Below are positions 1 through 64,000 of a DNA stretch of 64,000 nucleotides, piece after piece. The first letter of the stretch is position 1, and each line of letters begins with the position of its first letter. The position numbers and the translations under genes are program-made. The notes beneath the pieces are model-generated. The model saw only the letters and a list, made by a program, of their open reading frames with translations, was not told the DNA's origin and ran no database searches. Origin of the DNA: Promineifilum sp. (GTDB lineage: Bacteria > Chloroflexota > Anaerolineae > Promineifilales > Promineifilaceae); contig JAGOZU010000004.1 in NCBI GenBank assembly GCA_018058545.1, forward strand, positions 1 through 64,000. The letters run 5' to 3'.

Positions 1-466
1 TTTGGGCCAGCACGCAGGCGTCGCCGCGCGCGTCCATCAGGCGCGGCCCACGAATGAAGACAGCCGGAAACGGTCGGGCTGACTCGTCCAGCGCCTCGAC
101 CCCGATGGGGGTGATGAAACTGTCCACCTGACGACCGAAGGCATTGCGCTCCACGTCGATATCCATGACGCCCAGCAGCGGCTGGTCACGACCGGCGGCG
201 GCGCTAATGCGCTTGGCCATGAAGATCATCCCGGCGCACGTGCCCCAGACTGGTTTTTCGGCCGCGAACCGGCGCAGGGCGTCGGTCATGTGATAGGTCT
301 CGGCCAGTTTGCCGATGGTGGTGCTCTCCCCACCGGGGATGATGAGGCCGTCCAGTTCCTCCAGGTCTTGCGGCAGCCGTACTTCCACCGCCTCCGCACC
401 CAGTTCGCGCAGCTTGTTGATATGTTCGATAAACGCGCCTTGCAGCGCCAAAACGCCGATCTTCAT
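1..466 (-). CDS. pdxT: Pyridoxal 5'-phosphate synthase glutaminase subunit PdxT (partial)
   Basis: This is the glutaminase subunit that supplies ammonia to the PdxS synthase in the DXP-independent vitamin B6 pathway. Translating the minus strand from the ATG at 466 gives MKIGVLALQGAF, then IIPGGESTTIGKL near residue 45 and VWGTCAGMIFMA near residue 78. These are the oxyanion and nucleophile (Cys) signatures of class I glutamine amidotransferases of the PdxT type. A GGAGAAG ribosome-binding site lies just upstream of the ATG. About 155 codons are present and the frame is still open at base 1, so the C-terminal catalytic His/Glu lie outside the window. It is 80 bp downstream of asnS on the same strand. 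PdxS is not in the window; it may lie to the left. Confidence 0.93.
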   Translation of the reverse strand, partial: MKIGVLALQGAFIEHINKLRELGAEAVEVRLPQDLEELDGLIIPGGESTTIGKLAETYHMTDALRRFAAEKPVWGTCAGMIFMAKRISAAAGRDQPLLGVMDIDVERNAFGRQVDSFITPIGVEALDESARPFPAVFIRGPRLMDARGDACVLAQ

Positions 467-546
467 AACTTCTCCAGCGAAAGGTTTATCCGCAAGACTC
501 GTAGTTGACATAACTCATTAAGTCTGCAGATGCCCCTCTCCCTAAT

Positions 547-1884
547 CTACGGTGTCAGTCGATTGAGTGTGCGCGGGAAGGGGATGGTCTGGCGGATATG
601 GTCAATACCGCATATCCAGGCCACCGTCCGTTCCAGCCCCAGACCGAAGCCGCTGTGAGGCACGCTGCCGAAGCGGCGCAGTTCGATGTACCATTTGTAG
701 TTTGCCTCGGGCAATTCATGCCGCCGGATGGCCTCGAGAAGCAGGTCAGGGTCGCTCATGCGCTCGGAGCCGCCGATGATCTCGCCGTATCCTTCGGGAG
801 CCAGCAGATCGACGCTCTTGCAGACCTCCGGCCGGCCGGGCCAGGGTTCCATATAGAAGGCTTTGACGGCCGATGGGTAGCCATAGACGAAAACCGGTTT
901 CTCGAACTGCTTGGTCAACTCTGTCTCGTGCGGCGATCCGAAGTCATCCCCCCACTCGATGGCCAGGCTCTCCTTCAGTTCGGGATCGTCGGTCGCCTCG
1001 CGTATCGCGTGCAGGCGTTCGATAGCCTCATCGTAGCTGATGCGGGGGAACGGCGCGGTCACCTTGCGCAGGGCGGTGAGATCGCGCCCCAGCAACTCCA
1101 GCTCGGCGGCGCGCTTCTCCAGCGTGGTCTGCACGATATAGGAGATGAACGCCTCCTCCAAAACCATCAGATCGTCGAGATCGCAATAGGCCAACTCCGG
1201 CTCCACCATCCAGAACTCGGCCAGATGGCGGCGGGTCTTGCTTTTCTCGGCGCGGAAGGTGGGGCCGAAGCAGTAGACCTTGCCGAAGGACATGATGGTG
1301 GCCTCGCTGTAGAGCTGACCGGTTTGCGCCAGGTAGGCCTTCTCATCAAAGTAGCCGACCTCGAACAGGTTGCTCGTGCCCTCGGCCGCGCTAGGGGTCA
1401 GGATCGGAGTGTCGATATTGATGAAGCCGTTGTCGTCAAAGAAGTCGATGATCGCTCGCTTGATCGTGGCCCGAACGCGCATGATGGCCCATTGCTGGTT
1501 TGAGCGTAGCCATAAATGCCGGTTATCCATCAGGAACTCAACGCCATGCTCCTTGGGGGTGATGGGGTAATCGACGGCATTTTGAATGATATGAGCTTCC
1601 TCGATACCGATTTCATAACCGGCAGGGATGCCGGGAGCGCGATCATTGGTGCGAACCGTGCCGGTGACGATGAGCGATGATTCCTGGCCCAGATGGGCCA
1701 GCTGCTCGAACAACTCGTCGCCGATTTCGGGGCGATAGGCCACGGCCTGGGTGATCCCCGTGCCGTCGCGCAGGCGCAGGAAGAGCAGCTTGCCTTTGTG
1801 GGTGCTGGCATAGAGCCAGCCCTTGACGGTGACGCGCTCACCGACATGCTCGGCGATACGTTCAATGGTGAAGGGGGTGGTCAT
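547..1884 (-). CDS. asnS: Asparaginyl-tRNA synthetase
   Basis: AsnRS charges tRNA-Asn with asparagine in the cytoplasm. The 445-residue product has the expected class IIb layout. An N-terminal OB-fold anticodon-binding domain covers about residues 15-105 ([22 protein letters not shown]). The catalytic core follows, with motif 2 ([21 protein letters not shown] region, about 215-240) and motif 3 ([15 protein letters not shown], near residue 415). Asn rather than Asp specificity is inferred from overall resemblance to AsnRS. Length is close to the family norm. AGGAG lies just before the ATG. It probably forms a short transcription unit with pdxT. Confidence 0.96.
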
Positions 1885-2017
1885 TCAACTCTCCTAACAT
1901 TAGGTGGGGCAATTCCATAATAAATTCGATCGATGAGTATATCAGACAGGCGGTCGTTCCTGAAATCCGACCCGTTGTTGTTTCCGCCGCAATCCGCCCC
2001 ATCCGCGGGCCACGCGC

Positions 2018-3268
2018 CTACTTCTGGCTGACGATATATCCCGCCAGCCGGGGCAAAAACGGCTCCAGTTCATAGCTCTCCCAGGCGCGGCCGCCGCTGG
2101 CCGTAAAGAGTGCGTAGCCGATCACGTAAGAGTCCTGACGTGCCTCGTTGTCGACCCATTGCAATTGGTTCAGATATGCAGTCTGCCCGTCAGGCCCCCA
2201 CCCTTGTTCGACCCAGAAATCCTGAAAATCCTGCCAGCCCAGCCCGTCCGGCCCCGGCCGATTGCCGAGGATGCCGTCGATGCCCGCCTCGGAGATGACC
2301 AGCGGCACGACCAGCCCGCGCGGTTCCAGCACGTCGCGATAGAACCAGCGATAGCGAAACATCAACGGCCCCCGGTCAGGATAGGTGGGGTAGCCGGGCA
2401 ATGGATCGCCATAGAGGAAGGTCAGGTCCGGCGCGGCATATTCATGCAGCGTCAGAATGCCGCCGTGGCGCTTGGCCTCCTCGATGGCCGGGACGAACAA
2501 CTCAAACTCATTCAGCTCCGGCACGCCGGTGGAGAAGCCGCCAACGGCCGCGCGCAAGCCGTGGGCTGCCAGTTGTCGCACGCGCTCGGCCTCGAACCGG
2601 GCGTACCAGTCCATCCGATCCATGTTGGGATCCGGTTCGTTCCAGCCTTCCCAATAGTCAACGGCGGGGTGAAGGCGCATTTGCGGCAGTTGCCGGGCCA
2701 CCAGCGCCGCCGCGGCCGCCTCAGGCTCCCCGTTGTAATCCTGCGGATCGATCGAAAAACGGCCGATCGTCACCGTCGACGGCGACACGGCCTTCACCTC
2801 GGCCAGGAAGCCTAGATCATCCACGCCCTTCACCACCGCCGGTTGCGCCGCGCGAACGAATTCGAGGATGGCATCACTGTTGGGCCGAGCCACATGAAGG
2901 CCCATCTTGCTGGGACCGAGTTCGGGGCGCGGCGAATAGTCGGGGATATTGCTGATATAGGGGGTGGCGACGGGAACGGTGGGTGGCGGAGGTGCCGGCT
3001 CGCTGGTTGGTTCCGGTTCGACCGTCGGCGACGGGATGGCAGTGGGCGCATGACCGCCTCCGGGGACGAGAGGCACGAAGACCTCGGCCGTCGCAACCCC
3101 TGTGGCGGCGGCTGGTGTCGGAGGGTTGGCCGTCGCGGCCATCGGCACGCTGGTGGCCGGCACTTCTGTGACGACGATGGGAGTCGACGAGAGCGAGCTA
3201 TCGGGGTTTTGGCCATCGCAGGCCACCATGATCAGCGTTAGCAGGACCGCCAGGATCAGTCTAATCAT
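2018..3268 (-). CDS. Lipid-anchored glycoside-hydrolase-like TIM-barrel protein
   Basis: The 416-residue product starts with a hydrophobic signal ending in IMVAC (Cys17, lipobox), followed by a Thr/Pro/Ala-rich linker to about residue 105 and then a globular domain. That domain contains WEGWNEPDPN (near residue 213) and VISEAGIDG (near residue 332). These resemble the acid/base Glu after strand 4 and the nucleophile Glu after strand 7 of clan A glycosidases (GH5/GH39-like). Substrate is unknown. It should sit on the outer face of the membrane. The next gene upstream encodes a GT39-type glycosyltransferase 72 bp away, so both may act on a surface glycan. The family assignment rests on motifs only. 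Confidence 0.7.
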   Translation of the reverse strand: MIRLILAVLLTLIMVACDGQNPDSSLSSTPIVVTEVPATSVPMAATANPPTPAAATGVATAEVFVPLVPGGGHAPTAIPSPTVEPEPTSEPAPPPPTVPVATPYISNIPDYSPRPELGPSKMGLHVARPNSDAILEFVRAAQPAVVKGVDDLGFLAEVKAVSPSTVTIGRFSIDPQDYNGEPEAAAAALVARQLPQMRLHPAVDYWEGWNEPDPNMDRMDWYARFEAERVRQLAAHGLRAAVGGFSTGVPELNEFELFVPAIEEAKRHGGILTLHEYAAPDLTFLYGDPLPGYPTYPDRGPLMFRYRWFYRDVLEPRGLVVPLVISEAGIDGILGNRPGPDGLGWQDFQDFWVEQGWGPDGQTAYLNQLQWVDNEARQDSYVIGYALFTASGGRAWESYELEPFLPRLAGYIVSQK

Positions 3269-3340
3269 CGGCTCTCAAGCATATCTCATCGTCTACAGCC
3301 GGGCATCTCCCCTCAGCGGCCGCTTATCGGCTTCGCGCGC

Positions 3341-5779
3341 TCAATCCGTCCCGACGACTATCTCGACGGTCGTCAAAACCACATGGTCGGCCATAGGTTC
3401 GCCGTCAGAATCGAGAACCGGCAGCCGTTGTCCCGAAATCGGATCATACAGCCCCACTTCGATCCGGTATGTGCCGGGCGACGCACCGACTGCGACGGGA
3501 ATGGCATATTCATCGACGATGACCTCCCCCTCGCGCCAGGTAGTCGTTGGCCGCTTGTTGGCTGCCGGTTCATTGTCGGCTTGTCCCCACAGAAAATTTC
3601 CGCTATCGGCGTTGAACACGTCGCCCAGCAGGTGAGTGAAGACCTTGTAGCGCTGCGCTGTGCCGCCATCCGAGGACCAGTAGAGCGTCAGCTTGATCGC
3701 CTCGCCTGGCCGGACGGCCGTCTCCGGCAAATCGAAGCCCAGCAGTCGGATACCCTCGCCAAACGAGGTATCGACCCGATTGGGTATCGCCACGTCGTCG
3801 AGGGTGAGAAACTCCGTCTGCCTCCGGGTCACTGACAGTTCCCCAAATACAGCCGGTTGGCCATCGGCATCGATAACGAAGAAGTGATACGCGCCCGACG
3901 GCGCTTCCGGCGGCACGATAAAATCGACCTGCAACCGACTGAGATCATCGGTCGCCGGCAGAGTTACGGCCGTCGGCTGCCACAGGTTACCGCCCGCGTC
4001 GATCAACCCCACTTCGGTCATGACCTCACTCGTGCCGGTCTTGTAGAGGAACAGGTGAATCACATCGTTGCTTTTGAAATCGCGGGCTTGTTGGGCGTAG
4101 CCGGTCAGGCGATTTCCCCCGGTCAGCGGAATGTCAAGCGAATTGGGCGGCTCGCTCTCCGTCAGGTTGTCGGCCAGTGCCGCCCGCTCGGCCGTTCGCG
4201 TGTAGAGCGTCAGGGCCATATCCTCGTATGGGTATTCGCGAACGGCCGTGGCCCGTTCCGCCAGCCAAGCGGGGATATGCCGCTGCGGATCGCCGCCCGC
4301 GCTGTAGGGTGTCGTCACCAGCCATACGGCGTCATGCTCGTCCCAGATGGGCTGCAGAAAGTCGCCGGCCGCCTCCGGCGTCATCGTCCACAAATGAGGC
4401 ACGCCGCGCCACTGATCGGGATAGTGGTAGGCGAAGACTGGCCAATCGGTGTCGGTGCAGAGGATGACGGCATCGCCCGGTCGCCGGTAGGCGTCGATGG
4501 TGCTGACCAGCGAGGAATAATCGTCGGTCAACACCCGTCCGGGATAATAGGGGCGCATTCCCACGAACGACACGACCAGCATGAACGCCGCCAGGATGAT
4601 CGTCACGATCCGCCCGGCGGCCGCCCCGGTCGTGCCGGCGAAGGCTCGTCGCCCCAGCCAATCGCCCAACGCTGCCAATCCCCACGCCAGCAATATGCTG
4701 TAGAACGACGTGAAGATGACCAGATAGCGCGGATTAAAGGGCGGATTATAGAAGTTCTGCTTCGGCAGCGAGACAATGTAAACGATCGCCGCCGGCAGGA
4801 TCAACACCACCAGCAACAGGGTCAAATCTCGTGCCGCCCGCCCTCGCCAGTCACGCTCCCCCTCCTCATTCGTCATTCGTAATTCATTATTCGAAATTCT
4901 GCCCAAGATGGCCGCAACCGCCGCCAGAAACACTCCCAGCGCCGGCATCGTCAGCCGGTTGAATTGGGCCACATCGACCGGGATACCGACAGTCAGCACC
5001 GTCCAGTAAATATGGAGGAAATCGATCAGGCTGATTGGCGTGGCCGCGGCCGTGCTGAGGAACCCGCCGGCCGCGTACCACAGCCAGGGCAGGAAGAGTG
5101 CCGCCACCAGCGCCTGCAAGCCCGCCCAGTGAAGAAACGCTCGCCTTCGGTCTCGAGAGTCGCGCAGTACCCACAGCCAGGCGACGTTGATCGCCACCCA
5201 GACCGGCGCAAACAGGTAAAGCGTGTACAGCCCGGCGGCCGTGGCTCCCGCATAAAGCGTTGAATCGCGAGGTCGACCGCGGTCCCACACCCGCCGCGCC
5301 GCCCAGACCGCCAGGACGGCCAACAGCGATGCCAGAGCGTACATGCGAATCTCTTGCGACCAGGCGATAGCGAAGCGCGAGGTGGCCAGGAAGAGCGCCG
5401 CCAGAAGGCCCGCCATCGTCGCTCCGCCGGGAGAGAGCGTGCCGCGTGCCATCCGGCGGCCGAGGGCATAAGTCAGGGCGACGGTCAGCGTGCCTAGCAA
5501 AGCGGAGAGCAACCGCAAGCCGGCTTCACCGTCGCCGCTCAGCAGTCGCCACAGATGCAACAATTCGAAATACAGGGGAGGGTGGACATCGTTGCCGGTC
5601 TGGCGCAAGATGTCGGCCGCGGAGAAACGGGACACCCAGACCGACCAGCCTTCATCCCACCACACGCGCTGCTCGCCGATGCGATGAACGCGCAGGAAGA
5701 AGCTGAGCAAAATAACGCCGACCGCCATCCAAAGACGGCCATACGCGTGGTCTGAGTCAAGTCGCCGGTGTTGGATCAT
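3341..5779 (-). CDS. GT39-type membrane glycosyltransferase with C-terminal soluble domain
   Basis: The 812-residue product begins with a transmembrane helix followed by VWWDEGWSVW, the acidic first-loop motif of PMT/ArnT-like (GT39, PF13231) polyprenyl-phosphate-sugar transferases, then NDVHPPLYFELLH. About ten hydrophobic segments extend to about residue 430. The rest is a soluble, probably extracytoplasmic region ending in two beta-rich segments. Such enzymes transfer sugars from lipid carriers to proteins or glycans outside the membrane. An in-frame array of five seven-base repeats (4865-4899) encodes a hydrophilic SNNELRMTNEEG segment between two membrane helices, at about residues 294-305. 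It lies 38 bp downstream of the GH13 gene. The acceptor is unknown. Confidence 0.82.
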   Translation of the reverse strand: MIQHRRLDSDHAYGRLWMAVGVILLSFFLRVHRIGEQRVWWDEGWSVWVSRFSAADILRQTGNDVHPPLYFELLHLWRLLSGDGEAGLRLLSALLGTLTVALTYALGRRMARGTLSPGGATMAGLLAALFLATSRFAIAWSQEIRMYALASLLAVLAVWAARRVWDRGRPRDSTLYAGATAAGLYTLYLFAPVWVAINVAWLWVLRDSRDRRRAFLHWAGLQALVAALFLPWLWYAAGGFLSTAAATPISLIDFLHIYWTVLTVGIPVDVAQFNRLTMPALGVFLAAVAAILGRISNNELRMTNEEGERDWRGRAARDLTLLLVVLILPAAIVYIVSLPKQNFYNPPFNPRYLVIFTSFYSILLAWGLAALGDWLGRRAFAGTTGAAAGRIVTIILAAFMLVVSFVGMRPYYPGRVLTDDYSSLVSTIDAYRRPGDAVILCTDTDWPVFAYHYPDQWRGVPHLWTMTPEAAGDFLQPIWDEHDAVWLVTTPYSAGGDPQRHIPAWLAERATAVREYPYEDMALTLYTRTAERAALADNLTESEPPNSLDIPLTGGNRLTGYAQQARDFKSNDVIHLFLYKTGTSEVMTEVGLIDAGGNLWQPTAVTLPATDDLSRLQVDFIVPPEAPSGAYHFFVIDADGQPAVFGELSVTRRQTEFLTLDDVAIPNRVDTSFGEGIRLLGFDLPETAVRPGEAIKLTLYWSSDGGTAQRYKVFTHLLGDVFNADSGNFLWGQADNEPAANKRPTTTWREGEVIVDEYAIPVAVGASPGTYRIEVGLYDPISGQRLPVLDSDGEPMADHVVLTTVEIVVGTD
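4865..4899. repeat. Heptamer repeat array inside a coding sequence
   Basis: Five consecutive seven-base units are visible on the plus strand: CTCATTC, GTCATTC, GTAATTC, ATTATTC, GAAATTC. The 35 bp keep the frame of the glycosyltransferase gene. The array is AT-rich against a GC-rich background. A related array precedes dnaX at 50307-50341. Confidence 0.8.
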
Positions 5780-5817
5780 CCGGTTAGCTCGCGACCGATC
5801 TCCGTCCGTCGCGGCGA

Positions 5818-7533
5818 TCAGAGCACGGCCACATCGCCGCTCATTGCCGGCAATTGGAACGTCACCTTAGTGGCGCCCGAGACATATGGCACAGCGAAGG
5901 TTTGCGGCTCATCGCTCATGTTCAGCCCCACGATCACCACGTCGCCGCCATCCTCCCGCGCATAGGCGTAGGTCTTGGCTTCCGAGTTGAGGTGCAGCGT
6001 CCGACGACGGCCGCGCCACAGCGTCGGGTGCCGTCGGCGCAGGTGGCTCAGATGCCAGAAGGTCGAGCTTAAATCCGCGTCCTGCTCCTCGCCCCACAAC
6101 ATCGGCCGGCGGCACTCCTCCATCCCCTGGCTGCCTGGGTCATGGATGCCACGTCCTTGCGACACCCCCACCTCGGTTCCATTGTAGACGATGGGCGCGC
6201 CGCCAAGTGTGAACTGCACCAGCGCCGCCATTTTAAGCTTCCGCTTGTCGCCCCCCGCCCGATAGAGAAAGCGATCCATGTCGTGGTTATCCAGAAAGCT
6301 GGGGCGGCTGAACACGGATTGCTTCGGAAACCAGGCTTCGTGGCGATTGAGGAGCGCATCGAATCCGGCCAGACTCATCGTGCCGTGGGCGAAAGTATTG
6401 CGCAGGGCCTGGCATAGCAGGAAGTCGAGCGCGCCGTCGAAAAGTCCCGCATAGCGGGGATGCTCATCGGGTGAGCGCGTCAATTCGCCGAACATCCAGG
6501 CATCGGGCCGGATGCTGCGGGCGACCACCCGCACGTCGGTCCAAAAGTCGAACGACGGCCCATCGGCATGATCCAGTCGCAAGCCGTCGAAGCCGACATC
6601 GCCGAGCCAAAAGCCGACGCTACGCAACAGATGATCGCGCACTGCCGGGTTATCGACATTGAGCTTGGGCAGCTCGGGCAGGTCGAAATAGGCGACGTAC
6701 TCGTCGGGCCATCGCTTCCAGTAATACCAGTGATGGTAGGGGCTGGCGCGATTGGCCTTCGCCTCCTGAAAAGTGGCGTGCCCTCGGCCCCAGTGATTGC
6801 CCACGAAATCCAGCAACAGCCGTATGCCTCGCTCGTGGCTCTTGTCCACCAACTCGCGTATGTCGTCCATCGTCCCCAATCGGGGGTTGACGGTGAAATA
6901 GTCGGTGGCGTGATAGCCGTGATGGGTTTCATCGGGGAAGAACGGGTTGAGCCAAAGGGCGGTGAATCCCATCCCGGCGATGTAGTCGAGATGGTCGATG
7001 ATCCCCCGCAAGGTTCCGCCATGGATGTCGGACAGGCTGCTCACCGGGTTCCAGGCGCGGCCGTTACCGGGCGAGAAGCGGTCGGGAAAGACCTGATAGA
7101 TGATCGCCGGGAGCGCCCAGGCGGGCGGGCCGGAATCGCCCACGACATATGAGTACTCGGCGCCTTCGTCAGCCCAATAGATCTCGCCGCTATCGACATC
7201 GTGGGCGCGAATCTGATAGCGCACCAGCGTGCCGGCCGGATGGGCGGGCAGCTCGGCCTCCCAAACCTCAAAGTAGTTCCACAGCAGCAGGCTCCACTCC
7301 GTCTTCACCCGCCGCATGGGGATGACGGCCGCTTCCGGCTCCGTCACCAGGCAGACGACCTCGTCCACCGGCAGATCGGGGCCGATAGTGACGCCGGCGA
7401 CCGGTCGCTCCCCAGCGTGGGGCGAGCCGGGCGACAGGCGACGTTGGTGCCGGACGCCCTGCAAGGCTTGTTGCGCTAATTCGGCGCGTTTATCGATGTA
7501 GGCCATTCGGCCGAACAGGGTTTCTGGGGTCAT
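5818..7533 (-). CDS. GH13 alpha-amylase family enzyme (neopullulanase/cyclomaltodextrinase-like)
   Basis: The 571-residue cytoplasmic-looking protein has no signal peptide. An N-terminal beta domain (about 45-135) precedes the TIM barrel, which opens with AIIYQVFPDRF (about 144-153). The four conserved GH13 regions are present: DFVGNHWG (242-249), GLRLDHAD (317-324, nucleophile Asp321), FGELT (348-352, acid/base Glu350) and FLDNHD (413-418, Asp418). A short C-terminal beta domain follows. The layout fits intracellular enzymes that hydrolyse imported maltodextrins or cyclodextrins. With the nearby maltose-type importer and GH57 protein, this suggests alpha-glucan use. The exact linkage specificity cannot be read from sequence. 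Confidence 0.92.
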   Translation of the reverse strand: MTPETLFGRMAYIDKRAELAQQALQGVRHQRRLSPGSPHAGERPVAGVTIGPDLPVDEVVCLVTEPEAAVIPMRRVKTEWSLLLWNYFEVWEAELPAHPAGTLVRYQIRAHDVDSGEIYWADEGAEYSYVVGDSGPPAWALPAIIYQVFPDRFSPGNGRAWNPVSSLSDIHGGTLRGIIDHLDYIAGMGFTALWLNPFFPDETHHGYHATDYFTVNPRLGTMDDIRELVDKSHERGIRLLLDFVGNHWGRGHATFQEAKANRASPYHHWYYWKRWPDEYVAYFDLPELPKLNVDNPAVRDHLLRSVGFWLGDVGFDGLRLDHADGPSFDFWTDVRVVARSIRPDAWMFGELTRSPDEHPRYAGLFDGALDFLLCQALRNTFAHGTMSLAGFDALLNRHEAWFPKQSVFSRPSFLDNHDMDRFLYRAGGDKRKLKMAALVQFTLGGAPIVYNGTEVGVSQGRGIHDPGSQGMEECRRPMLWGEEQDADLSSTFWHLSHLRRRHPTLWRGRRRTLHLNSEAKTYAYAREDGGDVVIVGLNMSDEPQTFAVPYVSGATKVTFQLPAMSGDVAVL

Positions 7534-7581
7534 GGTTGGTTCTTCTTTGCCGGTCGTGTTGATCCGACGCGGCGCTTGTCT

Positions 7582-7974
7582 TTATTTTTCCAGCCGCTCG
7601 GCAATCAGATCGAGCACTCGGGAGATGTTCATCGGCTCCCCCGGAACGACATTCTTTTCATCGCCGTCATGCAGGTGGTAGGGGAAGTTGGGCAGATCGG
7701 GATAGTGTTCGGCGTTATCCCAGCGGATAAGCAGATTGTTGTCCGAATCCATCCAATGATAGCTATAGCGAGTTAGCTCCATATCATCTTCAACAGTAAT
7801 CCGGGCATATTCCATTATTTCAAGACGGCTATTGTCAATGAACGAGGCGATGACACGAATATAGGCATCATAATCACTCGAACGCTGCCTAGTGATCTGA
7901 TGCGATGCAATAATTGGATTGGCAACGATCGTCGTCTTGATAACGATTAGATATTCGGTCGGGTTCACGCTCAA
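7582..7974 (-). CDS. TumE-like toxin (DUF6516 family) of a toxin-antitoxin pair
   Basis: The 130-residue protein carries the pattern YSYHWMDSDNNLLIRWDNAEHYP (about 75-97) followed by FPYHLHDG. I recognise this as the signature of DUF6516, whose members are annotated as TumE toxins. The ATG overlaps the stop of the upstream 108-residue gene by four bases, the arrangement usual for type II modules with the antitoxin first. The molecular target of this family is not evident from the sequence. The pair sits between two glycoside-hydrolase genes. Toxic activity is inferred from family and gene order only. Confidence 0.72.
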   Translation of the reverse strand: MSVNPTEYLIVIKTTIVANPIIASHQITRQRSSDYDAYIRVIASFIDNSRLEIMEYARITVEDDMELTRYSYHWMDSDNNLLIRWDNAEHYPDLPNFPYHLHDGDEKNVVPGEPMNISRVLDLIAERLEK

Positions 7975-8297
7975 TCCGTCAAGAGTGACAGCCTGCTTAT
8001 AGCCCCGGAATACATATCATATAATGAGGCCCATTCCATAAAGTCCATCGCATCGCCCATTTCCCCCGCCCGAAACCGCTCATAAAATACCTGGGAGTCC
8101 ATCGTGTAGCGCGCTTCGAATTCGTCAAGATCCAAGCGTAACTGGTCTATGAGGGCTTTCTCCTCGGCCGCCTCCTGGGCAAAGACTTTAATCAGCACAC
8201 GATCCATCAATTCACTGGCTTGCCCGGATTCGTATAGCTTGATCAGCCGTTCCAATCGCGATAAGCGGGTTTCAGCGTGCAGTTCGGCCGTATCCAT
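7971..8297 (-). CDS. Putative antitoxin partner of the TumE-like protein
   Basis: This 108-residue acidic, helix-rich protein contains LSRLERLIKLYESG near the N-terminus and AMDFMEWASLYDMY near the C-terminus. Similar small proteins commonly precede DUF6516 genes. It has no recognisable DNA-binding fold. The four-base ATGA overlap with the downstream toxin-like gene implies coupled translation. The antitoxin role is inferred from position. Confidence 0.65.
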   Translation of the reverse strand: MDTAELHAETRLSRLERLIKLYESGQASELMDRVLIKVFAQEAAEEKALIDQLRLDLDEFEARYTMDSQVFYERFRAGEMGDAMDFMEWASLYDMYSGAISRLSLLTD

Positions 8298-8380
8298 AGG
8301 TCACCTCAGCATTCGATCATCTTTGTTGAGCCACATTAATTATAGCGAAGATGGAGCCATGCGGCAGGGACGGGTATTGC

Positions 8381-8422
8381 CCTCATGTGACGGGCACTTT
8401 CAGCAGCGCCCGTCACATGAGG
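8381..8422 (-). terminator. Hairpin after the GH57 gene
   Basis: A perfect 15-bp stem (8381-8395 with 8408-8422) encloses a 12-nt loop. It sits 12 bp past the stop of the GH57 gene and upstream of the toxin-antitoxin pair. No clear T-run follows on the minus strand, so it may be a weak terminator or an RNA-processing hairpin. Confidence 0.65.
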
Positions 8423-8434
8423 CTGACGATCGTG

Positions 8435-11400
8435 TTACGGCCCCGGTGTCAGGAAATCGACTGTGGCAAACTCATCGGCCGTCAGGCTGCCTTGCGGCGT
8501 GGTCGAAGGCGTTAGAGCGCTCAGCCATGCCTCCTGCTGCCCGGCTTCCGGCCAGACGAGGTCGATCACGCGGGTGTGGTTGGTGCTGCCGGCGGGCGCG
8601 CCACCGATGCGCCATTGCTCAGCCTTGGGGCTCACGTCACGGATGCGCAGCACGCCCCCGCTAGGGAACCCCTCCTGGCTCATCACCATCGCCGCATAGC
8701 GCCATGTTTCCGGCGTATCGCCCAGGATCGATTTGGGCACGCGAATGGTGACCTTCTGCTGCCCGGCGTCGGCGATGACCTGGAAGTCGGCCGGGCCGGC
8801 GATCTCCTTGGGGCCTTCGTCGCCCGGTGTGAAGATCTTCGACTCCCAGCCTTCCACCGTGATGGCATACTCCCAGCCGATACCCGCGGCCGCGGCCAGA
8901 TTCCGGCCCGGCAAAAACGCTCGCCCGCCTGAGTCACTGCCGTCCTGATCGATGTAGATATCGAAGGTCTGCAACGAGACCCCGTTAGGGCTGTCCCAGG
9001 CGTTATCTATCGGTCCCATCATGGTGAACCGGAAGACGATATTCTGCTCGTCCGTGCCCACCTGGAAGTTCGCGATGTCGAAATTGCCCGGCTTGAAGAC
9101 GGGATCGAGTGGATAGGTATAGGTCCCGGGGCCGGTATCGTCGCCCACGGGATCGCTTACTTCCAGCACGGGGATCGTCGTGCCCAGATCGGGGACGACC
9201 ATAACAGCGGGGCCGGATGACGGCATCCGGTCGATGACCGCCGTCTCTCCGCTGACAACCTCGCTGAAGAGCGCGCGCAGCATCAGCCTCGCGCCGACGT
9301 CGGCGTTACCCAGCCAGGCCAGCGGGACGGCGATCTCGATCGGCCCGCCCTCCCCCACAGCCATGCCCGCCGATACCTCTTCGGGGAAATCGAGAGCGGC
9401 GCGGCCGTCCGTCGCCGGGCCGGTAGCCACGAGCGTCCAGCCGTCTTCCGCAGCCACATAGCCGGTCGCGTTGCCCAGCACGCCACCGCTGAATTTCAAT
9501 ACCAGCAGCCTGTTGCTGCCAAAGCCAAGCAGGTCCCCGGTTTGCGAGAAGGCGTTCAACGGACCGCCGGCCGGCGTGCCCAGATAGAGACTGTGCAGCC
9601 CCTGGCCTGTGGGCAATTTGTATTCAGGATCGAGGGTGATTTTCAGATACAGGTTCCGGGCGTCGAAGCCATAGGCCAGCTCGCTGAATGGCGGCGCGCC
9701 GGTGGCCATCACGCCCCCTTCGGCCGCGTATAATCCAGCGGCATCCCATTCGCCATCACCGGCAACGCCGTCGACGACGGGGGTCATCAGGCCGGTGGGA
9801 GCGCGCTCGGCCGCGGCCGGCGTTTCGGGGATGATGGGTACGTCGAGTATGCGTGGCGGTTCCGCGCCCAGCGTCTGATAGACGGCCTTCAGCGTGTTAC
9901 GGAACTGCTGATCGAACGAACCGTCGTCGCCCGAACTCTGATCGGCTCCATACCACCAGAACCAGTCGGAGCCTTCGGCAATATACATCAGCGTGAAGGC
10001 TTCTTCCAGAGCCTCGGGCGTGACCGTATCGCGATTCCGGCCGGTGACATAAGTCTGCAAGTAGATGCGCGTCTCGCGCAGCAGATCCCAGGCGCGATTT
10101 TCTTCTTCCTCGCCAATCCAGGTCGAGAAGTCGCTGTTGATCCATGATCCGGCCCACAGATTGTGGATGCGCGGAAGATCGTCGTCGAGCGCCAGATATT
10201 CGCTCGGCGTGACGGTGATGATGCGGGGATCGTCGCTCAACCGCCGGTACAGCTCGTGCAGGAACTCCTTGCCGTCATTGTCGTAATGTTCCCAGGCGTT
10301 CTCGCCGTCCAGGATGACCGAGACCAGATGTGGCCCGGCTGGTATCTCGCCCTCGGCGTTGGGGCTTTGCAGGCGGCCACAGATGTTGTGGATGCGGTCG
10401 ATGAAGTCTTCGGCCGCGGCCGTGCCCGACACGCCTGAATAGGTGAAGCCCACCTTGTCGGAGATGATCAGATCGCGGAAGAGCATGGCCACCGGCCCGC
10501 CGTTCCGCCCCTGCACCACATAAGGTTGGTAGAGCTGGTCTGCCTCGACGACGACTTCGTTGCCGTCGCGGGTGAAGCTGTCCATGCCCAGGCTGCGCGC
10601 CAGCACGCCTTCGCTGCTGGCCATCCACTGGATGCCGTTGTCGGCAACCATGCTGACCATTTCCTGGGCCACCGAGCCTTCACTGGGCCACATGCCTCGC
10701 GGAGGTTGGCCAAAATGATCGACGTAGAGTTGCACCCCGCGCTCCACCTGGGCCACGGCATCCTGTCCCCAGCGGAACGGCTGGCTGGGCAGGGTCATGT
10801 CGGGTGTAGCGCGCAAGGCCAGATCGGTATCGACCAGCAGCGGCAAGATGGGATGGGCGAACGGCGTCATGGTAACTTCGATCTGCCCGTCTTCCTGCAT
10901 CTCGCGATGGATGGGAATGACTTCATTGATCAGGCGCAGATGCTCATCAAGGACGATCTGCTTATCCTCCTCGCTGAAGCCCGAGCCCTGCTCAACCAGC
11001 GTGGCCAGTGGTTCCTGGGCAAGCCAATCGGGGTCGGTCCAGGCCAGGTTGAACAACAGTTGCAGATCGCGGAAATCATCGACCGAGTAGACGCTCAGCG
11101 CGTCGCTACTGCCGTCGCGCAACTCCAGCAACTCCTGATAGCGCGGGAAGCGGGCGACGATCTTGCGGTTGGTGTCGAAGAAATGGTCGAGGATGAACTG
11201 TTTTTGCGCGTCATCCAAAGCCTCGGCCGGGATGATCGTATGTTCCCAATAGAGATCCGTCGCCCCGGCGCTCAGCGCGTCCAGCTGACGAATGAGGCTG
11301 GGCGTCAGGTTGAATGTGGCCTTGACATCGGGATATTCCCGCAAGGTGGCGGCCATATCGACGTAATCCTTGGTGGCATGCAGGCGGACCCAGGGTTTGG

Positions 11401-11689
11401 CGAAGACGCCCGTCTCCGGGTCCTGGAAATAGACCGGCTGGTGCTGGTGCCAGATGATCGCCAGATAGATCGGCTCCACACACAGGTCGGCCAGCGGCAC
11501 CGCTGTCGGCGCGGCCGTAGGTTGGGGCGGGACGGTGGCCGTCGGAGCCACGGTTGGGGCGGTCGTCGGCTCGGCTGTCGGCAAAGTAGCCTCGGCCGGG
11601 GCTTGCGTCGGCACGGCCGCCGGCTCCTGGCGGCAGGCGACGATGGTTACCAGCAGAATCATCAATAGTATGAAGCGATATGCGCGCAT
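8435..11689 (-). CDS. Large lipid-anchored GH57 glycosidase with C-terminal binding modules
   Basis: The 1084-residue product has a lipoprotein signal (TIVAC, Cys19) and a Thr/Pro linker to about residue 66. The GH57 barrel (about 70-540) shows IIWHQHQP (79-85, motif 1), GMWPSEGSV (motif 3 region) and FRDLIISDKVGF (motif 4, with the acid/base Asp region). The C-terminal part (about 640-1075) looks like two beta-rich modules. The last resembles the glucodextranase C-terminal module: DPVGDDTGPG at its start, then an IYIDQDG segment. It should hydrolyse alpha-glucans outside the cell and feed the nearby maltose-type importer. It is separated from malG by a terminator, so it has its own transcript. 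GH57 includes 4-alpha-glucanotransferases and amylopullulanases, and I cannot choose among these. Confidence 0.85.
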   Translation of the reverse strand: MRAYRFILLMILLVTIVACRQEPAAVPTQAPAEATLPTAEPTTAPTVAPTATVPPQPTAAPTAVPLADLCVEPIYLAIIWHQHQPVYFQDPETGVFAKPWVRLHATKDYVDMAATLREYPDVKATFNLTPSLIRQLDALSAGATDLYWEHTIIPAEALDDAQKQFILDHFFDTNRKIVARFPRYQELLELRDGSSDALSVYSVDDFRDLQLLFNLAWTDPDWLAQEPLATLVEQGSGFSEEDKQIVLDEHLRLINEVIPIHREMQEDGQIEVTMTPFAHPILPLLVDTDLALRATPDMTLPSQPFRWGQDAVAQVERGVQLYVDHFGQPPRGMWPSEGSVAQEMVSMVADNGIQWMASSEGVLARSLGMDSFTRDGNEVVVEADQLYQPYVVQGRNGGPVAMLFRDLIISDKVGFTYSGVSGTAAAEDFIDRIHNICGRLQSPNAEGEIPAGPHLVSVILDGENAWEHYDNDGKEFLHELYRRLSDDPRIITVTPSEYLALDDDLPRIHNLWAGSWINSDFSTWIGEEEENRAWDLLRETRIYLQTYVTGRNRDTVTPEALEEAFTLMYIAEGSDWFWWYGADQSSGDDGSFDQQFRNTLKAVYQTLGAEPPRILDVPIIPETPAAAERAPTGLMTPVVDGVAGDGEWDAAGLYAAEGGVMATGAPPFSELAYGFDARNLYLKITLDPEYKLPTGQGLHSLYLGTPAGGPLNAFSQTGDLLGFGSNRLLVLKFSGGVLGNATGYVAAEDGWTLVATGPATDGRAALDFPEEVSAGMAVGEGGPIEIAVPLAWLGNADVGARLMLRALFSEVVSGETAVIDRMPSSGPAVMVVPDLGTTIPVLEVSDPVGDDTGPGTYTYPLDPVFKPGNFDIANFQVGTDEQNIVFRFTMMGPIDNAWDSPNGVSLQTFDIYIDQDGSDSGGRAFLPGRNLAAAAGIGWEYAITVEGWESKIFTPGDEGPKEIAGPADFQVIADAGQQKVTIRVPKSILGDTPETWRYAAMVMSQEGFPSGGVLRIRDVSPKAEQWRIGGAPAGSTNHTRVIDLVWPEAGQQEAWLSALTPSTTPQGSLTADEFATVDFLTPGP

Positions 11690-11711
11690 AGACTTCCTCG
11701 AATTAAAGAAA

Positions 11712-11739
11712 AAGGGGTATATGATGATATACCCCCTTT
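11712..11739 (-). terminator. Intrinsic terminator of the mal operon
   Basis: The stem GGGGTATAT/ATATACCCC (11714-11722 with 11727-11735) has a 4-nt loop and reads into a T-rich tract on the minus strand. It lies about 56 bp past the malG stop and just upstream of the GH57 start. Confidence 0.85.
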
Positions 11740-11794
11740 ATTCAGACTTTTGGAAACCGGGCTGCTTCCGAGCGACCCGATTCCCGGGATCAAT

Positions 11795-12706
11795 TTATCC
11801 CTTCACCGACCCGGCCGTCAGGCCGCCGACGATGTAGTCCTGCAAGAGCAGATACACCGCCACCATCGGGATAGCGCCGAGAACCGCGCCGGCGGCGAAC
11901 GGCCCCCAGTCCTGGGAGTAGTTGTCGCCGATGAAGTTATACAGACCCAGCATCAAGGTATACTTGCTGGCGGACGTGATCATGACCCGCGGCATCAGAT
12001 AGTCGCTGTACGTGCCGAAGAAGGTCAGAATCATCGACACAACCAGGATCGGCCGCACCAGCGGGAACAACAGTTGCCAGAAGATCTGCCAATCCGACGC
12101 CCCATCGACCTTGCCCGACTCGTCGATCTCGCGCGGGACGGAGTCGAAGAAGCCTTTCATCAGCCAGACATTGATGCCCATCGCCCCGCCCATGTAGATC
12201 AGGATCAGCCCCCCGTGGGTGTTCAGGCCCAGAAACGGGATATAGGTGCCGATCTGCTGCAGGATGGAGAACAGGGCGACCATAGCCAGGATGGCCGGGA
12301 AGACCTGGATCAGCAGGATGAGCAGCAATAGCTTGCCACGGCTGGCCCAGCGGAAACGCGAGAAAGCGTAGGCCGACATCAGGGTGATAAGTCCCACCAG
12401 GATGGACGAGATAGCCGCGATCTTGAACGAGTTCCACATCCACAGCCAAAAGTCCTGGTTCAGAATGGTGCGATAATGTTCCAGCGTGGCCGGGGTAGGG
12501 ATCAATTTCTGCCCCGAGACGCTGCTCGTCGGGTTGACCGATGCGGATATCGTCCAGAGGATGGGAAAGAGCGAGAAGAACACGACGATGGCCGCGATGA
12601 TGTACTTGAAAAACAACGTTATGCGAAAACGCGCTTTCTTGCTATGCCGCCAATCTGGGGCAGTTTTGGCCGTAGAACGGCCTGCGGTATCGACTGTCGA
12701 GGTCAT
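11795..12706 (-). CDS. malG: Maltose-type ABC transporter permease MalG
   Basis: The 303-residue inner-membrane permease of the CUT1 sugar importer family has six predicted helices. It also has an EAA-type loop, IDESGKVDGASDWQIFWQLLFPL (about 197-219), the contact site for the ATPase. Its ATG overlaps the malF stop by four bases (12703-12706). The C-terminus ends GGLTAGSVKG, as in many MalG proteins. No malK-like ATPase gene is present in the window, so a shared ATPase elsewhere is likely. Confidence 0.93.
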   Translation of the reverse strand: MTSTVDTAGRSTAKTAPDWRHSKKARFRITLFFKYIIAAIVVFFSLFPILWTISASVNPTSSVSGQKLIPTPATLEHYRTILNQDFWLWMWNSFKIAAISSILVGLITLMSAYAFSRFRWASRGKLLLLILLIQVFPAILAMVALFSILQQIGTYIPFLGLNTHGGLILIYMGGAMGINVWLMKGFFDSVPREIDESGKVDGASDWQIFWQLLFPLVRPILVVSMILTFFGTYSDYLMPRVMITSASKYTLMLGLYNFIGDNYSQDWGPFAAGAVLGAIPMVAVYLLLQDYIVGGLTAGSVKG

Positions 12707-14310
12707 GCGTTTCCTACCTCCTCCCAGGTGCCCATGCGCTTGAATTGGAACAACGTCACAAAGATCATCAGCAGGAAGATAATAAAGGTGATGGCCGCCG
12801 CGTAACCGAGCTGCTGAGTCGATGAGCCGAAGGCCAGCTTAAAGACGTAGCTGATCAGAATGTCGGAGTGCCCGGCGGCCGTTGCCGTGCCGACCATGGG
12901 CGGCCCGCCGCTGTTGAACAGGTAGATGACGTTGAAGCTGTTGAAGTTGACGGTGAAAGACGAGATCAACAACGGGCCTACCGACACCAGCAGCAGCGGC
13001 AGAGTCAGGGCACGGAACTGCTGCCATGCGCTGGCTCCATCGATATCGGCCGCCTCGTACATATCGGTCGGAATGGCCTGCAACGCGCCGCTGCTGATCA
13101 GCATGAAGTAGGGATAGGCCAACCAGACATTGATGATAATCAGCGCCACCTTGACCCAAACCGGGTCGGCGAAGAATGGCGGCCAGCCCACGGGCTGATT
13201 GAATATAGCCTGGAGCGTGTTGGGCACGATGCCCTGCAACGGGTTCATCATGCCGCGCCAAACCAGCAAGGTGATGACCTGGGGCACGGCAAAGGGAATG
13301 ATGAGCAGTGACTTGATGATTTTCTGCCCCGGCATGGTGCGACCGAAGACTATGGCGATCATCAGTCCCAGCGAGAAGGACAGGAGCACGCTCAGCAAGG
13401 CGAAAGCCACCGTCCAGGCGAAGATCAGCAGGAGCGGCCCGCGATAGGTCGGGTCGGTCAGGAATTGGCGGTAGTTCTTCAGACCGACAGTGACCTGGAA
13501 GCCGGGGTTGAGGGTGGTGCCGTCCGGGGCAGTGAAGAAGCCGGTCGTCATATCGGCGGTGTAGACGATGTTGTCGCGCATATCCGTGATGCTGTCGGTC
13601 GCGGGATCGTAGACAAAACGCGGCTGAAGCTGGGCTGCCTGCCCCAGCCGGCCTGTCAGCTGCACCGCCGTCTCCTCGCGGCCGAACGAGAACTGGCTGA
13701 TGGCCGTAACATTACGCACCGTCTCAGCCCGCGTAAGCGCCGTCCATCCGGGTATACTGGCCGGTACGCCATCCTCATTCAGAGCGCCAGCCTTAATCTC
13801 CTCGGCAGTGAACTCCTCCCCGATGGTGGCGAAGAAGGTTCTGCCCTCCGGGCCGACGAGCCATAGCGCGTACTCCCCCGTATCGTTATTACGGAACACG
13901 GTGTAGTTCAATACCCCGCTCTCTTCGGGCAGAAAAGTCCGCGCCTCCAGGCTCTGGATAACCTGTGACTTGGGCAGAAGATGTCCCGTGCCGTAATTGG
14001 TGAAGGAGATGTAGATGGTGTAGGCGATGGGATAGACGGAAATCAGCATCATGAACGCCAACCCCGGAGACATCCAGCGCATTGGATAGGCGCCAGGGCT
14101 GAGAAAAATATAGTTGATGCCGACGGTGATGATTCCGATGACGATGGCTAACGGCCAAAACCCATCGGACAGAAGCAGGTAGATAAACAACAGAGAGAAT
14201 GCGGTGAAGATGACGAGGCCAAGAAGTCGCAGAAGGGTCCCGCCCGTCGTCAATGACCTTTCAGGCCGGGCGTTCGGTGGCTTATCGGGTCGAACCTCGA
14301 TAGCGGACAT
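12703..14310 (-). CDS. malF: Maltose-type ABC transporter permease MalF
   Basis: This is the partner permease of MalG, 535 residues from the start chosen here. N-terminal helices are followed by a large periplasmic insertion (about residues 115-265, MalF P2-loop-like) and then the conserved C-terminal permease domain. That domain has the EAA loop YEAADIDGASAWQQFRALTLP. I chose the ATG at 14310 because an ideal AGGAGG lies six bases before it. The in-frame ATG at 14328 would place that site inside the coding sequence. A palindrome of 14 bp per arm lies in the 196-bp gap to malE upstream. Confidence 0.92.
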   Translation of the reverse strand: MSAIEVRPDKPPNARPERSLTTGGTLLRLLGLVIFTAFSLLFIYLLLSDGFWPLAIVIGIITVGINYIFLSPGAYPMRWMSPGLAFMMLISVYPIAYTIYISFTNYGTGHLLPKSQVIQSLEARTFLPEESGVLNYTVFRNNDTGEYALWLVGPEGRTFFATIGEEFTAEEIKAGALNEDGVPASIPGWTALTRAETVRNVTAISQFSFGREETAVQLTGRLGQAAQLQPRFVYDPATDSITDMRDNIVYTADMTTGFFTAPDGTTLNPGFQVTVGLKNYRQFLTDPTYRGPLLLIFAWTVAFALLSVLLSFSLGLMIAIVFGRTMPGQKIIKSLLIIPFAVPQVITLLVWRGMMNPLQGIVPNTLQAIFNQPVGWPPFFADPVWVKVALIIINVWLAYPYFMLISSGALQAIPTDMYEAADIDGASAWQQFRALTLPLLLVSVGPLLISSFTVNFNSFNVIYLFNSGGPPMVGTATAAGHSDILISYVFKLAFGSSTQQLGYAAAITFIIFLLMIFVTLFQFKRMGTWEEVGNA

Positions 14311-14456
14311 AGATTTCCTCCTGGCCACGGGTTCCCGTCCCGCAGCCTGATTGTAAACCCTTCACGCCTCCCCGGGCGGGAGGCCGATGTCGCCATAAGC
14401 TCGCCACCCACCGGGTCCGATCGACCACGAGTGGGCGGCGAAGCCTAGTATATACG

Positions 14457-14495
14457 TTGACGGCGGTCTCGCCCAATGGGTGAGACCGCCGTCAA
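14457..14495 (-). promoter_or_regulatory. Stem-loop between malE and malF
   Basis: The perfect 14-bp arms 14457-14470 and 14482-14495 extend inward with further G:C pairs to a tiny loop. It begins 12 bp past the malE stop. No T-run follows on the minus strand, so it is more likely an mRNA-stabilising or partial-attenuation hairpin than a full terminator. It would let the binding protein be made in excess over the permeases. Confidence 0.7.
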
Positions 14496-14506
14496 GTCTG
14501 ACTGGA

Positions 14507-16261
14507 TTATTGACCGAGTGCGGTGATGATTTGCTGCTGCGCGGTCGTGAAAGCGTTCTCGGCCGTGTCGGCCCCTTGGGCGACCAGGACGATAGCGTTA
14601 CCCCACGCCTCCCAGACGGAGGACATTTCGGGGATGGCCGGCATCGGGTCGGCGTTCACACCGGCCTGGCCGAAGGCCTGGATGTACTCGTCATCCAGTT
14701 TCTCCAGCACCGGTACGAAAGCGGACGGACGCGGGTCGGTGTCATAGAAAGCCTGCATGACTTCCGGCGTGGCCACGAACTCGGTCAGGAAGATCTGGGC
14801 CAGGAGCGGGTCCTTGCTGAAAGCGCTGACCATGAAACCCTGGGCGCCCAGGAAGGGCTTGCCATCAACCGTCTCGGCGGGGATGTTGCAGATCTTGAAC
14901 GGGATGCCCGAATCGACGGTGCGCTGGGTTGCCCATGGGCCGGTGATTTGCATGGCCGAGGTGCCAGCCTCGAACATCTCGTGCTGGATGTCCCAGGTGA
15001 CGGCCGGCGGCTGCAATCCTTCTTTCACCATCGTCTCGAACCACTTCGCGGCAGCGATAGAGCCGGGGTCGCCAACGCCGACGTTGGTCGGGTCGTAGGC
15101 GCCCGCTTCGGTGCGGCCGAAGACGTAGCCACCAAAAGCGGTCTGGATCGGATAGAAGTGATACGGGTCGCCTTCCATACGGACGAAGCCGTACTTGGTG
15201 GCATCGGCCGCGTGCAGTTCGGCCGAGATGTCATGAACCTCGGTCCACGTCGCCGGGCACTCGGGCACCAGGTCGGTGTTGATGAAGAAGGCCACGTTCT
15301 CGGTCGCGTTCGGCAGGCCGTAGGTCTCGCCGTCATAGCTGAAGGCGCTGATGGAGGCCGGGGTGAACGAATCGGTCAGATCGCCCAGATCGATGGGGGA
15401 CAGGAGGCCACTGGTGACCAACTCGCCGAGCCAGTCATGGGCGCCGACGATGATGTCCGGACCTTCACCGGCCGGGCCGGCGATGAGGAAGTTGGAACGG
15501 ATATTGCCGAAACCGACTTCTTCGATCAGCAACTCGACGCCATACTCTTCCTCGAACGAAGCCTCGACCTGCTCCAGGGCGGGCTTGCGGGTGTTGTCGG
15601 CCCAGATGCGGATGACGGGGGTACCGGCCGCGGCCAGTTCCTGCGCACGGAGCGTGTTGACCACGGTCGGCGGGACGAGGACGGTGTCCACAACCTGGAT
15701 GACGCCATTGGAGGCCTCAACATCGGGGGTGGAGATGGAGATGTCGGCAACCTGCAACGGCTCGCCGGCCACGGTATCGATACGTCCGTCTTCGTCGCCG
15801 GTGATGTCAGCAGCCTTCAGAGCGCCATTGATGGCGTGATAGGGCAGCAGGCTGGCCATGAAGCCTCCCACGATGTTCTGGTCGGCAGCATCAAAGGCGG
15901 CATTGGTGGGCACAAACCAGGTCTGCGGGGAATCGGCCGCAGGATCGGCGATGCCGGCCGCGTTCATGGCTTCGACGAACTTGCTGAAGTTCGGATCGGT
16001 TGCCAACAGCTCGAGCATCGTCTTGCTGGTGTCGCTGGCCAGGGTTGGCGCTTCAACAACCGGAGCTTCGGTCGGTTCGGCCGGGGCCTCGGTCGGAGCA
16101 GGGGCCGGCTCATCGGTCGGGGCCGGGGCCGGAGCTTCGGTCGGAGCGGCCACGGGAACTTCCGTCGGGGCCGCCGTCTGGCCACCGCCGCAAGCCACCA
16201 GCGCAATGGCGCCGAGCAGCAGCAGGACCACTAACAGATATCGCTTGGAATTTTTCATCAT
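14507..16261 (-). CDS. malE: Maltose-type substrate-binding lipoprotein fused to a fasciclin (FAS1) domain
   Basis: The 584-residue product has three parts. First come a lipoprotein signal (ALVAC, Cys24) and a Pro/Ala/Thr linker to about residue 73. Second is a FAS1 domain (about 76-203) with the hallmarks TWFVPTNAAF, LLPYHAINGALKAADI and ASNGVIQVVDTVLVPP. Third is a complete CUT1 substrate-binding protein (about 213-584) with VIRIWADNTRKPALEQV, GPDIIVGAHDWLGELV and AMQITGPWA. It should capture maltodextrins outside the membrane for MalFG. FAS1 domains usually mediate adhesion or interact with glycans or matrix proteins. One on a transporter binding protein is unusual. It is the first gene of malE-malF-malG. 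Confidence 0.93.
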   Translation of the reverse strand: MMKNSKRYLLVVLLLLGAIALVACGGGQTAAPTEVPVAAPTEAPAPAPTDEPAPAPTEAPAEPTEAPVVEAPTLASDTSKTMLELLATDPNFSKFVEAMNAAGIADPAADSPQTWFVPTNAAFDAADQNIVGGFMASLLPYHAINGALKAADITGDEDGRIDTVAGEPLQVADISISTPDVEASNGVIQVVDTVLVPPTVVNTLRAQELAAAGTPVIRIWADNTRKPALEQVEASFEEEYGVELLIEEVGFGNIRSNFLIAGPAGEGPDIIVGAHDWLGELVTSGLLSPIDLGDLTDSFTPASISAFSYDGETYGLPNATENVAFFINTDLVPECPATWTEVHDISAELHAADATKYGFVRMEGDPYHFYPIQTAFGGYVFGRTEAGAYDPTNVGVGDPGSIAAAKWFETMVKEGLQPPAVTWDIQHEMFEAGTSAMQITGPWATQRTVDSGIPFKICNIPAETVDGKPFLGAQGFMVSAFSKDPLLAQIFLTEFVATPEVMQAFYDTDPRPSAFVPVLEKLDDEYIQAFGQAGVNADPMPAIPEMSSVWEAWGNAIVLVAQGADTAENAFTTAQQQIITALGQ

Positions 16262-16375
16262 TCTCCTCTACATTTTGGTTTTACAACAATCGCCGAGATG
16301 GCGATATGGCAAACAAATTAATCAGGATGGTTCAAAACGGCAGTATCTGCGATGAGATGCACCACCTCCATAAAA

Positions 16376-16402
16376 TCCCGCCCAGTGTTTGCCTGGCGGG
16401 AG
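16376..16402 (-). terminator. Terminator after the MarR gene
   Basis: The stem CTCCCGCCAG/CTGGGCGGGA (one bulged base) has a 7-nt loop and is followed by ATTTTAT on the minus strand. It lies 17 bp past the MarR stop and separates that gene from malE. The rest of the malE leader (16262-16375) shows a short ATCGCC/GGCGAT dyad and no clear promoter. Confidence 0.75.
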
Positions 16403-16418
16403 TATATCCAATTTCATG

Positions 16419-16874
16419 TTAAATAAGAATCGCGGCCGAAGGGCTGTTCAACTCTTCCGTCAGCGACCGGTTGAGATGGACGAGCGTGTCGGTGAACCGT
16501 TCGGCCATGCCGTTTTCCAGCGCCGTCAGCCGCAGCTCGATGTAGCCGCGATGGGCTTGCTCGACGCGCTCATGGAGGGCCGCCCCCGACTCCGTCAAAA
16601 AGAGTCGTTGGGCACGGCCATCACGTTCATGCGGCTGTCGCTCTACCAGCCCGTCGTTTTGCAATCCCTGCACCAGGCGAGTGATATTGCTTTTGTCGCA
16701 GAACATGCGTTGGCTTAAAGAACTGGGTGAGATGCCGGGCTCATTGGCAATGTGGGCCAGAGCGTAGTAGCGGGGTACGGTGAGCGCAAATTGCTCCAGA
16801 AACTGGCGATCTCCGAAATCAAGCAGCAGGAATGACTCCTTGATTAAATCATACAGACGCACTTTATCGCTCAT
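16419..16874 (-). CDS. MarR-family transcriptional regulator
   Basis: This 151-residue winged-helix repressor has SPSSLSQRMFCDKSNITRLVQGLQNDGLV (about 50-78, recognition helix region) and then RDGRAQRLFLTESG (wing), as in MarR proteins. A GGGGGC box lies close to the ATG at 16874. An upstream TTG start (16898) would overlap the palindrome 16897-16914, so the ATG is preferred. It is tandem with malE but separated by a terminator. A role in controlling mal genes is only positional. The inducer is unknown. Confidence 0.88.
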   Translation of the reverse strand: MSDKVRLYDLIKESFLLLDFGDRQFLEQFALTVPRYYALAHIANEPGISPSSLSQRMFCDKSNITRLVQGLQNDGLVERQPHERDGRAQRLFLTESGAALHERVEQAHRGYIELRLTALENGMAERFTDTLVHLNRSLTEELNSPSAAILI

Positions 16875-16896
16875 GCCCCCATGTCCTAACGGATAC

Positions 16897-16914
16897 AAGT
16901 TGACACTGCAACTT
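16897..16914. promoter_or_regulatory. Candidate MarR operator
   Basis: The perfect inverted repeat AAGTTG-N6-CAACTT (18 bp) lies 23 bp before the MarR ATG. Size and symmetry match typical MarR dimer sites, which suggests autorepression. Confidence 0.5.
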
Positions 16915-16987
16915 TATCACAGGCTGACAAGGCTGTCAATGGGGATTTTGGGAACATTTGAATCGGCAATATCCGCAGATCAGTTCA

Positions 16988-17016
16988 TTGACATTCCCGA
17001 TCGCATCTGGTAATAT
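16988..17016 (+). promoter_or_regulatory. Sigma70-type promoter of tRNA-Asp
   Basis: TTGACA (16988-16993), a 17-bp spacer and TAATAT (17011-17016) place transcription start about 8 bp before the tRNA gene. Confidence 0.85.
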
Positions 17017-17030
17017 CCGGTCTCACGCAT

Positions 17031-17103
17031 GGGGGCGTGGTGTAGCGGTTAACACGTCGGCCTGTCAAGCCGAAGATCGCGGGTTCGATCCCCGTCGCTC
17101 CCG
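17031..17103 (+). tRNA. tRNA-Asp (anticodon GTC)
   Basis: The cloverleaf can be drawn by hand. The acceptor is GGGGGCG/CGCTCCC (one G:T), the anticodon loop is CTGTCAA with GTC, and the T-arm is GCGGG-TTCGATC-CCCGT. The discriminator is G17103. CCA is not encoded. Confidence 0.96.
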
Positions 17104-17117
17104 TACCCATAGCCGTG

Positions 17118-17147
17118 AAAGGCCAATCCGAAAGGGTTGGCCTTTTT
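17118..17147 (+). terminator. Terminator of tRNA-Asp
   Basis: A 12-bp stem (17118-17129 with 17134-17145, one T:G pair) closes a GAAA tetraloop and is followed by a T-run. It lies 15 bp past the tRNA. Confidence 0.9.
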
Positions 17148-17225
17148 GTTTGGTATGAATTGGCCCATGACCGCCCGCTTGCGGCCGCCCCACAACCGGA
17201 TAACATAGGCCGAAAGGAGAGAGCC

Positions 17226-18917
17226 ATGACAAATTGGGATCACACAACCGATGTCGTCGTCGTCGGCAGCGGCGGTGGCGGGATGACGGCCGCGCTGGTG
17301 GCCAAACAAGCCGGACTGGATGTCCTGCTGGTCGAAAAGTCGGAATACTACGGCGGCTCGACCGCCCTGTCCGGCGGCGGTCTGTGGATTCCCAACAACT
17401 ACCTGCTGCAGCGCGACGGCCTCGACGACTCTCTCGACAAAGCGCGCACCTATCTGCAACATACCGTCGGAGACCGCACGCCCCAATCCTTGCAGGACGC
17501 CTATCTGATCAACGCGCCGGAAATGGTGAAATATCTGGCTGCCAATTCACAGGTCCGCTTCCATCGCTCGGTCGGATATGCCGATTACTACCCCGAGCGG
17601 CCGGGCGGCATGGCTGACGGCCGGGCGATCGAAGGCTCGCCTTTCGACGGCAACAAGCTGGGCGACGATCTGGCTCAACTGCGCCCCATGAGCATCGAAG
17701 TTCCGGCCGGGCTGGCCTTCACCGCGAGCGAATACAACAAGCTGGGCATGATCACCTCCACCTGGGCCGGCAAGCGGGTCGCCCTCAAGGTAGGCGCGCG
17801 CACGGTGGTCAATATGCTGACCGGCGTCCGACTGCTGGCCCTGGGACAGGCGTTGATCGCCCGGCTGCGCCTGTCGCTCAAGGATGAGAACGTGCCTCTC
17901 TGGCTGAACGCGCCGCTGAAAGACCTGATCGTCGAGGACGGCGCCGTCACGGGCATCGTTGTCGAGAGAGACGGCCGGCCGCAGTCGATCCATGCCCGCA
18001 AGGGTGTAATCCTGGCTGCGGGTGGCTTTGCCCATAATCAGGCGATGCGCGAGCAATATCAGAAAGCGCCCGTCGACCACACCTGGAGTTCCGCCAACCC
18101 GACCAACACCGGCGACGCGATCCAGCTGGGCATGAAACTGGGGGCGAAGATCGACCTGATGGACGACGCCTGGTGGGGACCGTCGAGTATGCCGCCCAAT
18201 GCGCCGGTGATGTTCCACGTCGGCGAGCGTTCCTACCCCGGCGCGATCATCGTCAACGCCGACGGTCGGCGGTTCACCAACGAGGCCGCCTCCTACGTCG
18301 AGGTCGTCCACGCCATGTACGAGAAACACACCGCGGAGACCTCCCACATCCCCGCCACCTTCATCATGGACAGTCGCTTTCGCCGAAAATACATCTTCGG
18401 CACGCTGTTCCCCATGCAGCCGATCCCCAAAGCCTACTTCGAGAGCGGCTACTTCAAGCGCGGCGACACGCTGGAAGCGTTGGCCGAGCAATGCGGCCTC
18501 GATCCGGCCAACCTGAGAGAGACAGTCGAGCGCTTCAACCGGTTCGCTCGCGCCGGCGTGGACGAGGATTACCATCGCGGCGACAGCGCCTACGACCGCT
18601 ATTACGGCGACCCGACGGTGAAACCCAACCCCTGCCTCGCGCCCATCGAAGAGCCGCCGTTCTATGCGGTGCAGATGGTGCCCGGCGACCTGGGCACGAA
18701 GGGTGGGCTGGTGATGGACGAGCACGCCCGCGTCCTGCGCGAAGACGGATCCGTCATCGCGGGCCTCTATGTGACCGGCAACAACTCGGCCGCCGTCATG
18801 GGCAATACCTACCCCGGCGCGGGTAGCACCATCGGCCCGTCGATGACCTTCGGCTACATCGCCGCCAAACATCTGGCGGGCGGCAAGATTCGGCCCGTGG
18901 GCGAGCCGCCTCGATGA
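17226..18917 (+). CDS. FAD-dependent dehydrogenase (3-ketosteroid dehydrogenase/fumarate reductase flavoprotein family)
   Basis: The 563-residue flavoprotein has the Rossmann FAD motif VVVVGSGGGGMTAALVA (about 10-26) and SEYYGGSTALSGGGLWIP, both typical of KstD-like PF00890 enzymes. The C-terminal FAD contact is NTYPGAGSTIGPSMTFGY. Such enzymes desaturate ketosteroids or related cyclic ketones, or reduce enoates. The natural substrate here is unknown. The ATG at 17226 is preceded by GGAGAG. An upstream in-frame extension would run through the tRNA terminator and is rejected. It appears to be transcribed together with the HAD gene that starts 47 bp later. Confidence 0.88.
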   Translation: MTNWDHTTDVVVVGSGGGGMTAALVAKQAGLDVLLVEKSEYYGGSTALSGGGLWIPNNYLLQRDGLDDSLDKARTYLQHTVGDRTPQSLQDAYLINAPEMVKYLAANSQVRFHRSVGYADYYPERPGGMADGRAIEGSPFDGNKLGDDLAQLRPMSIEVPAGLAFTASEYNKLGMITSTWAGKRVALKVGARTVVNMLTGVRLLALGQALIARLRLSLKDENVPLWLNAPLKDLIVEDGAVTGIVVERDGRPQSIHARKGVILAAGGFAHNQAMREQYQKAPVDHTWSSANPTNTGDAIQLGMKLGAKIDLMDDAWWGPSSMPPNAPVMFHVGERSYPGAIIVNADGRRFTNEAASYVEVVHAMYEKHTAETSHIPATFIMDSRFRRKYIFGTLFPMQPIPKAYFESGYFKRGDTLEALAEQCGLDPANLRETVERFNRFARAGVDEDYHRGDSAYDRYYGDPTVKPNPCLAPIEEPPFYAVQMVPGDLGTKGGLVMDEHARVLREDGSVIAGLYVTGNNSAAVMGNTYPGAGSTIGPSMTFGYIAAKHLAGGKIRPVGEPPR

Positions 18918-18964
18918 AGCCTCGATCAATCTAACCGCCGTACGCCGTGATTCAAACGATCGCC

Positions 18965-19801
18965 ATGACGGAACACCTCACGCCCGCCAGGCTCTATGAC
19001 GCCTACATCTTCGATCTCGACGGCACGTGCTATCTCGGCGACGTCCTGCTGCCCACGGTCGGCGAGACCATCGGACGCCTGCGCCAACTCGGCCGCCGCA
19101 CCGTCTTCCTCTCCAACAACCCCACCCAACCCCGCGAGGTCTACGCCGAACGGCTAACCGAACTGGGCCTGCCCACCCCACCAGAGGACGTAATCAACTC
19201 CTCGATGGTCATGGCCGATTTTCTGAACCGGCACATGCCGGGCGCACGCCTCTTCATCGTCGGCGAGGAACCGCTGCGCCGGGAACTGGCCGAGGCCGGA
19301 TTTGAAATCGTGGGAGGCGAAGGAGATGTCGACACAGTGTCGATCGATGCCGCGACAATCGACGCCGTGATCGCCAGCTTCGATCGCACCTTCGACTATC
19401 GCAAGTTGCAGATCGCCTTCGACGCCATCCGCGCCGGGGCGCGCTTCTTCGCCACCAACGCCGATCGCTATTGCCCCGTGCCCGGTGGCGGCCAACCGGA
19501 CGCTGCGGCGGTGATCGCCGCTATCGAAGCCTGCACAACCGTGAGCGTCGAGGCGGTCGTCGGCAAGCCATCCGCCCACATGGCCGAGGCAGTCCTCGCC
19601 CGGTTGCAACTGTCGCCCCGCCAATGCCTCATGATCGGCGACCGGCTGGAGACGGATGTGCTGCTCGGCCTGAACGCGGGCATGGACGCCGCGCTGACCC
19701 TGACCGGAGCGACAGATGAAACCATGCTGGCTCAATCGGCCGTTCGGCCAACCTATGTCTTGCGGGCGCTTTCCGAACTTATTCCTGTGGATAGCCTTTA
19801 G
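18965..19801 (+). CDS. HAD-IIA family sugar-phosphatase-like hydrolase (NagD/AraL type)
   Basis: The 278-residue cytoplasmic phosphatase shows HAD motif I as YIFDLDGTCYLGD (about 13-25), motif II in FLSNNPTQPR, the class IIA cap in the middle, the motif III lysine in VGKPSAHM and motif IV in MIGDRLETDVLLGLNAG. The family dephosphorylates nucleotides, sugar phosphates or 4-nitrophenyl phosphate. The substrate cannot be inferred. Neither the ATG at 18965 nor the GTG at 18947 has a strong ribosome-binding site. The ATG gives the more usual N-terminus. Confidence 0.88.
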   Translation: MTEHLTPARLYDAYIFDLDGTCYLGDVLLPTVGETIGRLRQLGRRTVFLSNNPTQPREVYAERLTELGLPTPPEDVINSSMVMADFLNRHMPGARLFIVGEEPLRRELAEAGFEIVGGEGDVDTVSIDAATIDAVIASFDRTFDYRKLQIAFDAIRAGARFFATNADRYCPVPGGGQPDAAAVIAAIEACTTVSVEAVVGKPSAHMAEAVLARLQLSPRQCLMIGDRLETDVLLGLNAGMDAALTLTGATDETMLAQSAVRPTYVLRALSELIPVDSL

Positions 19802-19870
19802 AACAAAACCTCAATAATGATCCGTCGCGTAGAGGTTCCGGTACAGTTGGCAGTCGCCTGAGGCACACTA

Positions 19871-20128
19871 TCATGCTACATCTTCTCGCCGCCACTGATA
19901 TGGCTTGCCTTCAGCAGGTAGTTCACGACGGTTGTTAGCGAAAGCAACTATGGCTTCCCATGCCTGAAGACTGCTCCGCACGGCCGATGATGAAGCGCCA
20001 ATTATTTCATGTTCGATAGCTTGTCGAACAATCTCTGCTTCGCTGACACCACTTACCTCAGCGAGGCGGCTCAGCCAATCGGCATGACGACGATGGATGT
20101 ATATCTGTTTCCGCACCATGTCGGTCAT
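19871..20128 (-). CDS. Ribbon-helix-helix (CopG-like) protein, orphan antitoxin candidate
   Basis: This 85-residue protein begins MTDMVRKQIYIHRRHADWL and continues RLAEVSGVSEAEIVRQAIEHEI. This is a beta strand followed by two helices, the MetJ/Arc fold of many antitoxins. The ATG at 20128 has GGAG six bases before it. The TTG at 20140 has no such site. The short C-terminal tail (EGKPYQWRREDVA) resembles antitoxins that partner PIN-domain toxins. No toxin gene follows: only about 70 bp separate it from the convergent HAD gene. Confidence 0.7.
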   Translation of the reverse strand: MTDMVRKQIYIHRRHADWLSRLAEVSGVSEAEIVRQAIEHEIIGASSSAVRSSLQAWEAIVAFANNRRELPAEGKPYQWRREDVA

Positions 20129-20177
20129 AAGCAACTCCAATGATTGAGCCTATACATAATATGGCCATAATCACAAT

Positions 20178-21227
20178 CTATCTCAGTAAAAACCCATCCC
20201 TCAACGGATCATTTGGATCAATCACCCACTCATTCCGCCCCACCACGTAGGCCGTCCCCGATACCTGCGGAATGACGGCCGTGTAGGGGCCGAATATTGT
20301 CTCCTCGACGACCTCGCCGGTGAACGTTGTCCCCAGGATGCTCTCGACGACAAACGGTTCGTTCAGCCCTATCTCCCCTTTCGCGTAATGTAATGCCGCC
20401 CGACCGCTGACCCCCGTGCCCGTCGGGCTGCGATCCACCTCGCCATCGGCAAAGACGCACACCTCCCGTGAATGGTTGGCGGGATCGTGCGGCGGGCCAA
20501 CAAAGATCGTCCCATACAGGAGGCTCAAATCCGGCTCAAACGGATGCTGCGGAATGCCCGCATCCATGACGGCTTGCTTAATGCGGCTGCCCAGATCGAT
20601 GATCCGCCGGAAGTCATCGGCCGCCAGCCCCAGACCGACCTCTTCCGCTCGCACGTAGGCGTAGAACGCTCCACCGAAGGCCAGGTCGTACCGCACATTC
20701 CCCACGCCGGGCACGTCCACCGCCTGGTCGAGGGCGTAGACAAACGACGGCACATTGTGGAAGGAGACATGGGTGACGCGGCCGTCTTCAGCATAATGGG
20801 GGAAGGCGGTGACGCGACCGGCCGGAGTATCCAGCCGCACGACCGAATTAGGGGCGATCAGCCCCGTCTCGATACCGACCTTGACCAGCCCGATGACCCC
20901 GTGGCCGCACATGGTGCTGAAGCCCTCGTTATGGAGGAAAAGGACGCCCAATGTGCCGTCGGGCGTCGTCGGCGTGGTGGGGATGCAGCCGTACATATCG
21001 GCGTGGCCGCGCGGCTCCCACATCAAGGCCGTACGCAGGTGATCCAGATGCTCGCGGGCGTAGCGTCGCCTGGCCAGAATCGTGTCGCCCGGCATCTCCG
21101 GCCAGCCGTCGAGGATGATCCGCAGCGGCTCGCCGGCCGTGTGCGCGTCAATGGTCGTGATCCGGGGCCAATGGGGGGTAGACAACGGCCAATGGTCACT
21201 ATTTCGGGGATTGTTTATCGAGTCCAT
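20178..21227 (-). CDS. Proline racemase family; probable trans-3-hydroxy-L-proline dehydratase
   Basis: The 349-residue enzyme of the proline racemase fold has its first catalytic residue in STMCGHGVIGL (Cys107). At the second site the sequence is DRSPTGTGVSG, with Thr269 where proline and hydroxyproline epimerases carry Cys. The Cys/Thr pair is characteristic of trans-3-hydroxy-L-proline dehydratases, which make pyrroline-2-carboxylate. The N-terminus up to about residue 21 (NSDHWPLSTPHWP) is encoded by a seven-base-repeat patch and replaces the usual short lead-in. AGGA precedes the ATG. It is divergent from dnaK across 185 bp. Confidence 0.85.
   Translation of the reverse strand: MDSINNPRNSDHWPLSTPHWPRITTIDAHTAGEPLRIILDGWPEMPGDTILARRRYAREHLDHLRTALMWEPRGHADMYGCIPTTPTTPDGTLGVLFLHNEGFSTMCGHGVIGLVKVGIETGLIAPNSVVRLDTPAGRVTAFPHYAEDGRVTHVSFHNVPSFVYALDQAVDVPGVGNVRYDLAFGGAFYAYVRAEEVGLGLAADDFRRIIDLGSRIKQAVMDAGIPQHPFEPDLSLLYGTIFVGPPHDPANHSREVCVFADGEVDRSPTGTGVSGRAALHYAKGEIGLNEPFVVESILGTTFTGEVVEETIFGPYTAVIPQVSGTAYVVGRNEWVIDPNDPLRDGFLLR
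21166..21207. repeat. Heptamer repeat patch at the start of the dehydratase gene
   Basis: Six seven-base steps: GGCCAAT, GGGGGGT, AGACAAC, GGCCAAT, GGTCACT, ATTTCGG. An exact GGCCAAT recurs after 21 bases. The patch is translated in the N-terminus of the dehydratase gene. Confidence 0.55.
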
Positions 21228-21372
21228 GGAGTATCCTGCGTATTTCGTTAAACGTGGTTTAGGTTCTTCAGCAGCCTACATATATAACGCATACACACCG
21301 CCAACACAATTCTTACGGCCGTTCGGTATGGTATAGCCAGTCCAAAGAGAAATTACTGGAAGGTCGTCAGCG

Positions 21373-21400
21373 ACTGATCGGCCGTTGACCACCGACCACT
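21373..21400. repeat. Heptamer repeat patch in the dnaK leader
   Basis: Four seven-base steps: ACTGATC, GGCCGTT, GACCACC, GACCACT. They end 12 bp before the dnaK ATG. The units resemble the reverse complement of those at 21187-21200, so the two patches face each other across the intergenic gap. Confidence 0.5.
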
Positions 21401-21412
21401 GGAAGGAACACT

Positions 21413-23296
21413 ATGAGCAAAATCCTGGGAATCGACCTGGGCACAACCAACTCGGTTATGGCGGTGATGGAAGGCGGCGAGCCGGTCGTCATCACCACGG
21501 CCGAGGGCGGCCGCCTGACGCCGTCGATCGTCGCCTTCACCAAGAACGGCGAGCGTCTCGTCGGCCAGACCGCCAAGCGCCAGGCCACAATCAACCCCGA
21601 AAATACGATTTTTTCCGTGAAGCGGTTCATCGGCCGCCATTTCGATGATCCCGAGACCGTGGAAGACCGTCATCGTCTGCCCTACCCCATCGAGAAGGGA
21701 CCGCAGGGCGACGTGCGTATTCGCGTTCCGGTGAAGGACCAGACCTACACGCCGCAGGAGATCTCGGCCATGGTGCTGGCCAAAATGAAGAAAGACGCCG
21801 AGGATTATCTCGGCCAGCCAGTGACCAAAGCCGTCATCACGGTGCCGGCCTACTTTAACGACAGCCAGCGTCAGGCGACGAAAGACGCCGGCCGCATCGC
21901 CGGGCTGGAAGTACTGCGTATCGTCAATGAGCCGACGGCCGCCGCTCTGGCCTATGGGCTGGACAAGAAGGGCGACGAGCGCATCCTGGTATTCGACCTG
22001 GGTGGTGGCACGTTCGACGTGTCCATCCTGGATGTCAGCGAGGGCCTCATCGAGGTCGTCTCCACCCACGGCGACACCCACTTGGGCGGCGACGACTGGG
22101 ACCTGGCCATCGTCGACTGGGTGACGAGCGAGTTCCTGCGCGATCAGGGCATCGACCTGAAGCAGGATCGCCAGGCGTTACAGCGCGTGCGCGAGGCAGC
22201 CGAGAAGGCCAAGGTCGAGCTGTCCTCCACCATGGAGACGGAGATCAACCTGCCATTCGTCACCGCCGACGTCAATGGCCCGAAGCATTTGCAGATGCGC
22301 CTGACCCGCGCCAGGTTCGAGCAACTCACCGACGGACTGGTCGAGCGACTGGTCAAGCCGTTCAACAAGGCGTTGCAGGATGCCGGCATCAACGCCGCCG
22401 ACCTGAACGAGGTGGTGCTGGTGGGCGGTTCCACCCGTATGCCCATGGTGCAGGAGATGGTTCGCAAGCTGACGGGCAAGGAGCCGAACAAGAGCGTCAA
22501 CCCCGATGAGGTTGTAGCCGTGGGCGCGGCCTTGCAGGCGGGCGTGATTGGTGGCGACGTATCCGACGTTCTGTTGCTGGATGTGACCCCTCTGAGCCTG
22601 GGGCTGGAGACGCTGGGCGGTGTCATGACCGCGCTCATCCCGCGCAACACGACCATCCCGACCCGCAAGAGCGAGGTGTTCAGCACGGCCGAGGACAACC
22701 AGACGGCCGTTGACATCCACATTCTGCAGGGCGAGCGGCCGATGGCCAATGACAACAACGTGCTGGGCGTCTTCCGGCTGGAAGGATTGCCGCCCGCGCC
22801 GCGAGGCATCCCGCAGATCGAGGTGACATTCGACATCGACGCCAACGGCATTCTAAACGTGACGGCCAAAGACCGGGCGACCGGCCGCAGCCAGCAGGTG
22901 ACGATCACTGCCAGCACAAATCTGACCGAGAGCGAGATCCAGCGCATGGTGAAGGAAGCCGAGTCCAACGCGGCCGACGACCAGCGTAGCCGGGAACTGA
23001 TCGAGGCGCGCAACACGGCCGACCAGGTCATCTATCAGACCGAAAAGAGCCTGGGGTCGATGAACGGCACCGCTCCGGCGGATACGCGACAGAAGCTCGA
23101 AGGCCAAATCGCTGACCTGCGTCAGGCGATGCAAGGCGAAGATACCGGTCGCATCCGCAGCCTGACCGAGGCCATTCAGCAGGCGGCCATGGCTCTGGGC
23201 GAGGCGATGTATCAGCACCAGTCCCAGCCCGACGCCAACGGCGCGAGCCACGGCGAGGATGAGGATGTCGTCGAGGGTGAATTCGAGGCGGCCTAA
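21413..23296 (+). CDS. dnaK: Chaperone DnaK (Hsp70)
   Basis: The 627-residue Hsp70 is complete. The nucleotide-binding domain opens with [19 protein letters not shown], includes [22 protein letters not shown] and [14 protein letters not shown], and ends near residue 365. The linker contains [19 protein letters not shown]. The substrate-binding domain and helical lid follow, ending in an acidic tail ([11 protein letters not shown]). It folds and protects cytosolic proteins in an ATP cycle with GrpE and DnaJ. Neither partner gene, nor hrcA, is in the window, and no CIRCE element was seen upstream. Length is normal. Confidence 0.97.
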
Positions 23297-23373
23297 ATCA
23301 CAGTTGGGGCGGGTCTGCGACTCAGTCTCTGAGGATACCGGACCGCCTTCATCGTCGAAGGACCGAGGTCCAA

Positions 23374-23404
23374 GGCCGGGGTGAGATTCATACTCACCCC
23401 GGCC
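23374..23404. terminator. Bidirectional terminator between dnaK and a convergent gene
   Basis: A perfect 12-bp GC-rich stem (23374-23385 with 23393-23404) has a 7-nt loop. It sits about 75 bp past both converging genes. The following bases are only moderately T-rich. Confidence 0.75.
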
Positions 23405-23476
23405 GTATTATATACTCCGGATAGCCTCGAGTATCCGGCAACCAAATCAGTCATTCATCACCGACCGGCAAAGTTG

Positions 23477-25546
23477 TCAGGGAACAGCCACATCCAGTAC
23501 AGCAGGCAGGAACAGTGAATAAGTTGCTGTCCCGGGTTGGAAGGCAGCGTTGATGATCATATCTTCCGTGATAGTCACCCAAACTGGATTGCTTTTGCTA
23601 ACAAGGTCGCCGGACCATCCGGCAAAGTAGAACCCTTCGCTCGGGTAAGCCCTCAATTGAACCTCGGTTCCATGACTAAATTCCATCCCCTGCGGGTTTG
23701 TGGTCACAGAACCGCCGCCATCCAGAATATAAACCGTCAATGTGTAGGTCTTTGCCTCAAAGTTGGCGGAGATCGTTTTGTCCCCATCCATAACGATAGT
23801 CAAAGGATTGGTCAAACCGGTCGCATTACCACTCCAGCCGGTAAAGTTGGAACCTTCCCCAGGCACGGCTGTCAAGGTGACTACCTCGCCGTGCAGGTAA
23901 CCGGATTTTGAAGGATTGATATTAACCTCGCCATTGCCGTTCGGCGTGACGTTTAGCTTACGTTCCGGCGCGGCTGTAAACTGGGCCGTCACCTGCGTAT
24001 TCTGGCCAATGACAACATTAACAGGGTTACTCGTGCCGGACACGGCGCCGCTCCAACCACTAAAGAGGTGGCCTAGATCAGGAAATGCCTCCAGTGTTAC
24101 ATTGGTCCCACATTCATACTTTGTCAAATCAGGGTTGGCAGCAACGGAACCGCCACCCTGGGTTATGATTTCCAGGCTACAGTCTTCTACCTTATTGAAG
24201 ATCGCCGTCACCGTTTTATTACTGTTCATGGTGATAGCGGCCGGATTGTCCGTGCCGGTTAAATCACCACTCCAGCCGGCAAACGCTGAACCGGCCGCAG
24301 GTTGGGCGGTCAATTGAACGACATCGCCAAATTGATACGTCGGCCCGGCAGGATTTCGTTGAACTGAGCCGCTACCGGTGCCGGTGGAATGGATAGTGAG
24401 TGTCGGTGACGTCCGTGGCGAAGCCAATTCCACCTTTACATCACCAAAGATGGCGTCGACATAATGGGCCACCAACAGGACAGAACCACCGGACGGTTCA
24501 AATTTACTGCCTGTTCCTTCAATATTCCACACCGTCGGCTCAGCCTCCGTCGACGGCCATACCTTAAAACGATAGGTTGCGGCATTCGCCGGGTTGGCGG
24601 CCGACTGAACCTGGACCTTGAAATAGTAGGTTTTCCCAAAGGTAAGCTTTGGGGTCTCTGGCCACGTACCGATCTTGTAATTTTTTGCGCCGACAAGTTG
24701 CAAACCTTCGGTTTGCTTTTGCCAACGATACCAGGCTAAGGCTCCCATATTCGACCAGCCTGTATAGGGAGGTTGCTGACCCGGAAGGGCGTAATGGCCG
24801 TTCCATCGAGTGAGTATGCCGATGCCGGGGCCATTACCCGCAGAATCAATGCTGTAAATGGTGATGGGCACGGTAACAGTGTAATCCTGCCAGGACATAT
24901 CGCCGATAGCCAGCAATCGGTCAAAGCCAATAATAGTTGCCTTCACGCCACCGCTTTCGAGCTTCCATTGGCCGTCGACCGGTTGGGCCAGGTCAGTGAC
25001 CTTACTGGCCGTGCTCCATTTCCATGTATACGTTCCCGACGTCCAGGTTGCACCGGCGGTAGAATAGACGACCGTCACAGGCAGGTCACTAGCGCCACCT
25101 GTACTGTCAGCGGCTGAAATGAGAACCGTGTTATCGCCGGGTATAAGCTCGGTGTAGTCGATCTGGATATTAAAGTCGCCCGGTTTAGCCAATCGCGGAT
25201 TGTTCGGCCACATTTGCAGTGGAATAGCCGGCCCACCATTTAGGGTGTAGTTAAGGGAAGTGATACTCCCTCCAGAGCTAACGTTGCCAAGTATATTGAC
25301 CCAGGTTTGCGGGACGCTGCGCTTGCCGCCACGTGTACCAAAAATCAGTGGCTGACCATGCCAAACCTGGATTGCCGGCGCATCGGTTGATGCGATTAAT
25401 ACAGGAGAGCTGGAATAATCTCCATTGATATGCGGATCAGTCTGGGCCGCTAACTTATCGCCATTGGCAATACCCATCAAACCCAGAACCAGTATTAATA
25501 AAGTAATAATTCTTGCTTCAGAGCGATTTTTCAATGTCACCACCAA
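23477..25546 (-). CDS. Secreted surface protein with four InlB/Flg_new-type repeats
   Basis: The 689-residue product has an N-terminal signal (IITLLILVLGLMGIANG). A globular region of about 45-350 includes VWHGQPLIFGTRGG, WVNILGNVSSGG, PVDGQWKLESGG and GFDRLLAIGDMSWQDYTV, and may be a lectin-like jelly roll. Four repeats of about 65-70 residues follow, each with the core F.GWSG....NP and a closing A.F (divergent InlB B-repeat type). The C-terminus is YSLFLPAVLDVAVP. The N-terminal region is paralogous to the next gene (25932-28475). It is the last gene of the polysaccharide cluster. A role in the cell wall, sheath or matrix is inferred. Function is unknown. Confidence 0.8.
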   Translation of the reverse strand: MVVTLKNRSEARIITLLILVLGLMGIANGDKLAAQTDPHINGDYSSSPVLIASTDAPAIQVWHGQPLIFGTRGGKRSVPQTWVNILGNVSSGGSITSLNYTLNGGPAIPLQMWPNNPRLAKPGDFNIQIDYTELIPGDNTVLISAADSTGGASDLPVTVVYSTAGATWTSGTYTWKWSTASKVTDLAQPVDGQWKLESGGVKATIIGFDRLLAIGDMSWQDYTVTVPITIYSIDSAGNGPGIGILTRWNGHYALPGQQPPYTGWSNMGALAWYRWQKQTEGLQLVGAKNYKIGTWPETPKLTFGKTYYFKVQVQSAANPANAATYRFKVWPSTEAEPTVWNIEGTGSKFEPSGGSVLLVAHYVDAIFGDVKVELASPRTSPTLTIHSTGTGSGSVQRNPAGPTYQFGDVVQLTAQPAAGSAFAGWSGDLTGTDNPAAITMNSNKTVTAIFNKVEDCSLEIITQGGGSVAANPDLTKYECGTNVTLEAFPDLGHLFSGWSGAVSGTSNPVNVVIGQNTQVTAQFTAAPERKLNVTPNGNGEVNINPSKSGYLHGEVVTLTAVPGEGSNFTGWSGNATGLTNPLTIVMDGDKTISANFEAKTYTLTVYILDGGGSVTTNPQGMEFSHGTEVQLRAYPSEGFYFAGWSGDLVSKSNPVWVTITEDMIINAAFQPGTATYSLFLPAVLDVAVP

Positions 25547-25931
25547 TAATTCACTTTCTCATTTTTCGCGCAAAAATACCATCTGCCCACGCCTGCATCG
25601 ATTATCAAGCTATTTGACAATAAAATGATACAAAAAACGAAGGCTGACGTTCTCATAAAAACTCAGCTCGTATTCAGCTATGTCAAATACCGGCGGCTGA
25701 GGATAATATATCCTCAGCCGCCGGCTCTCATCAATATACCGAATACCTATCCGGCTTTCAGGGTCGCTCTCTCGATGACAATTCAAAGTTCCATGAATTG
25801 CCGCACCTCAGCTTCATGCATCCAAAGTGGAGAGCGAGCTTGATTCAACCTGGTCTCTGGATCGTGTGCGGTAAAGCCTTCTCGCCTGACATATCTCACA
25901 TTAAAGTCGAAGGTAAAAATCATCAGGCCGA
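25547..25931. other. 385-bp intergenic region between the two surface-protein genes
   Basis: It holds the promoter-side leader of the 23477-25546 gene and a strong hairpin at 25690-25724. The rest is AT-rich with no gene I can support. The short open frames are neither conserved-looking nor preceded by ribosome-binding sites. Confidence 0.6.
25690..25724 (-). terminator. Strong hairpin after the 847-residue surface-protein gene
   Basis: A perfect 16-bp stem (25690-25705 with 25709-25724) has a 3-nt loop, about 207 bp past the stop of the gene at 25932. The long distance suggests a long 3' untranslated region or a repeat element serving as terminator. Confidence 0.7.
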
Positions 25932-28475
25932 CTATTTTACCCCCATCGGTATGTACACCTTGAATTCATCTTTAACGATTACCTTTGTAAAGGTCGCCGT
26001 TACGCTGTAACTACGTGAAATAACGATATTCCCCGACGGGTTAGAACCGGACAAATCACCACTCCAACCACTAAATACCCATCCCTGTGCAGGTAAGGCT
26101 GTTAGAGTAACATTTTGGCCACATGCATATGGGGGTTGCGGATCCAGACCGATAGCCCCCTCGCCAATCACATTAGTCACAATGTCAAATCCATCCATCC
26201 CTCCGCCATCTTCCGGATTGATGGGTGATGCGGTGTTGAAGAAATAATCCACGATCGCCGTGTGTGCCGGAACAGGAATCGGGGGGGTAGCGGTATTGCC
26301 GGCAAACACTCCCGTTTTTGATACTGTCAATTCAGCGTCGAAGGCGCCGGCTTGCGTCCAGGCCTCTCCATCATATGAGTAGGCCAAAATCCATTGATCC
26401 CCGGGGCGAGTGACCCGCAGATAGGAAGGGGTAGCGCCTGCTATCGCCTTACTGATCCGGGTTTGAGGGACGTTGTTATTAAAGCTGGCCGCATACAAAA
26501 CGACGCTATTACCATCGTGATGAGTCTCAAACCGCAGGAAGTTAGCGGCGTCTTGCTCAACCAAAACACCCTGCATTTGGTATCGTTGAGTAACTTCAGA
26601 TTCAAACTTGGCCTCAATCTCAAATGAGGCATCCTGAGTAGGTTGCATCAGGCGAACTGAATTATTGCCGTCCGACCAGATATTATGGGGAATCCCGGCG
26701 GGAACGTTAAGCATCACCTGAGTTCCATTTACCTGATACGATCCATCACCAAGCGGGTTTATAAAGGTCCAGAGGTTGGTATTAAGGGTGCAGCTATGGA
26801 AGTCATCCGAAATGGGCGAACCGGTATTGACGATCGCAAAGCTGGCGGTAATTTCCTTTGATTTATCCATAACGATAGTGACCGGGTTCGCTATGCCGAT
26901 TAAATCACCGCTCCACGCCGAAAACTTATAGCCCGGACTTGGCTGCGCAGTTAGCGTAACCAACTCACCGTAGAGATATGACCCCTTATCCGGTTCAACT
27001 TTGATGGTTCCGCTGCCGTCGTTGGTGATGTTCAAAGTAGGCTGCTGGGACAAAGATTGCATAACAGCGCCGACAGTAACGTTCCTCGTGATTTCGAAAA
27101 CCAGCGGATTCTGGTTACCGGAGAAGTTTCCTGTCCAGTTTTTCAACCCAAATCCCTCGTTTCCTTCAATCCGGATTTCAACCCGCTCGCCATATTCATA
27201 CTCTGTTTTCGAGGGGGTAACGAAGATCGTGCCGTTGGCTGGTTGATTGACATTGACCTTGAATTTTGCGTTCGTAATCGGCTGAACGGTTACATCGCCA
27301 AATCGAGCCATCATTTGATGGGCCACCAGGAGGACCGCGCCGGCTTTTGGTTCGCCGGGAAGGCCTCTGGCGCTCAGCAACCAAGGGACGGGTTCATTTG
27401 TACCCTGAAGCCAATATTTAAAGCGATAGGTAGCCGACCCGGATGGATTGGATTTAACGCTGAGTTTAAAATTATAGGTCTTATTGAACTCAATCGCGCC
27501 GCCACTATCGACGGAGGCAATGGTACCGCCGCCATTGCCGGACAGTTGAAAACTACCCTTTTGTTGTTGATTCCAGTGATGCCAGGCCAGCGCGCCGATC
27601 CTGCGCCAGTTGGAATTTGGCTGAGTGGGAACAGGTCCGGCAGTATGGCCTCTCCATCTCGCTATCATGCCGATGCCTGCACCGAATGAGGGTTCTCCCA
27701 AATCGCTTGTATTAAGAGACATAACCGTGACAGGCACCGTGGCTTCATAATCAATCCAGCCCATATCACCGATTGCAAAATTACGGTCAAACCCCGGAAG
27801 CGTGTTTTCCAGCCCTCCGTTATTAATGCTCCAAAGACCGTCGACGGGTTGTCCGGCAGAATGCAGGCCAGGGACTGTATTCCACTCAACTTTATAGGGC
27901 AACGGGATGATATTGTCGGGGGTGTAATTGACTGTTACTATCCTCGTAATAAAGGAGGCCCCATCGAATGCTTTGATAATAACCTGATTGGGCTCTCCTA
28001 CTTTGAGATCATCCTTATCGATTTCAACGTTGAAATCACCAGTATTATAAAGGCGAGCCTTAGTAGTTCCGCCAATGGACAAAGGCTTATCCGGCTCACC
28101 ATTTAAAGAATAAACAAAGGTAGTAATGGGGTTCGGACCGGAAACATTTCCGAGGATGTTGATCCACTCCTGAGGAGTGCCAGGCACGCCGAAGTTTTGT
28201 ATATCCCCATACCAAACATCGATCGTTAATTGATCGGGAGTGGATGGGCTTGCCGTTTCATCCGAACCCGGCACATAGCTAATGATCGGAAACGGGTATG
28301 GGCTACCTTCTCCCACGTAGGGCATGTTTTCCACAGGGCCGGGCTGATCGATGGGGGGCAATGCCGGCCCGATTGGTTCACCCTGGAGATCCGTCTCTGC
28401 ATGCAAAAGCAAGGGGAAGCTGGTGAGCAACAAGATCGCCGTTGCCAACAATAGTACGCTTTTTAATTGTCTCAT
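25932..28475 (-). CDS. Secreted surface protein with InlB-type repeats and a concanavalin-like domain
   Basis: The 847-residue product has a signal peptide (LLLATAILLLTSFPLLLHA). Its N-terminal region (about 80-400) matches the neighbour at many blocks: IDVWYGD, EWINILGNVSG, PVDGLWSINNGG, GFDRNFAIGDMGWIDYEATVPVTV and GAVLLVAHQMMARFGDV. Two InlB-like repeats follow (about 400-540). Next is a segment of about 200 residues (DDFHSCTLNTNLWTF to TAIVDYFF) resembling DUF1349/concanavalin-like carbohydrate-binding domains. One more repeat precedes the tail FKVYIPMGVK. It is probably exported and may bind the glycan made by the adjacent genes. GC is lower than in the flanking housekeeping genes. Confidence 0.8.
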   Translation of the reverse strand: MRQLKSVLLLATAILLLTSFPLLLHAETDLQGEPIGPALPPIDQPGPVENMPYVGEGSPYPFPIISYVPGSDETASPSTPDQLTIDVWYGDIQNFGVPGTPQEWINILGNVSGPNPITTFVYSLNGEPDKPLSIGGTTKARLYNTGDFNVEIDKDDLKVGEPNQVIIKAFDGASFITRIVTVNYTPDNIIPLPYKVEWNTVPGLHSAGQPVDGLWSINNGGLENTLPGFDRNFAIGDMGWIDYEATVPVTVMSLNTSDLGEPSFGAGIGMIARWRGHTAGPVPTQPNSNWRRIGALAWHHWNQQQKGSFQLSGNGGGTIASVDSGGAIEFNKTYNFKLSVKSNPSGSATYRFKYWLQGTNEPVPWLLSARGLPGEPKAGAVLLVAHQMMARFGDVTVQPITNAKFKVNVNQPANGTIFVTPSKTEYEYGERVEIRIEGNEGFGLKNWTGNFSGNQNPLVFEITRNVTVGAVMQSLSQQPTLNITNDGSGTIKVEPDKGSYLYGELVTLTAQPSPGYKFSAWSGDLIGIANPVTIVMDKSKEITASFAIVNTGSPISDDFHSCTLNTNLWTFINPLGDGSYQVNGTQVMLNVPAGIPHNIWSDGNNSVRLMQPTQDASFEIEAKFESEVTQRYQMQGVLVEQDAANFLRFETHHDGNSVVLYAASFNNNVPQTRISKAIAGATPSYLRVTRPGDQWILAYSYDGEAWTQAGAFDAELTVSKTGVFAGNTATPPIPVPAHTAIVDYFFNTASPINPEDGGGMDGFDIVTNVIGEGAIGLDPQPPYACGQNVTLTALPAQGWVFSGWSGDLSGSNPSGNIVISRSYSVTATFTKVIVKDEFKVYIPMGVK

Positions 28476-28712
28476 TTATTGTTCTTGCTCCTTACCAAAT
28501 ATCTAGACCCTATCGAACCCTGCTTACGACCCCACTTACGGGGCAAGCATGAGATTGACAAGTCTTGGCCATTCCCATAACCTCGTCGCTCAGTCTAACT
28601 CATGATTTACCCGAGCATCCAGTTTGAGAGGCCTTTATTAACGGTTATTAAAGTCTGATGGACATTCCTGCGACGGAAAAATTGTTGTATGAGTATCTAT
28701 CATGCCATCGCC

Positions 28713-30251
28713 TCACCTGCCATCGCGCGCCTTTTTTGATGGTCGTAGACCGCTCGGCAGCAGACGAGGCCAACGCATATCGAGCTTAAGTGCAACAATA
28801 ATTAGCTCGTACAACTCGAGGATGAGGGCGCGCTCAAGAATCAAAACCAGGGCAATGTAAATAATTGCTCCCAAACCGATGACCAAAATAAGTGACAAGG
28901 CATTAGGCCCCTGGGTCATCACGATAATCGAATCCTTGGACAACGCCACACCCAAGCCCATCAACCCACCCGCCATAAAAAAGGACAGGCTTTGGGTAAA
29001 GGTCTTCCATGCGGTTCCGGGAAGTATCTGCTCTACCTGATAAACGTTGAAAAGCATTGCCACCAAACTGGCGATGGATAGGGCGGCCGCCGCTCCGGAA
29101 ATCCCGTAAGGTTCAGTAAGAATTACCAGGAGCGGTACCATAATTCCCAATAATACGATGCTGGCCGACAGGTTCCTTCTAGGCTGGCCTACTGCCAGAA
29201 ATATCGGGGAAGAGTTATAAGAAATCGGCTGGAGCAAACCGTATAGCGACAGGATTTGCCACGCGGGGATCATAGCCAGCCACCTTTTGCCCAGCAAAAC
29301 GGGGACAAGCAATGGTGCCACGATAGCCAGGCCAATTGAGATAGGCACGATCATCAGAAACACCATTTTCGTGCTTTTAAGATATGCCCGAGTCAGCCGC
29401 GGGATATCATCCTTCACTCTGGCATAGGAAGGGAACAGCACGTTACCGAATATTGAAGACGTCAACATGGTGGCTATCATGGAGGTGAAGTTATAGGCTT
29501 TACCGTATAAGCCGGCTTGGGTCATGCCGAGCGTGCGGCCAACATACCAGGTATCGATCTGATTTTTAATCAGTTTTACTGACGTACTCAATCCACTGAC
29601 GAGACCAAAGCGCAATGTCCTGCGGAGGACTTCGAAATCCCAACGTTGCGGCTTCAACCATATCCATGGCCTATAGTAAGTCCAAATCAGGACAACCTGC
29701 AAAAGCTGCCCCGCAAGGTAACCGATTACCAGGCTCCATACACCAAATCCCGCCCAAGCCAATAAAATCGCGCCACCGGTCGATGTCAGCTCGGCCGGGA
29801 TCTGGGACAAACCAACTTCCTTAAATCTCAGATCGCGCTGTAGCAGGCCTTGGGGAACAGGAAGCATCGCGCCGACGGTAATATAAACCGACATCCAGCG
29901 AATAATTTGTGCCAATTGTTCGCTGCCACCCAGCATTCTGGCAAAGGGATCGGCAAAAATTACAACAAGCACGTTGGCGACAATGCTGGTAGACACATTG
30001 ATGACAAATGCATAATGGGCTACTTTATTAATATCTTCGTTGGTTTGTACGATAGCCGGCTGCATACCCACATTAGTGAAGATATTCACCATGGTGAACA
30101 ATATCATGGCCATGCCCACCTGACCGAAATCTGTCGGAGTCAGTAGCCGCGCCAGGATAATTGTGAGGACCATGCCGATAGGTCGCATACCAAACGATAT
30201 AGCGGCATAGAGCATACTGCCACGTGCTGTCTTTAGTTTGAGGGCGGACAA
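28713..30251 (-). CDS. Polysaccharide flippase of the MOP superfamily (Wzx-like)
   Basis: The 512-residue polytopic membrane protein has about 12-14 hydrophobic segments. It opens with ARGSMLYAAISFGMRPIGMVLTIILARLLTPTDFGQVGMAMI, the typical start of the WzxC/TuaB subgroup (PF01943/PF13440). It should flip lipid-linked repeat units across the membrane. No Wzy polymerase or initiating sugar-phosphate transferase was recognised in the window. The gene is in line with the upstream glycosyltransferase (82 bp gap) and followed by 237 bp of leader for the surface-protein gene. Confidence 0.9.
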   Translation of the reverse strand: MSALKLKTARGSMLYAAISFGMRPIGMVLTIILARLLTPTDFGQVGMAMILFTMVNIFTNVGMQPAIVQTNEDINKVAHYAFVINVSTSIVANVLVVIFADPFARMLGGSEQLAQIIRWMSVYITVGAMLPVPQGLLQRDLRFKEVGLSQIPAELTSTGGAILLAWAGFGVWSLVIGYLAGQLLQVVLIWTYYRPWIWLKPQRWDFEVLRRTLRFGLVSGLSTSVKLIKNQIDTWYVGRTLGMTQAGLYGKAYNFTSMIATMLTSSIFGNVLFPSYARVKDDIPRLTRAYLKSTKMVFLMIVPISIGLAIVAPLLVPVLLGKRWLAMIPAWQILSLYGLLQPISYNSSPIFLAVGQPRRNLSASIVLLGIMVPLLVILTEPYGISGAAAALSIASLVAMLFNVYQVEQILPGTAWKTFTQSLSFFMAGGLMGLGVALSKDSIIVMTQGPNALSLILVIGLGAIIYIALVLILERALILELYELIIVALKLDMRWPRLLPSGLRPSKKARDGR

Positions 30252-30333
30252 TCGATTATGACTCCAGCCGGGCTTGTTTGCCCGAAATTCAGTGATTTAT
30301 CCAAGGATATGATAGGCAGGTTTATCTTCGGAG

Positions 30334-31476
30334 CTAATTATCCAACAATTGCTGATACAAATTGATGTATTGCTGCGAAACTTCAGGCCAGGTTAGGCCA
30401 TGACGACGATTTCGGGCATCTTCGTAATTATCCTGCAGGAGCGCGCGATCGTTAACGTATCGCAGCATAGCCTCTGCCAGAGATTCAGCCGAGTTTTGCG
30501 CAAGCAATCCGGTAACTCCATGCTCAACCAGTTCACGGTTCGGCAAAAAATCGGAGGCAATGATAGGTATACCAAGCGCTCGATACTCGATTATTTTCAT
30601 CGTCGGATGATACTGCCAATCAAGTGGCACCTCCGGCACATATGCCAGGGCAACATCGTGAGCCAGAATCGCCTGGGGCACCTGGTTATGAGGAACGGAG
30701 GGGTGAATGGTCACCAGATCATCAAGTTTCAGCCGGCGAATAAGGTCGGGATAGAAGCCATCAGACCGATCAGACCCTAACAGGGTAATGCAAAACTGGT
30801 CGGTTTGCCGGCACATCAGGTCGGCCGCTTCAATGATGCGTTCCAACCGACGGACGCGCCCCAGGCTTCCAATATAAATGAACCTCACCGGTCGATCGGA
30901 CATCCCGCCATAATCCTGGCTGCGCTCTGCGTTTAGAAACGGCTCGCTGGTCGCCAACGGCACGACTGTGGCCCATCGCCTCCACTCATTGCCTAGCACC
31001 TTTTGTGCGCCGGCCTCGTGCAAAAATGTCGTCCGATCAAACGAGAAGCGCGAATCGATCAAACGTGATTTATTCCGCAACCCTGCCAGAGCTTGGCCAA
31101 TTATTCCCGTGCCGTAAACCTCATTTATTTGTCGCATATCGTGGATAAATTTGGTTTTACCGGGCATTCCAAGTGGCATCAATCGGAACAGGTTATGGGC
31201 GTCGATCTGGACGATATCCGGCTCTGTCTCCCGGATAAAACGGCGAACATCCCGAAACAACCTGTATTTCGCCAATCGCCGCCCTATCGTCCCCTGTGCC
31301 TTCTCATAGTGTGAATTCTGGACGGCTATTATCTCCTTACCATCATGCCATTGGATCGATTGGTCCTGGCCTGGAGTACCAATCCATACAACATGGCCAT
31401 GACCGCGCATGATATGTGCCATCTCGGGATAGTCCGGAGGCAGGGGATAATAAAATTGCAGCAAGAGAACATGCAT
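30334..31476 (-). CDS. Glycosyltransferase family 4-like protein
   Basis: The 380-residue GT-B enzyme starts at the ATG at 31476 (MHVLLLQFYYPLPPDYPEM). A longer frame reaching upstream into galE has no supporting start. The C-terminal donor domain contains RFIYIGSLGRVRRLERIIEAADL, the segment PHNQVPQAILAHDVALAYVP and the donor-binding E-x7-E-like part KIIEYRALGIPIIASD. It is a retaining transferase in the glycan cluster. Donor and acceptor sugars are unknown. Confidence 0.86.
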   Translation of the reverse strand: MHVLLLQFYYPLPPDYPEMAHIMRGHGHVVWIGTPGQDQSIQWHDGKEIIAVQNSHYEKAQGTIGRRLAKYRLFRDVRRFIRETEPDIVQIDAHNLFRLMPLGMPGKTKFIHDMRQINEVYGTGIIGQALAGLRNKSRLIDSRFSFDRTTFLHEAGAQKVLGNEWRRWATVVPLATSEPFLNAERSQDYGGMSDRPVRFIYIGSLGRVRRLERIIEAADLMCRQTDQFCITLLGSDRSDGFYPDLIRRLKLDDLVTIHPSVPHNQVPQAILAHDVALAYVPEVPLDWQYHPTMKIIEYRALGIPIIASDFLPNRELVEHGVTGLLAQNSAESLAEAMLRYVNDRALLQDNYEDARNRRHGLTWPEVSQQYINLYQQLLDN

Positions 31477-31598
31477 GGTAATCGGCTTCTTTTCGATCAA
31501 TAATTCAATAAAACCACACCCTATCAATCGTGAAATCGAAATGTTTGAATATGGTGAACAGTTTGGTTCGATTGTCGGGTTAACATTTCTTGACGAGT

Positions 31599-32576
31599 CT
31601 AATAGGCATAGCCATTGGGGTTTTTCTGGTGCCATGTCCAGGCCGTTTCAACGATTTGGCGCAGATCGGGATATTGTCGTCGCCAGCCCAAATCGCGAAT
31701 GATGGCATCGCTGCCGGCGATTAGGATATCAGGATCACCGGGTCGGCGCCGGCCGACAATAGCCGGGATGGAATGGCCTGTGACCTGACGGGCAGTTTCG
31801 ATTACTTCCTTCACACTAAAGCCCCGACCATTGCCCAGGTTATATTTTCGGCTGCCGCCGTCAATCGCGTTCAGGGCCAGAATATGGGCCTCGGCCAAGT
31901 CGACGACATGGATATAATCGCGCACGCAGGTGCCGTCCGGTGTGTTGTAATCATCGCCAAAGATAGTGATCTTATCCCTTTGACCTAACGCAACCTGCAA
32001 GACAAGCGGTATCAGATGAGTTTCCGGATCATGGTGTTCGCCACGCTCCTCTGTCGCACCACAGGCATTGAAGTAGCGCAGGCACGCGTAACGAAGGCCA
32101 TATATCCGATCAAACCACCCCAGGTACCTCTCCAGGATATGCTTGGACTCGCCGTATGGGCTGCCGGGAACTATACGTTCGGTCTCATGAATCGGTATGC
32201 CCTCCGGATCATCAAATAGATTAGCTGTGGATGACAGGATGAAACGACGAACGCCATGTTCAACGGCGCTCTCCATAAGATTCAGACCATTGACGACATT
32301 ATCCCGGAGATAGAGGGACGGTTTCTCCCATGACTCGCCGACTAGCGTATGAGATGCGAAGTGCATAATCCCGTCGGGTTTATGCCGGCCCAGCACCTCA
32401 TCGACGGCCTCTCTATCGGCCAAATCGCCGCGGATGAAGGTCGCCTCAGGATGAACGGCCATTTCATGCCCCTGATAGAGATTATCGAAAACGATTACCG
32501 AAGCCCCATGTTTGATTAACCGTTCGACGGTAATGCTGCCGATATATCCGGCTCCGCCGGTCACCAGTACTTTCAT
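31599..32576 (-). CDS. galE: UDP-glucose 4-epimerase (GalE)
   Basis: The 325-residue short-chain dehydrogenase-type epimerase has the NAD motif [14 protein letters not shown] at the N-terminus, catalytic SST (in ILSSTANLF) and YxxxK (PYGESK). RYFNACGA and [18 protein letters not shown] are characteristic of bacterial GalE. It interconverts UDP-glucose and UDP-galactose for glycan synthesis. The ATG at 32576 has AAGGA upstream. A TTG eight codons earlier contains that site and is rejected. The stretch after SSTAN (LFDDPEG) departs from the usual AVYG. Confidence 0.93.
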
Positions 32577-32668
32577 CGTTCGAGTTTCCTTTTTCGGCAA
32601 ATTACCTCATGAGTCCATTGCCAAAACCATCAGTCTTGAATAGTACGTATTCGAAGTTACGATGTAGC

Positions 32669-33226
32669 TTACGGCAAGGGGTTGAGCACGTCGTTCAATG
32701 CTTCATGGAGGGTATCGAAAACCATCATCGTGGATCGTTCGGCCGCGGAAAGCAATTGTTCCTGGTCGCGGCCGCGTCCTGTCCGCACCAGAATGGATTG
32801 TCTCACCCCCGCGGCCTGTCCGGCCTGGATATCAGTCAGGGCGTCGCCGACCATCACCGAGTTGCTTAAATCAAGGTCAAGTTCTTCTGCCGCTTTCAAG
32901 AGTAATCCGGGCAACGGCTTTCGGCAATCACAGTCTTCTTGCGGAGCGTGAGGGCACATGTAAATCGCATCGACACGCGCCCCTGCCTCGCGGATGACGA
33001 CCATTAGTTTGTGATTAATGGCGTCGGCTATCTCATAAGTGATCAGGCCACGGCCGACGGCCGACTGATTGGTGACGAGGACGATGCAGTATGGGCTGTG
33101 TCGCACGCCAATGAGGGCTTCAACTGCTTGAGGAAAAACCTCTACGTCAGCCCACGAGCGAACATAGTTGGCCCGGTTTTCAATGATGACTCCATCACGG
33201 TCGAGGAAGATCGCCGGTCGGCTCAT
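32669..33226 (-). CDS. gmhB: D-glycero-D-manno-heptose 1,7-bisphosphate 7-phosphatase (GmhB)
   Basis: The 185-residue HAD phosphatase has PAIFLDRDGVI (motif I), VLVTNQSAVGRG (motif II), the zinc-binding loop CPHAPQEDCDCRKP (Cys-His-Cys-Cys, diagnostic of GmhB) and MVGDALTDIQAG (motif IV). It removes the 7-phosphate from heptose bisphosphate. With gmhA and hddA alongside, it completes synthesis of heptose 1-phosphate. The ATG at 33226 is used. A TTG three codons earlier is possible. Confidence 0.93.
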   Translation of the reverse strand: MSRPAIFLDRDGVIIENRANYVRSWADVEVFPQAVEALIGVRHSPYCIVLVTNQSAVGRGLITYEIADAINHKLMVVIREAGARVDAIYMCPHAPQEDCDCRKPLPGLLLKAAEELDLDLSNSVMVGDALTDIQAGQAAGVRQSILVRTGRGRDQEQLLSAAERSTMMVFDTLHEALNDVLNPLP

Positions 33227-33247
33227 GATATTCAAATTTGCGGCCGT

Positions 33248-33838
33248 CTATTTCGGTTGAGCCATCTCACGAAGCTCCTTGGTGATGAGGTGCTCCAGCA
33301 TGAGGTGAACATCTTCCACCTGCTCAATACAATCGCTGGGAACATGGAGATGGATATCCACCATATTCCCCAATCTACCCGCATTAAACCCGGTCAGACC
33401 GATGACTTTGGCCTCACGCTCATTGGCCAATTCAACGGCTCGCAATACGTTGGGCGAGTTACCGCTGGTGGAAATAGCGACGACGATATCATCGGGGTTG
33501 ATTAAATTTGCCAACTGCAGGGCAAAGACGTTCTCATACCCATCATCGTTACCATAAGCGGAGAATATCGCCATGTTGTCGGAAAGGCCTATCACTCGAT
33601 AGCCCGGCCAACCAGGTTGTCGGGTGTTTTTAGCCAGGTCACAAACCATATGGCTGGCTGTCGATGCGCTACCGCCATTCCCCATGATGAAGATCTGGCG
33701 ACCATCCACTCGTGCCTGGTGCAGAACGGCAATGGCCTGGTAAATCGGTCCCCGGTCGATTCGGTCGAAGACGGCCTTCATCTCACCGAAATACCACTCA
33801 ACCCCCACGGTCGATCCTTCTTTATTGTCCTGATACAT
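33248..33838 (-). CDS. gmhA: Sedoheptulose 7-phosphate isomerase (GmhA)
   Basis: The 196-residue SIS-domain isomerase has FIMGNGGSASTASHMVCDL and AISTSGNSPNVLRAVE. These are the phosphosugar-binding loops of GmhA, which converts sedoheptulose 7-phosphate to heptose 7-phosphate. The ATG at 33838, with AGAGGT upstream, is preferred to a TTG at 33865. It starts 10 bp after the hddA stop, so the two are very likely co-translated. Confidence 0.92.
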   Translation of the reverse strand: MYQDNKEGSTVGVEWYFGEMKAVFDRIDRGPIYQAIAVLHQARVDGRQIFIMGNGGSASTASHMVCDLAKNTRQPGWPGYRVIGLSDNMAIFSAYGNDDGYENVFALQLANLINPDDIVVAISTSGNSPNVLRAVELANEREAKVIGLTGFNAGRLGNMVDIHLHVPSDCIEQVEDVHLMLEHLITKELREMAQPK

Positions 33839-33848
33839 GACCAAACCT

Positions 33849-34829
33849 CTACCTTTGATAGTCAAATATTACTTTACTGCCGTCTTGCCCAAGATTAAAC
33901 GGTAACTCCTGGAGCATTTGTAATTCCCGTCGCAGCCCCTCCTGCCGATCGGGAGGACAATAGAGCAACAGAAAGCCGCCCCCGCCTGCTCCGGCGATTT
34001 TACCCCCGGTGGCTCCGGCATTTAGAGCCAGTTGATAAAGGTCATCGACATCTGAGTTGCTGATCTTGCTGGCCAGTTGTTTCTTAAGCACCCAGCTTTC
34101 ATGGAGAAGCTCACCGATGGCATCTACCTCTCCTTGCTGCAGCTTATTGCGAGCCGTGTAGGCGATCTGTTTCATCTCCTCCAAAACCGATTCGCGTGAG
34201 CGGATATTCTCCTTTTGCTCCGATAATATGGAGTCAGCCTTTCGCGTCACACCGGTATAGAAGAGCAACAGATTATGGTTTAGTTGCCGTTTCGTGGCGG
34301 GATCCAGCTCAATCCGACTGCTCCGAACCTCACCGGTTCCAGGTATAAATTCCATGAATCGTAGTCCGCCATAAGCAGCGATATACTGATCCTGGATCCC
34401 GATAGGCTTCTTCAACAGGTCAAGTTCGATATGACATGCTTCGCTGGCCAGTTTCTCGGCTACAACCAGTTCACGCTTCAAGGCATACATGGCATGCAAG
34501 GCGCCCACGGTGACTGTGCTGGACGACCCTAAACCGGACCCTTCTGAGGGAATATCGCCCATTGTGGTGATTTCAACACCTTGCTCAATCCCGGCCAACC
34601 GGAAGGCCTCTCGAATTAATTCATGATGGAGTTCATCCACCGAATCAACCAACTCGGTGCGAGTCCATCCAACGCGCAACTTGTTGTCAAACCGTCGTTT
34701 AATGGTCACGAAGATGTATTTATCGATGGCTGAAGTTAGCACGCAACCGCCGTGCTCCAGGAAATAGCCTGGAAAATCGGTGCCGCCCCCAAACAGACTG
34801 GTTCGAAGTGGGGTTTGAACGATAATCAT
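33849..34829 (-). CDS. hddA: D-glycero-alpha-D-manno-heptose 7-phosphate kinase (GHMP family, HddA-like)
   Basis: The 326-residue GHMP kinase has an N-terminal [15 protein letters not shown], the ATP loop [18 protein letters not shown] (about 92-109) and the C-terminal glycine-rich [19 protein letters not shown]. The GGGTDFP start is typical of HddA and related sugar kinases. Next to gmhA and gmhB it defines the GDP-heptose branch. The guanylyltransferase (HddC) that would finish the pathway was not found in the window. Confidence 0.9.
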
Positions 34830-34889
34830 TTTGCAGTTGTCCTGATTGACCTATGCCGGATGCGGGTGATCCTCTTGAATGAGGCGGCA

Positions 34890-35774
34890 TTATGTATCAT
34901 GCAAGAGCAAATTTTGCCCTAATTTGCGCCGATTTTTTGCCATCCAATAGCCCATAAACAGATAACAGGGCAATTTTTCCGTCAAACCGAGTGGCGCTCG
35001 TTCAATCGACCGAATGTGCTCCCGCAATAATCGCCATTGAGGAAATGTGGTTTTCCCCGCACGATGGGGATCGTACCATGCCTGTTGAACTTGAGCGGAT
35101 TTATTGCCCCCCCAGGACTGCTCCTCATGGAAGCGATAGAAAAACAGGAATTCAGGAACTTCAAAAAACTTGCCCAACAAGCTTAGCTCACTTAAGAGCG
35201 GGCGATCTGATCCTGAATACTTACCTATAAGACGAGTACGGCCAAGTACATCTCGCCGCATGAGGCCAAAAACAGCGACAACCGGCGCCGGATCCAGCAC
35301 AAACTCATAAAAACGCTTGCGCGGTATGGGGGAGCCGAAAAATTGTTTGCCGGGGATTTGCAACACGATGTCGCCCTTCGCATCGATCGCCTTGGCCCGA
35401 GCATAGGCCAGTACCACATCGGGATCATTATCGAGAGCTTCAACACATCGCTCGAGGAAAGTTGGGGCCAGGAGATCGTCGTGGGCTGCCCACTTGAAAT
35501 AGAGGCCTCGCCCAAGTTCGAAAACGTGATTGTAATTGGCTGCCGCGCCTAAATTGACGCTATTTCGAAAATAGCGGATTCGTTCATCCTTGGCGAGATA
35601 TTCCCGACATATCTTTTCCGTCTCATCGGTCGACGCGTTGTCGGATATGACTAATTCAAAGTCGGTAAATGTTTGCGCCAGAATTGATTCAATGGTTTCG
35701 ACCAGATAATTCTGGCCATTATAAATGGGTAACCCGACGGTCACCCGGGGTGCATGCGTGGTTATGGCTGACAT
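34890..35774 (-). CDS. Glycosyltransferase family 2
   Basis: The 294-residue inverting GT-A enzyme has VTVGLPIYNGQNYLVETIESILAQTF, FELVISDNASTDETEKIC and FKWAAHDDLLAPTFLERCVEAL (metal-binding DxD-like Asp pair). Basic residues dominate the C-terminus. It adds a sugar to the lipid-linked repeat unit. The specific donor is unknown. It lies 58 bp downstream of the sulfotransferase gene. Confidence 0.9.
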   Translation of the reverse strand: MSAITTHAPRVTVGLPIYNGQNYLVETIESILAQTFTDFELVISDNASTDETEKICREYLAKDERIRYFRNSVNLGAAANYNHVFELGRGLYFKWAAHDDLLAPTFLERCVEALDNDPDVVLAYARAKAIDAKGDIVLQIPGKQFFGSPIPRKRFYEFVLDPAPVVAVFGLMRRDVLGRTRLIGKYSGSDRPLLSELSLLGKFFEVPEFLFFYRFHEEQSWGGNKSAQVQQAWYDPHRAGKTTFPQWRLLREHIRSIERAPLGLTEKLPCYLFMGYWMAKNRRKLGQNLLLHDT

Positions 35775-35832
35775 TTCAACAGAAGGGCCTACTGGAACCG
35801 ATCCAGGAGATGCTCAACATCGCATTCATCGT

Positions 35833-36687
35833 TCAAATCGCCGGGTTATTTACCTGATCAAGGCGCACAAGCAGGTCGGTGCAAAGGCTTTCGATATCCT
35901 GGCTCAGTTTAGAGGTACGTCCTTTCCCGATTGATTGCGGGTTCACATCGCGAATAATCTGGTCACCGGGATATTGCCTCCCGAGAAAAGTATAAATTCG
36001 TCGCATTGTGAGCGACGGCTCAGTCACCAAATCTTCATAGCGACATAGCATAACTCTTGGGTGAGAGTCCAGACCAAGATCAAAAAAAAGTCGGCATCGC
36101 GCCCACCAGAACAGAGCCGCCGCATCATAAGGATTCATATCTTCGCTGAAAAAGCTTCGTATGATTTCTCGCGTTTCTTCACTGCTGTTCTGAGATCGCC
36201 AGTTTGCCGGATCGTTCCGGACGAACGGCCGCAAATCTTTCACGCCATTATCCATCCCAAAAGCCTTTAGATTGGATGAGGCAACATCCTGGTAATGACG
36301 GTAGGTCCATAACGCGCGGGCCCCGGGAATGGCATCGAACAAGTCGTGCGCACGCTGTGACTCTACCAGCGGCTTGAAGACGACCAGTGACGCTCGCTGG
36401 CGATCGAACCGTTTCTTCACCAAGGGCAGTGGATCCAGTCGTATTTTCTCCACCTTATCCTGCGAAGACAATTCGCTGGATTCTCGATAGACCTTGGTGC
36501 CCAGATCGCGTTCGAAGATCCAATAGAGCATGCTGGTGCCGGAGCGCTGGATACCCAGAATCGGTACTATGGTCTTTTCGTCTGTACCAGACCGGACTAA
36601 CTGGTGCACAATGTTCTTATAGAGCCGAAATGCACCGAATGAGATAGTTTGGGAATTAATATCCGAGATCTTCAGACCATATAACAT
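35833..36687 (-). CDS. PAPS-dependent sulfotransferase
   Basis: The 284-residue protein has PILGIQRSGTSMLYWIF (about 42-58), the 5'-phosphosulfate-binding loop. ALWTYRHYQDVASSNLKAFG (about 124-143) contains the 3'-phosphate-binding Arg and Ser, and VMLCRYEDLVTEP follows. These fit the PF13469/PF00685 family. It would place sulfate on a sugar of the surface glycan, using PAPS. Its place between the tyrosine kinase and a GT2 supports that role. The acceptor position is unknown. Confidence 0.87.
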   Translation of the reverse strand: MLYGLKISDINSQTISFGAFRLYKNIVHQLVRSGTDEKTIVPILGIQRSGTSMLYWIFERDLGTKVYRESSELSSQDKVEKIRLDPLPLVKKRFDRQRASLVVFKPLVESQRAHDLFDAIPGARALWTYRHYQDVASSNLKAFGMDNGVKDLRPFVRNDPANWRSQNSSEETREIIRSFFSEDMNPYDAAALFWWARCRLFFDLGLDSHPRVMLCRYEDLVTEPSLTMRRIYTFLGRQYPGDQIIRDVNPQSIGKGRTSKLSQDIESLCTDLLVRLDQVNNPAI

Positions 36688-36776
36688 AGTATCAATCCAG
36701 GACCCTTACAACCTGCTATAAATCTCTCAAGCCATATCCCCAACCTTGCCGGCCGAAGAAAGACTCAACGATATCA

Positions 36777-38297
36777 TTATCGAGAGTCCGATTCATAGTA
36801 AGCATAGCTGCCGTTGGGTTCGGCTCGATTGACCACTACCTCCATCGACTTCACGCGAACATTTGACAGTTGCTGGCGTACTGCTCGCACATCCCCGCGC
36901 TGAGTCTGCCCTTGGGCTACAACGAGGATTACGTTATCAACAGCCGGAGCCAACACAGCCGCATCGGCAACGGATAACAACGCCGGCGTATCCAGGATAA
37001 TAAAATCGAATGTCGCTTTTAATTGCTCAATCAAATCGAGCATTCTTTGAGAACCGAGCAATTCGGTAGGGTTGGGTGGCAGGGGGCCACTGGCAATAAC
37101 CTGAAGGCGAGGAAACGGGCTATCCTGGATAGTTTCTTCCAGCGTCATCTCCCCGGCCAGGATATTGGTTAACCCTCGCTTGTTGGGTAATTCAAATATT
37201 TTATGAACAGTCGGCAACCGCAGATCGCAGTCCACCACGACCACCTCGCGGCCGCTCTGAGCGATGGTCACAGCCAGATTACCTGAAACAGTCGATTTGC
37301 CCTCGCCTCGCTTGGCACTGGTCAGCAGGACAACCTGCGAGCCGCTGGAGCTTGAGGCAAGGATATTGGTTCGCAATCGTCTGAACGATTCCAATTGCGG
37401 GTAGTGTCCGCTGCCCAATCGGGCAATCGCCAAGTCATCCTTCGCCATCGGTACTTGGCCAACTGTCGCCATCTGTGTGGCATTCTCGATCTGCTCCGTT
37501 GTGTGGAGGGTTGTATCCAGGTTATCGGCCGTGAAGGCCAGGGCGACCCCAATGACCAATCCGGCCGCAAAACCAAGCGCGATGTTAAGTAATGTACGTG
37601 GACTGGACGGACGTCGAGGCACTCTTGCCTCCTCGACGACAGAAATCGAGTTGGCCCGCACAGTCTCTTCCAGTCGCGCGGCCTCATATTGGGAAAGTAT
37701 GGATGCGTAGATGCCCTCATTCACCTCAATGGCCTGCGCGGCAACGGCAAGACTTGCGGTGTCTTCCGGAGAGCTTGCCAATATATTATTATAGTTAGCG
37801 CGAGCCTCAGCTAACTCGCTGTCGGCCGTGGCCAATCGTTGAGCCAGGATCTCTTGCAGGGACTGGCCGTCGCCGCCGCTATAAAACTCCCGATTCTGCT
37901 GGATCAGGATAGAGGCAGCCGTATTGACGATATCCCGCGCATCCTCAGGATCGGATGCATCGGCAATAATACGGATTAGCTCAGTTCCCGGAACAGATTC
38001 AACCGAAAGAGCGGGCCATGCATCCAGGCCCAACTCCTTTTGGATTTGAGAGCGAATTGTATCCCCGGTGAGGATGCGCGAATACGTACTCACCAATCGT
38101 TCGGTATAGACGATATCAGGCCGCGCAGTCGTGACCGTGCCCGCGCCGATGGTCAGCACGCGGACCGTTGTCGAGGCGGTATATCGCGGCGTCGACAACA
38201 GGGTAACGATCACCGCAATAGCCGTCCCCAACAATGTGCAGATCAGGACAAGCCACTTCCTTCTAACCAGAATAGAGATATAACTGCTTAATTCCAT
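36777..38297 (-). CDS. Polysaccharide co-polymerase and tyrosine autokinase (Wzc/CapAB-like)
   Basis: The 506-residue protein joins a Wzz-type chain-length domain to a BY-kinase domain. Its transmembrane helices are at about 15-35 and 236-257, with a periplasmic coiled segment between. The kinase has Walker A SAKRGEGKST (327-336), Walker A' VVVDCDLR and Walker B FIILDTPALLSVADA, and a C-terminal SYAYYESDSR with Tyr498, Tyr500 and Tyr501 as likely autophosphorylation sites. It controls polymerisation and export of the glycan made by the genes downstream on the same strand. It appears to be the first gene of the cluster. Confidence 0.92.
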   Translation of the reverse strand: MELSSYISILVRRKWLVLICTLLGTAIAVIVTLLSTPRYTASTTVRVLTIGAGTVTTARPDIVYTERLVSTYSRILTGDTIRSQIQKELGLDAWPALSVESVPGTELIRIIADASDPEDARDIVNTAASILIQQNREFYSGGDGQSLQEILAQRLATADSELAEARANYNNILASSPEDTASLAVAAQAIEVNEGIYASILSQYEAARLEETVRANSISVVEEARVPRRPSSPRTLLNIALGFAAGLVIGVALAFTADNLDTTLHTTEQIENATQMATVGQVPMAKDDLAIARLGSGHYPQLESFRRLRTNILASSSSGSQVVLLTSAKRGEGKSTVSGNLAVTIAQSGREVVVVDCDLRLPTVHKIFELPNKRGLTNILAGEMTLEETIQDSPFPRLQVIASGPLPPNPTELLGSQRMLDLIEQLKATFDFIILDTPALLSVADAAVLAPAVDNVILVVAQGQTQRGDVRAVRQQLSNVRVKSMEVVVNRAEPNGSYAYYESDSR

Positions 38298-38446
38298 GCT
38301 CTCTTATCCTTTATTCCATTCCCATAAAATAACTGTTCAGGGATGAGAATAACTAGATTCGGTTACGAACTACCTTTCGACCGGCATCCGATAGCAATAA
38401 ATATAGTAAATCCCGAAATTGGGCTCTTCACAAGGTTTTGTGCTCA

Positions 38447-38460
38447 CCTTTCATGAAAGG
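38447..38460. promoter_or_regulatory. Perfect 14-bp palindrome upstream of the tyrosine-kinase gene
   Basis: CCTTTCATGAAAGG lies about 150 bp before the Wzc-like start, in the leader of the polysaccharide cluster. It may be an operator for a dimeric regulator. No known factor can be named. Confidence 0.35.
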
Positions 38461-38526
38461 CGCCATCATAGGGCATGTCAATTGTTTTGAGAGCTTAAGA
38501 TAAGCGAAGGCCCGCCAATTCAACCC

Positions 38527-38554
38527 TTGCAATCGGCGGCCGAGTGACTATAAT
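38527..38554 (+). promoter_or_regulatory. Sigma70-type promoter of tRNA-Met
   Basis: TTGCAA (38527-38532), a 16-bp spacer and TATAAT (38549-38554) end 14 bp before the tRNA gene. Confidence 0.75.
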
Positions 38555-38568
38555 ATCCATCTGGTTTT

Positions 38569-38640
38569 GGTGCCATAGCTCAGTGGTAGAGCGGGGGACT
38601 CATAAGCCCTAGGTCGATGGTTCAAATCCATCTGGCACCA
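38569..38640 (+). tRNA. tRNA with anticodon CAT (elongator Met, or Ile2)
   Basis: The acceptor GGTGCCA/TGGCACC is fully paired, so this is not an initiator. The D-arm is GCTC/GAGC, the anticodon loop is CTCATAA and the T-arm is GATGG-TTCAAAT-CCATC. The last anticodon-stem pair (31:39) is an A:G mismatch. CCA is not encoded beyond the discriminator A. Confidence 0.9.
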
Positions 38641-38667
38641 CTCAAAACTCCCCCACCGAGAGTCGCC

Positions 38668-39456
38668 TTATCGCCCAAACCCTCGCGCCTGCCAGGCAGC
38701 ATAGAGCAGGATGGAACCGGCCACGGCCGCGTTAAGCGACTCGACCTGCCCTCGCATGGGCAGGCGAATGATAAAGTCACACCGTTCATGCACCAGTCGG
38801 CGAAGTCCCTCGCCCTCATGGCCAACGACGATGCCCAGCGGCATATCGAGATCAACGCGGCCCAATTCGCGGGCCTCCTCATCCATGTCCATGCCCGCCA
38901 GCCAGACGCCCGCCTCCTTCAAGCCGCGCATCGTCTGCACCAGGTTAGTCACCTTGGCGATAAGCAAATGTTCAGTCGCGCCCGCGGCATACTGGACAAC
39001 GGATGGGGTGATCTCCGGTGCCCGCCGGTCTTGCAGGATGACGCCATGGACGCCGCAAGCCTCGGCCGTGCGCAGCAAAGTGCCGATGTTCTGCGGGCCA
39101 TGGAGCAGATCGAGCAACAACAGGAGGGGCTTCTCGCTCCGCCGCTCGGCCAGCCCCAGCATCTCGTCCACATCAGCATAGGGATAAGACCCGACCTCGA
39201 GCAGCACGCCTTGATGTTTGGCGTCGGCTCCAAACCGTTGTGCCAATCGATCGAGCGCTTGTTTATCCGCGGTCGAGACAGGCACATTCGCAGCGCGCGC
39301 CGTGTCCAGTATCGGCCGAAGCTCGCGATCGTCGGCGCGATTGCCTTTCGGCCGCTCAACGTGCAGCCGATAGATCGTCCGTCGCCCGGCCCGAAGAGCC
39401 TCCAGGACGGGGTGGCGGCGAGTTAGCGCCTCAGCCGAGTTTCCAGATGGTGCCAT
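38668..39456 (-). CDS. rlmB: 23S rRNA (guanosine-2'-O)-methyltransferase RlmB (SpoU/TrmH family)
   Basis: The 262-residue protein has an N-terminal substrate-binding domain (RRHPVLEALRAGRRTIYRLHV) and a SPOUT methyltransferase domain. The latter has the three knot motifs LLLDLLHGPQNIGTLLRTAEACG, LGIVVGHEGEGLRRLV and IIRLPMRGQVESLNAAVAGSILLY. It methylates a ribose in 23S rRNA. The start at 39456 overlaps the cysS stop by 26 bp, and the cysS-rlmB order is common in bacteria. Confidence 0.93.
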   Translation of the reverse strand: MAPSGNSAEALTRRHPVLEALRAGRRTIYRLHVERPKGNRADDRELRPILDTARAANVPVSTADKQALDRLAQRFGADAKHQGVLLEVGSYPYADVDEMLGLAERRSEKPLLLLLDLLHGPQNIGTLLRTAEACGVHGVILQDRRAPEITPSVVQYAAGATEHLLIAKVTNLVQTMRGLKEAGVWLAGMDMDEEARELGRVDLDMPLGIVVGHEGEGLRRLVHERCDFIIRLPMRGQVESLNAAVAGSILLYAAWQARGFGR

Positions 39457-40873
39457 CGGCCCGATCTTCCAGCACGACGTTCAGTTCCTTCAGCCGATCG
39501 CGGATGGTGTCGGCCGCCGTCCAATCCTTGTTGGCCCGCGCCCGATTGCGCAGGTCGATCAGCAAGCGCACCAGACCGTCCTCACGCTCGGCGTCGGCCC
39601 CCGCTTCCTCGCGCTCCGGCACAACGCCCAATATCTCGCCGCCCAACTCGCGGAACAGCGTATCGATGGCCGTCAATGTGCCTTGCGTCTGGGTGCCTCC
39701 CTCGTTGATCAGTGTATTGACCTGTCGCGTCAGGTCCTGCAACACAGCCAGGCCGCCGGGAGCATTGAAATCGTCGTCCATCCGCTCCAGGAATTGCTCG
39801 CGGGCGGCCGACAGCATTGCCGCAACCTCGGGGGAGATGTCTCCCGGTTCGGCCTGTCGCAATTGCTCGCGGGTCAGGCTCACCGCGCCCCAGATGCGCT
39901 GCCAGCCTTTAAAGGCCGCCTCGACTGCCTCATCGGAAAAGTCGATGGGGTTGCTGTAGTGGCTGGACAGGACAAAATAGCGGATCGCCTCGCCGCGCCA
40001 GCGCTTCAGCGCGTCGCGGATGGTCAGGGTGTTGCCCAGGCTCTTGCTCATCTTGACGCCGTCGAGGGTCAGGGAGCCGGTCAGCATCCAGTAGCGCGCG
40101 AAAGGCTCCCCGTGGGCGGCCTCGCTCTGGGCGATCTCGCATTCGTTGTGGGGAAATATATTCTCGAGTCCGCCGCCGTGGATGTCGAACGTATCGCCCA
40201 GATACTTGGCGGACATGGCCGAGCATTCGATATGCCAGCCGGGGAAGCCGTCGCTCCACGGGCTGGCCCAGCGCAGAATGTGTTCGGGTTCGGCCTTTTT
40301 CCACAGGGCGAAGTCGGCTGGATGGCGCTTGTCCTCGCGCACCGCCACGCGCGCGCCTTCTTCCAGCTCCTCCACGACGCGGCCACTCAACTTGCCGTAC
40401 TCCGGGAACGACGCCACGCTGAAGTAGACCGAACCGTCCTGAACATAGGCATGACCGGCCTCGATCAGTCGCTCGATCATGGCGATCTGCTCCGGGATGT
40501 GGCCGCTGGCCCGCGGGCTGATATCCGGCCGGCGAACGCCCAGCGCGTCCATATCGGCAAAATAGGCGCGGGTATAGGTCTCGACGACCTGCATCGGCAG
40601 CGCCGAAGTCTGCCGAGCCTTCTTCAAGATGCGATCCTCGCCCGTGTCGAGCATATGGCCGACGTCGGTGATGTTCTGGACATACAGCACGTCGTAGCCC
40701 AGGAAACGCAGATAGCGCACGACCACATCGAAGCTGACATAGGTCTTGGCGTGCCCGATATGGGAAAAATCGTAGACCGTGGGGCCGCAAACGTAGATAT
40801 TGACTTTGCCGGGTGTCAGCGGCACGAACTCTTCCTTCTGCCGCGATAGCACATTATAGATTCTGAGCGACAT
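39431..40873 (-). CDS. cysS: Cysteinyl-tRNA synthetase
   Basis: The 480-residue class Ia enzyme shows [23 protein letters not shown], with the zinc-ligand Cys and the HIGH motif. The second zinc cluster follows in [15 protein letters not shown] and [13 protein letters not shown], then KMSKSLGN. Its length matches the family. It charges tRNA-Cys and overlaps the rlmB start. Confidence 0.97.
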
Positions 40874-40910
40874 GCTTCACTCCACTGATTTTCAAAGGGT
40901 ACCTTTCTGA

Positions 40911-41987
40911 TTATAGCTTGGCGAAGATCATTCGCCCGGCCGTCGTCTGCAAGACTTTAGTCACCACCACGTTCTCGGTGCGATTCAATACCCGCGCGCC
41001 ATCTTCCACCACGACCATCGTGCCGTCATCCAGATAGCCGACACCCTGGCCGTACTCCTTGCCCTCCTGGATGATCGTCACCCTCAACTCCTCGCCGGGC
41101 AAGAGCGACGCCTTGACCGCGTTGGCCAGGTCGTTGATATTGAGAACAGTGATGCCCTGCAACTCGGCGACCTTGTTCAAATTATAGTCATTGGTCATGA
41201 TGGGACAGTTCAGTTGCCGGGCCAGAAGCACCAGCTTGCTGTCGGCGTCGCGCGCCTGGTGTGGGTCCATATCGGTGATGCGCACCGGGACGGGCGATTC
41301 GTTTTGCAGCATCCCCAGGATGTCCAGCCCGCGACGGCCGCGATTGCGGCGCAAGCTGTCGGCGCTGTCGGCGATGTGCTGCAACTCCTTGAGGACGAAG
41401 TTGGGCACCAGCAGCGTCTGGCGAATGAAGCCGGTGCGACCGATATCCAGGATGCGGCCGTCGATGATGACGCTGGTGTCAAGCAAGATAACATCGGCGT
41501 TCTCGCTTTCCTGGGTAACAACCGTGGCTTTATCATTTCCGCGCGGCAGTCGAATATTACCGGCGAATTCGTGCAGGTCACGATAGCGGTTCATCATCAG
41601 CACCGCGCCCAAATAGCAAAAGCCGAGAGCCGTGGCCAGCGGCAGAATCTCCTTGAGCGGTGACGGCAGTTGCGACAGGGGGATGGCGAACAGTGCCGCA
41701 GCGATTAGCCCCAGAAAGACGCCGATCAGCAGAGCGACCAAACGCTCCAGCGGCATGGCCGACAGGACCTGACGAATGTGACTGATCGGCCGCACGGTCA
41801 GGTGAGGGGTGAACAGAAAGCCCAACACCGCCCCCAGGATTCCCCCGCCCACGCCAAAAGCGATGCCGTAGCGCAGCGGGTCGAGGTTCAACATGTTGGC
41901 CGCCTGGACGCCCACAATGGCCAGCGCGGTAGCCAGCACCACCGCCCCGATGAGTCTCGCGATGAATTCGATACGTGATGATCCCAT
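40911..41987 (-). CDS. Membrane-anchored PIN-TRAM domain protein (YacL-like)
   Basis: The 358-residue product has four N-terminal transmembrane helices (to about residue 133). A PIN domain follows, with acidic residues in VILLDTSVIIDGR and SKLVLLARQLNCPIMTNDYNLN, and then a C-terminal TRAM domain (LRVTIIQEGKEYGQGVGYLDDGTMVVVEDG). This matches the YacL family of putative membrane RNases. RNA cleavage is inferred from the PIN acidic residues. It is just upstream of cysS on the same strand. Confidence 0.92.
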   Translation of the reverse strand: MGSSRIEFIARLIGAVVLATALAIVGVQAANMLNLDPLRYGIAFGVGGGILGAVLGFLFTPHLTVRPISHIRQVLSAMPLERLVALLIGVFLGLIAAALFAIPLSQLPSPLKEILPLATALGFCYLGAVLMMNRYRDLHEFAGNIRLPRGNDKATVVTQESENADVILLDTSVIIDGRILDIGRTGFIRQTLLVPNFVLKELQHIADSADSLRRNRGRRGLDILGMLQNESPVPVRITDMDPHQARDADSKLVLLARQLNCPIMTNDYNLNKVAELQGITVLNINDLANAVKASLLPGEELRVTIIQEGKEYGQGVGYLDDGTMVVVEDGARVLNRTENVVVTKVLQTTAGRMIFAKL

Positions 41988-42495
41988 GATGAATTAATGC
42001 TCCCGGAATAAAATGAATGATTGTTAACCTGCCCAAAATAAATGCACTGTCCCGCAAAATAAAAAATGGCGAATGCTTACAATGCATCCACCATTCAAAA
42101 TCGGATCGGCCGACCATCTCCGTGGCCGGTCGTTGCAGGTCTATCGACAGGTTACGCGATCAGTCGTCGTCAACGCATATTCGTAGCGGGCCGCCGGGAG
42201 AAAATCATGACCGGCGTCGGCGAGAGAACCGAATCAACGAGATAAACCATACGCGCACTAATAAAGAATTAGACCTGCAAATAAGATAAATGAATGAAGG
42301 ATAATGCTGAGATAGTAGCATAGCGCTTCGGAATGGGCAACCGGTCGGTTGTCCCGCCCGTACAAGATATGCATTCCCGCCCGGCTTCCCGACCATTCCC
42401 GACATCTTCCCGATCGCCCGGGACAATCGGACGCTATGCTGTTCCTCGTGTGGGCGATCATGCCCGCCCGGAAACATCACTCCAAGGAGAAGATC
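41988..42495. other. 508-bp region between two divergent genes
   Basis: This gap carries the promoter regions of the PIN-TRAM gene (minus) and the cupredoxin-like lipoprotein (plus). The plus-strand frame can be read upstream from 42349, but the ribosome-binding site AAGGAGA at 42484-42490 shows that translation starts at 42496. A 9-bp inverted repeat (42335-42343 with 42346-42354, one G:T) is visible. I see no other gene. Confidence 0.6.
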
Positions 42496-43437
42496 ATGCA
42501 GCATACAAACCGTTTCAATCACAGAACCTGGTCGATCCTGGCCTTGGTCGTCATCGCCGTGCTGGCGCTGGCGGCCGCCTGTTCAGGTTCGGGCGCGGAG
42601 CAGGCCGCCGCACCGGAGCCGACGGCCGTTCCGCCGACGGCCGTGCCCCCCACCGAGGCCCCGGCAACGGCGGAAATCCCCGTCGTCACCATCGAGGCGA
42701 CCGACAGCGGCCTCAACGTGCCCGAAGTCGTCCCCGGGGGCATCGTCCGAATTGACGTCACCAACTCCGGCAGCGCTCCTGCCGCGGTGGGCCTGCTGCG
42801 GATTAAGGAAGGTCACACCCGGCAGGAATTGAATGAGTTCAAGGCCGTGGCCGATGCCAACCCCGAAGCGTTCTTCGGCCTTTTTGAACTGGCAAATATG
42901 ATCCACAGCGTTCAGGACGTTGCTCCCGGCACGACGAGCAGTTTCCATGTCGACCTGCGCACGGGCGATTTCATCCTGAGCGACGACACCAACCCGGCCA
43001 ACGACCTAACCTTCTTCGCGGCCAATGAGATCGTCGGCACGACCGAGCCGGAGGCGGCCGTCACGGTCGATATGGTTGACTTCGCCTACGCCATGCCCGA
43101 CACGGTGCCGGGCCAGGGGTTGTGGGAGTTCGTCAATTCCGGCGACCAGTGGCATCTGGCGGCCCTGACGACATACAATCCCGACGTGACGCCGGAACAA
43201 CTGTTGGGGCTGTTCAGCGAGGAAGGCGGACCGCCGCCGGCCGACGCCCCGGTTCAGGTAATGGGCGGCTTGCCGCCGATGTCGCCGGGAGAGCGGGTGT
43301 GGGTCGAGATGGATTTGCAGCCGGGCCAGTATCAGTTGGTCTGCCCGCTGCCCGACCTCACGGCCATGGTCGCGGGCGAAGAGCCGATGCCGCACTTGCT
43401 GCACGGTATGATGCATATGTTTACGGTTGAGAATTAG
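42496..43437 (+). CDS. Lipoprotein with two cupredoxin-like domains
   Basis: The 313-residue product starts at the ATG at 42496 after AAGGAGA. The signal ends in LAAAC (Cys29) and a Pro/Ala linker follows. Two beta-sandwich-like halves cover about 62-180 and 187-313. The second half has His220 (DQWHL), Cys283 (YQLVCPLPD) and a C-terminal MPHLLHGMMHMF with His300/His303 and several Met. This spacing recalls a type 1 copper site (His-Cys-His-Met). Electron transfer or copper handling at the membrane surface is a hypothesis. The first half lacks these ligands. Confidence 0.65.
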   Translation: MQHTNRFNHRTWSILALVVIAVLALAAACSGSGAEQAAAPEPTAVPPTAVPPTEAPATAEIPVVTIEATDSGLNVPEVVPGGIVRIDVTNSGSAPAAVGLLRIKEGHTRQELNEFKAVADANPEAFFGLFELANMIHSVQDVAPGTTSSFHVDLRTGDFILSDDTNPANDLTFFAANEIVGTTEPEAAVTVDMVDFAYAMPDTVPGQGLWEFVNSGDQWHLAALTTYNPDVTPEQLLGLFSEEGGPPPADAPVQVMGGLPPMSPGERVWVEMDLQPGQYQLVCPLPDLTAMVAGEEPMPHLLHGMMHMFTVEN

Positions 43438-43455
43438 CCAGTATCCAGTATATTG

Positions 43456-43525
43456 AGACCTGACAGGTGGGCGCATCCGGGTACTTGCCCAATCGGCAGC
43501 TTGATCGCGCCCACCTGTCAGGTCT
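43456..43525. repeat. 70-bp inverted repeat (perfect 19-bp arms)
   Basis: The arms 43456-43474 and 43507-43525 are exact inverted complements around a 32-nt loop. Each arm contains the near-palindrome ACCTGACAGGT. It lies just past the cupredoxin gene and 12 bp before the next start, so it may act as a terminator and may be a mobile palindrome. Confidence 0.8.
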
Positions 43526-43537
43526 GGGAGTATAGCC

Positions 43538-43915
43538 ATGAACCATTCACCTCTTTACAAAACAGCCATCATTCTGTTCACGCTCCTTTGCGTACTCACC
43601 GTTGTGACATTCATACCCGCATTACTGGGCGGCCCTGATAACCAGAGCGCGGTCGCCGGTATCCCCCAGGTAATCATCATCTTCGCCACGCTGGTATCTG
43701 TGGTTGGTCTCGTTGCCGCCTATGGCGCCTGGCAGGGGCAGAAATGGGGCAAATGGCTGGTGATTATCCTCTCGGCCGTCAACGGGTTGAGCGCGTTGCC
43801 CGGCGTCACGGCCGCGCCGAGCGATTTTGCGCGTATTTCAGCCATCGTCACCGTTTTGGTTTCCGTTTTCGTCATCGTCGTTCTGTTGCTCCGACCGAAG
43901 ATGATCGCATCATAA
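43538..43915 (+). CDS. Small four-helix membrane protein, copy 1
   Basis: The 125-residue product begins MNHSPLYKTAIILFTLLCVLTVV and has four predicted helices. A conserved loop AAYGAWQGQKWGKWLVIILS lies near the middle, and the tail is short and basic. It is a clear paralogue of the protein encoded at 44014-44400, from the first residues on. Function is unknown. The two copies are separated by a palindromic repeat. Confidence 0.8.
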   Translation: MNHSPLYKTAIILFTLLCVLTVVTFIPALLGGPDNQSAVAGIPQVIIIFATLVSVVGLVAAYGAWQGQKWGKWLVIILSAVNGLSALPGVTAAPSDFARISAIVTVLVSVFVIVVLLLRPKMIAS

Positions 43916-43930
43916 GATCGGCCCTAGAAT

Positions 43931-43985
43931 AGAAACCGGGTTTTCCCGATTAGAAACCGAGTTTTTTCCGAAAACTCGGTTTCTA
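43931..43985. repeat. Palindromic GAAACCGRGTTTT element
   Basis: One copy AGAAACCGGGTTTT (43931-43944) is followed by a perfect hairpin with 15-bp arms (43951-43965 and 43971-43985) built on TAGAAACCGAGTTTT and a 5-nt loop. It lies between two tandemly duplicated genes. Confidence 0.8.
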
Positions 43986-44013
43986 CAGGTTGATTTCCTA
44001 CAGGAATTACATC

Positions 44014-44400
44014 ATGAACCATTCACCCCTCTACAAAACAGCCGTCATCCTGTTTACTCTCCAATCGCTCTTCAACGTCGTGGCAACCATTCCCCCGCTG
44101 TTGGATGGCCCGGAAAATCAGGGCTATGCCGCCGGCGTTCCTCAAGCCGTCATCCTCCTGGCCGCCGTGGGCGGTGTGGCCGGCCTCTTCGCCGCCTATG
44201 GCGCGTGGAAAGGAAAAAGATGGGGTATCTGGCTGACGATCCTCCTTAGCGTTGTTGGCGCTTTGAGCGCCGCGCCCGGTGTCCTGTTCGCGCCCAATAA
44301 TTCTCTGCGGGCATCGGCCATCATCGGCATTGTCGTGTCGATCTTCGTCATCGTCGCCCTGTTGCGCCAGCCGAAGACAGCGGCAACTTCAGGTAAATGA
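44014..44400 (+). CDS. Small four-helix membrane protein, copy 2
   Basis: The 128-residue product begins MNHSPLYKTAVILFTLQSLFNVV and contains AAYGAWKGKRWGIWLTILLS, matching copy 1 throughout. The ATG at 44014 follows AGGAATTACATC. A longer in-frame start at 43990 would remove the similarity to the start of copy 1. Function is unknown. It is followed by the two-component genes. Confidence 0.8.
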   Translation: MNHSPLYKTAVILFTLQSLFNVVATIPPLLDGPENQGYAAGVPQAVILLAAVGGVAGLFAAYGAWKGKRWGIWLTILLSVVGALSAAPGVLFAPNNSLRASAIIGIVVSIFVIVALLRQPKTAATSGK

Positions 44401-44409
44401 TGCGGAACG

Positions 44410-44460
44410 AATGATGCCAGACCCAAAAATACCTTATAATAACCCCAGATAGGCATCATT
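44410..44460. promoter_or_regulatory. Inverted repeat flanking the -10 box of the two-component operon
   Basis: AATGATGCC (44410-44418) and GGCATCATT (44452-44460) are exact inverted copies spaced by 33 bp around TATAAT (44435-44440). The histidine-kinase ATG is 16 bp further on. This may be an operator, possibly for autoregulation by the response regulator, or a hairpin. Confidence 0.45.
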
Positions 44461-44476
44461 AACGAGATCGGACGAG

Positions 44477-45778
44477 ATGACAGAAGATCGGCTCACGGAA
44501 TCGACACCCGATCCGCCCGCACCGGTCGTCGCTTCGGGTTCGGCGCGCCGGATCATATCCTGGCGGAGCATCCTCTCGTCCTTCCTGCTGGTGCTTCTTC
44601 TCATCGGCTGGTGGACGCTGGTCTATACCTTTCTGGTCGCCGGGTGGTGGCTGATCAACGGCTATACCTTCCAGGAGGGGCCGGGGAATCCCTATCAATG
44701 GAACGGGCTGGTCGACTGGATTATCATGATCCTGGCCCTGTTGTCGGTCTGGCCGGCACAGCGCTGGCTACGGCCGCGCGTCGCCCTCTTTGTCGAGGAT
44801 GCCGGCGACGATCCCTACACCGCCATCAGCCGCGTCTCGGCCCGGCTGGACACCGAATTGACGGCCGAGGCCCTGCCTCTGGCCATTGCCCATTCGCTGA
44901 CTGAGATCCTCAATTTGCCCTGGGTTGAGCTGGAGACGAGCGAGGGGTCAACAGCCGAGAGCGGTCCGCGCCCCGACGAACCGCTCATCACCCTGCCGCT
45001 GCAATACAACGGCCGGGCATTGGGCGAGTTGCGCTTCGCGCCGCGCGTCGTCGCCGGGCTGCCCTTGCCCGTCGACGGGCAGCTATTGGGCGACCTGGCC
45101 CGGCAGATCAGTCTGGCGCTCTACAACAATGAGTTGACGGCCGAGCTGCAGGAATCACGCCGCCGCATCATCACCGCCGGCGAGGAGGGTCGCCGCACCC
45201 TGCGTCGCGACCTCCACGACGGCCTCGGCCCGGCGCTGGCGACGATGACCATGCAGGCCGAGACCGCCCGCGAGCTGCTGCGCGACGATCCGGCAGCGGC
45301 CGACCGGGCATTGGCCGGGCTGATCGACCAGGCCCAGGCGACTGTCAGCGAGGTGCGGCGCATCGTCCACGGCTTGCGGCCGCCGGCGCTGGACGAGCTG
45401 GGCCTCTATGGCGCGCTGGAAGTGCTGGCCGACGGCTTCGCCTCGCCCGGCTTGCGCGTTGAGCTGCGTCTGCCGAAAGAGCGCCAAACGTTGTCCGCGG
45501 CGGTCGAGGTGGCCGTCTATCGCATCGCCCAGGAGGCGCTGACCAACGTCAGTCGCCACGCCCGGGCGCAGACGGCAACGCTGGCCCTGTGGTTCGAGGG
45601 CGATGGTCTGCGCCTGGAAGTGACCGACGACGGTGTGGGTCTGCCGCCGGCGCTGGAACCGGGGCTGGGATTGGCCAGCATGCGCGACCGGGCCGAGGGG
45701 ATCGGCGGAACGCTAACCATCCTGCCCAATCGGCCGCGCGGCACATGCATCACCGCGCGCTTTCCGCTGGAGACATGA
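44477..45778 (+). CDS. Membrane sensor histidine kinase (NarX/HisKA_3 type)
   Basis: The 433-residue product has two transmembrane helices (about 32-58 and 78-95) and a GAF-like cytoplasmic region (about 115-220). The HisKA_3 dimerisation domain carries the phospho-acceptor His247 in LRRDLHDGLGPALATM, and the HATPase domain has AQEALTNVSRHA (N box) and VTDDGVGLP (G1). The short extracytoplasmic loop suggests that it senses membrane or cytoplasmic signals. The response-regulator gene follows after 7 bp. The signal is unknown. Confidence 0.93.
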   Translation: MTEDRLTESTPDPPAPVVASGSARRIISWRSILSSFLLVLLLIGWWTLVYTFLVAGWWLINGYTFQEGPGNPYQWNGLVDWIIMILALLSVWPAQRWLRPRVALFVEDAGDDPYTAISRVSARLDTELTAEALPLAIAHSLTEILNLPWVELETSEGSTAESGPRPDEPLITLPLQYNGRALGELRFAPRVVAGLPLPVDGQLLGDLARQISLALYNNELTAELQESRRRIITAGEEGRRTLRRDLHDGLGPALATMTMQAETARELLRDDPAAADRALAGLIDQAQATVSEVRRIVHGLRPPALDELGLYGALEVLADGFASPGLRVELRLPKERQTLSAAVEVAVYRIAQEALTNVSRHARAQTATLALWFEGDGLRLEVTDDGVGLPPALEPGLGLASMRDRAEGIGGTLTILPNRPRGTCITARFPLET

Positions 45779-45785
45779 GGCCAGG

Positions 45786-46442
45786 ATGGACCCGATACGC
45801 ATTCTCATCTGTGACGACCACGACGCCTTCCGGCAAGGGCTGCGGACTATGCTGGCCATTGATGCCTCGCTGAGCGTGGTCGCCGAGGCGGCCGACGGCG
45901 CGGCGGCGGTGGCCCAGGCGGCCGAATTGCAGCCCGACGTCATCCTGATGGATTTGCAGATGCCGCGGCTGAACGGGCTGGAGGCGACCCGCCGCATCAT
46001 GACCGCCAGCCCCCATATACGCATCCTCGTGCTGACCATGTCCGACGACACGGCCACCGTCTTCCACGCCCTGCAGGCCGGGGCGCGGGGCTATATCCTG
46101 AAAGGGGCGCGCAAGGCCGACATCGTGCGCTCCATCCAGAACGTGTTCAACGATGAGGTCGTCTTCGGCGCGGCCGTGGCCCAGCACGTCATCCACCACT
46201 TCACCCGCGTCCAGGCCGACGTGCGAGCCGAGGCGTTCCCGCAACTCAGCGAGCGCGAGTCGGAGATCCTCAATCTGATGGCCCAGGAGCTGCCCAATGA
46301 GGCTATTGCCGAGCGGCTGGGCATCAGTCTCAAGACGGTGCGCAACCACGTCGCCAACATCTGCACCAAGTTGCAGGTGAGTGACCGGACTGCGGCCGTG
46401 TTGCGAGCACAGACGCAGTCCAATCCGCCCAGGACCAACTAA
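45786..46442 (+). CDS. NarL/LuxR-family response regulator
   Basis: The 218-residue protein has a receiver domain with acidic DD (10-11), phospho-acceptor Asp56 (VILMDLQMPRLNG) and Lys in YILKGARKAD. The C-terminal LuxR HTH is LSERESEILNLMAQELPNEAIAERLGISLKTVRNHV. It is the partner of the kinase just upstream. Its stop codon overlaps the convergent herA stop by four bases. Confidence 0.95.
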   Translation: MDPIRILICDDHDAFRQGLRTMLAIDASLSVVAEAADGAAAVAQAAELQPDVILMDLQMPRLNGLEATRRIMTASPHIRILVLTMSDDTATVFHALQAGARGYILKGARKADIVRSIQNVFNDEVVFGAAVAQHVIHHFTRVQADVRAEAFPQLSERESEILNLMAQELPNEAIAERLGISLKTVRNHVANICTKLQVSDRTAAVLRAQTQSNPPRTN

Positions 46443-48169
46443 AACAGGTCGCGGTTCAAATCATCCGCCGTATACGGCTCATCCCTCTTCGTCGAAGGGC
46501 CGGAACGCCCGCGCATCTCGCCATAGAACTTCTCGTCATAGCGCCGCGAGCGGACGGGGATGGGCATCTTGACACCCCAGCCCAGCAGCAGCACTTCCTC
46601 TTTTTCCTGCAGGCGGGCCAGCATGCCGCGCAACTGGTCGCGCCCGGCCAACCCGCTCAGCACGGCGCGGATGTCGTCCTCGTCGCCCAGCCAGCCGGTG
46701 ACGCGCGTGCCCAACTGCGACATCACCTCGTCGTCGATGCCCGACGGCCGCTGGTCGACGATGAGCAGGGTCACGTTGTACTTGCGCAGTTCGCGGGCGA
46801 TGGTGCCGAAGGCGGTCTGCCCGGCGACTTGCGGGTTGAGCAACTTGTGCGCCTCCTCGATGACGATAACCATCGGTCGTGGCGGCGCGCCACCGAGAGA
46901 TTTACTGCTTTCCATCTTCCTGACCCACTCCTGGCGGATACGTCGCGTCAGAATATTGGAGACGACGATATAGTCCAGTTCGTTGTCGTGCTCGCCGAAA
47001 CTCAGGATGATGTGCTTGCCGTTTTCCAGAAAGTCGGCGATGGCCGCCACGGCGTCGGCCGCCGGCTGCTCCACCACATAGGACTTGTGGAAAATGGGCT
47101 GCAACTTGCGGTGCAGCGACTCGGCCGCCGCGGGATGGATGTTGTGGCTGGTGGCCCAACCAGCGACGGAGTCGGGGGCGGGAATCCGCTTGCCGTTATC
47201 ATCTTCGACGGTCGCGCCCGGCCGCAGCTTCATAAACTCGGCAAACCAGCTCTCTCGATGGGCGCGTTCCAGCGCGCTCAGGACGACGGCCGCCGTGTCG
47301 TTGAGATCGAGCGTCTCGGACAGCAGCAAAATATCGGCCGTCCCGAAATCGCTCAGCGCCAGTTCCAGCGTAAAGTCGGGCGAGTTCTCGCGCACCCGCG
47401 CCCCTTTGCCCAGCGCGGCGATCTGCATCTTCTGGCCGAACATCGACTTCAGGCCATGCACGGTCTTGTCGCGGTCGCTGTCCCGATCGTCATAGCCATA
47501 CTCATTGTGCATATCAAACACCAGCGCCGAGGCTACATCGGTCTTCATCAAACCTGCCAACACCATGCGCGTCAGGAAGCTCTTGCCCGTGCCCGTCGCG
47601 CCAAAGATGCCGCTGCTGCGCTTGACGAATCGCGCCAGGTCGAGACAGACCGGATAGCCTTGCTCGATGGTGTGGCCGATGACGAAGTTGTCCCCGCCCT
47701 CCTCGCCGAAGATGGCGGCTACGTCGGCCGCGTCGGCCGGGCGCACCGGCGCGTGATGGGCGGGCACGGTCTTCACCGGCTTGGGTCCCGGATTCTCCTC
47801 GCCCCGGTCAACGCGCGCCTGCCACTCCTCCCGCTCCGGCGACGTCAGCTCCGGCCCCCTGTCCATGAGCAACGTGGAGTACATCTCCAGCGTCGTGTAG
47901 AGCGTCTTGCCGTAGAGCGCTCCCCGGATCGCCTCCGGCAACCGGTCGGATTTCTCGTCGGCAAAGCGCGGATCGGTGGAGCCAAGTTGCAGGTCGGTGA
48001 CCAGCCCATAGTAACGATAGCGGGAGGTATCGCATACGACGAAGCTGCCTTCCTGCACGCTGTCGGCCGGGACGGTGAGGCGGACGCGCAGGCCGCTCTT
48101 TAGCCCCCCGCCGACAATATAACCCAGCGGTGCGGCCGGCCCCGCGGAATCTTTTGGATTGTCAAACAT
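46439..48169 (-). CDS. herA: HerA-family DNA translocase ATPase
   Basis: The 576-residue protein has an N-terminal beta-barrel-like region (about 15-65) and then the HerA/FtsK-like ATPase. Walker A is GIFGATGTGKSFLTR (187-201), Walker B is VIVIEEAHKLL (434-444), and VDQRPSGIDDEVMSQLGTR (from 471) is the sensor/arginine-finger region of hexameric HerA. HerA pumps DNA and works with the nuclease NurA in end processing. The ATG overlaps the stop of the upstream HAS-barrel-like gene by one base (TGATG), so translation is coupled. nurA lies further upstream in the same direction. Confidence 0.9.
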   Translation of the reverse strand: MFDNPKDSAGPAAPLGYIVGGGLKSGLRVRLTVPADSVQEGSFVVCDTSRYRYYGLVTDLQLGSTDPRFADEKSDRLPEAIRGALYGKTLYTTLEMYSTLLMDRGPELTSPEREEWQARVDRGEENPGPKPVKTVPAHHAPVRPADAADVAAIFGEEGGDNFVIGHTIEQGYPVCLDLARFVKRSSGIFGATGTGKSFLTRMVLAGLMKTDVASALVFDMHNEYGYDDRDSDRDKTVHGLKSMFGQKMQIAALGKGARVRENSPDFTLELALSDFGTADILLLSETLDLNDTAAVVLSALERAHRESWFAEFMKLRPGATVEDDNGKRIPAPDSVAGWATSHNIHPAAAESLHRKLQPIFHKSYVVEQPAADAVAAIADFLENGKHIILSFGEHDNELDYIVVSNILTRRIRQEWVRKMESSKSLGGAPPRPMVIVIEEAHKLLNPQVAGQTAFGTIARELRKYNVTLLIVDQRPSGIDDEVMSQLGTRVTGWLGDEDDIRAVLSGLAGRDQLRGMLARLQEKEEVLLLGWGVKMPIPVRSRRYDEKFYGEMRGRSGPSTKRDEPYTADDLNRDLF

Positions 48170-48828
48170 CAGAATCCTCCCACCATTGACGGCACGCCAC
48201 CCAAACCGGGCAATGCCTCGCCCAGCGCCTCCAGTGTCGGCACCAGTGTGTCGTAGTCACTGCGCAGCAGTTCGATGACCTCGTTGATGACCGTCATCGC
48301 CCAGTCCGCGTCATGGCCGCGCAGGCGGTAAACATCCTGCACGTGGGCCACGAGCAGCTGGTCGACCGGCACGCCCATATCGGCCGCGCGCAGGATGAGC
48401 CGCAAATAGCCGAGCCGGTCGGTGAAGCGGGTCAACTCGGCCGCATCGTGGCAAAGGTGAACCGGGTCCAGGTTGAGCGGCGGGCGCGGCGGCAAGCCGT
48501 GGTAGAAGCGCCCGTTGAGACAATAGCCGACGGCCAAAACGCTCATCTCGATCGGCAGCAAGCGGTTCCGGCGCTGATCGCTGATGACCTCCTCGCGTGG
48601 GCTTTCGGCCAGGATGAGCCGTCGCACCAGGGGATCGTCAGCCACGTCCATGTTATAGATGAGGCCAAAGATCGCCTCGCGCTCGTCCACCGGTTGAGCC
48701 TTCACCAGACAGCCGAACGACGGCCCCGCCAGGTGCTGCACCTGACAGCCGATGACAAAACCGGTCGTACCGGCTCGCAAGACACGGCCGATCGGCGACG
48801 CTGTTTCCCATTCATTACCTGATTCCAA
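48169..48828 (-). CDS. HAS-barrel-like protein between nurA and herA
   Basis: In this 219-residue protein the first 60 residues (GRVLRAGTTGFVIGCQVQ, then PSFGCLVKA and FGLIYNMDV) resemble the HAS beta-barrel seen at the N-termini of HerA-type ATPases and their partners. The rest is mainly helical and acidic, with no recognisable catalytic motif. It is translationally coupled to herA and 78 bp downstream of nurA. I infer a structural or loading subunit of a HerA-NurA machine. This is not proven. Confidence 0.65.
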   Translation of the reverse strand: MESGNEWETASPIGRVLRAGTTGFVIGCQVQHLAGPSFGCLVKAQPVDEREAIFGLIYNMDVADDPLVRRLILAESPREEVISDQRRNRLLPIEMSVLAVGYCLNGRFYHGLPPRPPLNLDPVHLCHDAAELTRFTDRLGYLRLILRAADMGVPVDQLLVAHVQDVYRLRGHDADWAMTVINEVIELLRSDYDTLVPTLEALGEALPGLGGVPSMVGGF

Positions 48829-48846
48829 TGTAATCCTCCCTAACTT

Positions 48847-48905
48847 GTAGCACAGACATCCCTGCCTGTGTCGCCCCTGCGCTCAGTCAGAAATGACTGA
48901 GCTAC
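48847..48905. repeat. 59-bp element with terminal inverted repeats and two hairpins
   Basis: Ends GTAGCACAG (48847-48855) and CTGAGCTAC (48897-48905) are inverted repeats with one mismatch. Inside are a hairpin CACAGACA/TGCCTGTG (one mismatch) and a perfect 9-bp hairpin 48881-48889/48894-48902 with a GAAA loop. It fills the gap between nurA and the HAS-barrel gene. Confidence 0.7.
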
Positions 48906-48906
48906 A

Positions 48907-50166
48907 TCATCTCAAGCTGTGAACCCTGCGGCCTCCGCGAGCGAAATCCTTGCCACTCTGCTTGCTCGTCTGGCTGCCGCTGACGCCCGTCCGTTGCATG
49001 GCCAGATCGATCATGACGCCGAGGTTGGCCTCGTCATCATGGCCGACCACGGCCAGCTCATCCGCCCGCGTCAGCACGTAGGGGTAGTTGAGCTGGATGC
49101 GACACTGGTCATAGATCAGGCCGTGAACGGTAGCCACGGCCGCCTTGTCCTCGGCCACCCAGCGCGGGATGTCGATCCGGGCGATGGCTCGCGCCTCGCC
49201 CAATGAGTCAGGGTCGTCATCGGGAACGCTGTTGCTGGACCCGGCATTGAGATAGAAAAAGCAGATCTCGATGTCGGACGATTCCTCGGCGAAGCGCGTG
49301 TTGGCCGGAGAGATATCGACAAACACCGGGCTGCGTTCGCCGGGACCGAGCAACCGGGCATAGAGACCGGCATCGGTGAGTTCGTTGCCCGCCGGTCGCC
49401 TGCCCAGGGCGCGCCAGTCCATGTCCGCCTCATCGAGCAGGGTCTGGAGCATGGTCACCACCGAGCGCTTGCCCGGCCGGTCGATATACCCGGCCAGCAG
49501 CGCCCCCGTCTCGTAAATCCGGCGCATCTCCTGCATCCAATGGGCTACGACCGGATCGGCGCTGCCCCGCTCGCCGACCATCGGCCAGTACAGCAGTCGC
49601 TGGTCGAGCAAAGCCAGCACGTGGCCGGAAGCGCCGCGCCAGGCATCGGCAAAATCGGCCAGCGTTTCGATCTCGGCGCGATCGCGGGCGATAGCCACCT
49701 GGCTCACGTCGAAGCCCGGCTCGTCCTCGGTCACGTCGCCCTCGGGTTCGGGATAGAACAACCGCGGCGAGGTGTGGATGTCCGGCGCGCGGCCGTCGCC
49801 AAAGCCGTGGTGATAGACGATGACGCCGATGTTGATCAGATAGTAGAGGTAAGCCGCGTGCCGGTCGGGCATGATCTGTGAGCCATCGGTGGCGATGATC
49901 GTCGCCGGCTTGGGCGGCGCGGGGGGCGGGATGGGTGTATCCAGTGGCTCGTCTTCCGACAAGGGCGCGGCGGCACGAAAAAACTTCCGGTCGGCTTTCT
50001 CTTCGGCCAGGCGTAATCCGGCGCGGATGCCGTCCCAATCGGTGGCATGCTCGGCCAGCAATTGCCGCAACTGATCGGCGCGCCGTAATTGGACCACGCG
50101 GTTGGCGGCCGCGGCCAGGGCCATCTGTTCGAGGTCGGAGGTCAGCTTGTCAAACTCCAGCGTCAT
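48907..50166 (-). CDS. nurA: NurA-domain nuclease
   Basis: This 419-residue protein has a helical N-terminus, then TIIATDGSQIMPDRH with the invariant Asp94 of NurA (DGS motif). SPVFVDISPANTRFAEE and a C-terminal HGLIYDQCRIQLNYPYVLTRADELAV also fit the NurA fold (RNase H-like). NurA is a 5'-3' exo/endonuclease that works with HerA in resecting DNA ends. The ATG at 50166 is chosen over a GTG six codons earlier. Neither has a strong ribosome-binding site. It is divergent from dnaX. Confidence 0.83.
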   Translation of the reverse strand: MTLEFDKLTSDLEQMALAAAANRVVQLRRADQLRQLLAEHATDWDGIRAGLRLAEEKADRKFFRAAAPLSEDEPLDTPIPPPAPPKPATIIATDGSQIMPDRHAAYLYYLINIGVIVYHHGFGDGRAPDIHTSPRLFYPEPEGDVTEDEPGFDVSQVAIARDRAEIETLADFADAWRGASGHVLALLDQRLLYWPMVGERGSADPVVAHWMQEMRRIYETGALLAGYIDRPGKRSVVTMLQTLLDEADMDWRALGRRPAGNELTDAGLYARLLGPGERSPVFVDISPANTRFAEESSDIEICFFYLNAGSSNSVPDDDPDSLGEARAIARIDIPRWVAEDKAAVATVHGLIYDQCRIQLNYPYVLTRADELAVVGHDDEANLGVMIDLAMQRTGVSGSQTSKQSGKDFARGGRRVHSLR

Positions 50167-50306
50167 GGCACAATAGTGTAGCACGCATGAGCTATAGACG
50201 CGAACACCTCATCTTGTTCCCCCTTCCTATCGGTGTTAAACTCCATCCAGATTATGAACGGTGAGTAACGAATGAGGCGTCCGGATTCCGTCACTCCGCC
50301 ATTCTC

Positions 50307-50341
50307 TTCATTCGTCGTTTGTCACTCGTTGCTCGTCATTG
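50307..50341. repeat. Heptamer repeat array in the dnaX leader
   Basis: Five seven-base units: TTCATTC, GTCGTTT, GTCACTC, GTTGCTC, GTCATTG. They end 5 bp before the dnaX ATG, where a ribosome-binding site would be expected. They are related to the array at 4865-4899. Confidence 0.75.
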
Positions 50342-50346
50342 ATAGC

Positions 50347-51927
50347 ATGTCACAAGCGCTCTACCGCAAATGGCGGCCGGCCCGGTTCGACCAGGTCATC
50401 GGCCAGGAACATGTCACCCACACGCTGCAAGCCGGCATCACTGTCGGGCGCGTGGGTCATGCCTACCTGTTCTGTGGGCCGCGCGGCACGGGCAAGACGA
50501 CCATGGCCCGCCTGCTGGCCAAGGCGGTCAATTGCACCGCCGAAAACCCCGCCGACCGCCCCGACGACAGCTGTCCCATCTGTCTGGCCGTCGACGAGGC
50601 GCGCTTTCTCGACCTGATCGAGATCGATGCCGCCAGCAATACCGGCGTCGATGACATCCGCAACTTGCGCGACAAGGTCAACTTCGCCCCCAGCCAGGGA
50701 ACCTACAAGGTCTACATCATCGACGAAGTCCACATGCTCTCCACGGCCGCCTTCAACGCCCTTCTGAAAACGCTGGAGGAGCCGCCCGCGCACACCATCT
50801 TTGTCCTGGCCACGACCGAGGAACACAAGGTTCCCCTGACGATCAAATCCCGCTGCCAGCAGTTCAACTTCCGGCTCCTGACCACGCCGGAGATCGTCTC
50901 GCGTCTCAACTGGCTGGCGACCCAGGAAGGGCTGTCTATCGAGCCGGCGGCCATCGAACTGATCGCCCGGCAAGGGGCCGGCAGCCTGCGCGACGCCGAA
51001 AGCCTGCTCGACCAGCTTGTCGCCTCCCCCGACGACCGAATCACGCTGGAACGGGCGCAGATCGTGCTGGGCACCGCCCCCGACGCGGCCGTGGTGGCCG
51101 TGACCAACGCCTGGCTCGACGGCGACAGCGCTCGTGGCCTGACCGCCATCCATGACGCCCTTGGATCCGGGGCCGACGCCCGCCAGTTCTGCCGCCAGAT
51201 GGTGGCCTATCTGCGCCAGATGCTGCTGCTGCAAACGGGGAGCGAGGCGATAGAGGTCGAAGGCGCGCCGGAGCGACAGGCCGAGATGGCGGCTCAGGCC
51301 AAGCGCGCCCCACGGCGGGCGCTGATCGACGCGGTACGCCGCTTCCATGAGGCTTCGTTGCAGCCAACCGGCAGCTGGCAGCCGCAATTGCCGCTGGAAC
51401 TGGCTTTCATCGAACTCGTTCCCGACAAACCTCTGGCGCAAGCGTTCCGGCTTGCCGAGGAGCGTGAGAGCTGGGGCACAGAGGAGAAAGAACGGCCGGC
51501 ATCCGGGAAACAACAGCCCGCGCCGGTTGCCGCTCGCCCATCGTCCGAACCGGAACCGGGGCCTGAACCCGTCGCCTCCATCTCCCCCGCCGCTTCCCTG
51601 ACTGTCGCTACCGTGGCCGGGCTGTGGCCGGAGATGATCCAAAGGGTCGGCCGCCGCCTGAAGAACATCCCCGCCCTGCTGGTGATGTGCAAGCCGCTGG
51701 CCATCGAGGGCAACACCATCGTCATGGGGTTCGATTATCCGCTGCTGCGCGACAAGTTCGACAAGACGGCCGGGGCGCTCGAACTGGTGACCGACACCTT
51801 CCGCGCCCTCAGCCGCACGGAGTGCACCGTGCGCACGGTGACGACCTCCGAATACCCCGTCCCCATCGCCCGCGAGGAGTTCCAGGCTCTGGCGGCCGAA
51901 TTGGGCGGCGTGGTCAAGGACGATTGA
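50347..51927 (+). CDS. dnaX: DNA polymerase III subunit gamma/tau
   Basis: The 526-residue clamp-loader ATPase starts MSQALYRKWRPARFDQVIGQ. It has Walker A FCGPRGTGKTTMARLLAK, zinc-binding Cys residues (NCTAENPADRPDDSCPIC), Walker B YIIDEVHMLS and sensor 1 FVLATTEEHKVPLTIKSRCQQF. A Pro-rich linker (about 390-420) leads to a short tau-like C-terminus. The upstream in-frame extension from 50272 consists of repeat sequence, so the ATG at 50347 is used, although it lacks a good ribosome-binding site. It heads dnaX-ybaB-recR. Confidence 0.95.
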   Translation: MSQALYRKWRPARFDQVIGQEHVTHTLQAGITVGRVGHAYLFCGPRGTGKTTMARLLAKAVNCTAENPADRPDDSCPICLAVDEARFLDLIEIDAASNTGVDDIRNLRDKVNFAPSQGTYKVYIIDEVHMLSTAAFNALLKTLEEPPAHTIFVLATTEEHKVPLTIKSRCQQFNFRLLTTPEIVSRLNWLATQEGLSIEPAAIELIARQGAGSLRDAESLLDQLVASPDDRITLERAQIVLGTAPDAAVVAVTNAWLDGDSARGLTAIHDALGSGADARQFCRQMVAYLRQMLLLQTGSEAIEVEGAPERQAEMAAQAKRAPRRALIDAVRRFHEASLQPTGSWQPQLPLELAFIELVPDKPLAQAFRLAEERESWGTEEKERPASGKQQPAPVAARPSSEPEPGPEPVASISPAASLTVATVAGLWPEMIQRVGRRLKNIPALLVMCKPLAIEGNTIVMGFDYPLLRDKFDKTAGALELVTDTFRALSRTECTVRTVTTSEYPVPIAREEFQALAAELGGVVKDD

Positions 51928-51979
51928 GCGCACCAAACAATCATATTTTCGGCCGCTTTCGGCCTGACCAAGAGGAATC

Positions 51980-52351
51980 ATGACCAAACGATCGTTTCAC
52001 GGAAAACCGAAGAAGAAGACCGTCTCGCCCAACGATATGCTGGGCCAGATGCAGAAGATGCAGCAGGATATGGCCACTGCCCAGTCGGCGCTGGAGAATG
52101 AGACGGTGACCGTCACCGCCGGTGGCGGAGCCATCGCCATCGTCATCACCGGGCACCAGCGCCTGCGCTCCATCGCCATCGACCCCGAACTGCTTAACGC
52201 CGAAGATGCCGAGATGCTGCAAGACATGCTTGTGGCCGGGGTCAACGCGGCCATCGAGCAGTCGCAGGCCATGGCCGCGGAAAAGATGGAGGGCATCACC
52301 GGCGGTATGGACGGCATGGACGGGCTGCTCAGCGGCCTGGGGTTAGGCTAG
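51980..52351 (+). CDS. ybaB: YbaB/EbfC nucleoid-associated protein
   Basis: The 123-residue protein has an N-terminal helix MLGQMQKMQQDMATAQSAL, a central GGGAIAIVITGHQRLRSIAIDPEL strand region and a C-terminal helix with Met/Gly-rich tail. This matches the dimeric YbaB DNA-binding family. It lies between dnaX and recR, the classic gene order. AGAGGAA precedes the ATG. Confidence 0.94.
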   Translation: MTKRSFHGKPKKKTVSPNDMLGQMQKMQQDMATAQSALENETVTVTAGGGAIAIVITGHQRLRSIAIDPELLNAEDAEMLQDMLVAGVNAAIEQSQAMAAEKMEGITGGMDGMDGLLSGLGLG

Positions 52352-52354
52352 ACC

Positions 52355-52960
52355 GTGGCCCAGGCTGTCCTGCCGCGCTCGGTGCAGCGCCTCATCGACG
52401 AGTTCGCTCGTCTGCCGGGCATTGGCCCCAAGTCGGCCTCGCGCCTGACGTTCTACCTGTTGCGCGCGGCCGATAACCAGTCCGGCGAGTTGGCCACAGC
52501 CCTGCAGGAATTGAAGGAGCGCACGCGCCTTTGTTCGGTATGTTTCAACATCACCGAGGAAGACCCCTGCCCCATCTGCAGCGACGAGGCCCGCGACGCG
52601 CGGCTCTTGTGTGTCGTCGAAGAGCCACTCGACGTGCTGGCTATCGAGCGGGCGCGGGCCTACAACGGCCGCTACCACGTCCTTCACGGGGCCATCTCGC
52701 CCGTCGAGGGCATCGGGCCGGAAGATTTGCGCGTCGCCGAACTGGTGGATCGCGTGGCCCGGGGCAACTTTCAGGAGATCATCCTGGCCACCAATCCGAC
52801 TCTGGAGGGCGAATCGACGGCCCTCTATCTGCAGCGTCGCCTGTCCGACCGCGATATCCGCCTGACCCGGCTGGCGCGCGGCCTGCCCGTTGGCGGCGAT
52901 CTGGAATACACCGACGAAATCACGCTCGGCCGCGCGTTTGAAGGCCGGCAAAATTTATAA
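52355..52960 (+). CDS. recR: Recombination protein RecR
   Basis: The 201-residue protein starts at GTG, 3 bp after the ybaB stop. It has the helix-hairpin-helix FARLPGIGPKSASRLTFYLL, the zinc finger CSVCFNITEEDPCPIC, the Toprim domain with LLCVVEEPLDVLAIER and YHVLHGAISPVEGIGP, and a C-terminal Walker B-like tail. It helps load RecA at gaps with RecF/RecO. Confidence 0.96.
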   Translation: MAQAVLPRSVQRLIDEFARLPGIGPKSASRLTFYLLRAADNQSGELATALQELKERTRLCSVCFNITEEDPCPICSDEARDARLLCVVEEPLDVLAIERARAYNGRYHVLHGAISPVEGIGPEDLRVAELVDRVARGNFQEIILATNPTLEGESTALYLQRRLSDRDIRLTRLARGLPVGGDLEYTDEITLGRAFEGRQNL

Positions 52961-53003
52961 AATCCGTGGAACCTGTTGATTCCCTATTTCCGGAGGAAGG
53001 ACG

Positions 53004-54431
53004 ATGATAGCTCCATCACAGATCGATATGCGCTCGCGGATTCTGGGGCTGGATCACGAAGTGCCCTTGCTCGACGGTCGTCGTGTTCCTTATGTCAATC
53101 TTGACAACGCCGCCAGCACGCCACCGCTCATCGACGTCGTGCGCGCTATCGAGGCGTTCATGCCCTACTACTCCAGCGTCCATCGCGGGACGGGGTTCAA
53201 GTCACGCCTCAGCACCGTCGCCTACGATCAGGCGCATGAGATCATCGGCCGCTTCGTGGGCGCGGACCTCAGCACCAACACGGTTATCTTTGGCAAAAAC
53301 ACGACCGAGGCCATCAACAAGCTGGCCTGGCGCTTCCCGCACGACCCGGACAAGGTGATCATCACCACCCAACTGGAGCATCATTCCAACGACTTGCCCT
53401 GGCGGGCGCACGCCAACGCGCTTCATGTGCGAGCCTTGCCTGATGGCCGTCTGGATGAGGCGCACTTCGACCAACTGCTGGAACAATACGCTGGGCGCAT
53501 CGCTCTGGTGACGGTGACCGGCGCTTCGAATGTCAGCGGCTTCCTGCAGCCGATCCATCGGCTGGCACGCAACGCCCATGCCGCCGGGGCGCTCATCCTG
53601 GCCGACGTGGCCCAACTCGCGCCCCATCGCCGCGTCGACATGCTCCCCGACGATGACCCCGAACACCTGGACTTCGTCACGCTCTCGGCGCACAAGATGT
53701 ACGCTCCCTACGGCACCGGCGCACTGGTCGGGCCAAAGGAGTTCTTTTTGCGGGAAGCGCCGGAATATCGCGGCGGCGGCACGGTCGACGTCGTGACGCT
53801 GGATGAAGTCAAGTGGGCGGGCATGCCCGACCGCGATGAGGCGGGCAGCCCCAACGTCGTCGGAGCCGTGGCCATGGCCGTGGCGGCCAAGGTGCTGATG
53901 GAAGTCGGCATGGAAGCCGTCGCCGCTCACGAGGAGCATCTCATCGCCTACGCCCTGGAGCGACTGCGCGACGTGCCGGGCATTCACATCTACGGTGAGA
54001 CGGACCCCGCGCGCGCCCATGAGAAGGTCGGCGTCATTCCCTTCACATTGGAGGGCATGTCCCATTTCCTGACGGCGGCCATTCTGGGCTACGAAGGCGG
54101 CATTGGCGTCCGGAGCGGCTGTTTTTGCGCCCACCCCTACGTAGTCCATCTGCTGCATCTCGACGAGGGCGAAGCCACACGGTGGCGAGATCAGCTCGTC
54201 GCCGGGGACAAGTCGGAGATGCCGGGCATGGTGCGGGCCAGTTTCGGCTGCTACAACAACACTGACGATATCGACCGGCTGGTGGAGATGCTCCACAGGA
54301 TCGCCCGGCGCGACTATCAAGGCGACTATATTCTCGATCGAGCGACGGGTGAATATCGGCCGCGAGGGTTTGAGGAGCCGTTAGGCGAATACTTCCTGCT
54401 GGAGGAACTCAGGCGACCGACCAAAGGCTGA
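53004..54431 (+). CDS. Class V aminotransferase, cysteine-desulfurase-like (SufS/CsdA type)
   Basis: The 475-residue PLP enzyme has VPYVNLDNAASTPPLIDVV, FGKNTTEAINKLAWRF, TTQLEHHSNDLPWR, the PLP lysine in LSAHKMYAPYGTGALVG and the active-site loop GVRSGCFCAHPYVVHLL, where Cys would take the sulfur. It probably mobilises sulfur from cysteine or a related substrate. It is longer than typical SufS (about 410), with a 40-50 residue C-terminal extension. GGAGGAAGGACG precedes the ATG. No suf genes are nearby. Confidence 0.88.
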   Translation: MIAPSQIDMRSRILGLDHEVPLLDGRRVPYVNLDNAASTPPLIDVVRAIEAFMPYYSSVHRGTGFKSRLSTVAYDQAHEIIGRFVGADLSTNTVIFGKNTTEAINKLAWRFPHDPDKVIITTQLEHHSNDLPWRAHANALHVRALPDGRLDEAHFDQLLEQYAGRIALVTVTGASNVSGFLQPIHRLARNAHAAGALILADVAQLAPHRRVDMLPDDDPEHLDFVTLSAHKMYAPYGTGALVGPKEFFLREAPEYRGGGTVDVVTLDEVKWAGMPDRDEAGSPNVVGAVAMAVAAKVLMEVGMEAVAAHEEHLIAYALERLRDVPGIHIYGETDPARAHEKVGVIPFTLEGMSHFLTAAILGYEGGIGVRSGCFCAHPYVVHLLHLDEGEATRWRDQLVAGDKSEMPGMVRASFGCYNNTDDIDRLVEMLHRIARRDYQGDYILDRATGEYRPRGFEEPLGEYFLLEELRRPTKG

Positions 54432-54639
54432 TAATCCCGCGCCGGCATCCGGAGGGCCTGATCGCAATCGCGCCGCCGTCAAGACGTTGCCCGGCGTCAT
54501 GCGTGTGGGGTTATCATAGGCAACAAGTCAGCCACCCGTTATCCCTTCCCTCGCGAATCTTCGTACAATATGATGGCGCCCGGTCGGACGCGGCTTGTTC
54601 GCGCCCGCCATGTAAGGGCAATCACGCCATTCGGATAAA

Positions 54640-55884
54640 ATGATTATGCTTTGGAAACGATTGTTATTACCACTCATCGCCGCCGTTCTGATGTTGGCTG
54701 CCTGCGGGGGCAACGGCCCTAAATCGGGAGAGATCCCCCCACCACCGACCGAAGCCCTGGCCACGGCCGCGGCCGAAGTCGCCGCAACCATATCTCCCGT
54801 GCCGCCCACAGCCACGCCCACAGTTGTGGCCACGATTCCGCCGCCGGCCGTTGTATCGCCGCAGGCAATCGAGGCTCCGCCGACGCCCGAGATGACGCCG
54901 ACGCCGGATACCGTCACCCTGGCGGCCGATTCGGCCGCTTTCGTCAACCGCAACCCGTTGACTGGCGAGGAAGCGGCCGATCCGGCCGACTTGCAGCGCC
55001 GCCCGATCGCCGTCAAGCTCTCCAACGCCCCGGCCGATTATACGCGGCCGCAAGCCGGGCTGAATGACGCCGACCTTATTTTCGAACACTGGACCGAAGG
55101 CGCGGTCACGCGATTCACGGCCATCTTCTACGACACCGTGCCGCCCAACGTCGGCCCGGTTCGCAGCGCGCGACTCATCGACCTGGAGCTACCGGCGATG
55201 TACGACGCCATGCTGGCCTTTTCCGGCGCAAGCGTCGGCGTGAACCACCGGCTCAACGCCTCCGATTTCAGCGACCGGCTCTTGCGGGCCGACACGCCGG
55301 GCTTCTATCGCACCGGCGACACCAGCAAGCCGTTCGAGCACACGCTCTATATCCGCATGGATCAGATGTGGCAGGCCGTCGCCGACAAGGGATTGAACAC
55401 CGCGCCCCGGTTCGGCACCTACAACGCCTTCTCCGAAGTCGCGCCCGAAGGCGGCTCCCCGGCCGGGACGATCTTCATCGACTACAAGACCGAGAAAGTG
55501 GAGTGGCGGTGGGATGCGGCGATCGGCCGCTACCGCCGCTGGATGGACTTCGAAGAACACGTCGACGCCAATACCGAAGAGCAGGTGACGGTCGCCAACG
55601 TCATCTTTTTGACACCCTATCACGTCAACGATCCGGAGATTTGCGAGCAGATCAATAACGGCGTGTGCGCCGCACTGTCCATTCAGATTCAGCTATGGGG
55701 GTCCGGCCCGGCGATCGTCTTCCGCGACGGGCAGAGTTTCGATGTGACCTGGCATCGTGATGGACGTAACGACCAACTGACCTTCACCGACGCCGCGGGC
55801 AACCCGTTTCCGCTGCAAATCGGCAACAGCTGGGTTCAACTGGTGCCCGGCTATCTGCCCGATCCCCTGACGGTCACGCCCTAG
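54640..55884 (+). CDS. DUF3048 (YerB-like) lipoprotein
   Basis: The 414-residue product has a lipoprotein signal (LMLAAC, Cys22) and a long Pro/Thr linker to about residue 95. The DUF3048 domain follows, with PIAVKLSNAP, RPQAGLNDADLIFEHWTEGAVTRFTAIFYD and PVRSARLIDLELPAMYDA. The family is widespread in Gram-positives and Chloroflexota and its function is undefined. The C-terminal part (about 270-414) is the second half of the family fold. Start at 54640 or 54646; no strong ribosome-binding site. The 200-bp gap before it shows no other gene. Confidence 0.87.
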   Translation: MIMLWKRLLLPLIAAVLMLAACGGNGPKSGEIPPPPTEALATAAAEVAATISPVPPTATPTVVATIPPPAVVSPQAIEAPPTPEMTPTPDTVTLAADSAAFVNRNPLTGEEAADPADLQRRPIAVKLSNAPADYTRPQAGLNDADLIFEHWTEGAVTRFTAIFYDTVPPNVGPVRSARLIDLELPAMYDAMLAFSGASVGVNHRLNASDFSDRLLRADTPGFYRTGDTSKPFEHTLYIRMDQMWQAVADKGLNTAPRFGTYNAFSEVAPEGGSPAGTIFIDYKTEKVEWRWDAAIGRYRRWMDFEEHVDANTEEQVTVANVIFLTPYHVNDPEICEQINNGVCAALSIQIQLWGSGPAIVFRDGQSFDVTWHRDGRNDQLTFTDAAGNPFPLQIGNSWVQLVPGYLPDPLTVTP

Positions 55885-55939
55885 TCGACCAATCCGGCAC
55901 GAATACCGTCGGCGCAACTATCCGGCAGGTATCCATAAA

Positions 55940-55970
55940 AAAAGGAGCGGAGTTGAACTTCGCTCCTTTT
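55940..55970. terminator. Bidirectional terminator between the DUF3048 gene and asd
   Basis: The stem AAAAGGAGCG/CGCTCCTTTT (55940-55949 with 55961-55970) extends inward through AGTT/AACT. It has A-run and T-run flanks, so it can serve both convergent genes. Confidence 0.9.
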
Positions 55971-55996
55971 TAATTGTCGGTCTGTGGCGTTCGCCT

Positions 55997-57112
55997 CTAT
56001 CTCACTCCCACGGCGGCCGATTGATGGCCATTGGGAGATGAGGCCGGGTCGCGGCCGATATAACCTTGCACGACCAGCAGTTCGGCGTTGAGCAACGCGC
56101 CGCTGGCCGCTCCGCGCAAGGTGTTGTGAGTCAGCGATACATAGCGCACATCCAGCACCGGGCAGGCGCGCACCTTGCCCACCGTCCAGGCCAGGCCGTC
56201 GCCGGCGTCGCGGTCGCGGCGAGGTTGCGGCCGATCGGGTTCGTCGCGATAGATGAGCAACTCCTGCGGCGATGAAGGCAACTGCCGGGTGACAGCCGGC
56301 GGCCGCCATTGGCGCAGAGCCTGGATCGCTTCCTCGGCCGAGGCGTGCCGGCCGAGACGCACCGAGACGCTGGCCAGATGGCCGTCGACCACCGGCACGC
56401 GGTTGGCCTGGGCGCTGATCGACACGCGCGCCGCGATCATTTGCCCGTCGCGCACCTCACCCAGCAGCTTGGTCGGCTCGTTCTGCAGCTTGTCGTCCTC
56501 CCCGCCGATGTAGGGAACCACGTTGTCGTAAATGTCGAGCGAGGACACGCCGGGGTAGCCCGCGCCTGAAATAGCTTGCAGCGTGGTGATGATCGCCGCC
56601 TCCACGCCGAACGCCTCCTGGAAGACTTTCAGCGGCAGGATGGCGCTAGTCGTCGAGCAATTGGGGCTGGCGACGATGAACCCGGGCCAGCCGTGGTCCT
56701 GCCGCTGAGTGGGGATCAAACGGGTGTGGTCGGGGTTGACCTCCGGGATCAGCAGCGGCACGGTGGGGTCCATGCGAAAGACCGACGTATTCGTCACCAC
56801 GGCATAGCCGGCGGCGGCGAATCGCGGCTCCCACTCTTTGGCCTCGCCCGTCGGCAGGGCGGAGAACACCACCGGCGGGTCGCCGGGGAGGCCCAGTTCC
56901 AGGCCGGTCGGCTGGACGCTCAACTCGGCCGTTCGCGGCGGCACGTTGCCCGGCATCAACCAGTTGACCCCTTCGCCATAGGGACGGCCGACTGTGCGGT
57001 CTGACCCGGTGACAACCGTCACCTCAAACCACGGATGATCGGCCAGCAGTTGAACGAAACGCTGGCCTACTGTCCCTGTCGCTCCCAACACCCCCACGGG
57101 TATCTTGTTCAT
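55997..57112 (-). CDS. asd: Aspartate-semialdehyde dehydrogenase (archaeal/fungal-type)
   Basis: The 371-residue protein starts at the ATG at 57112 (GGAG upstream). It has IPVGVLGATGTVGQRFVQLL (NADP-binding), the catalytic Cys in IVASPNCSTTSAILPLK, ISGAGYPGVSSLDIYDNVVPYIGGEDDKLQNE and RVPVVDGHLASVSV, and C-terminal THNTLRGAASGALLNAELL. The SPNCSTT context and domain pattern fit the archaeal/fungal branch rather than the usual bacterial one. It makes aspartate semialdehyde for lysine, threonine and methionine. No other genes of the pathway are adjacent. Confidence 0.93.
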   Translation of the reverse strand: MNKIPVGVLGATGTVGQRFVQLLADHPWFEVTVVTGSDRTVGRPYGEGVNWLMPGNVPPRTAELSVQPTGLELGLPGDPPVVFSALPTGEAKEWEPRFAAAGYAVVTNTSVFRMDPTVPLLIPEVNPDHTRLIPTQRQDHGWPGFIVASPNCSTTSAILPLKVFQEAFGVEAAIITTLQAISGAGYPGVSSLDIYDNVVPYIGGEDDKLQNEPTKLLGEVRDGQMIAARVSISAQANRVPVVDGHLASVSVRLGRHASAEEAIQALRQWRPPAVTRQLPSSPQELLIYRDEPDRPQPRRDRDAGDGLAWTVGKVRACPVLDVRYVSLTHNTLRGAASGALLNAELLVVQGYIGRDPASSPNGHQSAAVGVR

Positions 57113-57213
57113 ATCACGTCTCCTTGCCCGTCGTCCAGCATTCGCCGATCGAGCGGGGGATTTGCCCACCGCGCAAGCCATCAAGCCCGCGTCTGTTGAA
57201 TACACCAAACAAA

Positions 57214-57243
57214 AACGCCGAAAACTTGCTCGTTTCCGGCGTT
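57214..57243 (-). terminator. Terminator of tRNA-Leu
   Basis: The stem AACGCCG/CGGCGTT (57237-57243 with 57214-57220) extends inward with one mismatch and is followed on the minus strand by TTTGTTTGG. It lies 9 bp past the tRNA. Confidence 0.85.
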
Positions 57244-57251
57244 CCTGGTTG

Positions 57252-57333
57252 TGCCCTGGAGAGGACTCGAACCTCCACGTCCAAAGGACATAGGCCCTCA
57301 ACCTACCGCGTATACCAATTCCGCCACCAGGGC
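57252..57333 (-). tRNA. tRNA-Leu (anticodon GAG)
   Basis: The acceptor is GCCCTGG/CCAGGGC, the anticodon loop TTGAGGG lies on a GTAGG/CCTAT stem, and a long variable arm (class II) is present. The T-arm is GGAGG-TTCGAGT-CCTCT. CCA is not encoded. Confidence 0.95.
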
Positions 57334-57345
57334 AACTGTACGATA

Positions 57346-57375
57346 ATTATATCTTGTTCGGCCGCGAACTGTCAA
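57346..57375 (-). promoter_or_regulatory. Sigma70-type promoter of tRNA-Leu
   Basis: On the minus strand TTGACA (57375-57370), an 18-bp spacer and TATAAT (57351-57346) end 12 bp before the tRNA. Confidence 0.8.
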
Positions 57376-57536
57376 TTTTCCATAAAGGACCCCCTTTTTT
57401 GCCACGCACCACCATCGCCTTCATAAGCATACTCCTTGTCAGTGTGGTCACCTGCGATAAACTTCATTCTATCGGCACTCTCGCAAACGCTCCAGCGAGA
57501 CAAGGCCAAACTCGCAAGCAGGAGAAATTCTGAACC

Positions 57537-58085
57537 ATGAGCCAACGAGAAACATTAACGGTCGAAGTGGCCGGACTAACCCGCCACTTCCCGCTCTTCG
57601 AGGTCGCGCCTGGCGTGCGCATCGCCGTATTCAATATGCTGGGCGACACCTACGTCGTGAAGGCCGCCGCGGCCGCGCTGGCCGAGAAGCTCAAGGATGT
57701 CGATGCCGACGTGCTGGTGACGGCCGAGGCCAAGAGCATCCCGCTCATCTATGAGATGAGCGCCCTGATGGGCCTGCCCTACGTGGTCATGCGCAAGGCC
57801 TACAAGAGCTATATGGGCGATGCCATCAGCGCCGAGACGGTGTCGATCACTACCGGCGCCCCCCAGACGTTATTTCTGGACGAGAAAGACCGCGCCCTGG
57901 TCAAGGATAAGCAGGTCATCGTCGTCGATGACGTCATCAGCACCGGCAGCACGCTCAACGGCCTGGAGAAACTGGTCATCAAGGCGGGCGGCGAGGTCGC
58001 GCAGGTCGCGGCTATCTTCACCGAAGGCGATGATGACTGGTCGCGGGTCATCGCTTTGGGCAATTTGCCCGTTTATAAATCCTGA
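57537..58085 (+). CDS. Adenine/xanthine phosphoribosyltransferase-like protein
   Basis: The 182-residue type I PRTase has the PRPP-binding loop VIVVDDVISTGSTLNGLEKL (about 126-145), VLVTAEAKSIPLIYEMSALMGLPYVVMRKAYK upstream and the hood at the N-terminus. Overall it resembles APT and APT-like PRTases (salvage of purine bases with PRPP). Substrate choice cannot be fixed by sequence alone. AGGAG lies upstream of the ATG. It is followed by the hyuB-like gene. Confidence 0.86.
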   Translation: MSQRETLTVEVAGLTRHFPLFEVAPGVRIAVFNMLGDTYVVKAAAAALAEKLKDVDADVLVTAEAKSIPLIYEMSALMGLPYVVMRKAYKSYMGDAISAETVSITTGAPQTLFLDEKDRALVKDKQVIVVDDVISTGSTLNGLEKLVIKAGGEVAQVAAIFTEGDDDWSRVIALGNLPVYKS

Positions 58086-58154
58086 GCGGGCGCTCACTGC
58101 CTTCCCCCACGGGATGACTTCGATCATCACGCACCATCTTTGGCACATGATTCT

Positions 58155-59762
58155 ATGGATGCCGCGGCACTAACCATCTTCGGTCATCTGTTTGCTTCTG
58201 TCGCCGAGGAGATGGGTGTCACGCTCGGCCGCACAGCCTACAGCCCCAACATCAAGGAGCGGCTCGATTACAGTTGCGCCGTCTTCCTGGCGGGCGAGCA
58301 GCCGGAGATGCTGGCCCAAGCCGCCCATATTCCCGTTCATCTGGGGGCGATGCCCGCCTCGGTTCGCGCGGCCGTCGCCCGATGCGCGCCCTTTCATCCG
58401 GACGATGTCGTCATCCTTAACGACCCCTATCTTGGCGGAAACCACCTGCCGGATATCACGCTGGTGTCGCCGGTCTTTATCGGTGACGATCGGCCAACAG
58501 CCACCGACCATCATTTCCTCGTTGCCAGTCGCGCTCACCACGCCGACGTCGGCGGCATGTCGCCGGGGTCGATGCCGCTCTCGACGGAACTTTATCAGGA
58601 GGGGATCATCATCCCGCCCATCAAATTGGTGGACGGCGGGATACGTAATGAGGCTGTGTGGCAGCTCATCTTGCGCAATGTGCGCACCCCGTGGGAGCGC
58701 GAGGGGGATTTGGCGGCGCAACTGGCGGCCCACACCGCCGGGGCACACCGACTGGCAGAGATCGTCAATCGCTATAGCCTGGGTGAAACGTTGACGCATG
58801 CTCGCGGGCTGCTGACCTACGCCGAATCACTGACCCGCGCCGCTATCCGTCTGATCCCGGACGGCCGCTACACGTTCACTGATTATCTGGACGATGACGG
58901 GCAGAGTGACGCGCCGATCCCCATTTGTGCGACCCTGACTGTGGAAGGCGACGAATTGACGGCCGATTTCGCGGACACGGCCGAGGCGGTCGAGGGCAAT
59001 CTCAACGCCGTGCCGGCCATCGTCGATTCGGCCGTGATCTATTGCCTGCGCTGCGTGGCGCTGACTTTGCTCGATGCCGACCTGCCGATGAATCAGGGCG
59101 TTTTTTCGCCGGTGACGATTCACATCCCCGTCGGCTCCTTGCTCGATCCGCGGCCGCCGCACGCCGTCGCCGCCGGAAACGTCGAAACATCCCAGCGGAT
59201 CGTCGATGTAGTATTCGGGGCCTTGGCCCAGGCCTTGCCGAGCATCATCCCCGCCGCGGGTCAGGGCACGATGAATAATCTGACTTTCGGCGGCGTCTAT
59301 CCCGACAGCTGGGCCGCGCCGTCCTCCCACTTCGCCTATTACGAGACCATCGGCGGCGGCGCGGGGGCCGGACCGGACGGTGACGGCGCATCGGGCGTTC
59401 ATGTCCACATGAGCAACACACGCAATACACCGGTCGAGGCGCTGGAATACGGATTTCCCATTCGTATCGAGGAATACAGCTTGCGCGAAGGCTCGGGCGG
59501 CCGCGGGCAGCACGCCGGTGGCGAGGGACTGGTGCGAAGTATCAGGTTTCTGGCTCCGGCCACGGTGACGATCACCTCGGATCGGCGAAGGCGAGGGCCA
59601 TACGGTCTGGCGCGCGGAGAGGGCGGCGCTCCCGGCAGCAATACCCTGATCACCGGGGACGAGTCCGTCCCCTTGCCCGGCAAAGCAACCCTCGCCGTCC
59701 GCCCAGGCGACATCGTCAGGCTGGAGACGCCTGGTGGCGGGGGATGGGGCAAGCTGGGCTAG
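58155..59762 (+). CDS. hyuB: Hydantoinase B/oxoprolinase family protein
   Basis: The 535-residue protein starts MDAAALTIFGHLFASVAEEMGVTLGRTAYSPNIKERLDYSCAVF, the usual HyuB N-terminus. It contains VVILNDPYLGGNHLPDITLVSPVF, DFADTAEAVEGNLNAV, YYETIGGGAGAGPDGDGASGVHVHM and EYSLREGSGGRGQHAGGEG. HyuB normally works with HyuA in ATP-dependent opening of hydantoin, oxoproline or acetone-type substrates. No hyuA is adjacent. A TTG at 58140 is an alternative start. Confidence 0.9.
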   Translation: MDAAALTIFGHLFASVAEEMGVTLGRTAYSPNIKERLDYSCAVFLAGEQPEMLAQAAHIPVHLGAMPASVRAAVARCAPFHPDDVVILNDPYLGGNHLPDITLVSPVFIGDDRPTATDHHFLVASRAHHADVGGMSPGSMPLSTELYQEGIIIPPIKLVDGGIRNEAVWQLILRNVRTPWEREGDLAAQLAAHTAGAHRLAEIVNRYSLGETLTHARGLLTYAESLTRAAIRLIPDGRYTFTDYLDDDGQSDAPIPICATLTVEGDELTADFADTAEAVEGNLNAVPAIVDSAVIYCLRCVALTLLDADLPMNQGVFSPVTIHIPVGSLLDPRPPHAVAAGNVETSQRIVDVVFGALAQALPSIIPAAGQGTMNNLTFGGVYPDSWAAPSSHFAYYETIGGGAGAGPDGDGASGVHVHMSNTRNTPVEALEYGFPIRIEEYSLREGSGGRGQHAGGEGLVRSIRFLAPATVTITSDRRRRGPYGLARGEGGAPGSNTLITGDESVPLPGKATLAVRPGDIVRLETPGGGGWGKLG

Positions 59763-59907
59763 GCCGAGCTTTTATGTACGTTCTCTCTGAATTTTTGCGC
59801 GACGTAACCCCATCGGTACAATCACGTTGAAGCTGGATTCCCGATCCGGCAGCGACGCGATATCGGCTCTATTAAGGGGAGCCACATGAAGGAAGCGGAG
59901 AATCGAC

Positions 59908-60990
59908 ATGGCAAAAGAATCCTTGGGCTATGTAGAACTCGAATGGATTTGTCCCTATTGCAACACCAGAAACCCCGGCCGGGTGAAGGTCTGCGGGAAT
60001 TGCGGCTCGCCCCAACCCAAAGACGTCCAGTTTGAGCAAGCGGCCGAGGACAAAATCGTCACTGACGAAGCGGGGCTGGAGATGGCCAAGAGCGGGCCGG
60101 ACATCCACTGCCCCTTCTGCGGCACGCGCAACCCCGGCAGTTCCGTCAAGTGCTTGCGCTGCGGCGGTGATCTGACCGAAGGCGAGCAACGCGAGTCCGG
60201 CAAGGTGCTCGGCGCACAGCATAAGAAGCCCGCGCCCGACATCGTATGCGAATATTGCGGCACCGCCAACCCCGCCACCAATACCAAATGCAAGAATTGC
60301 GGTTCAGCATTGGGTAAAGCCGAACGCCCCAAGCCGGCCGCGCAATCGGCCGCGCCGGCCAAAATGAGCCCGACCGTCATGATCATCGGCGCGATCCTGC
60401 TATTGCTGATCTGTGGGGCCATCGGCTTCTTCTTTATGCGAGGCGCGCAAACCGAGAGCAATACCGGCTCCGTGCGCAGCGTCAACTGGAAGCGCAGCAT
60501 CGTCGTGATGGGGCTTGCGCCTGTCACCTACAGCACCTGGGCCGATCAGGTTCCTCAGGATGCCCAGGTCAACTACTGCAGCGAACGCGAGCGCGAACGC
60601 TCCTCTATTCCCACCGATAACTCACAAGAAGTTTGCGGCACGCCCTACGTCGTCGACCAGGGTTCGGGATTTGGAGAGATGGTGCAGGATTGCGAATACA
60701 TCGTCTATGACGACTACTGCGAATATACCGTCGTCCAGCTACAGCCGGTCGGGGCTATTGAAGAAACCGGCGCGGATATGAGTCCCTTCTGGCCGGAAAC
60801 TCGCCTGGATCAGGGCCAGGAGCTGGGCGAGCGGGACGAGGTCTATCAGATCACGTTCGATGTGAACGGGGAATCAAAGGTCTACCAGACGACCGACCTC
60901 AACAGGTTTCTGCAATTCCAGCCGGGAAGTGAATGGGAACTGGAGATCAACGGCTTCGGCGATATCGTCGATATCAGGCCGGTTCCCTGA
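59908..60990 (+). CDS. Membrane protein with three N-terminal zinc ribbons
   Basis: The 360-residue product has three zinc fingers of C-x2-C-x10-C-x2-C type: Cys15/18/29/32, Cys68/71/82/85 and Cys114/117/128/131. The first has the W-x-C-P-x-C-N pattern of RanBP2-like fingers. One transmembrane helix (about 154-177) follows. The C-terminal domain, presumably outside, has Cys224, 243, 262 and 271, which could form disulfides. It lies just before the carboxypeptidase and CapA genes in the same direction. A sensor or scaffold role is a guess. The family is not recognised. Confidence 0.78.
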   Translation: MAKESLGYVELEWICPYCNTRNPGRVKVCGNCGSPQPKDVQFEQAAEDKIVTDEAGLEMAKSGPDIHCPFCGTRNPGSSVKCLRCGGDLTEGEQRESGKVLGAQHKKPAPDIVCEYCGTANPATNTKCKNCGSALGKAERPKPAAQSAAPAKMSPTVMIIGAILLLLICGAIGFFFMRGAQTESNTGSVRSVNWKRSIVVMGLAPVTYSTWADQVPQDAQVNYCSERERERSSIPTDNSQEVCGTPYVVDQGSGFGEMVQDCEYIVYDDYCEYTVVQLQPVGAIEETGADMSPFWPETRLDQGQELGERDEVYQITFDVNGESKVYQTTDLNRFLQFQPGSEWELEINGFGDIVDIRPVP

Positions 60991-60995
60991 CGCTC

Positions 60996-61955
60996 ATGAT
61001 GCGAAATTTGATCCGATGGGGCCGCTGCCTCGGCCCTCTGGCCTTGCTTGCATCGCTACTTCTATTGGGGGCTTGCGCCGGGGACATAACGGACGCTCCA
61101 CCGGTCGCGGTCGCTGAGGCGGGCGGCACGCCCCAAGCAACCCTTCGGCCGCCGGAGATCAGCACCGGCCTTCCATCGCCCGCTACTCCGGTGGCGAATG
61201 AGACCGTGACTATACCTGCCGGTGTAATTGCCGATGCCCCCACCTCTCCTACTCCGCGGCCAACGGCAACCATGACTCCCACCGCGACCCCATCGCCCAC
61301 GCCGGATCGGAATATTCTCTGCTCCCAGCGCATGCCCGACAACGGGCTGCTGGCTATCGTCACCCTGACCTATGACCTCAGCCGCGATTACGAGCCGGCC
61401 GGCTTGGTGGATCTGTCCGGCTATCTGCCCAAGGATGTCACCCTGGGCTATCCGACGCAGTTGCGCCACCTGGCCATTGGCCCGCTGGTCGACATGATCC
61501 ACGCCATGCAGGCCGAAGGGCTTCAGCCGGTGATCATCTCCGGCTATCGCAGCTATTCGGCCCAGGCCATCGCTCGCCAAAAATGGGCCGAGAAAGAGCC
61601 GGAGCGGGTGAACATCCTCAGCGCGCCACCCGGCTTCAGCGAACATCAGTTAGGCACGGTCGTCGACTTCGGCTCGCCCGAACTGGCGGAGATCGTCGGC
61701 ATAGAGGATATCGAATTCCACACCTACTTCTACAAGACAAGCGAGGGCGCGTGGTTGCTGGAAAACGCCCACAAATTCGGCTTTACCCTTAGCTATCCGT
61801 TCGAGGCGACCGAGGTGACGGGTTTCTTCTACGAACCATGGCACTATCGCTACGTTGGCGTGGAGATGGCGACCTTTCTCCACGAAGCCGGCACCTCCCT
61901 GACCGAACACCAGCTGGCCTCCGAGCCGCCGCCCTGCATCCCGGACAAGCCATGA
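60996..61955 (+). CDS. D-alanyl-D-alanine carboxypeptidase, M15B/VanY type, lipoprotein
   Basis: The 319-residue product has a lipobox LGAC (Cys27) and a Thr/Pro linker to about residue 105. The LAS metallopeptidase domain follows: IISGYRSYSAQ, SEHQLGTVVDF with zinc ligands His217 and Asp224, and YEPWHYRYVG with Glu280 and His283. It trims the terminal D-Ala of peptidoglycan stem peptides at the cell surface. It begins 5 bp past the zinc-ribbon gene, and its stop overlaps the CapA start by four bases. Confidence 0.9.
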   Translation: MMRNLIRWGRCLGPLALLASLLLLGACAGDITDAPPVAVAEAGGTPQATLRPPEISTGLPSPATPVANETVTIPAGVIADAPTSPTPRPTATMTPTATPSPTPDRNILCSQRMPDNGLLAIVTLTYDLSRDYEPAGLVDLSGYLPKDVTLGYPTQLRHLAIGPLVDMIHAMQAEGLQPVIISGYRSYSAQAIARQKWAEKEPERVNILSAPPGFSEHQLGTVVDFGSPELAEIVGIEDIEFHTYFYKTSEGAWLLENAHKFGFTLSYPFEATEVTGFFYEPWHYRYVGVEMATFLHEAGTSLTEHQLASEPPPCIPDKP

Positions 61956-63586
61956 GAACCAGACTTTCGGCGGCGATCATGGCGGCCGCTCTCCTGATCA
62001 TCGTTCTCGCACTCGTCGCTTGTGGCGGGGGCGTGCCGGATGCTGAATCGCCGGTGATCGCCGCCACCTCCCCGGCGACTCCTCTCCCACAACCGTCGGC
62101 AACGATCGCGCCCACGGATACGGCTGAGCCGTCACCCGCCCCGTCACCGACGCCGACCCACACACCAACCCCGACTCCGACGCCTGAGCCGGTGACTCTG
62201 GCCGCCCCGCCGGAGTGGGAGCCGGATGTTCGGCTCGCTCTGGAGGCGATGAATGAGTCCGGGGCATCACCGTACGCCTGGTCCTTGCTGGTCGAGGAGG
62301 ACATCGAGGCGGCATTAGCCGGCGGCCGCGCCCAGATCGCGCTTTCACGCGACGACTCGGGCGCCATCGTGCGCCGGGAGCCGCTGGCTTTCGCCGTCCC
62401 GTTCACGACCGAATGGGAAAACCTCCTGCCGGCCGAGGCCGAGAACGTGCTGGCCAACGGACATTATTTGATCCGGGTCATCCGCTGGAGCGACATGACG
62501 CCGGATAACAAGGCCATGCGCGTGGACGGCCGCCATCCGACCGACCCGGATTATCCCTACATGGAGACATGGTCGCTGATGAGCGCGTCGGGCTACGAGG
62601 AGGCGACGGCCGAATTGGCAGGCGTGTTAGCCGAAGCCTTGGCTCCGCTGCCGACGATCCGGATCGCCGCCGTCGGCGATCTCAACCTGGACCGCTCGGT
62701 TGGCTACATCATCACGACGACGGGCGATCTGGCCTATCCGCTCTCGCTGGTGAAACCCGTCTTCGATGCCGCCGACTACACCATCGGCAATCTGGAGACG
62801 GCCCTGGGCGACGTGGGCGAACCGGCCGCCAAGCTCTATCCATTCCGCTCTCCGCCCCAAGCGGCCAAGGCGCTGGCCATCGGCGGCGTCGATCTGGTAT
62901 CACTGGCCAATAATCATGCCCAGGACTACGGACCGGAAGCCTTGCTGCAGGGGATCGATCTCCTGCAGGCGGCAGGCGTGGCGACCGTCGGCGGCGGCGC
63001 GAACGAAGCGGCCGCTCACGCGCCCCATATCGCCGAGATCGGCGGGCTGAAAGTCGCCTTTCTAGGGTATGTCAACGTCCCGGTCGAGGCGGAGACTCAT
63101 TTCGACACGAGGAGCTGGTCGGCGACGGCCGACGTGCCGGGACTGGCCTGGGGCGATCCGGCGCGAATGTCGGCCGATGTGGCCGCCATTCGCTCCGATG
63201 TCGATCTGGTCGTAGTCATTCTGCATAGCGGCTTCGAATACATCGAGGAGCCGGGCGAGGAACAGGTGGCCGCGGCCCGGGCGGCCATTGACGCGGGAGC
63301 CGATCTGGTGGTGGGCCATCACGCCCATATCCTGCAAGGTATCCACCATTATGGCGAAGGCATCATTGCTTACGGAATGGGTAACTTCCTCTTCGACATC
63401 GACGGCCCGCGCGAGACGGCCATCCTCAACGTGTGGCTGGATCGAAACGGCGTGCGCCAGCTGGAATTGGTCCCGGCCATCATCCAGGAACATGGCCAGC
63501 CGCGACTGGCTCAACCGGAAGAGGCAGGATCGATCCTGTCGCGGGTCTATTACCTGACCATGCTCCTCAACGCCGCCAATCCATAA
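61952..63586 (+). CDS. CapA-like (poly-gamma-glutamate synthesis type) lipoprotein
   Basis: The 544-residue product has a lipobox LVAC (Cys24) and a Thr/Pro linker to about residue 87. An unassigned domain (about 88-230) precedes the CapA calcineurin-like metallophosphatase domain (PGA_cap): IRIAAVGDLNLDRSVGY, YTIGNLETALGD, VDLVSLANNHAQDYG, VVVILHSGFEYIEEPG and LVVGHHAHILQG. In Bacillus, CapA helps export poly-gamma-glutamate. No capB/C genes are here, so the role may be in other envelope polymers. It is translationally coupled to the upstream carboxypeptidase gene (ATGA overlap). Confidence 0.87.
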   Translation: MRTRLSAAIMAAALLIIVLALVACGGGVPDAESPVIAATSPATPLPQPSATIAPTDTAEPSPAPSPTPTHTPTPTPTPEPVTLAAPPEWEPDVRLALEAMNESGASPYAWSLLVEEDIEAALAGGRAQIALSRDDSGAIVRREPLAFAVPFTTEWENLLPAEAENVLANGHYLIRVIRWSDMTPDNKAMRVDGRHPTDPDYPYMETWSLMSASGYEEATAELAGVLAEALAPLPTIRIAAVGDLNLDRSVGYIITTTGDLAYPLSLVKPVFDAADYTIGNLETALGDVGEPAAKLYPFRSPPQAAKALAIGGVDLVSLANNHAQDYGPEALLQGIDLLQAAGVATVGGGANEAAAHAPHIAEIGGLKVAFLGYVNVPVEAETHFDTRSWSATADVPGLAWGDPARMSADVAAIRSDVDLVVVILHSGFEYIEEPGEEQVAAARAAIDAGADLVVGHHAHILQGIHHYGEGIIAYGMGNFLFDIDGPRETAILNVWLDRNGVRQLELVPAIIQEHGQPRLAQPEEAGSILSRVYYLTMLLNAANP

Positions 63587-63600
63587 GGCGAGGATCGACT

Positions 63601-64000
63601 CTAGCCGCCATCGGCCGATTCGGTAGAGGTGGAACCAGGTCCGATGATCTGCTCGGCCGAGAAACCGCTGATCAACCCTTGCTCGTTCAACGCGGCGATG
63701 CTGACCGCGTAGGTGACGTTGGGATCGAGGCCGGTGAGGGCGACATTACCGGCATGGACGGCCTTCACAAAACGAAAGGTGGGGTAGTAGGCCGAGTCGA
63801 TTGAGCGAAAGGAGATGGCATAGCCCGAGGCATCGGGCGTAACCGGCCATGTCAACAGAAAGGCTCCCGGCTCGGCCATTGGCGTGATGATCGGCGGGGC
63901 GGGTTGGGCCGGGCCACCGGCCAGATTGGCGGCCACAGCCACGTTTAATTGCGCCATGCGTTGCAGATAGCTGTAGTCGATCAGATCCCAGGTATCGAGG
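63601..64000 (-). CDS. C-terminal part of a secreted protein with an Fn3 domain (M28 peptidase-like tail)
   Basis: About 132 codons run from the right edge to a TAG at 63601. The edge reads LDTWDLIDYSYLQRMAQLNVAV, a segment often seen near the end of Chloroflexota M28-family aminopeptidases. A fibronectin type III domain follows (about the last 95 residues, with FLLTWPVTPDASGYAISFRS and TGLDPNVTYAVSIAALNEQG). The catalytic part would lie beyond the window. The peptidase assignment is tentative; the Fn3 call is firmer. Confidence 0.65.
   Translation of the reverse strand, partial: LDTWDLIDYSYLQRMAQLNVAVAANLAGGPAQPAPPIITPMAEPGAFLLTWPVTPDASGYAISFRSIDSAYYPTFRFVKAVHAGNVALTGLDPNVTYAVSIAALNEQGLISGFSAEQIIGPGSTSTESADGG

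Follow-up and report, generated by a model that had tools for sequence, protein, structure and literature searches.

The receptor of a putative maltodextrin ABC importer (MalEFG) in Promineifilum carries a FAS1 (fasciclin) domain that was inserted once, in the ancestor of the genus, between the linker behind the lipid anchor and the MalE-type binding domain. In the best explanation that we can offer, to which we give a probability of roughly 0.45, this domain serves as a docking module that acts independently of the transported substrate. The window in which the gene was found is the stretch of 64,000 nucleotides at the start of contig JAGOZU010000004.1 of Promineifilum sp. (positions 1 to 64,000). 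On the list of open reading frames of the window the receptor gene is a single uninterrupted frame running from ATG to stop (Table 1). A GTG frame over the same span on the opposite strand is the mirror of this GC-rich gene; all profile evidence falls on the minus strand. A signal peptide followed by a lipobox, read from the sequence and from 16 relatives, marks the product as a bacterial lipoprotein. An earlier note on this DNA, made from the letters alone, had described a lipid anchor, a FAS1 domain and a MalE-type binding protein in one chain, and both the frame and the Pfam profiles bear this out.

Table 1. Features of the FAS1-MalE gene and of the genes around it; positions are those of the window
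Feature	Position	Strand	Basis
MarR-family regulator, upstream of malE on the same strand	16419..16898	-	profile; gene order in relatives
FAS1-MalE lipoprotein, 584 aa	14507..16261	-	frame, Pfam, NCBIfam and solved-structure matches
Signal peptide and lipobox (LVAC, Cys24)	16190..16261	-	sequence; Cys24 conserved without exception in 16 relatives
Pro/Thr/Glu/Ala-rich flexible linker, residues 25-79	16025..16189	-	sequence; low confidence in model 1
FAS1 domain, residues 80-200 (Pfam Fasciclin 90-197 = 15671-15994)	15662..16024	-	profile, fold of model 2, Foldseek
Short helix linking FAS1 to the binding domain, residues 198-215	15617..15670	-	models 1 and 2 both show a helix at 198-211
MalE-type (CUT1) maltodextrin-binding domain, residues 216-584	14510..15616	-	profiles; Foldseek 6dtu/2gha TM 0.89
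malF-like permease, N-terminal TM_PBP2_N, weak MalF P2	12703..14328	-	profiles; conserved beside malE
malG-like permease	11795..12706	-	profiles; conserved gene order
Lipoprotein GH57 glycosidase with Glucodextran_C domain	8435..11689	-	profile; adjacent in genus
GH13 cyclomaltodextrinase/maltodextrin-glucosidase-like enzyme without an evident signal peptide	5818..7533	-	sequence similarity

The binding domain matches the Pfam families SBP_bac_8 (residues 234-514, 1.6e-34) and SBP_bac_1 (residues 227-502, 1.8e-28), and the nearest NCBIfam model is that of maltose-binding MalE (PRK09474, 2.5e-61). The equivalog cut-offs of NCBIfam are not reached by the receptor (207.6 against 291 bits) or by the two permeases (352 against 392 bits for MalF, 233 against 261 for MalG), and by this standard the domain is MalE-like and not a MalE equivalog. 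With tagged fusion constructs set aside, the closest solved proteins are MalE proteins from Thermotoga maritima, and the best PDB matches found by Foldseek are the maltotetraose- and maltotriose-bound Thermotoga structures (TM 0.89 by target length). The GAHDW, GPWA and VW (SSVWEAW/AAVWAAM) motifs are common to both, and binding of maltodextrins is predicted. An SBP_bac_1/8 domain with a MalE-like fold, together with two MalFG-type permeases encoded in one operon, places the system among the CUT1 importers. A match to the starch-binding type module X25 (PF22058) was not found by Pfam in the window protein.

The order MarR, malE, malF, malG and lipoprotein GH57 with Glucodextran_C is the same in the window and in three further loci (L046, L047, L049), and the enzymatic context of GH57 and GH13 fits maltodextrin use. 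No gene for a MalK-type ATPase was seen in the interval between malE and the GH57 gene. The earlier note had considered that FAS1 might tether the importer to polysaccharide, to an adjacent cell or to a partner such as the lipid-anchored GH57 enzyme. The evidence speaks against a special link to GH57, since a GH57 gene also adjoins malE in five loci whose MalE protein lacks FAS1 (L056, L057, L072, L082, L094), and a role of FAS1 as a dedicated GH57 dock is weakened accordingly. Elsewhere in the window, positions 23477-25546 (-) encode a secreted-looking protein of 689 aa with four divergent InlB B-repeats (PF18998), and positions 2018-3268 (-) a lipoprotein-like frame of 416 aa without a Pfam match at 0.001.

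The earlier note had also named the absence of a FAS1 profile match from residues 76-203 as grounds for rejecting its reading, and the Fasciclin profile (PF02469) indeed matches residues 90-197 with an E-value of 4.5e-15 and 56.4 bits, compared with a curated cut-off of 22. When searched alone against solved structures, the segment matches TGFBI (3.1e-12) and the beta-ig-h3/fasciclin structure 1w7d (1.1e-11), and further matches comprise periostin, CupS and MPT70. As the note claimed, the domain contains the hallmarks VPTNAAF, YHAI and NGVIQVVDTVL; its description as complete needs correction. Alignment with FAS1 domains of the same family reveals that the central beta-hairpin of ordinary FAS1 domains, about ten residues long (I-V-DG-V-LN), is absent from all MalE-fused copies, and that a further seven residues are absent from the helical part of the window copy. 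The window protein thus contains a trimmed FAS1 domain. In a comparison of the fused copies on the Pfam model, the window copy and L017 reach 58-60 bits, compared with 77-84 for the other full fused copies. In a first AlphaFold2 model (model 1) the MalE domain was confident and FAS1 was unfolded with a pLDDT under 50, because only four alignment rows besides the window protein covered FAS1. Model 2 was calculated for residues 74-584 with FAS1 homologues from viral contigs as additional alignment rows, and here both domains, FAS1 included, adopted a confident fold (mean pLDDT 92.5, pTM 0.84; the five models of this stretch ranged from 72 to 92.5). These models come without a domain-to-domain error estimate, and the relative orientation of FAS1 and MalE is therefore not to be trusted. 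The best viral match of the model in Foldseek is a FAS1 protein (2.6e-7).

Five other Promineifilum assemblies carry the FAS1-MalE fusion, with the order MarR-malE-malF-malG conserved. G000, G001, G003, G004 and G006 carry the fusion across the protein, and in G005 it is split over two contigs; G007 holds a contig-end fragment only, and no MalE match was found in G002, an assembly that is 71% complete. The earlier note had named an error joining two genes as the event that would undo its reading, and the window genome is in fact a draft of 185 contigs. The probability of such an artefact is negligible, since the same fusion with the same junction occurs at 67-76% identity in separate assemblies of other species, one of which (G001) consists of three contigs, and since the frame is open in all of them and dN/dS lies below 1. 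These independent assemblies rule out an assembly join.

Beyond the genus, MalE relatives among the matches listed start at query residue ~195-230 and lack FAS1. At class level an even sample of 298 genomes was searched; a MalE match was present in 55 of them, and FAS1 was spanned only by the four Promineifilum among these. Close MalE relatives also occur in records of Chitinivibrionales, Spirochaetales and Pleurocapsa (L070, L072, L082, L125, L122), which reflects either transfer or mis-binned contigs. A quick tree search on the MalE part, with SH-aLRT support only, places the FAS1-MalE proteins in one clade (support 100), the single "plain" member of which is the contig-end fragment L059, and this clade is nested within a larger one together with the plain proteins L050-L053 (support 95). 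The FAS1 tree likewise unites the MalE-fused FAS1 domains in one clade (99/99) apart from other FAS1 domains; the fused domains sit on a long stem without a supported sister group, and the tree pointed to no donor. The simplest history is that Promineifilum gained the domain once, on its stem. The ratio dN/dS (Nei-Gojobori) is 0.38 for FAS1 (bootstrap 95% 0.27-0.50) and 0.31 for MalE, with values below 1 in all 15 FAS1 pairs, and FAS1 is therefore kept under selection. It changes faster than the binding domain, as is evident from identities to the window protein of 53-60% versus 72-83%.

The Promineifilum receptor is not the only one with a FAS1 graft. FAS1 matches in the 52 genomes of the family were listed in full, and most of the long single-FAS1 frames were read. 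Among these, Pfam confirmed a fusion of FAS1 with SBP_bac_5, a binding protein of the oligopeptide/dipeptide type, in G026 (L134:54-2309, -), and a direct fusion with Peripla_BP_6, a binding protein of the amino-acid type, in G017 (L133:59-1942, -). About 35 close relatives of the former in the family and orthologues of the latter at 60-73% identity lack FAS1. Each of these two fusions is known from one genome, and either may owe its existence to an assembly fault. FAS1-receptor fusions beyond the three kinds were not found among the frames read. These two grafts are independent of the FAS1-MalE graft; the FAS1 domain of the SBP_bac_5 protein groups in the FAS1 tree with a 3xFAS1 lipoprotein of its own genome. 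In further, unusual proteins of the family (L146, L151, L153, L147, L150) FAS1 shares the chain with parts that by eye resemble LysM repeats, a tail protease and a propeller.

Because FAS1 has been grafted onto three receptor classes, a role that does not depend on the transported compound is favoured, and FAS1 is probably a general module for envelope or matrix docking, or a stalk, rather than a domain that recognises the transported sugar. The latter function is weakened by the grafts on oligopeptide- and amino-acid-type binding proteins. These grafts also bear on the improbable alternative that FAS1 binds the substrate polymer, be it starch, glycogen or another glucan, and thereby raises the local supply. 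Such a function would agree with the pullulanase-type X25 modules that occur in one or two copies on MalE relatives, C-terminally in many and as an N-terminal tandem in L058, that is in the slot taken by FAS1 in Promineifilum. The X25 modules of Sas20/Sca5 and SusE/F bind starch (PMC9112005), and sugar binding has been proposed for FAS1, in that an ancestral solute- or sugar-binding function was suggested for the fasciclin-like assemblage (PMC1949818). Starch binding would make no sense, however, on receptors for oligopeptides or amino acids. Other combinations were encountered as well: in L055 (4082-6502, +) and L054 a CUT2-type Peripla_BP_4 receptor precedes the MalE domain in one lipoprotein, which thus unites two sugar receptors of different classes, and in L078 (1611-4178, +) and L071 two MalE domains follow each other in one chain.

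A strong alternative, though short of probable, sees in FAS1 a passive stalk or spacer that travelled by recombination between low-complexity linkers, which many lipoproteins share, and that is retained only for folding and for keeping MalE at a certain distance from the membrane. In all three fusions FAS1 lies in or behind a low-complexity, PT/PE-rich linker after the lipobox. Only one MalE was found in the window genome, and the 13 other matches of the whole protein in this genome are N-terminal stretches, mostly leader and linker. The close relationship between the FAS1 domain of the OppA-type protein and the 3xFAS1 lipoprotein in its genome, the faster evolution of the domain and the loss of its hairpin point in the same direction. 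On the other hand, dN/dS is clearly below 1 and the hallmarks are kept in the members of the genus; furthermore, linkers without FAS1 are up to about 90 aa long in relatives, and length alone therefore needs no domain.

If FAS1 acts as a docking module, as we prefer to think, the binding domain would capture maltodextrins, for which the lipid-anchored GH57 enzyme encoded nearby is the probable source, and deliver them to MalFG, as homology and gene order suggest. FAS1 would attach to a glycan or protein in the envelope, sheath or extracellular matrix of the cell itself, or to a neighbouring surface protein, and so keep the receptor in a defined position and at a defined height over the membrane. 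FAS1 domains have roles in extracellular interactions, although "adhesion" can be a misleading label where cells are walled and depends on context, and binding of FAS1 to FAS1 has not been reported (PMC6032426). The absence of the hairpin from the MalE-fused copies, the loss of seven more residues from the window copy and the faster evolution count against docking, just as they would be expected for a spacer, and the analysis pointed to no ligand or binding site. The wider proposal that FAS1 is a portable docking module, inserted at least three times on unrelated receptors in this family, fixing those of ABC importers to a shared sheath or matrix component of the filament and thereby giving order to uptake on the cell surface, is doubtful, albeit possible.

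The binding proteins of ABC importers generally count as receptors with a single purpose, and to our knowledge few bacterial roles have been assigned to FAS1. One family has repeatedly added modules to its receptors: FAS1 was fused in three instances, and MalE relatives of the same lineage also carry starch-binding X25, another MalE domain or a CUT2-type receptor. Evolution may therefore adjust where receptors sit, or how concentrated the substrate is, at the surface; the repeated grafts point to a recurring, as yet unexplained way of equipping transporters, and FAS1 gains a testable bacterial role. The question matters for filament feeding because Promineifilum (spelled Promineofilum in the source) comprises abundant activated-sludge filaments that take up sugars (PMC10746286). 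The earlier note knew the architecture from no described transporter type, and our literature search, which covered papers outside subscription, likewise found no description of a FAS1-binding-protein fusion. Both domains are known; as far as the literature searched shows, nobody has described the two in combination, the fixing of this combination in a genus or its repeated origin on other receptors.

Among known systems, the sister Chloroflexota MalE lipoproteins (L050-L053, 67-68% identity) stand close to the window protein. They are encoded by the orthologous gene in the same MarR-malE-malF-malG order and possess the lipobox, but an Ala/Glu-rich linker takes the place of FAS1 and no GH57 gene lies next door. 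MalE1 and MalE2 of Thermotoga maritima (6dtu, 2gha, 6dts) resemble the window protein in the binding domain (36-38% identity), including the GAHDW and GPWA motifs, and differ in that they lack FAS1 and were solved as soluble proteins without a lipoprotein linker. The MalE-X25 proteins of Anaerolineae (L037, L102 and L104, with L058 as the N-terminal case) combine the same MalE lineage with an extracellular module, which is of the starch-binding X25 type and mostly C-terminal. Stand-alone FAS1 lipoproteins, such as the 3xFAS1 proteins of the family and the solved 1w7d, MPT70 and CupS, have the FAS1 fold and its hallmarks in common with the window protein; in those of the family a lipid anchor is frequent and the hairpin is complete, and a transporter domain is absent from the whole group. 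In the FAS1-SBP_bac_5 and FAS1-Peripla_BP_6 proteins FAS1 likewise sits between lipoprotein linker and binding protein, whereas the binding proteins belong to unrelated classes, the FAS1 domains to different lineages, and each fusion to one genome of 52.

Follow-up and report, generated by a model that had tools for sequence, protein, structure and literature searches.

A probable overlooked component of the NurA-HerA machine: a small unnamed gene between nurA and herA in Promineifilum sp. (Chloroflexota)

The HAS-barrel, the fold on which this work centres, was reportedly named by Iyer et al. in 2004.

In the solved HerA-NurA complexes, a NurA dimer is seated on a ring of six HerA HAS-barrels (PMC9960219, PMC12977600). 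Specifically, NurA is contacted in Thermococcus through the first HAS helix and the loop preceding it (PMC12977600), and in Deinococcus through three acidic HAS-barrel residues (PMC9960219), both complexes being composed of six HerA and two NurA with no third subunit (PMC9960219, PMC12977600). As for the function in the cell, deletions in Deinococcus and Thermus are accompanied by modest or improved resistance to DNA damage (PMC9960219). In the papers searched, no third NurA-HerA subunit is described; Iyer et al. 2004 may mention stand-alone HAS-barrels.

The window analysed here is a stretch of 64,000 nucleotides of Promineifilum sp. (contig JAGOZU010000004.1). Its locus resembles the Deinococcus radiodurans system (PMC9960219; PDB 7wrw, 7wrx, 7f6d), in which a bacterial NurA is likewise combined with a HAS-barrel HerA and docked on the HAS-barrels; in that assembly of six HerA and two NurA a third subunit is undescribed, whereas the window adds a HAS gene. 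The archaeal HerA-NurA systems with Mre11-Rad50 (Sulfolobus, Thermococcus) use the same enzyme pair, and their linkage to mre11-rad50 is shared by a divergent set of relatives of the window locus, designated type II below. The complexes reported from these archaea contain HerA and NurA only; in the window, instead, nurA and herA flank an independent HAS-barrel gene. The features of the locus are the following:

48907..50166, minus strand: nurA, putative nuclease subunit, 419 aa (Pfam NurA PF09376, E 1.8e-16)
48835..48839, minus strand: GGAGG ribosome-binding site of the HAS gene (from the sequence)
48169..48828, minus strand: gene of the stand-alone HAS-barrel protein, candidate third subunit, 219 aa, TTG start
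48454..48795, minus strand: HAS-barrel part of the 219-aa protein, residues 12-125 (AlphaFold model and matches to HerA N-terminal regions)
48562..48642, minus strand: loop and helices past the central barrel strand, residues 63-89 of the 219-aa protein
48214..48453, minus strand: predicted five-helix C-terminal part of the 219-aa protein, residues 126-205
48167..48171, minus strand: TGATG stop-start overlap of the HAS gene and herA (from the sequence)
46439..48169, minus strand: herA, DNA-translocase subunit, 576 aa, with its own HAS-barrel (Pfam PF01935, PF05872, PF09378)

The three genes run in one direction on the minus strand, as a preliminary description of this DNA had reported, and they turn out to be part of a larger pattern than was seen at first; the coupling of the last two by a TGATG overlap, pointed out in the same description, is real (48171-48167). 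The TTG start of the HAS gene lies 6 nt past GGAGG. The 576-aa protein is a HerA by its motor domains (DUF87/HerA PF01935, E 4.5e-25; HerA_C, E 1.2e-5; PF01935 and PF05872 above the cut-off), retains Walker A (GATGTGKS) and Walker B (VIVIEEAH) and was aligned with Sulfolobus HerA 4d2i, while its own HAS-barrel (PF09378) scores E 4e-4, under the Pfam cut-off. The 419-aa protein is a NurA by its PF09376 domain and its conserved acidic residues, which together point to a nuclease role. Across 39 aligned sequences, D94, E165, D188, Y305 and E370 show little or no variation, and the DGS motif containing D94 is kept. When compared with the PADLOC models, HerA matches the HerA models, NurA matches none and the HAS protein gives only a chance-level match to AbiEii. 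On the opposite strand dnaX-ybaB-recR is present, as previously noted. The DNA-end-processing neighbourhood that had been read into this arrangement did not hold up, and recR/dnaX were ruled out as a conserved association, since the neighbourhood is conserved within the genus only.

The small middle protein has no match in Pfam and NCBIfam searches, and the window protein scores no match to Pfam HAS-barrel PF09378, whose curated cut-off is 25.2 bits. Weak matches to this model are obtained for 23 of 48 relatives (best E 0.0011), and together with the predicted fold they bear out the earlier call of a HAS-barrel-like protein. Specifically, an AlphaFold model built on the alignment of 48 relatives (mean pLDDT 90.5) places barrel strands at residues 14 to 125, followed by five short helices at 129-205. 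The top PDB matches of this model in Foldseek are HerA proteins (E 1.5e-5), and a second aligner returns Z of 12-15 (maximum 14.9) to HerA N-terminal HAS-barrels, with 12.3 for Deinococcus 7wrx and 12.1 for Thermococcus 9x1m, as against about 10 for ATP-synthase barrels. Set against its own HerA by profile comparison (hhalign), the window-type family gives a weak match (P 0.0096, residues 10-64 only), so that the identity of the domain is settled by fold comparison. According to the model, then, the 219-aa protein is a HAS-barrel by fold and not a member of PF09378, from which it also differs in being a stand-alone protein with a helical tail of its own and no ATPase. Residues 10-171 align over 127 residues with the N-terminal region of the HerA-like TdpA of the TdpAB system (PDB 8wfd, 8wet); TdpA chains, however, count 560-584 residues, compared with 219 in the ATPase-less window protein. 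Pfam detects no P-loop ATPase in the latter, which places it outside the HerA motor family, and the C-terminal helices searched alone give no confident fold (the top Z, 7.7, is to a designed protein, and Foldseek E values exceed 1). In other words, as modelled, the protein looks like the docking end of HerA minus the motor, plus a helical tail. Residues 63-89 may be the counterpart of the NurA-docking element of HerA, an equivalence based on sequence order and the hhalign alignment, with the HerA element taken from PMC12977600 and PMC9960219. This segment is not conserved above the rest (identity 0.345, against 0.376 for the whole 219-aa protein); its sole fully invariant position, R69, is one of four invariant residues in 39 sequences.

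The window-type HAS gene occurs in 100 of 150 genomes of the class and in 99 of 251 of the phylum Chloroflexota, including 32 of 35 genomes of the window's own family. The matching HerA subfamily, found in 102 of the 251, accompanies the HAS gene in 98 of its 99 carriers (Fisher 1e-63; this value and the others computed in the analysis, 4e-25 and 6e-50, ignore shared ancestry and are descriptive only). NurA, detected by Pfam in 160 of 251 genomes, is likewise present in 98 of the 99 carriers. Homologues lying mostly away from herA and nurA had been named in advance as the result that would speak against a three-part machine; in fact, the HAS gene lies within 3.5 kb of nurA in 82 of the 96 genomes where both could be placed and adjoins herA in 62 of 98. 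Among the 95 genomes with all three genes placed, 52 have the trio together, 29 link HAS with nurA only, 9 link HAS with herA only and 5 show no linkage; nurA beside herA without the HAS gene was seen in 0 of 95, a zero that is in part a consequence of gene order. In 43 of the 95, one partner or more is located elsewhere even though all three are present, and their co-occurrence is therefore more than linkage. Moreover, the order nurA-X-herA, where X is the HAS gene, recurs across Chloroflexota, as the suggested check of neighbourhood conservation brought out, which argues that the trio is not a chance arrangement. Co-occurrence and linkage across the phylum thus lend support to the idea, already put forward, of a third subunit. 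Two genomes, G019 and G171, keep herA and lack both NurA and the HAS gene; AddB (PF21445), considered as another possible resectase and detected in 24 of 251 genomes, is present in both (n=2) and absent from G000. Solo second copies of the HAS gene lie off the operon at two loci (L088, L094) in isolates whose operons hold a copy too (L070 and L065), and unlinked copies have ordinary gene neighbours. A scan of the contigs of the whole collection with two window-type motif patterns returned 58 relatives, all in records titled Chloroflexi/Chloroflexota or subgroups; these patterns would miss type II, so the 58 do not bound the family.

The type II form emerged from nurA loci taken from sixteen genomes seemingly without a HAS gene. 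At eight of these sixteen loci a protein of about 195-200 aa, which the window-type profile sees weakly or not at all, adjoins nurA, and herA then follows in seven. Compared by hhalign, the type II and window-type families match with probability 97 and E 3.9e-11. The type II gene is present in 50 of 251 genomes, in a distribution almost complementary to that of the window type (one overlap, G189), and is at most 3.5 kb from nurA in 21 of 45. Taken together, one or the other HAS type occurs in 148 of the 251 genomes, 146 of which have NurA (Fisher 6e-50, again a descriptive value), and in 145 of the 153 genomes with convincing NurA. With both profiles applied to the 251 genomes, eight have a convincing NurA match and no HAS gene found; some of them may carry still more divergent HAS forms.

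Linkage to mre11 and rad50 characterizes most of the type II loci read and a minority of the window-type loci. In six Chloroflexota type II loci (L172, L173, L175, L178, L180, L181), read by sequence comparison and, for the L172 proteins, by Pfam, the order is mre11-rad50-nurA-X-herA. As for the window type, homologues of mre11 and/or rad50 occur within the stretch read at 15 of the loci L061-L158, four of which have both; in L084 the order is nurA-X-herA-mre11-rad50, and Pfam identifies a Rad50 with zinc hook adjoining herA in L099 and L100 and a metallophosphoesterase in L064 and L126. At the window locus itself, Mre11-Rad50 genes do not share the operon of herA and nurA: the sbcD and sbcC homologues of this genome lie together on contig C117, away from the trio.

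Relatives of the type II protein are also found in plasmid records, where they are confined to haloarchaea: megaplasmids of Halobaculum marinum, Natrinema zhouii and Halorussus salilacus, to which a search with the Halobaculum protein adds halophilic archaeon DL31. In Halobaculum, Natrinema and DL31 the gene order is metallophosphoesterase, SMC ATPase, NurA, 'hypothetical protein', DUF87/ATP-binding protein, while the Halorussus match lies at the record edge and only its herA side is visible. A DEAD/DEAH helicase gene is found upstream in Natrinema and DL31; in the latter it lies directly upstream of the operon and matches Shango SngC (E 9e-270). The window type has no relative in the plasmid records, neither type has one in the viral contigs scanned, and phage records searched with the archaeal homologue gave no match.

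On this evidence, we consider it rather likely that a NurA-HerA end-resection machine includes the 219-aa protein as a third subunit without catalytic activity, which would most likely act as an adaptor linking NurA to HerA. The separate HAS-barrel would bind NurA by the same loop-and-helix face that HerA uses and would tie it to the HerA ring in a physical NurA-HAS-HerA complex; HerA would pump duplex DNA, to be fed to NurA for end resection in Promineifilum sp., and in the related operons Mre11-Rad50 would act on the same break. In addition, the HAS-barrel diverges in step with NurA when the HerA motor is corrected for (0.60, 95% 0.51-0.70), and the divergence of the helical tail tracks the HerA motor after correction for NurA (partial 0.69). 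In the window's own cluster the HAS-barrel of HerA tracks NurA as well (0.58), and the correlations, which fit a bridge, are weak and differ between subgroups. The extra HAS-barrel would in principle be dispensable for docking, because HerA keeps a HAS-barrel of its own. The more general proposal, for which the chances appear about even, is that the NurA-HerA of Chloroflexota and of haloarchaeal megaplasmids is a machine of three subunits, or of five once Mre11-Rad50 is counted, and that its HerA-like protein without a motor is an obligate adaptor whose HAS-barrel joins the NurA dimer, two-fold in symmetry, to the six-fold ring of HerA.

The adaptor is favoured over two other ways of placing a HAS-barrel in this machine. 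A rather unlikely one is that the protein acts on the assembly of HerA and not on NurA, inserting among the HerA HAS-barrels to open or resize the ring for loading on DNA ends. Its resemblance to the N-terminal part of HerA without the motor would suit such a loader, as would the interconversion of archaeal HerA between heptamer and hexamer, the heptamer having been proposed as the loading form (PMC5715905), the nine genomes in which the HAS gene is linked to herA only and the covariation of the C-terminal part with the HerA motor; linkage to nurA is nevertheless the commoner of the two (82/96 against 62/98), and G019 and G171 have a herA but neither NurA nor the HAS gene. It is distinctly unlikely, in turn, that the protein mimics the docking face of HerA in order to occupy NurA and keep the nuclease off until a HerA ring bound to a DNA end displaces it. 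The fold is the same as that of the NurA-docking domain, and the gene lies just downstream of nurA, often without herA nearby (29 genomes), as such a cap would have it; against this, translational coupling to herA in the window and co-occurrence with HerA in 98 of 99 genomes suggest joint work with HerA, and two-subunit systems work capless.

Whether the locus serves repair or defence had been left undecided in the preliminary description. That the trio destroys foreign DNA, as HerA-Sir2 or HerA-DUF4297 do, is an improbable reading, even if HerA-nuclease pairs act so elsewhere (PMC12977600) and the SngC-like gene adjoins the DL31 operon: no such gene was found near the Chloroflexota loci read, and at one of them, L178, two products adjoining herA resemble, when read by eye, RuvC and RuvA. 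Repair is favoured for the chromosomal Chloroflexota form, since it is chromosomal, near-universal in the window's family, linked to mre11-rad50 and devoid of viral-contig relatives (and, for the window type, of plasmid ones), with ordinary genes around its unlinked copies. For this form the defence reading lacks support; the haloarchaeal plasmid version, by contrast, may serve in defence. Finally, the gene might simply be co-transcribed with nurA and herA and have an unrelated job, as the solo copies off the operon could indicate, but this is highly improbable: the co-occurrence holds even with herA or nurA elsewhere in the genome, and the protein is predicted to fold like the docking domain of HerA.

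The small unnamed gene thus probably encodes a component of the NurA-HerA machine that has been overlooked, and it touches two questions, namely how a nuclease dimer with two-fold symmetry is joined to a DNA pump with six-fold symmetry, and what purpose NurA-HerA serves in bacteria. For lineages carrying the HAS gene, reconstitution from two proteins may be incomplete. A conserved and unannotated subunit that would correspond to the docking domain alone offers a direct handle on both questions.

The intergenic gap between nurA and the gene of the stand-alone HAS-barrel protein (HAS gene) harbors an inverted repeat:

48829-48906, nurA-HAS gene spacer

In particular, a perfect 9-bp inverted repeat, GCTCAGTCA/TGACTGAGC, maps at 48881-48902 and is enclosed by a 23-nt imperfect pair, with no further copies of the repeat being found elsewhere in the genome by similarity search. 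In another part of the window, two adjacent and mutually similar ORFs (MNHSPLYKTA...) are observed:

43538-43915 and 43990-44400, adjacent ORF pair

Apparently, the gene of a small membrane-like protein has been duplicated in tandem here.

As far as the haloarchaeal operons are concerned, mre11-rad50-nurA-X-herA (X being the type II homologue of the HAS gene) on the DL31 megaplasmid is immediately preceded by a helicase gene matching SngC of the Shango defence system:

L199 (DL31 megaplasmid), 1092-3338, SngC-matching helicase gene (E 9e-270)

The corresponding upstream position in Natrinema zhouii is occupied by a helicase annotated as DEAD/DEAH. At the end of one haloarchaeal herA (L198, 2710-2871), a 162-base stretch is entered in PLSDB as a predicted DES-1 beta-lactamase, which is probably a spurious call.

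At loci L088 and L094, the HAS gene is present as a second copy that stands alone, away from nurA and herA, and the isolates carrying these copies also yielded operon copies (L070 and L065). Finally, window-type herA is retained without NurA and without the HAS gene in two genomes, G019 and G171 (loci L168 and L169), and a match to AddB, the component sought as an alternative resectase, is present in both.
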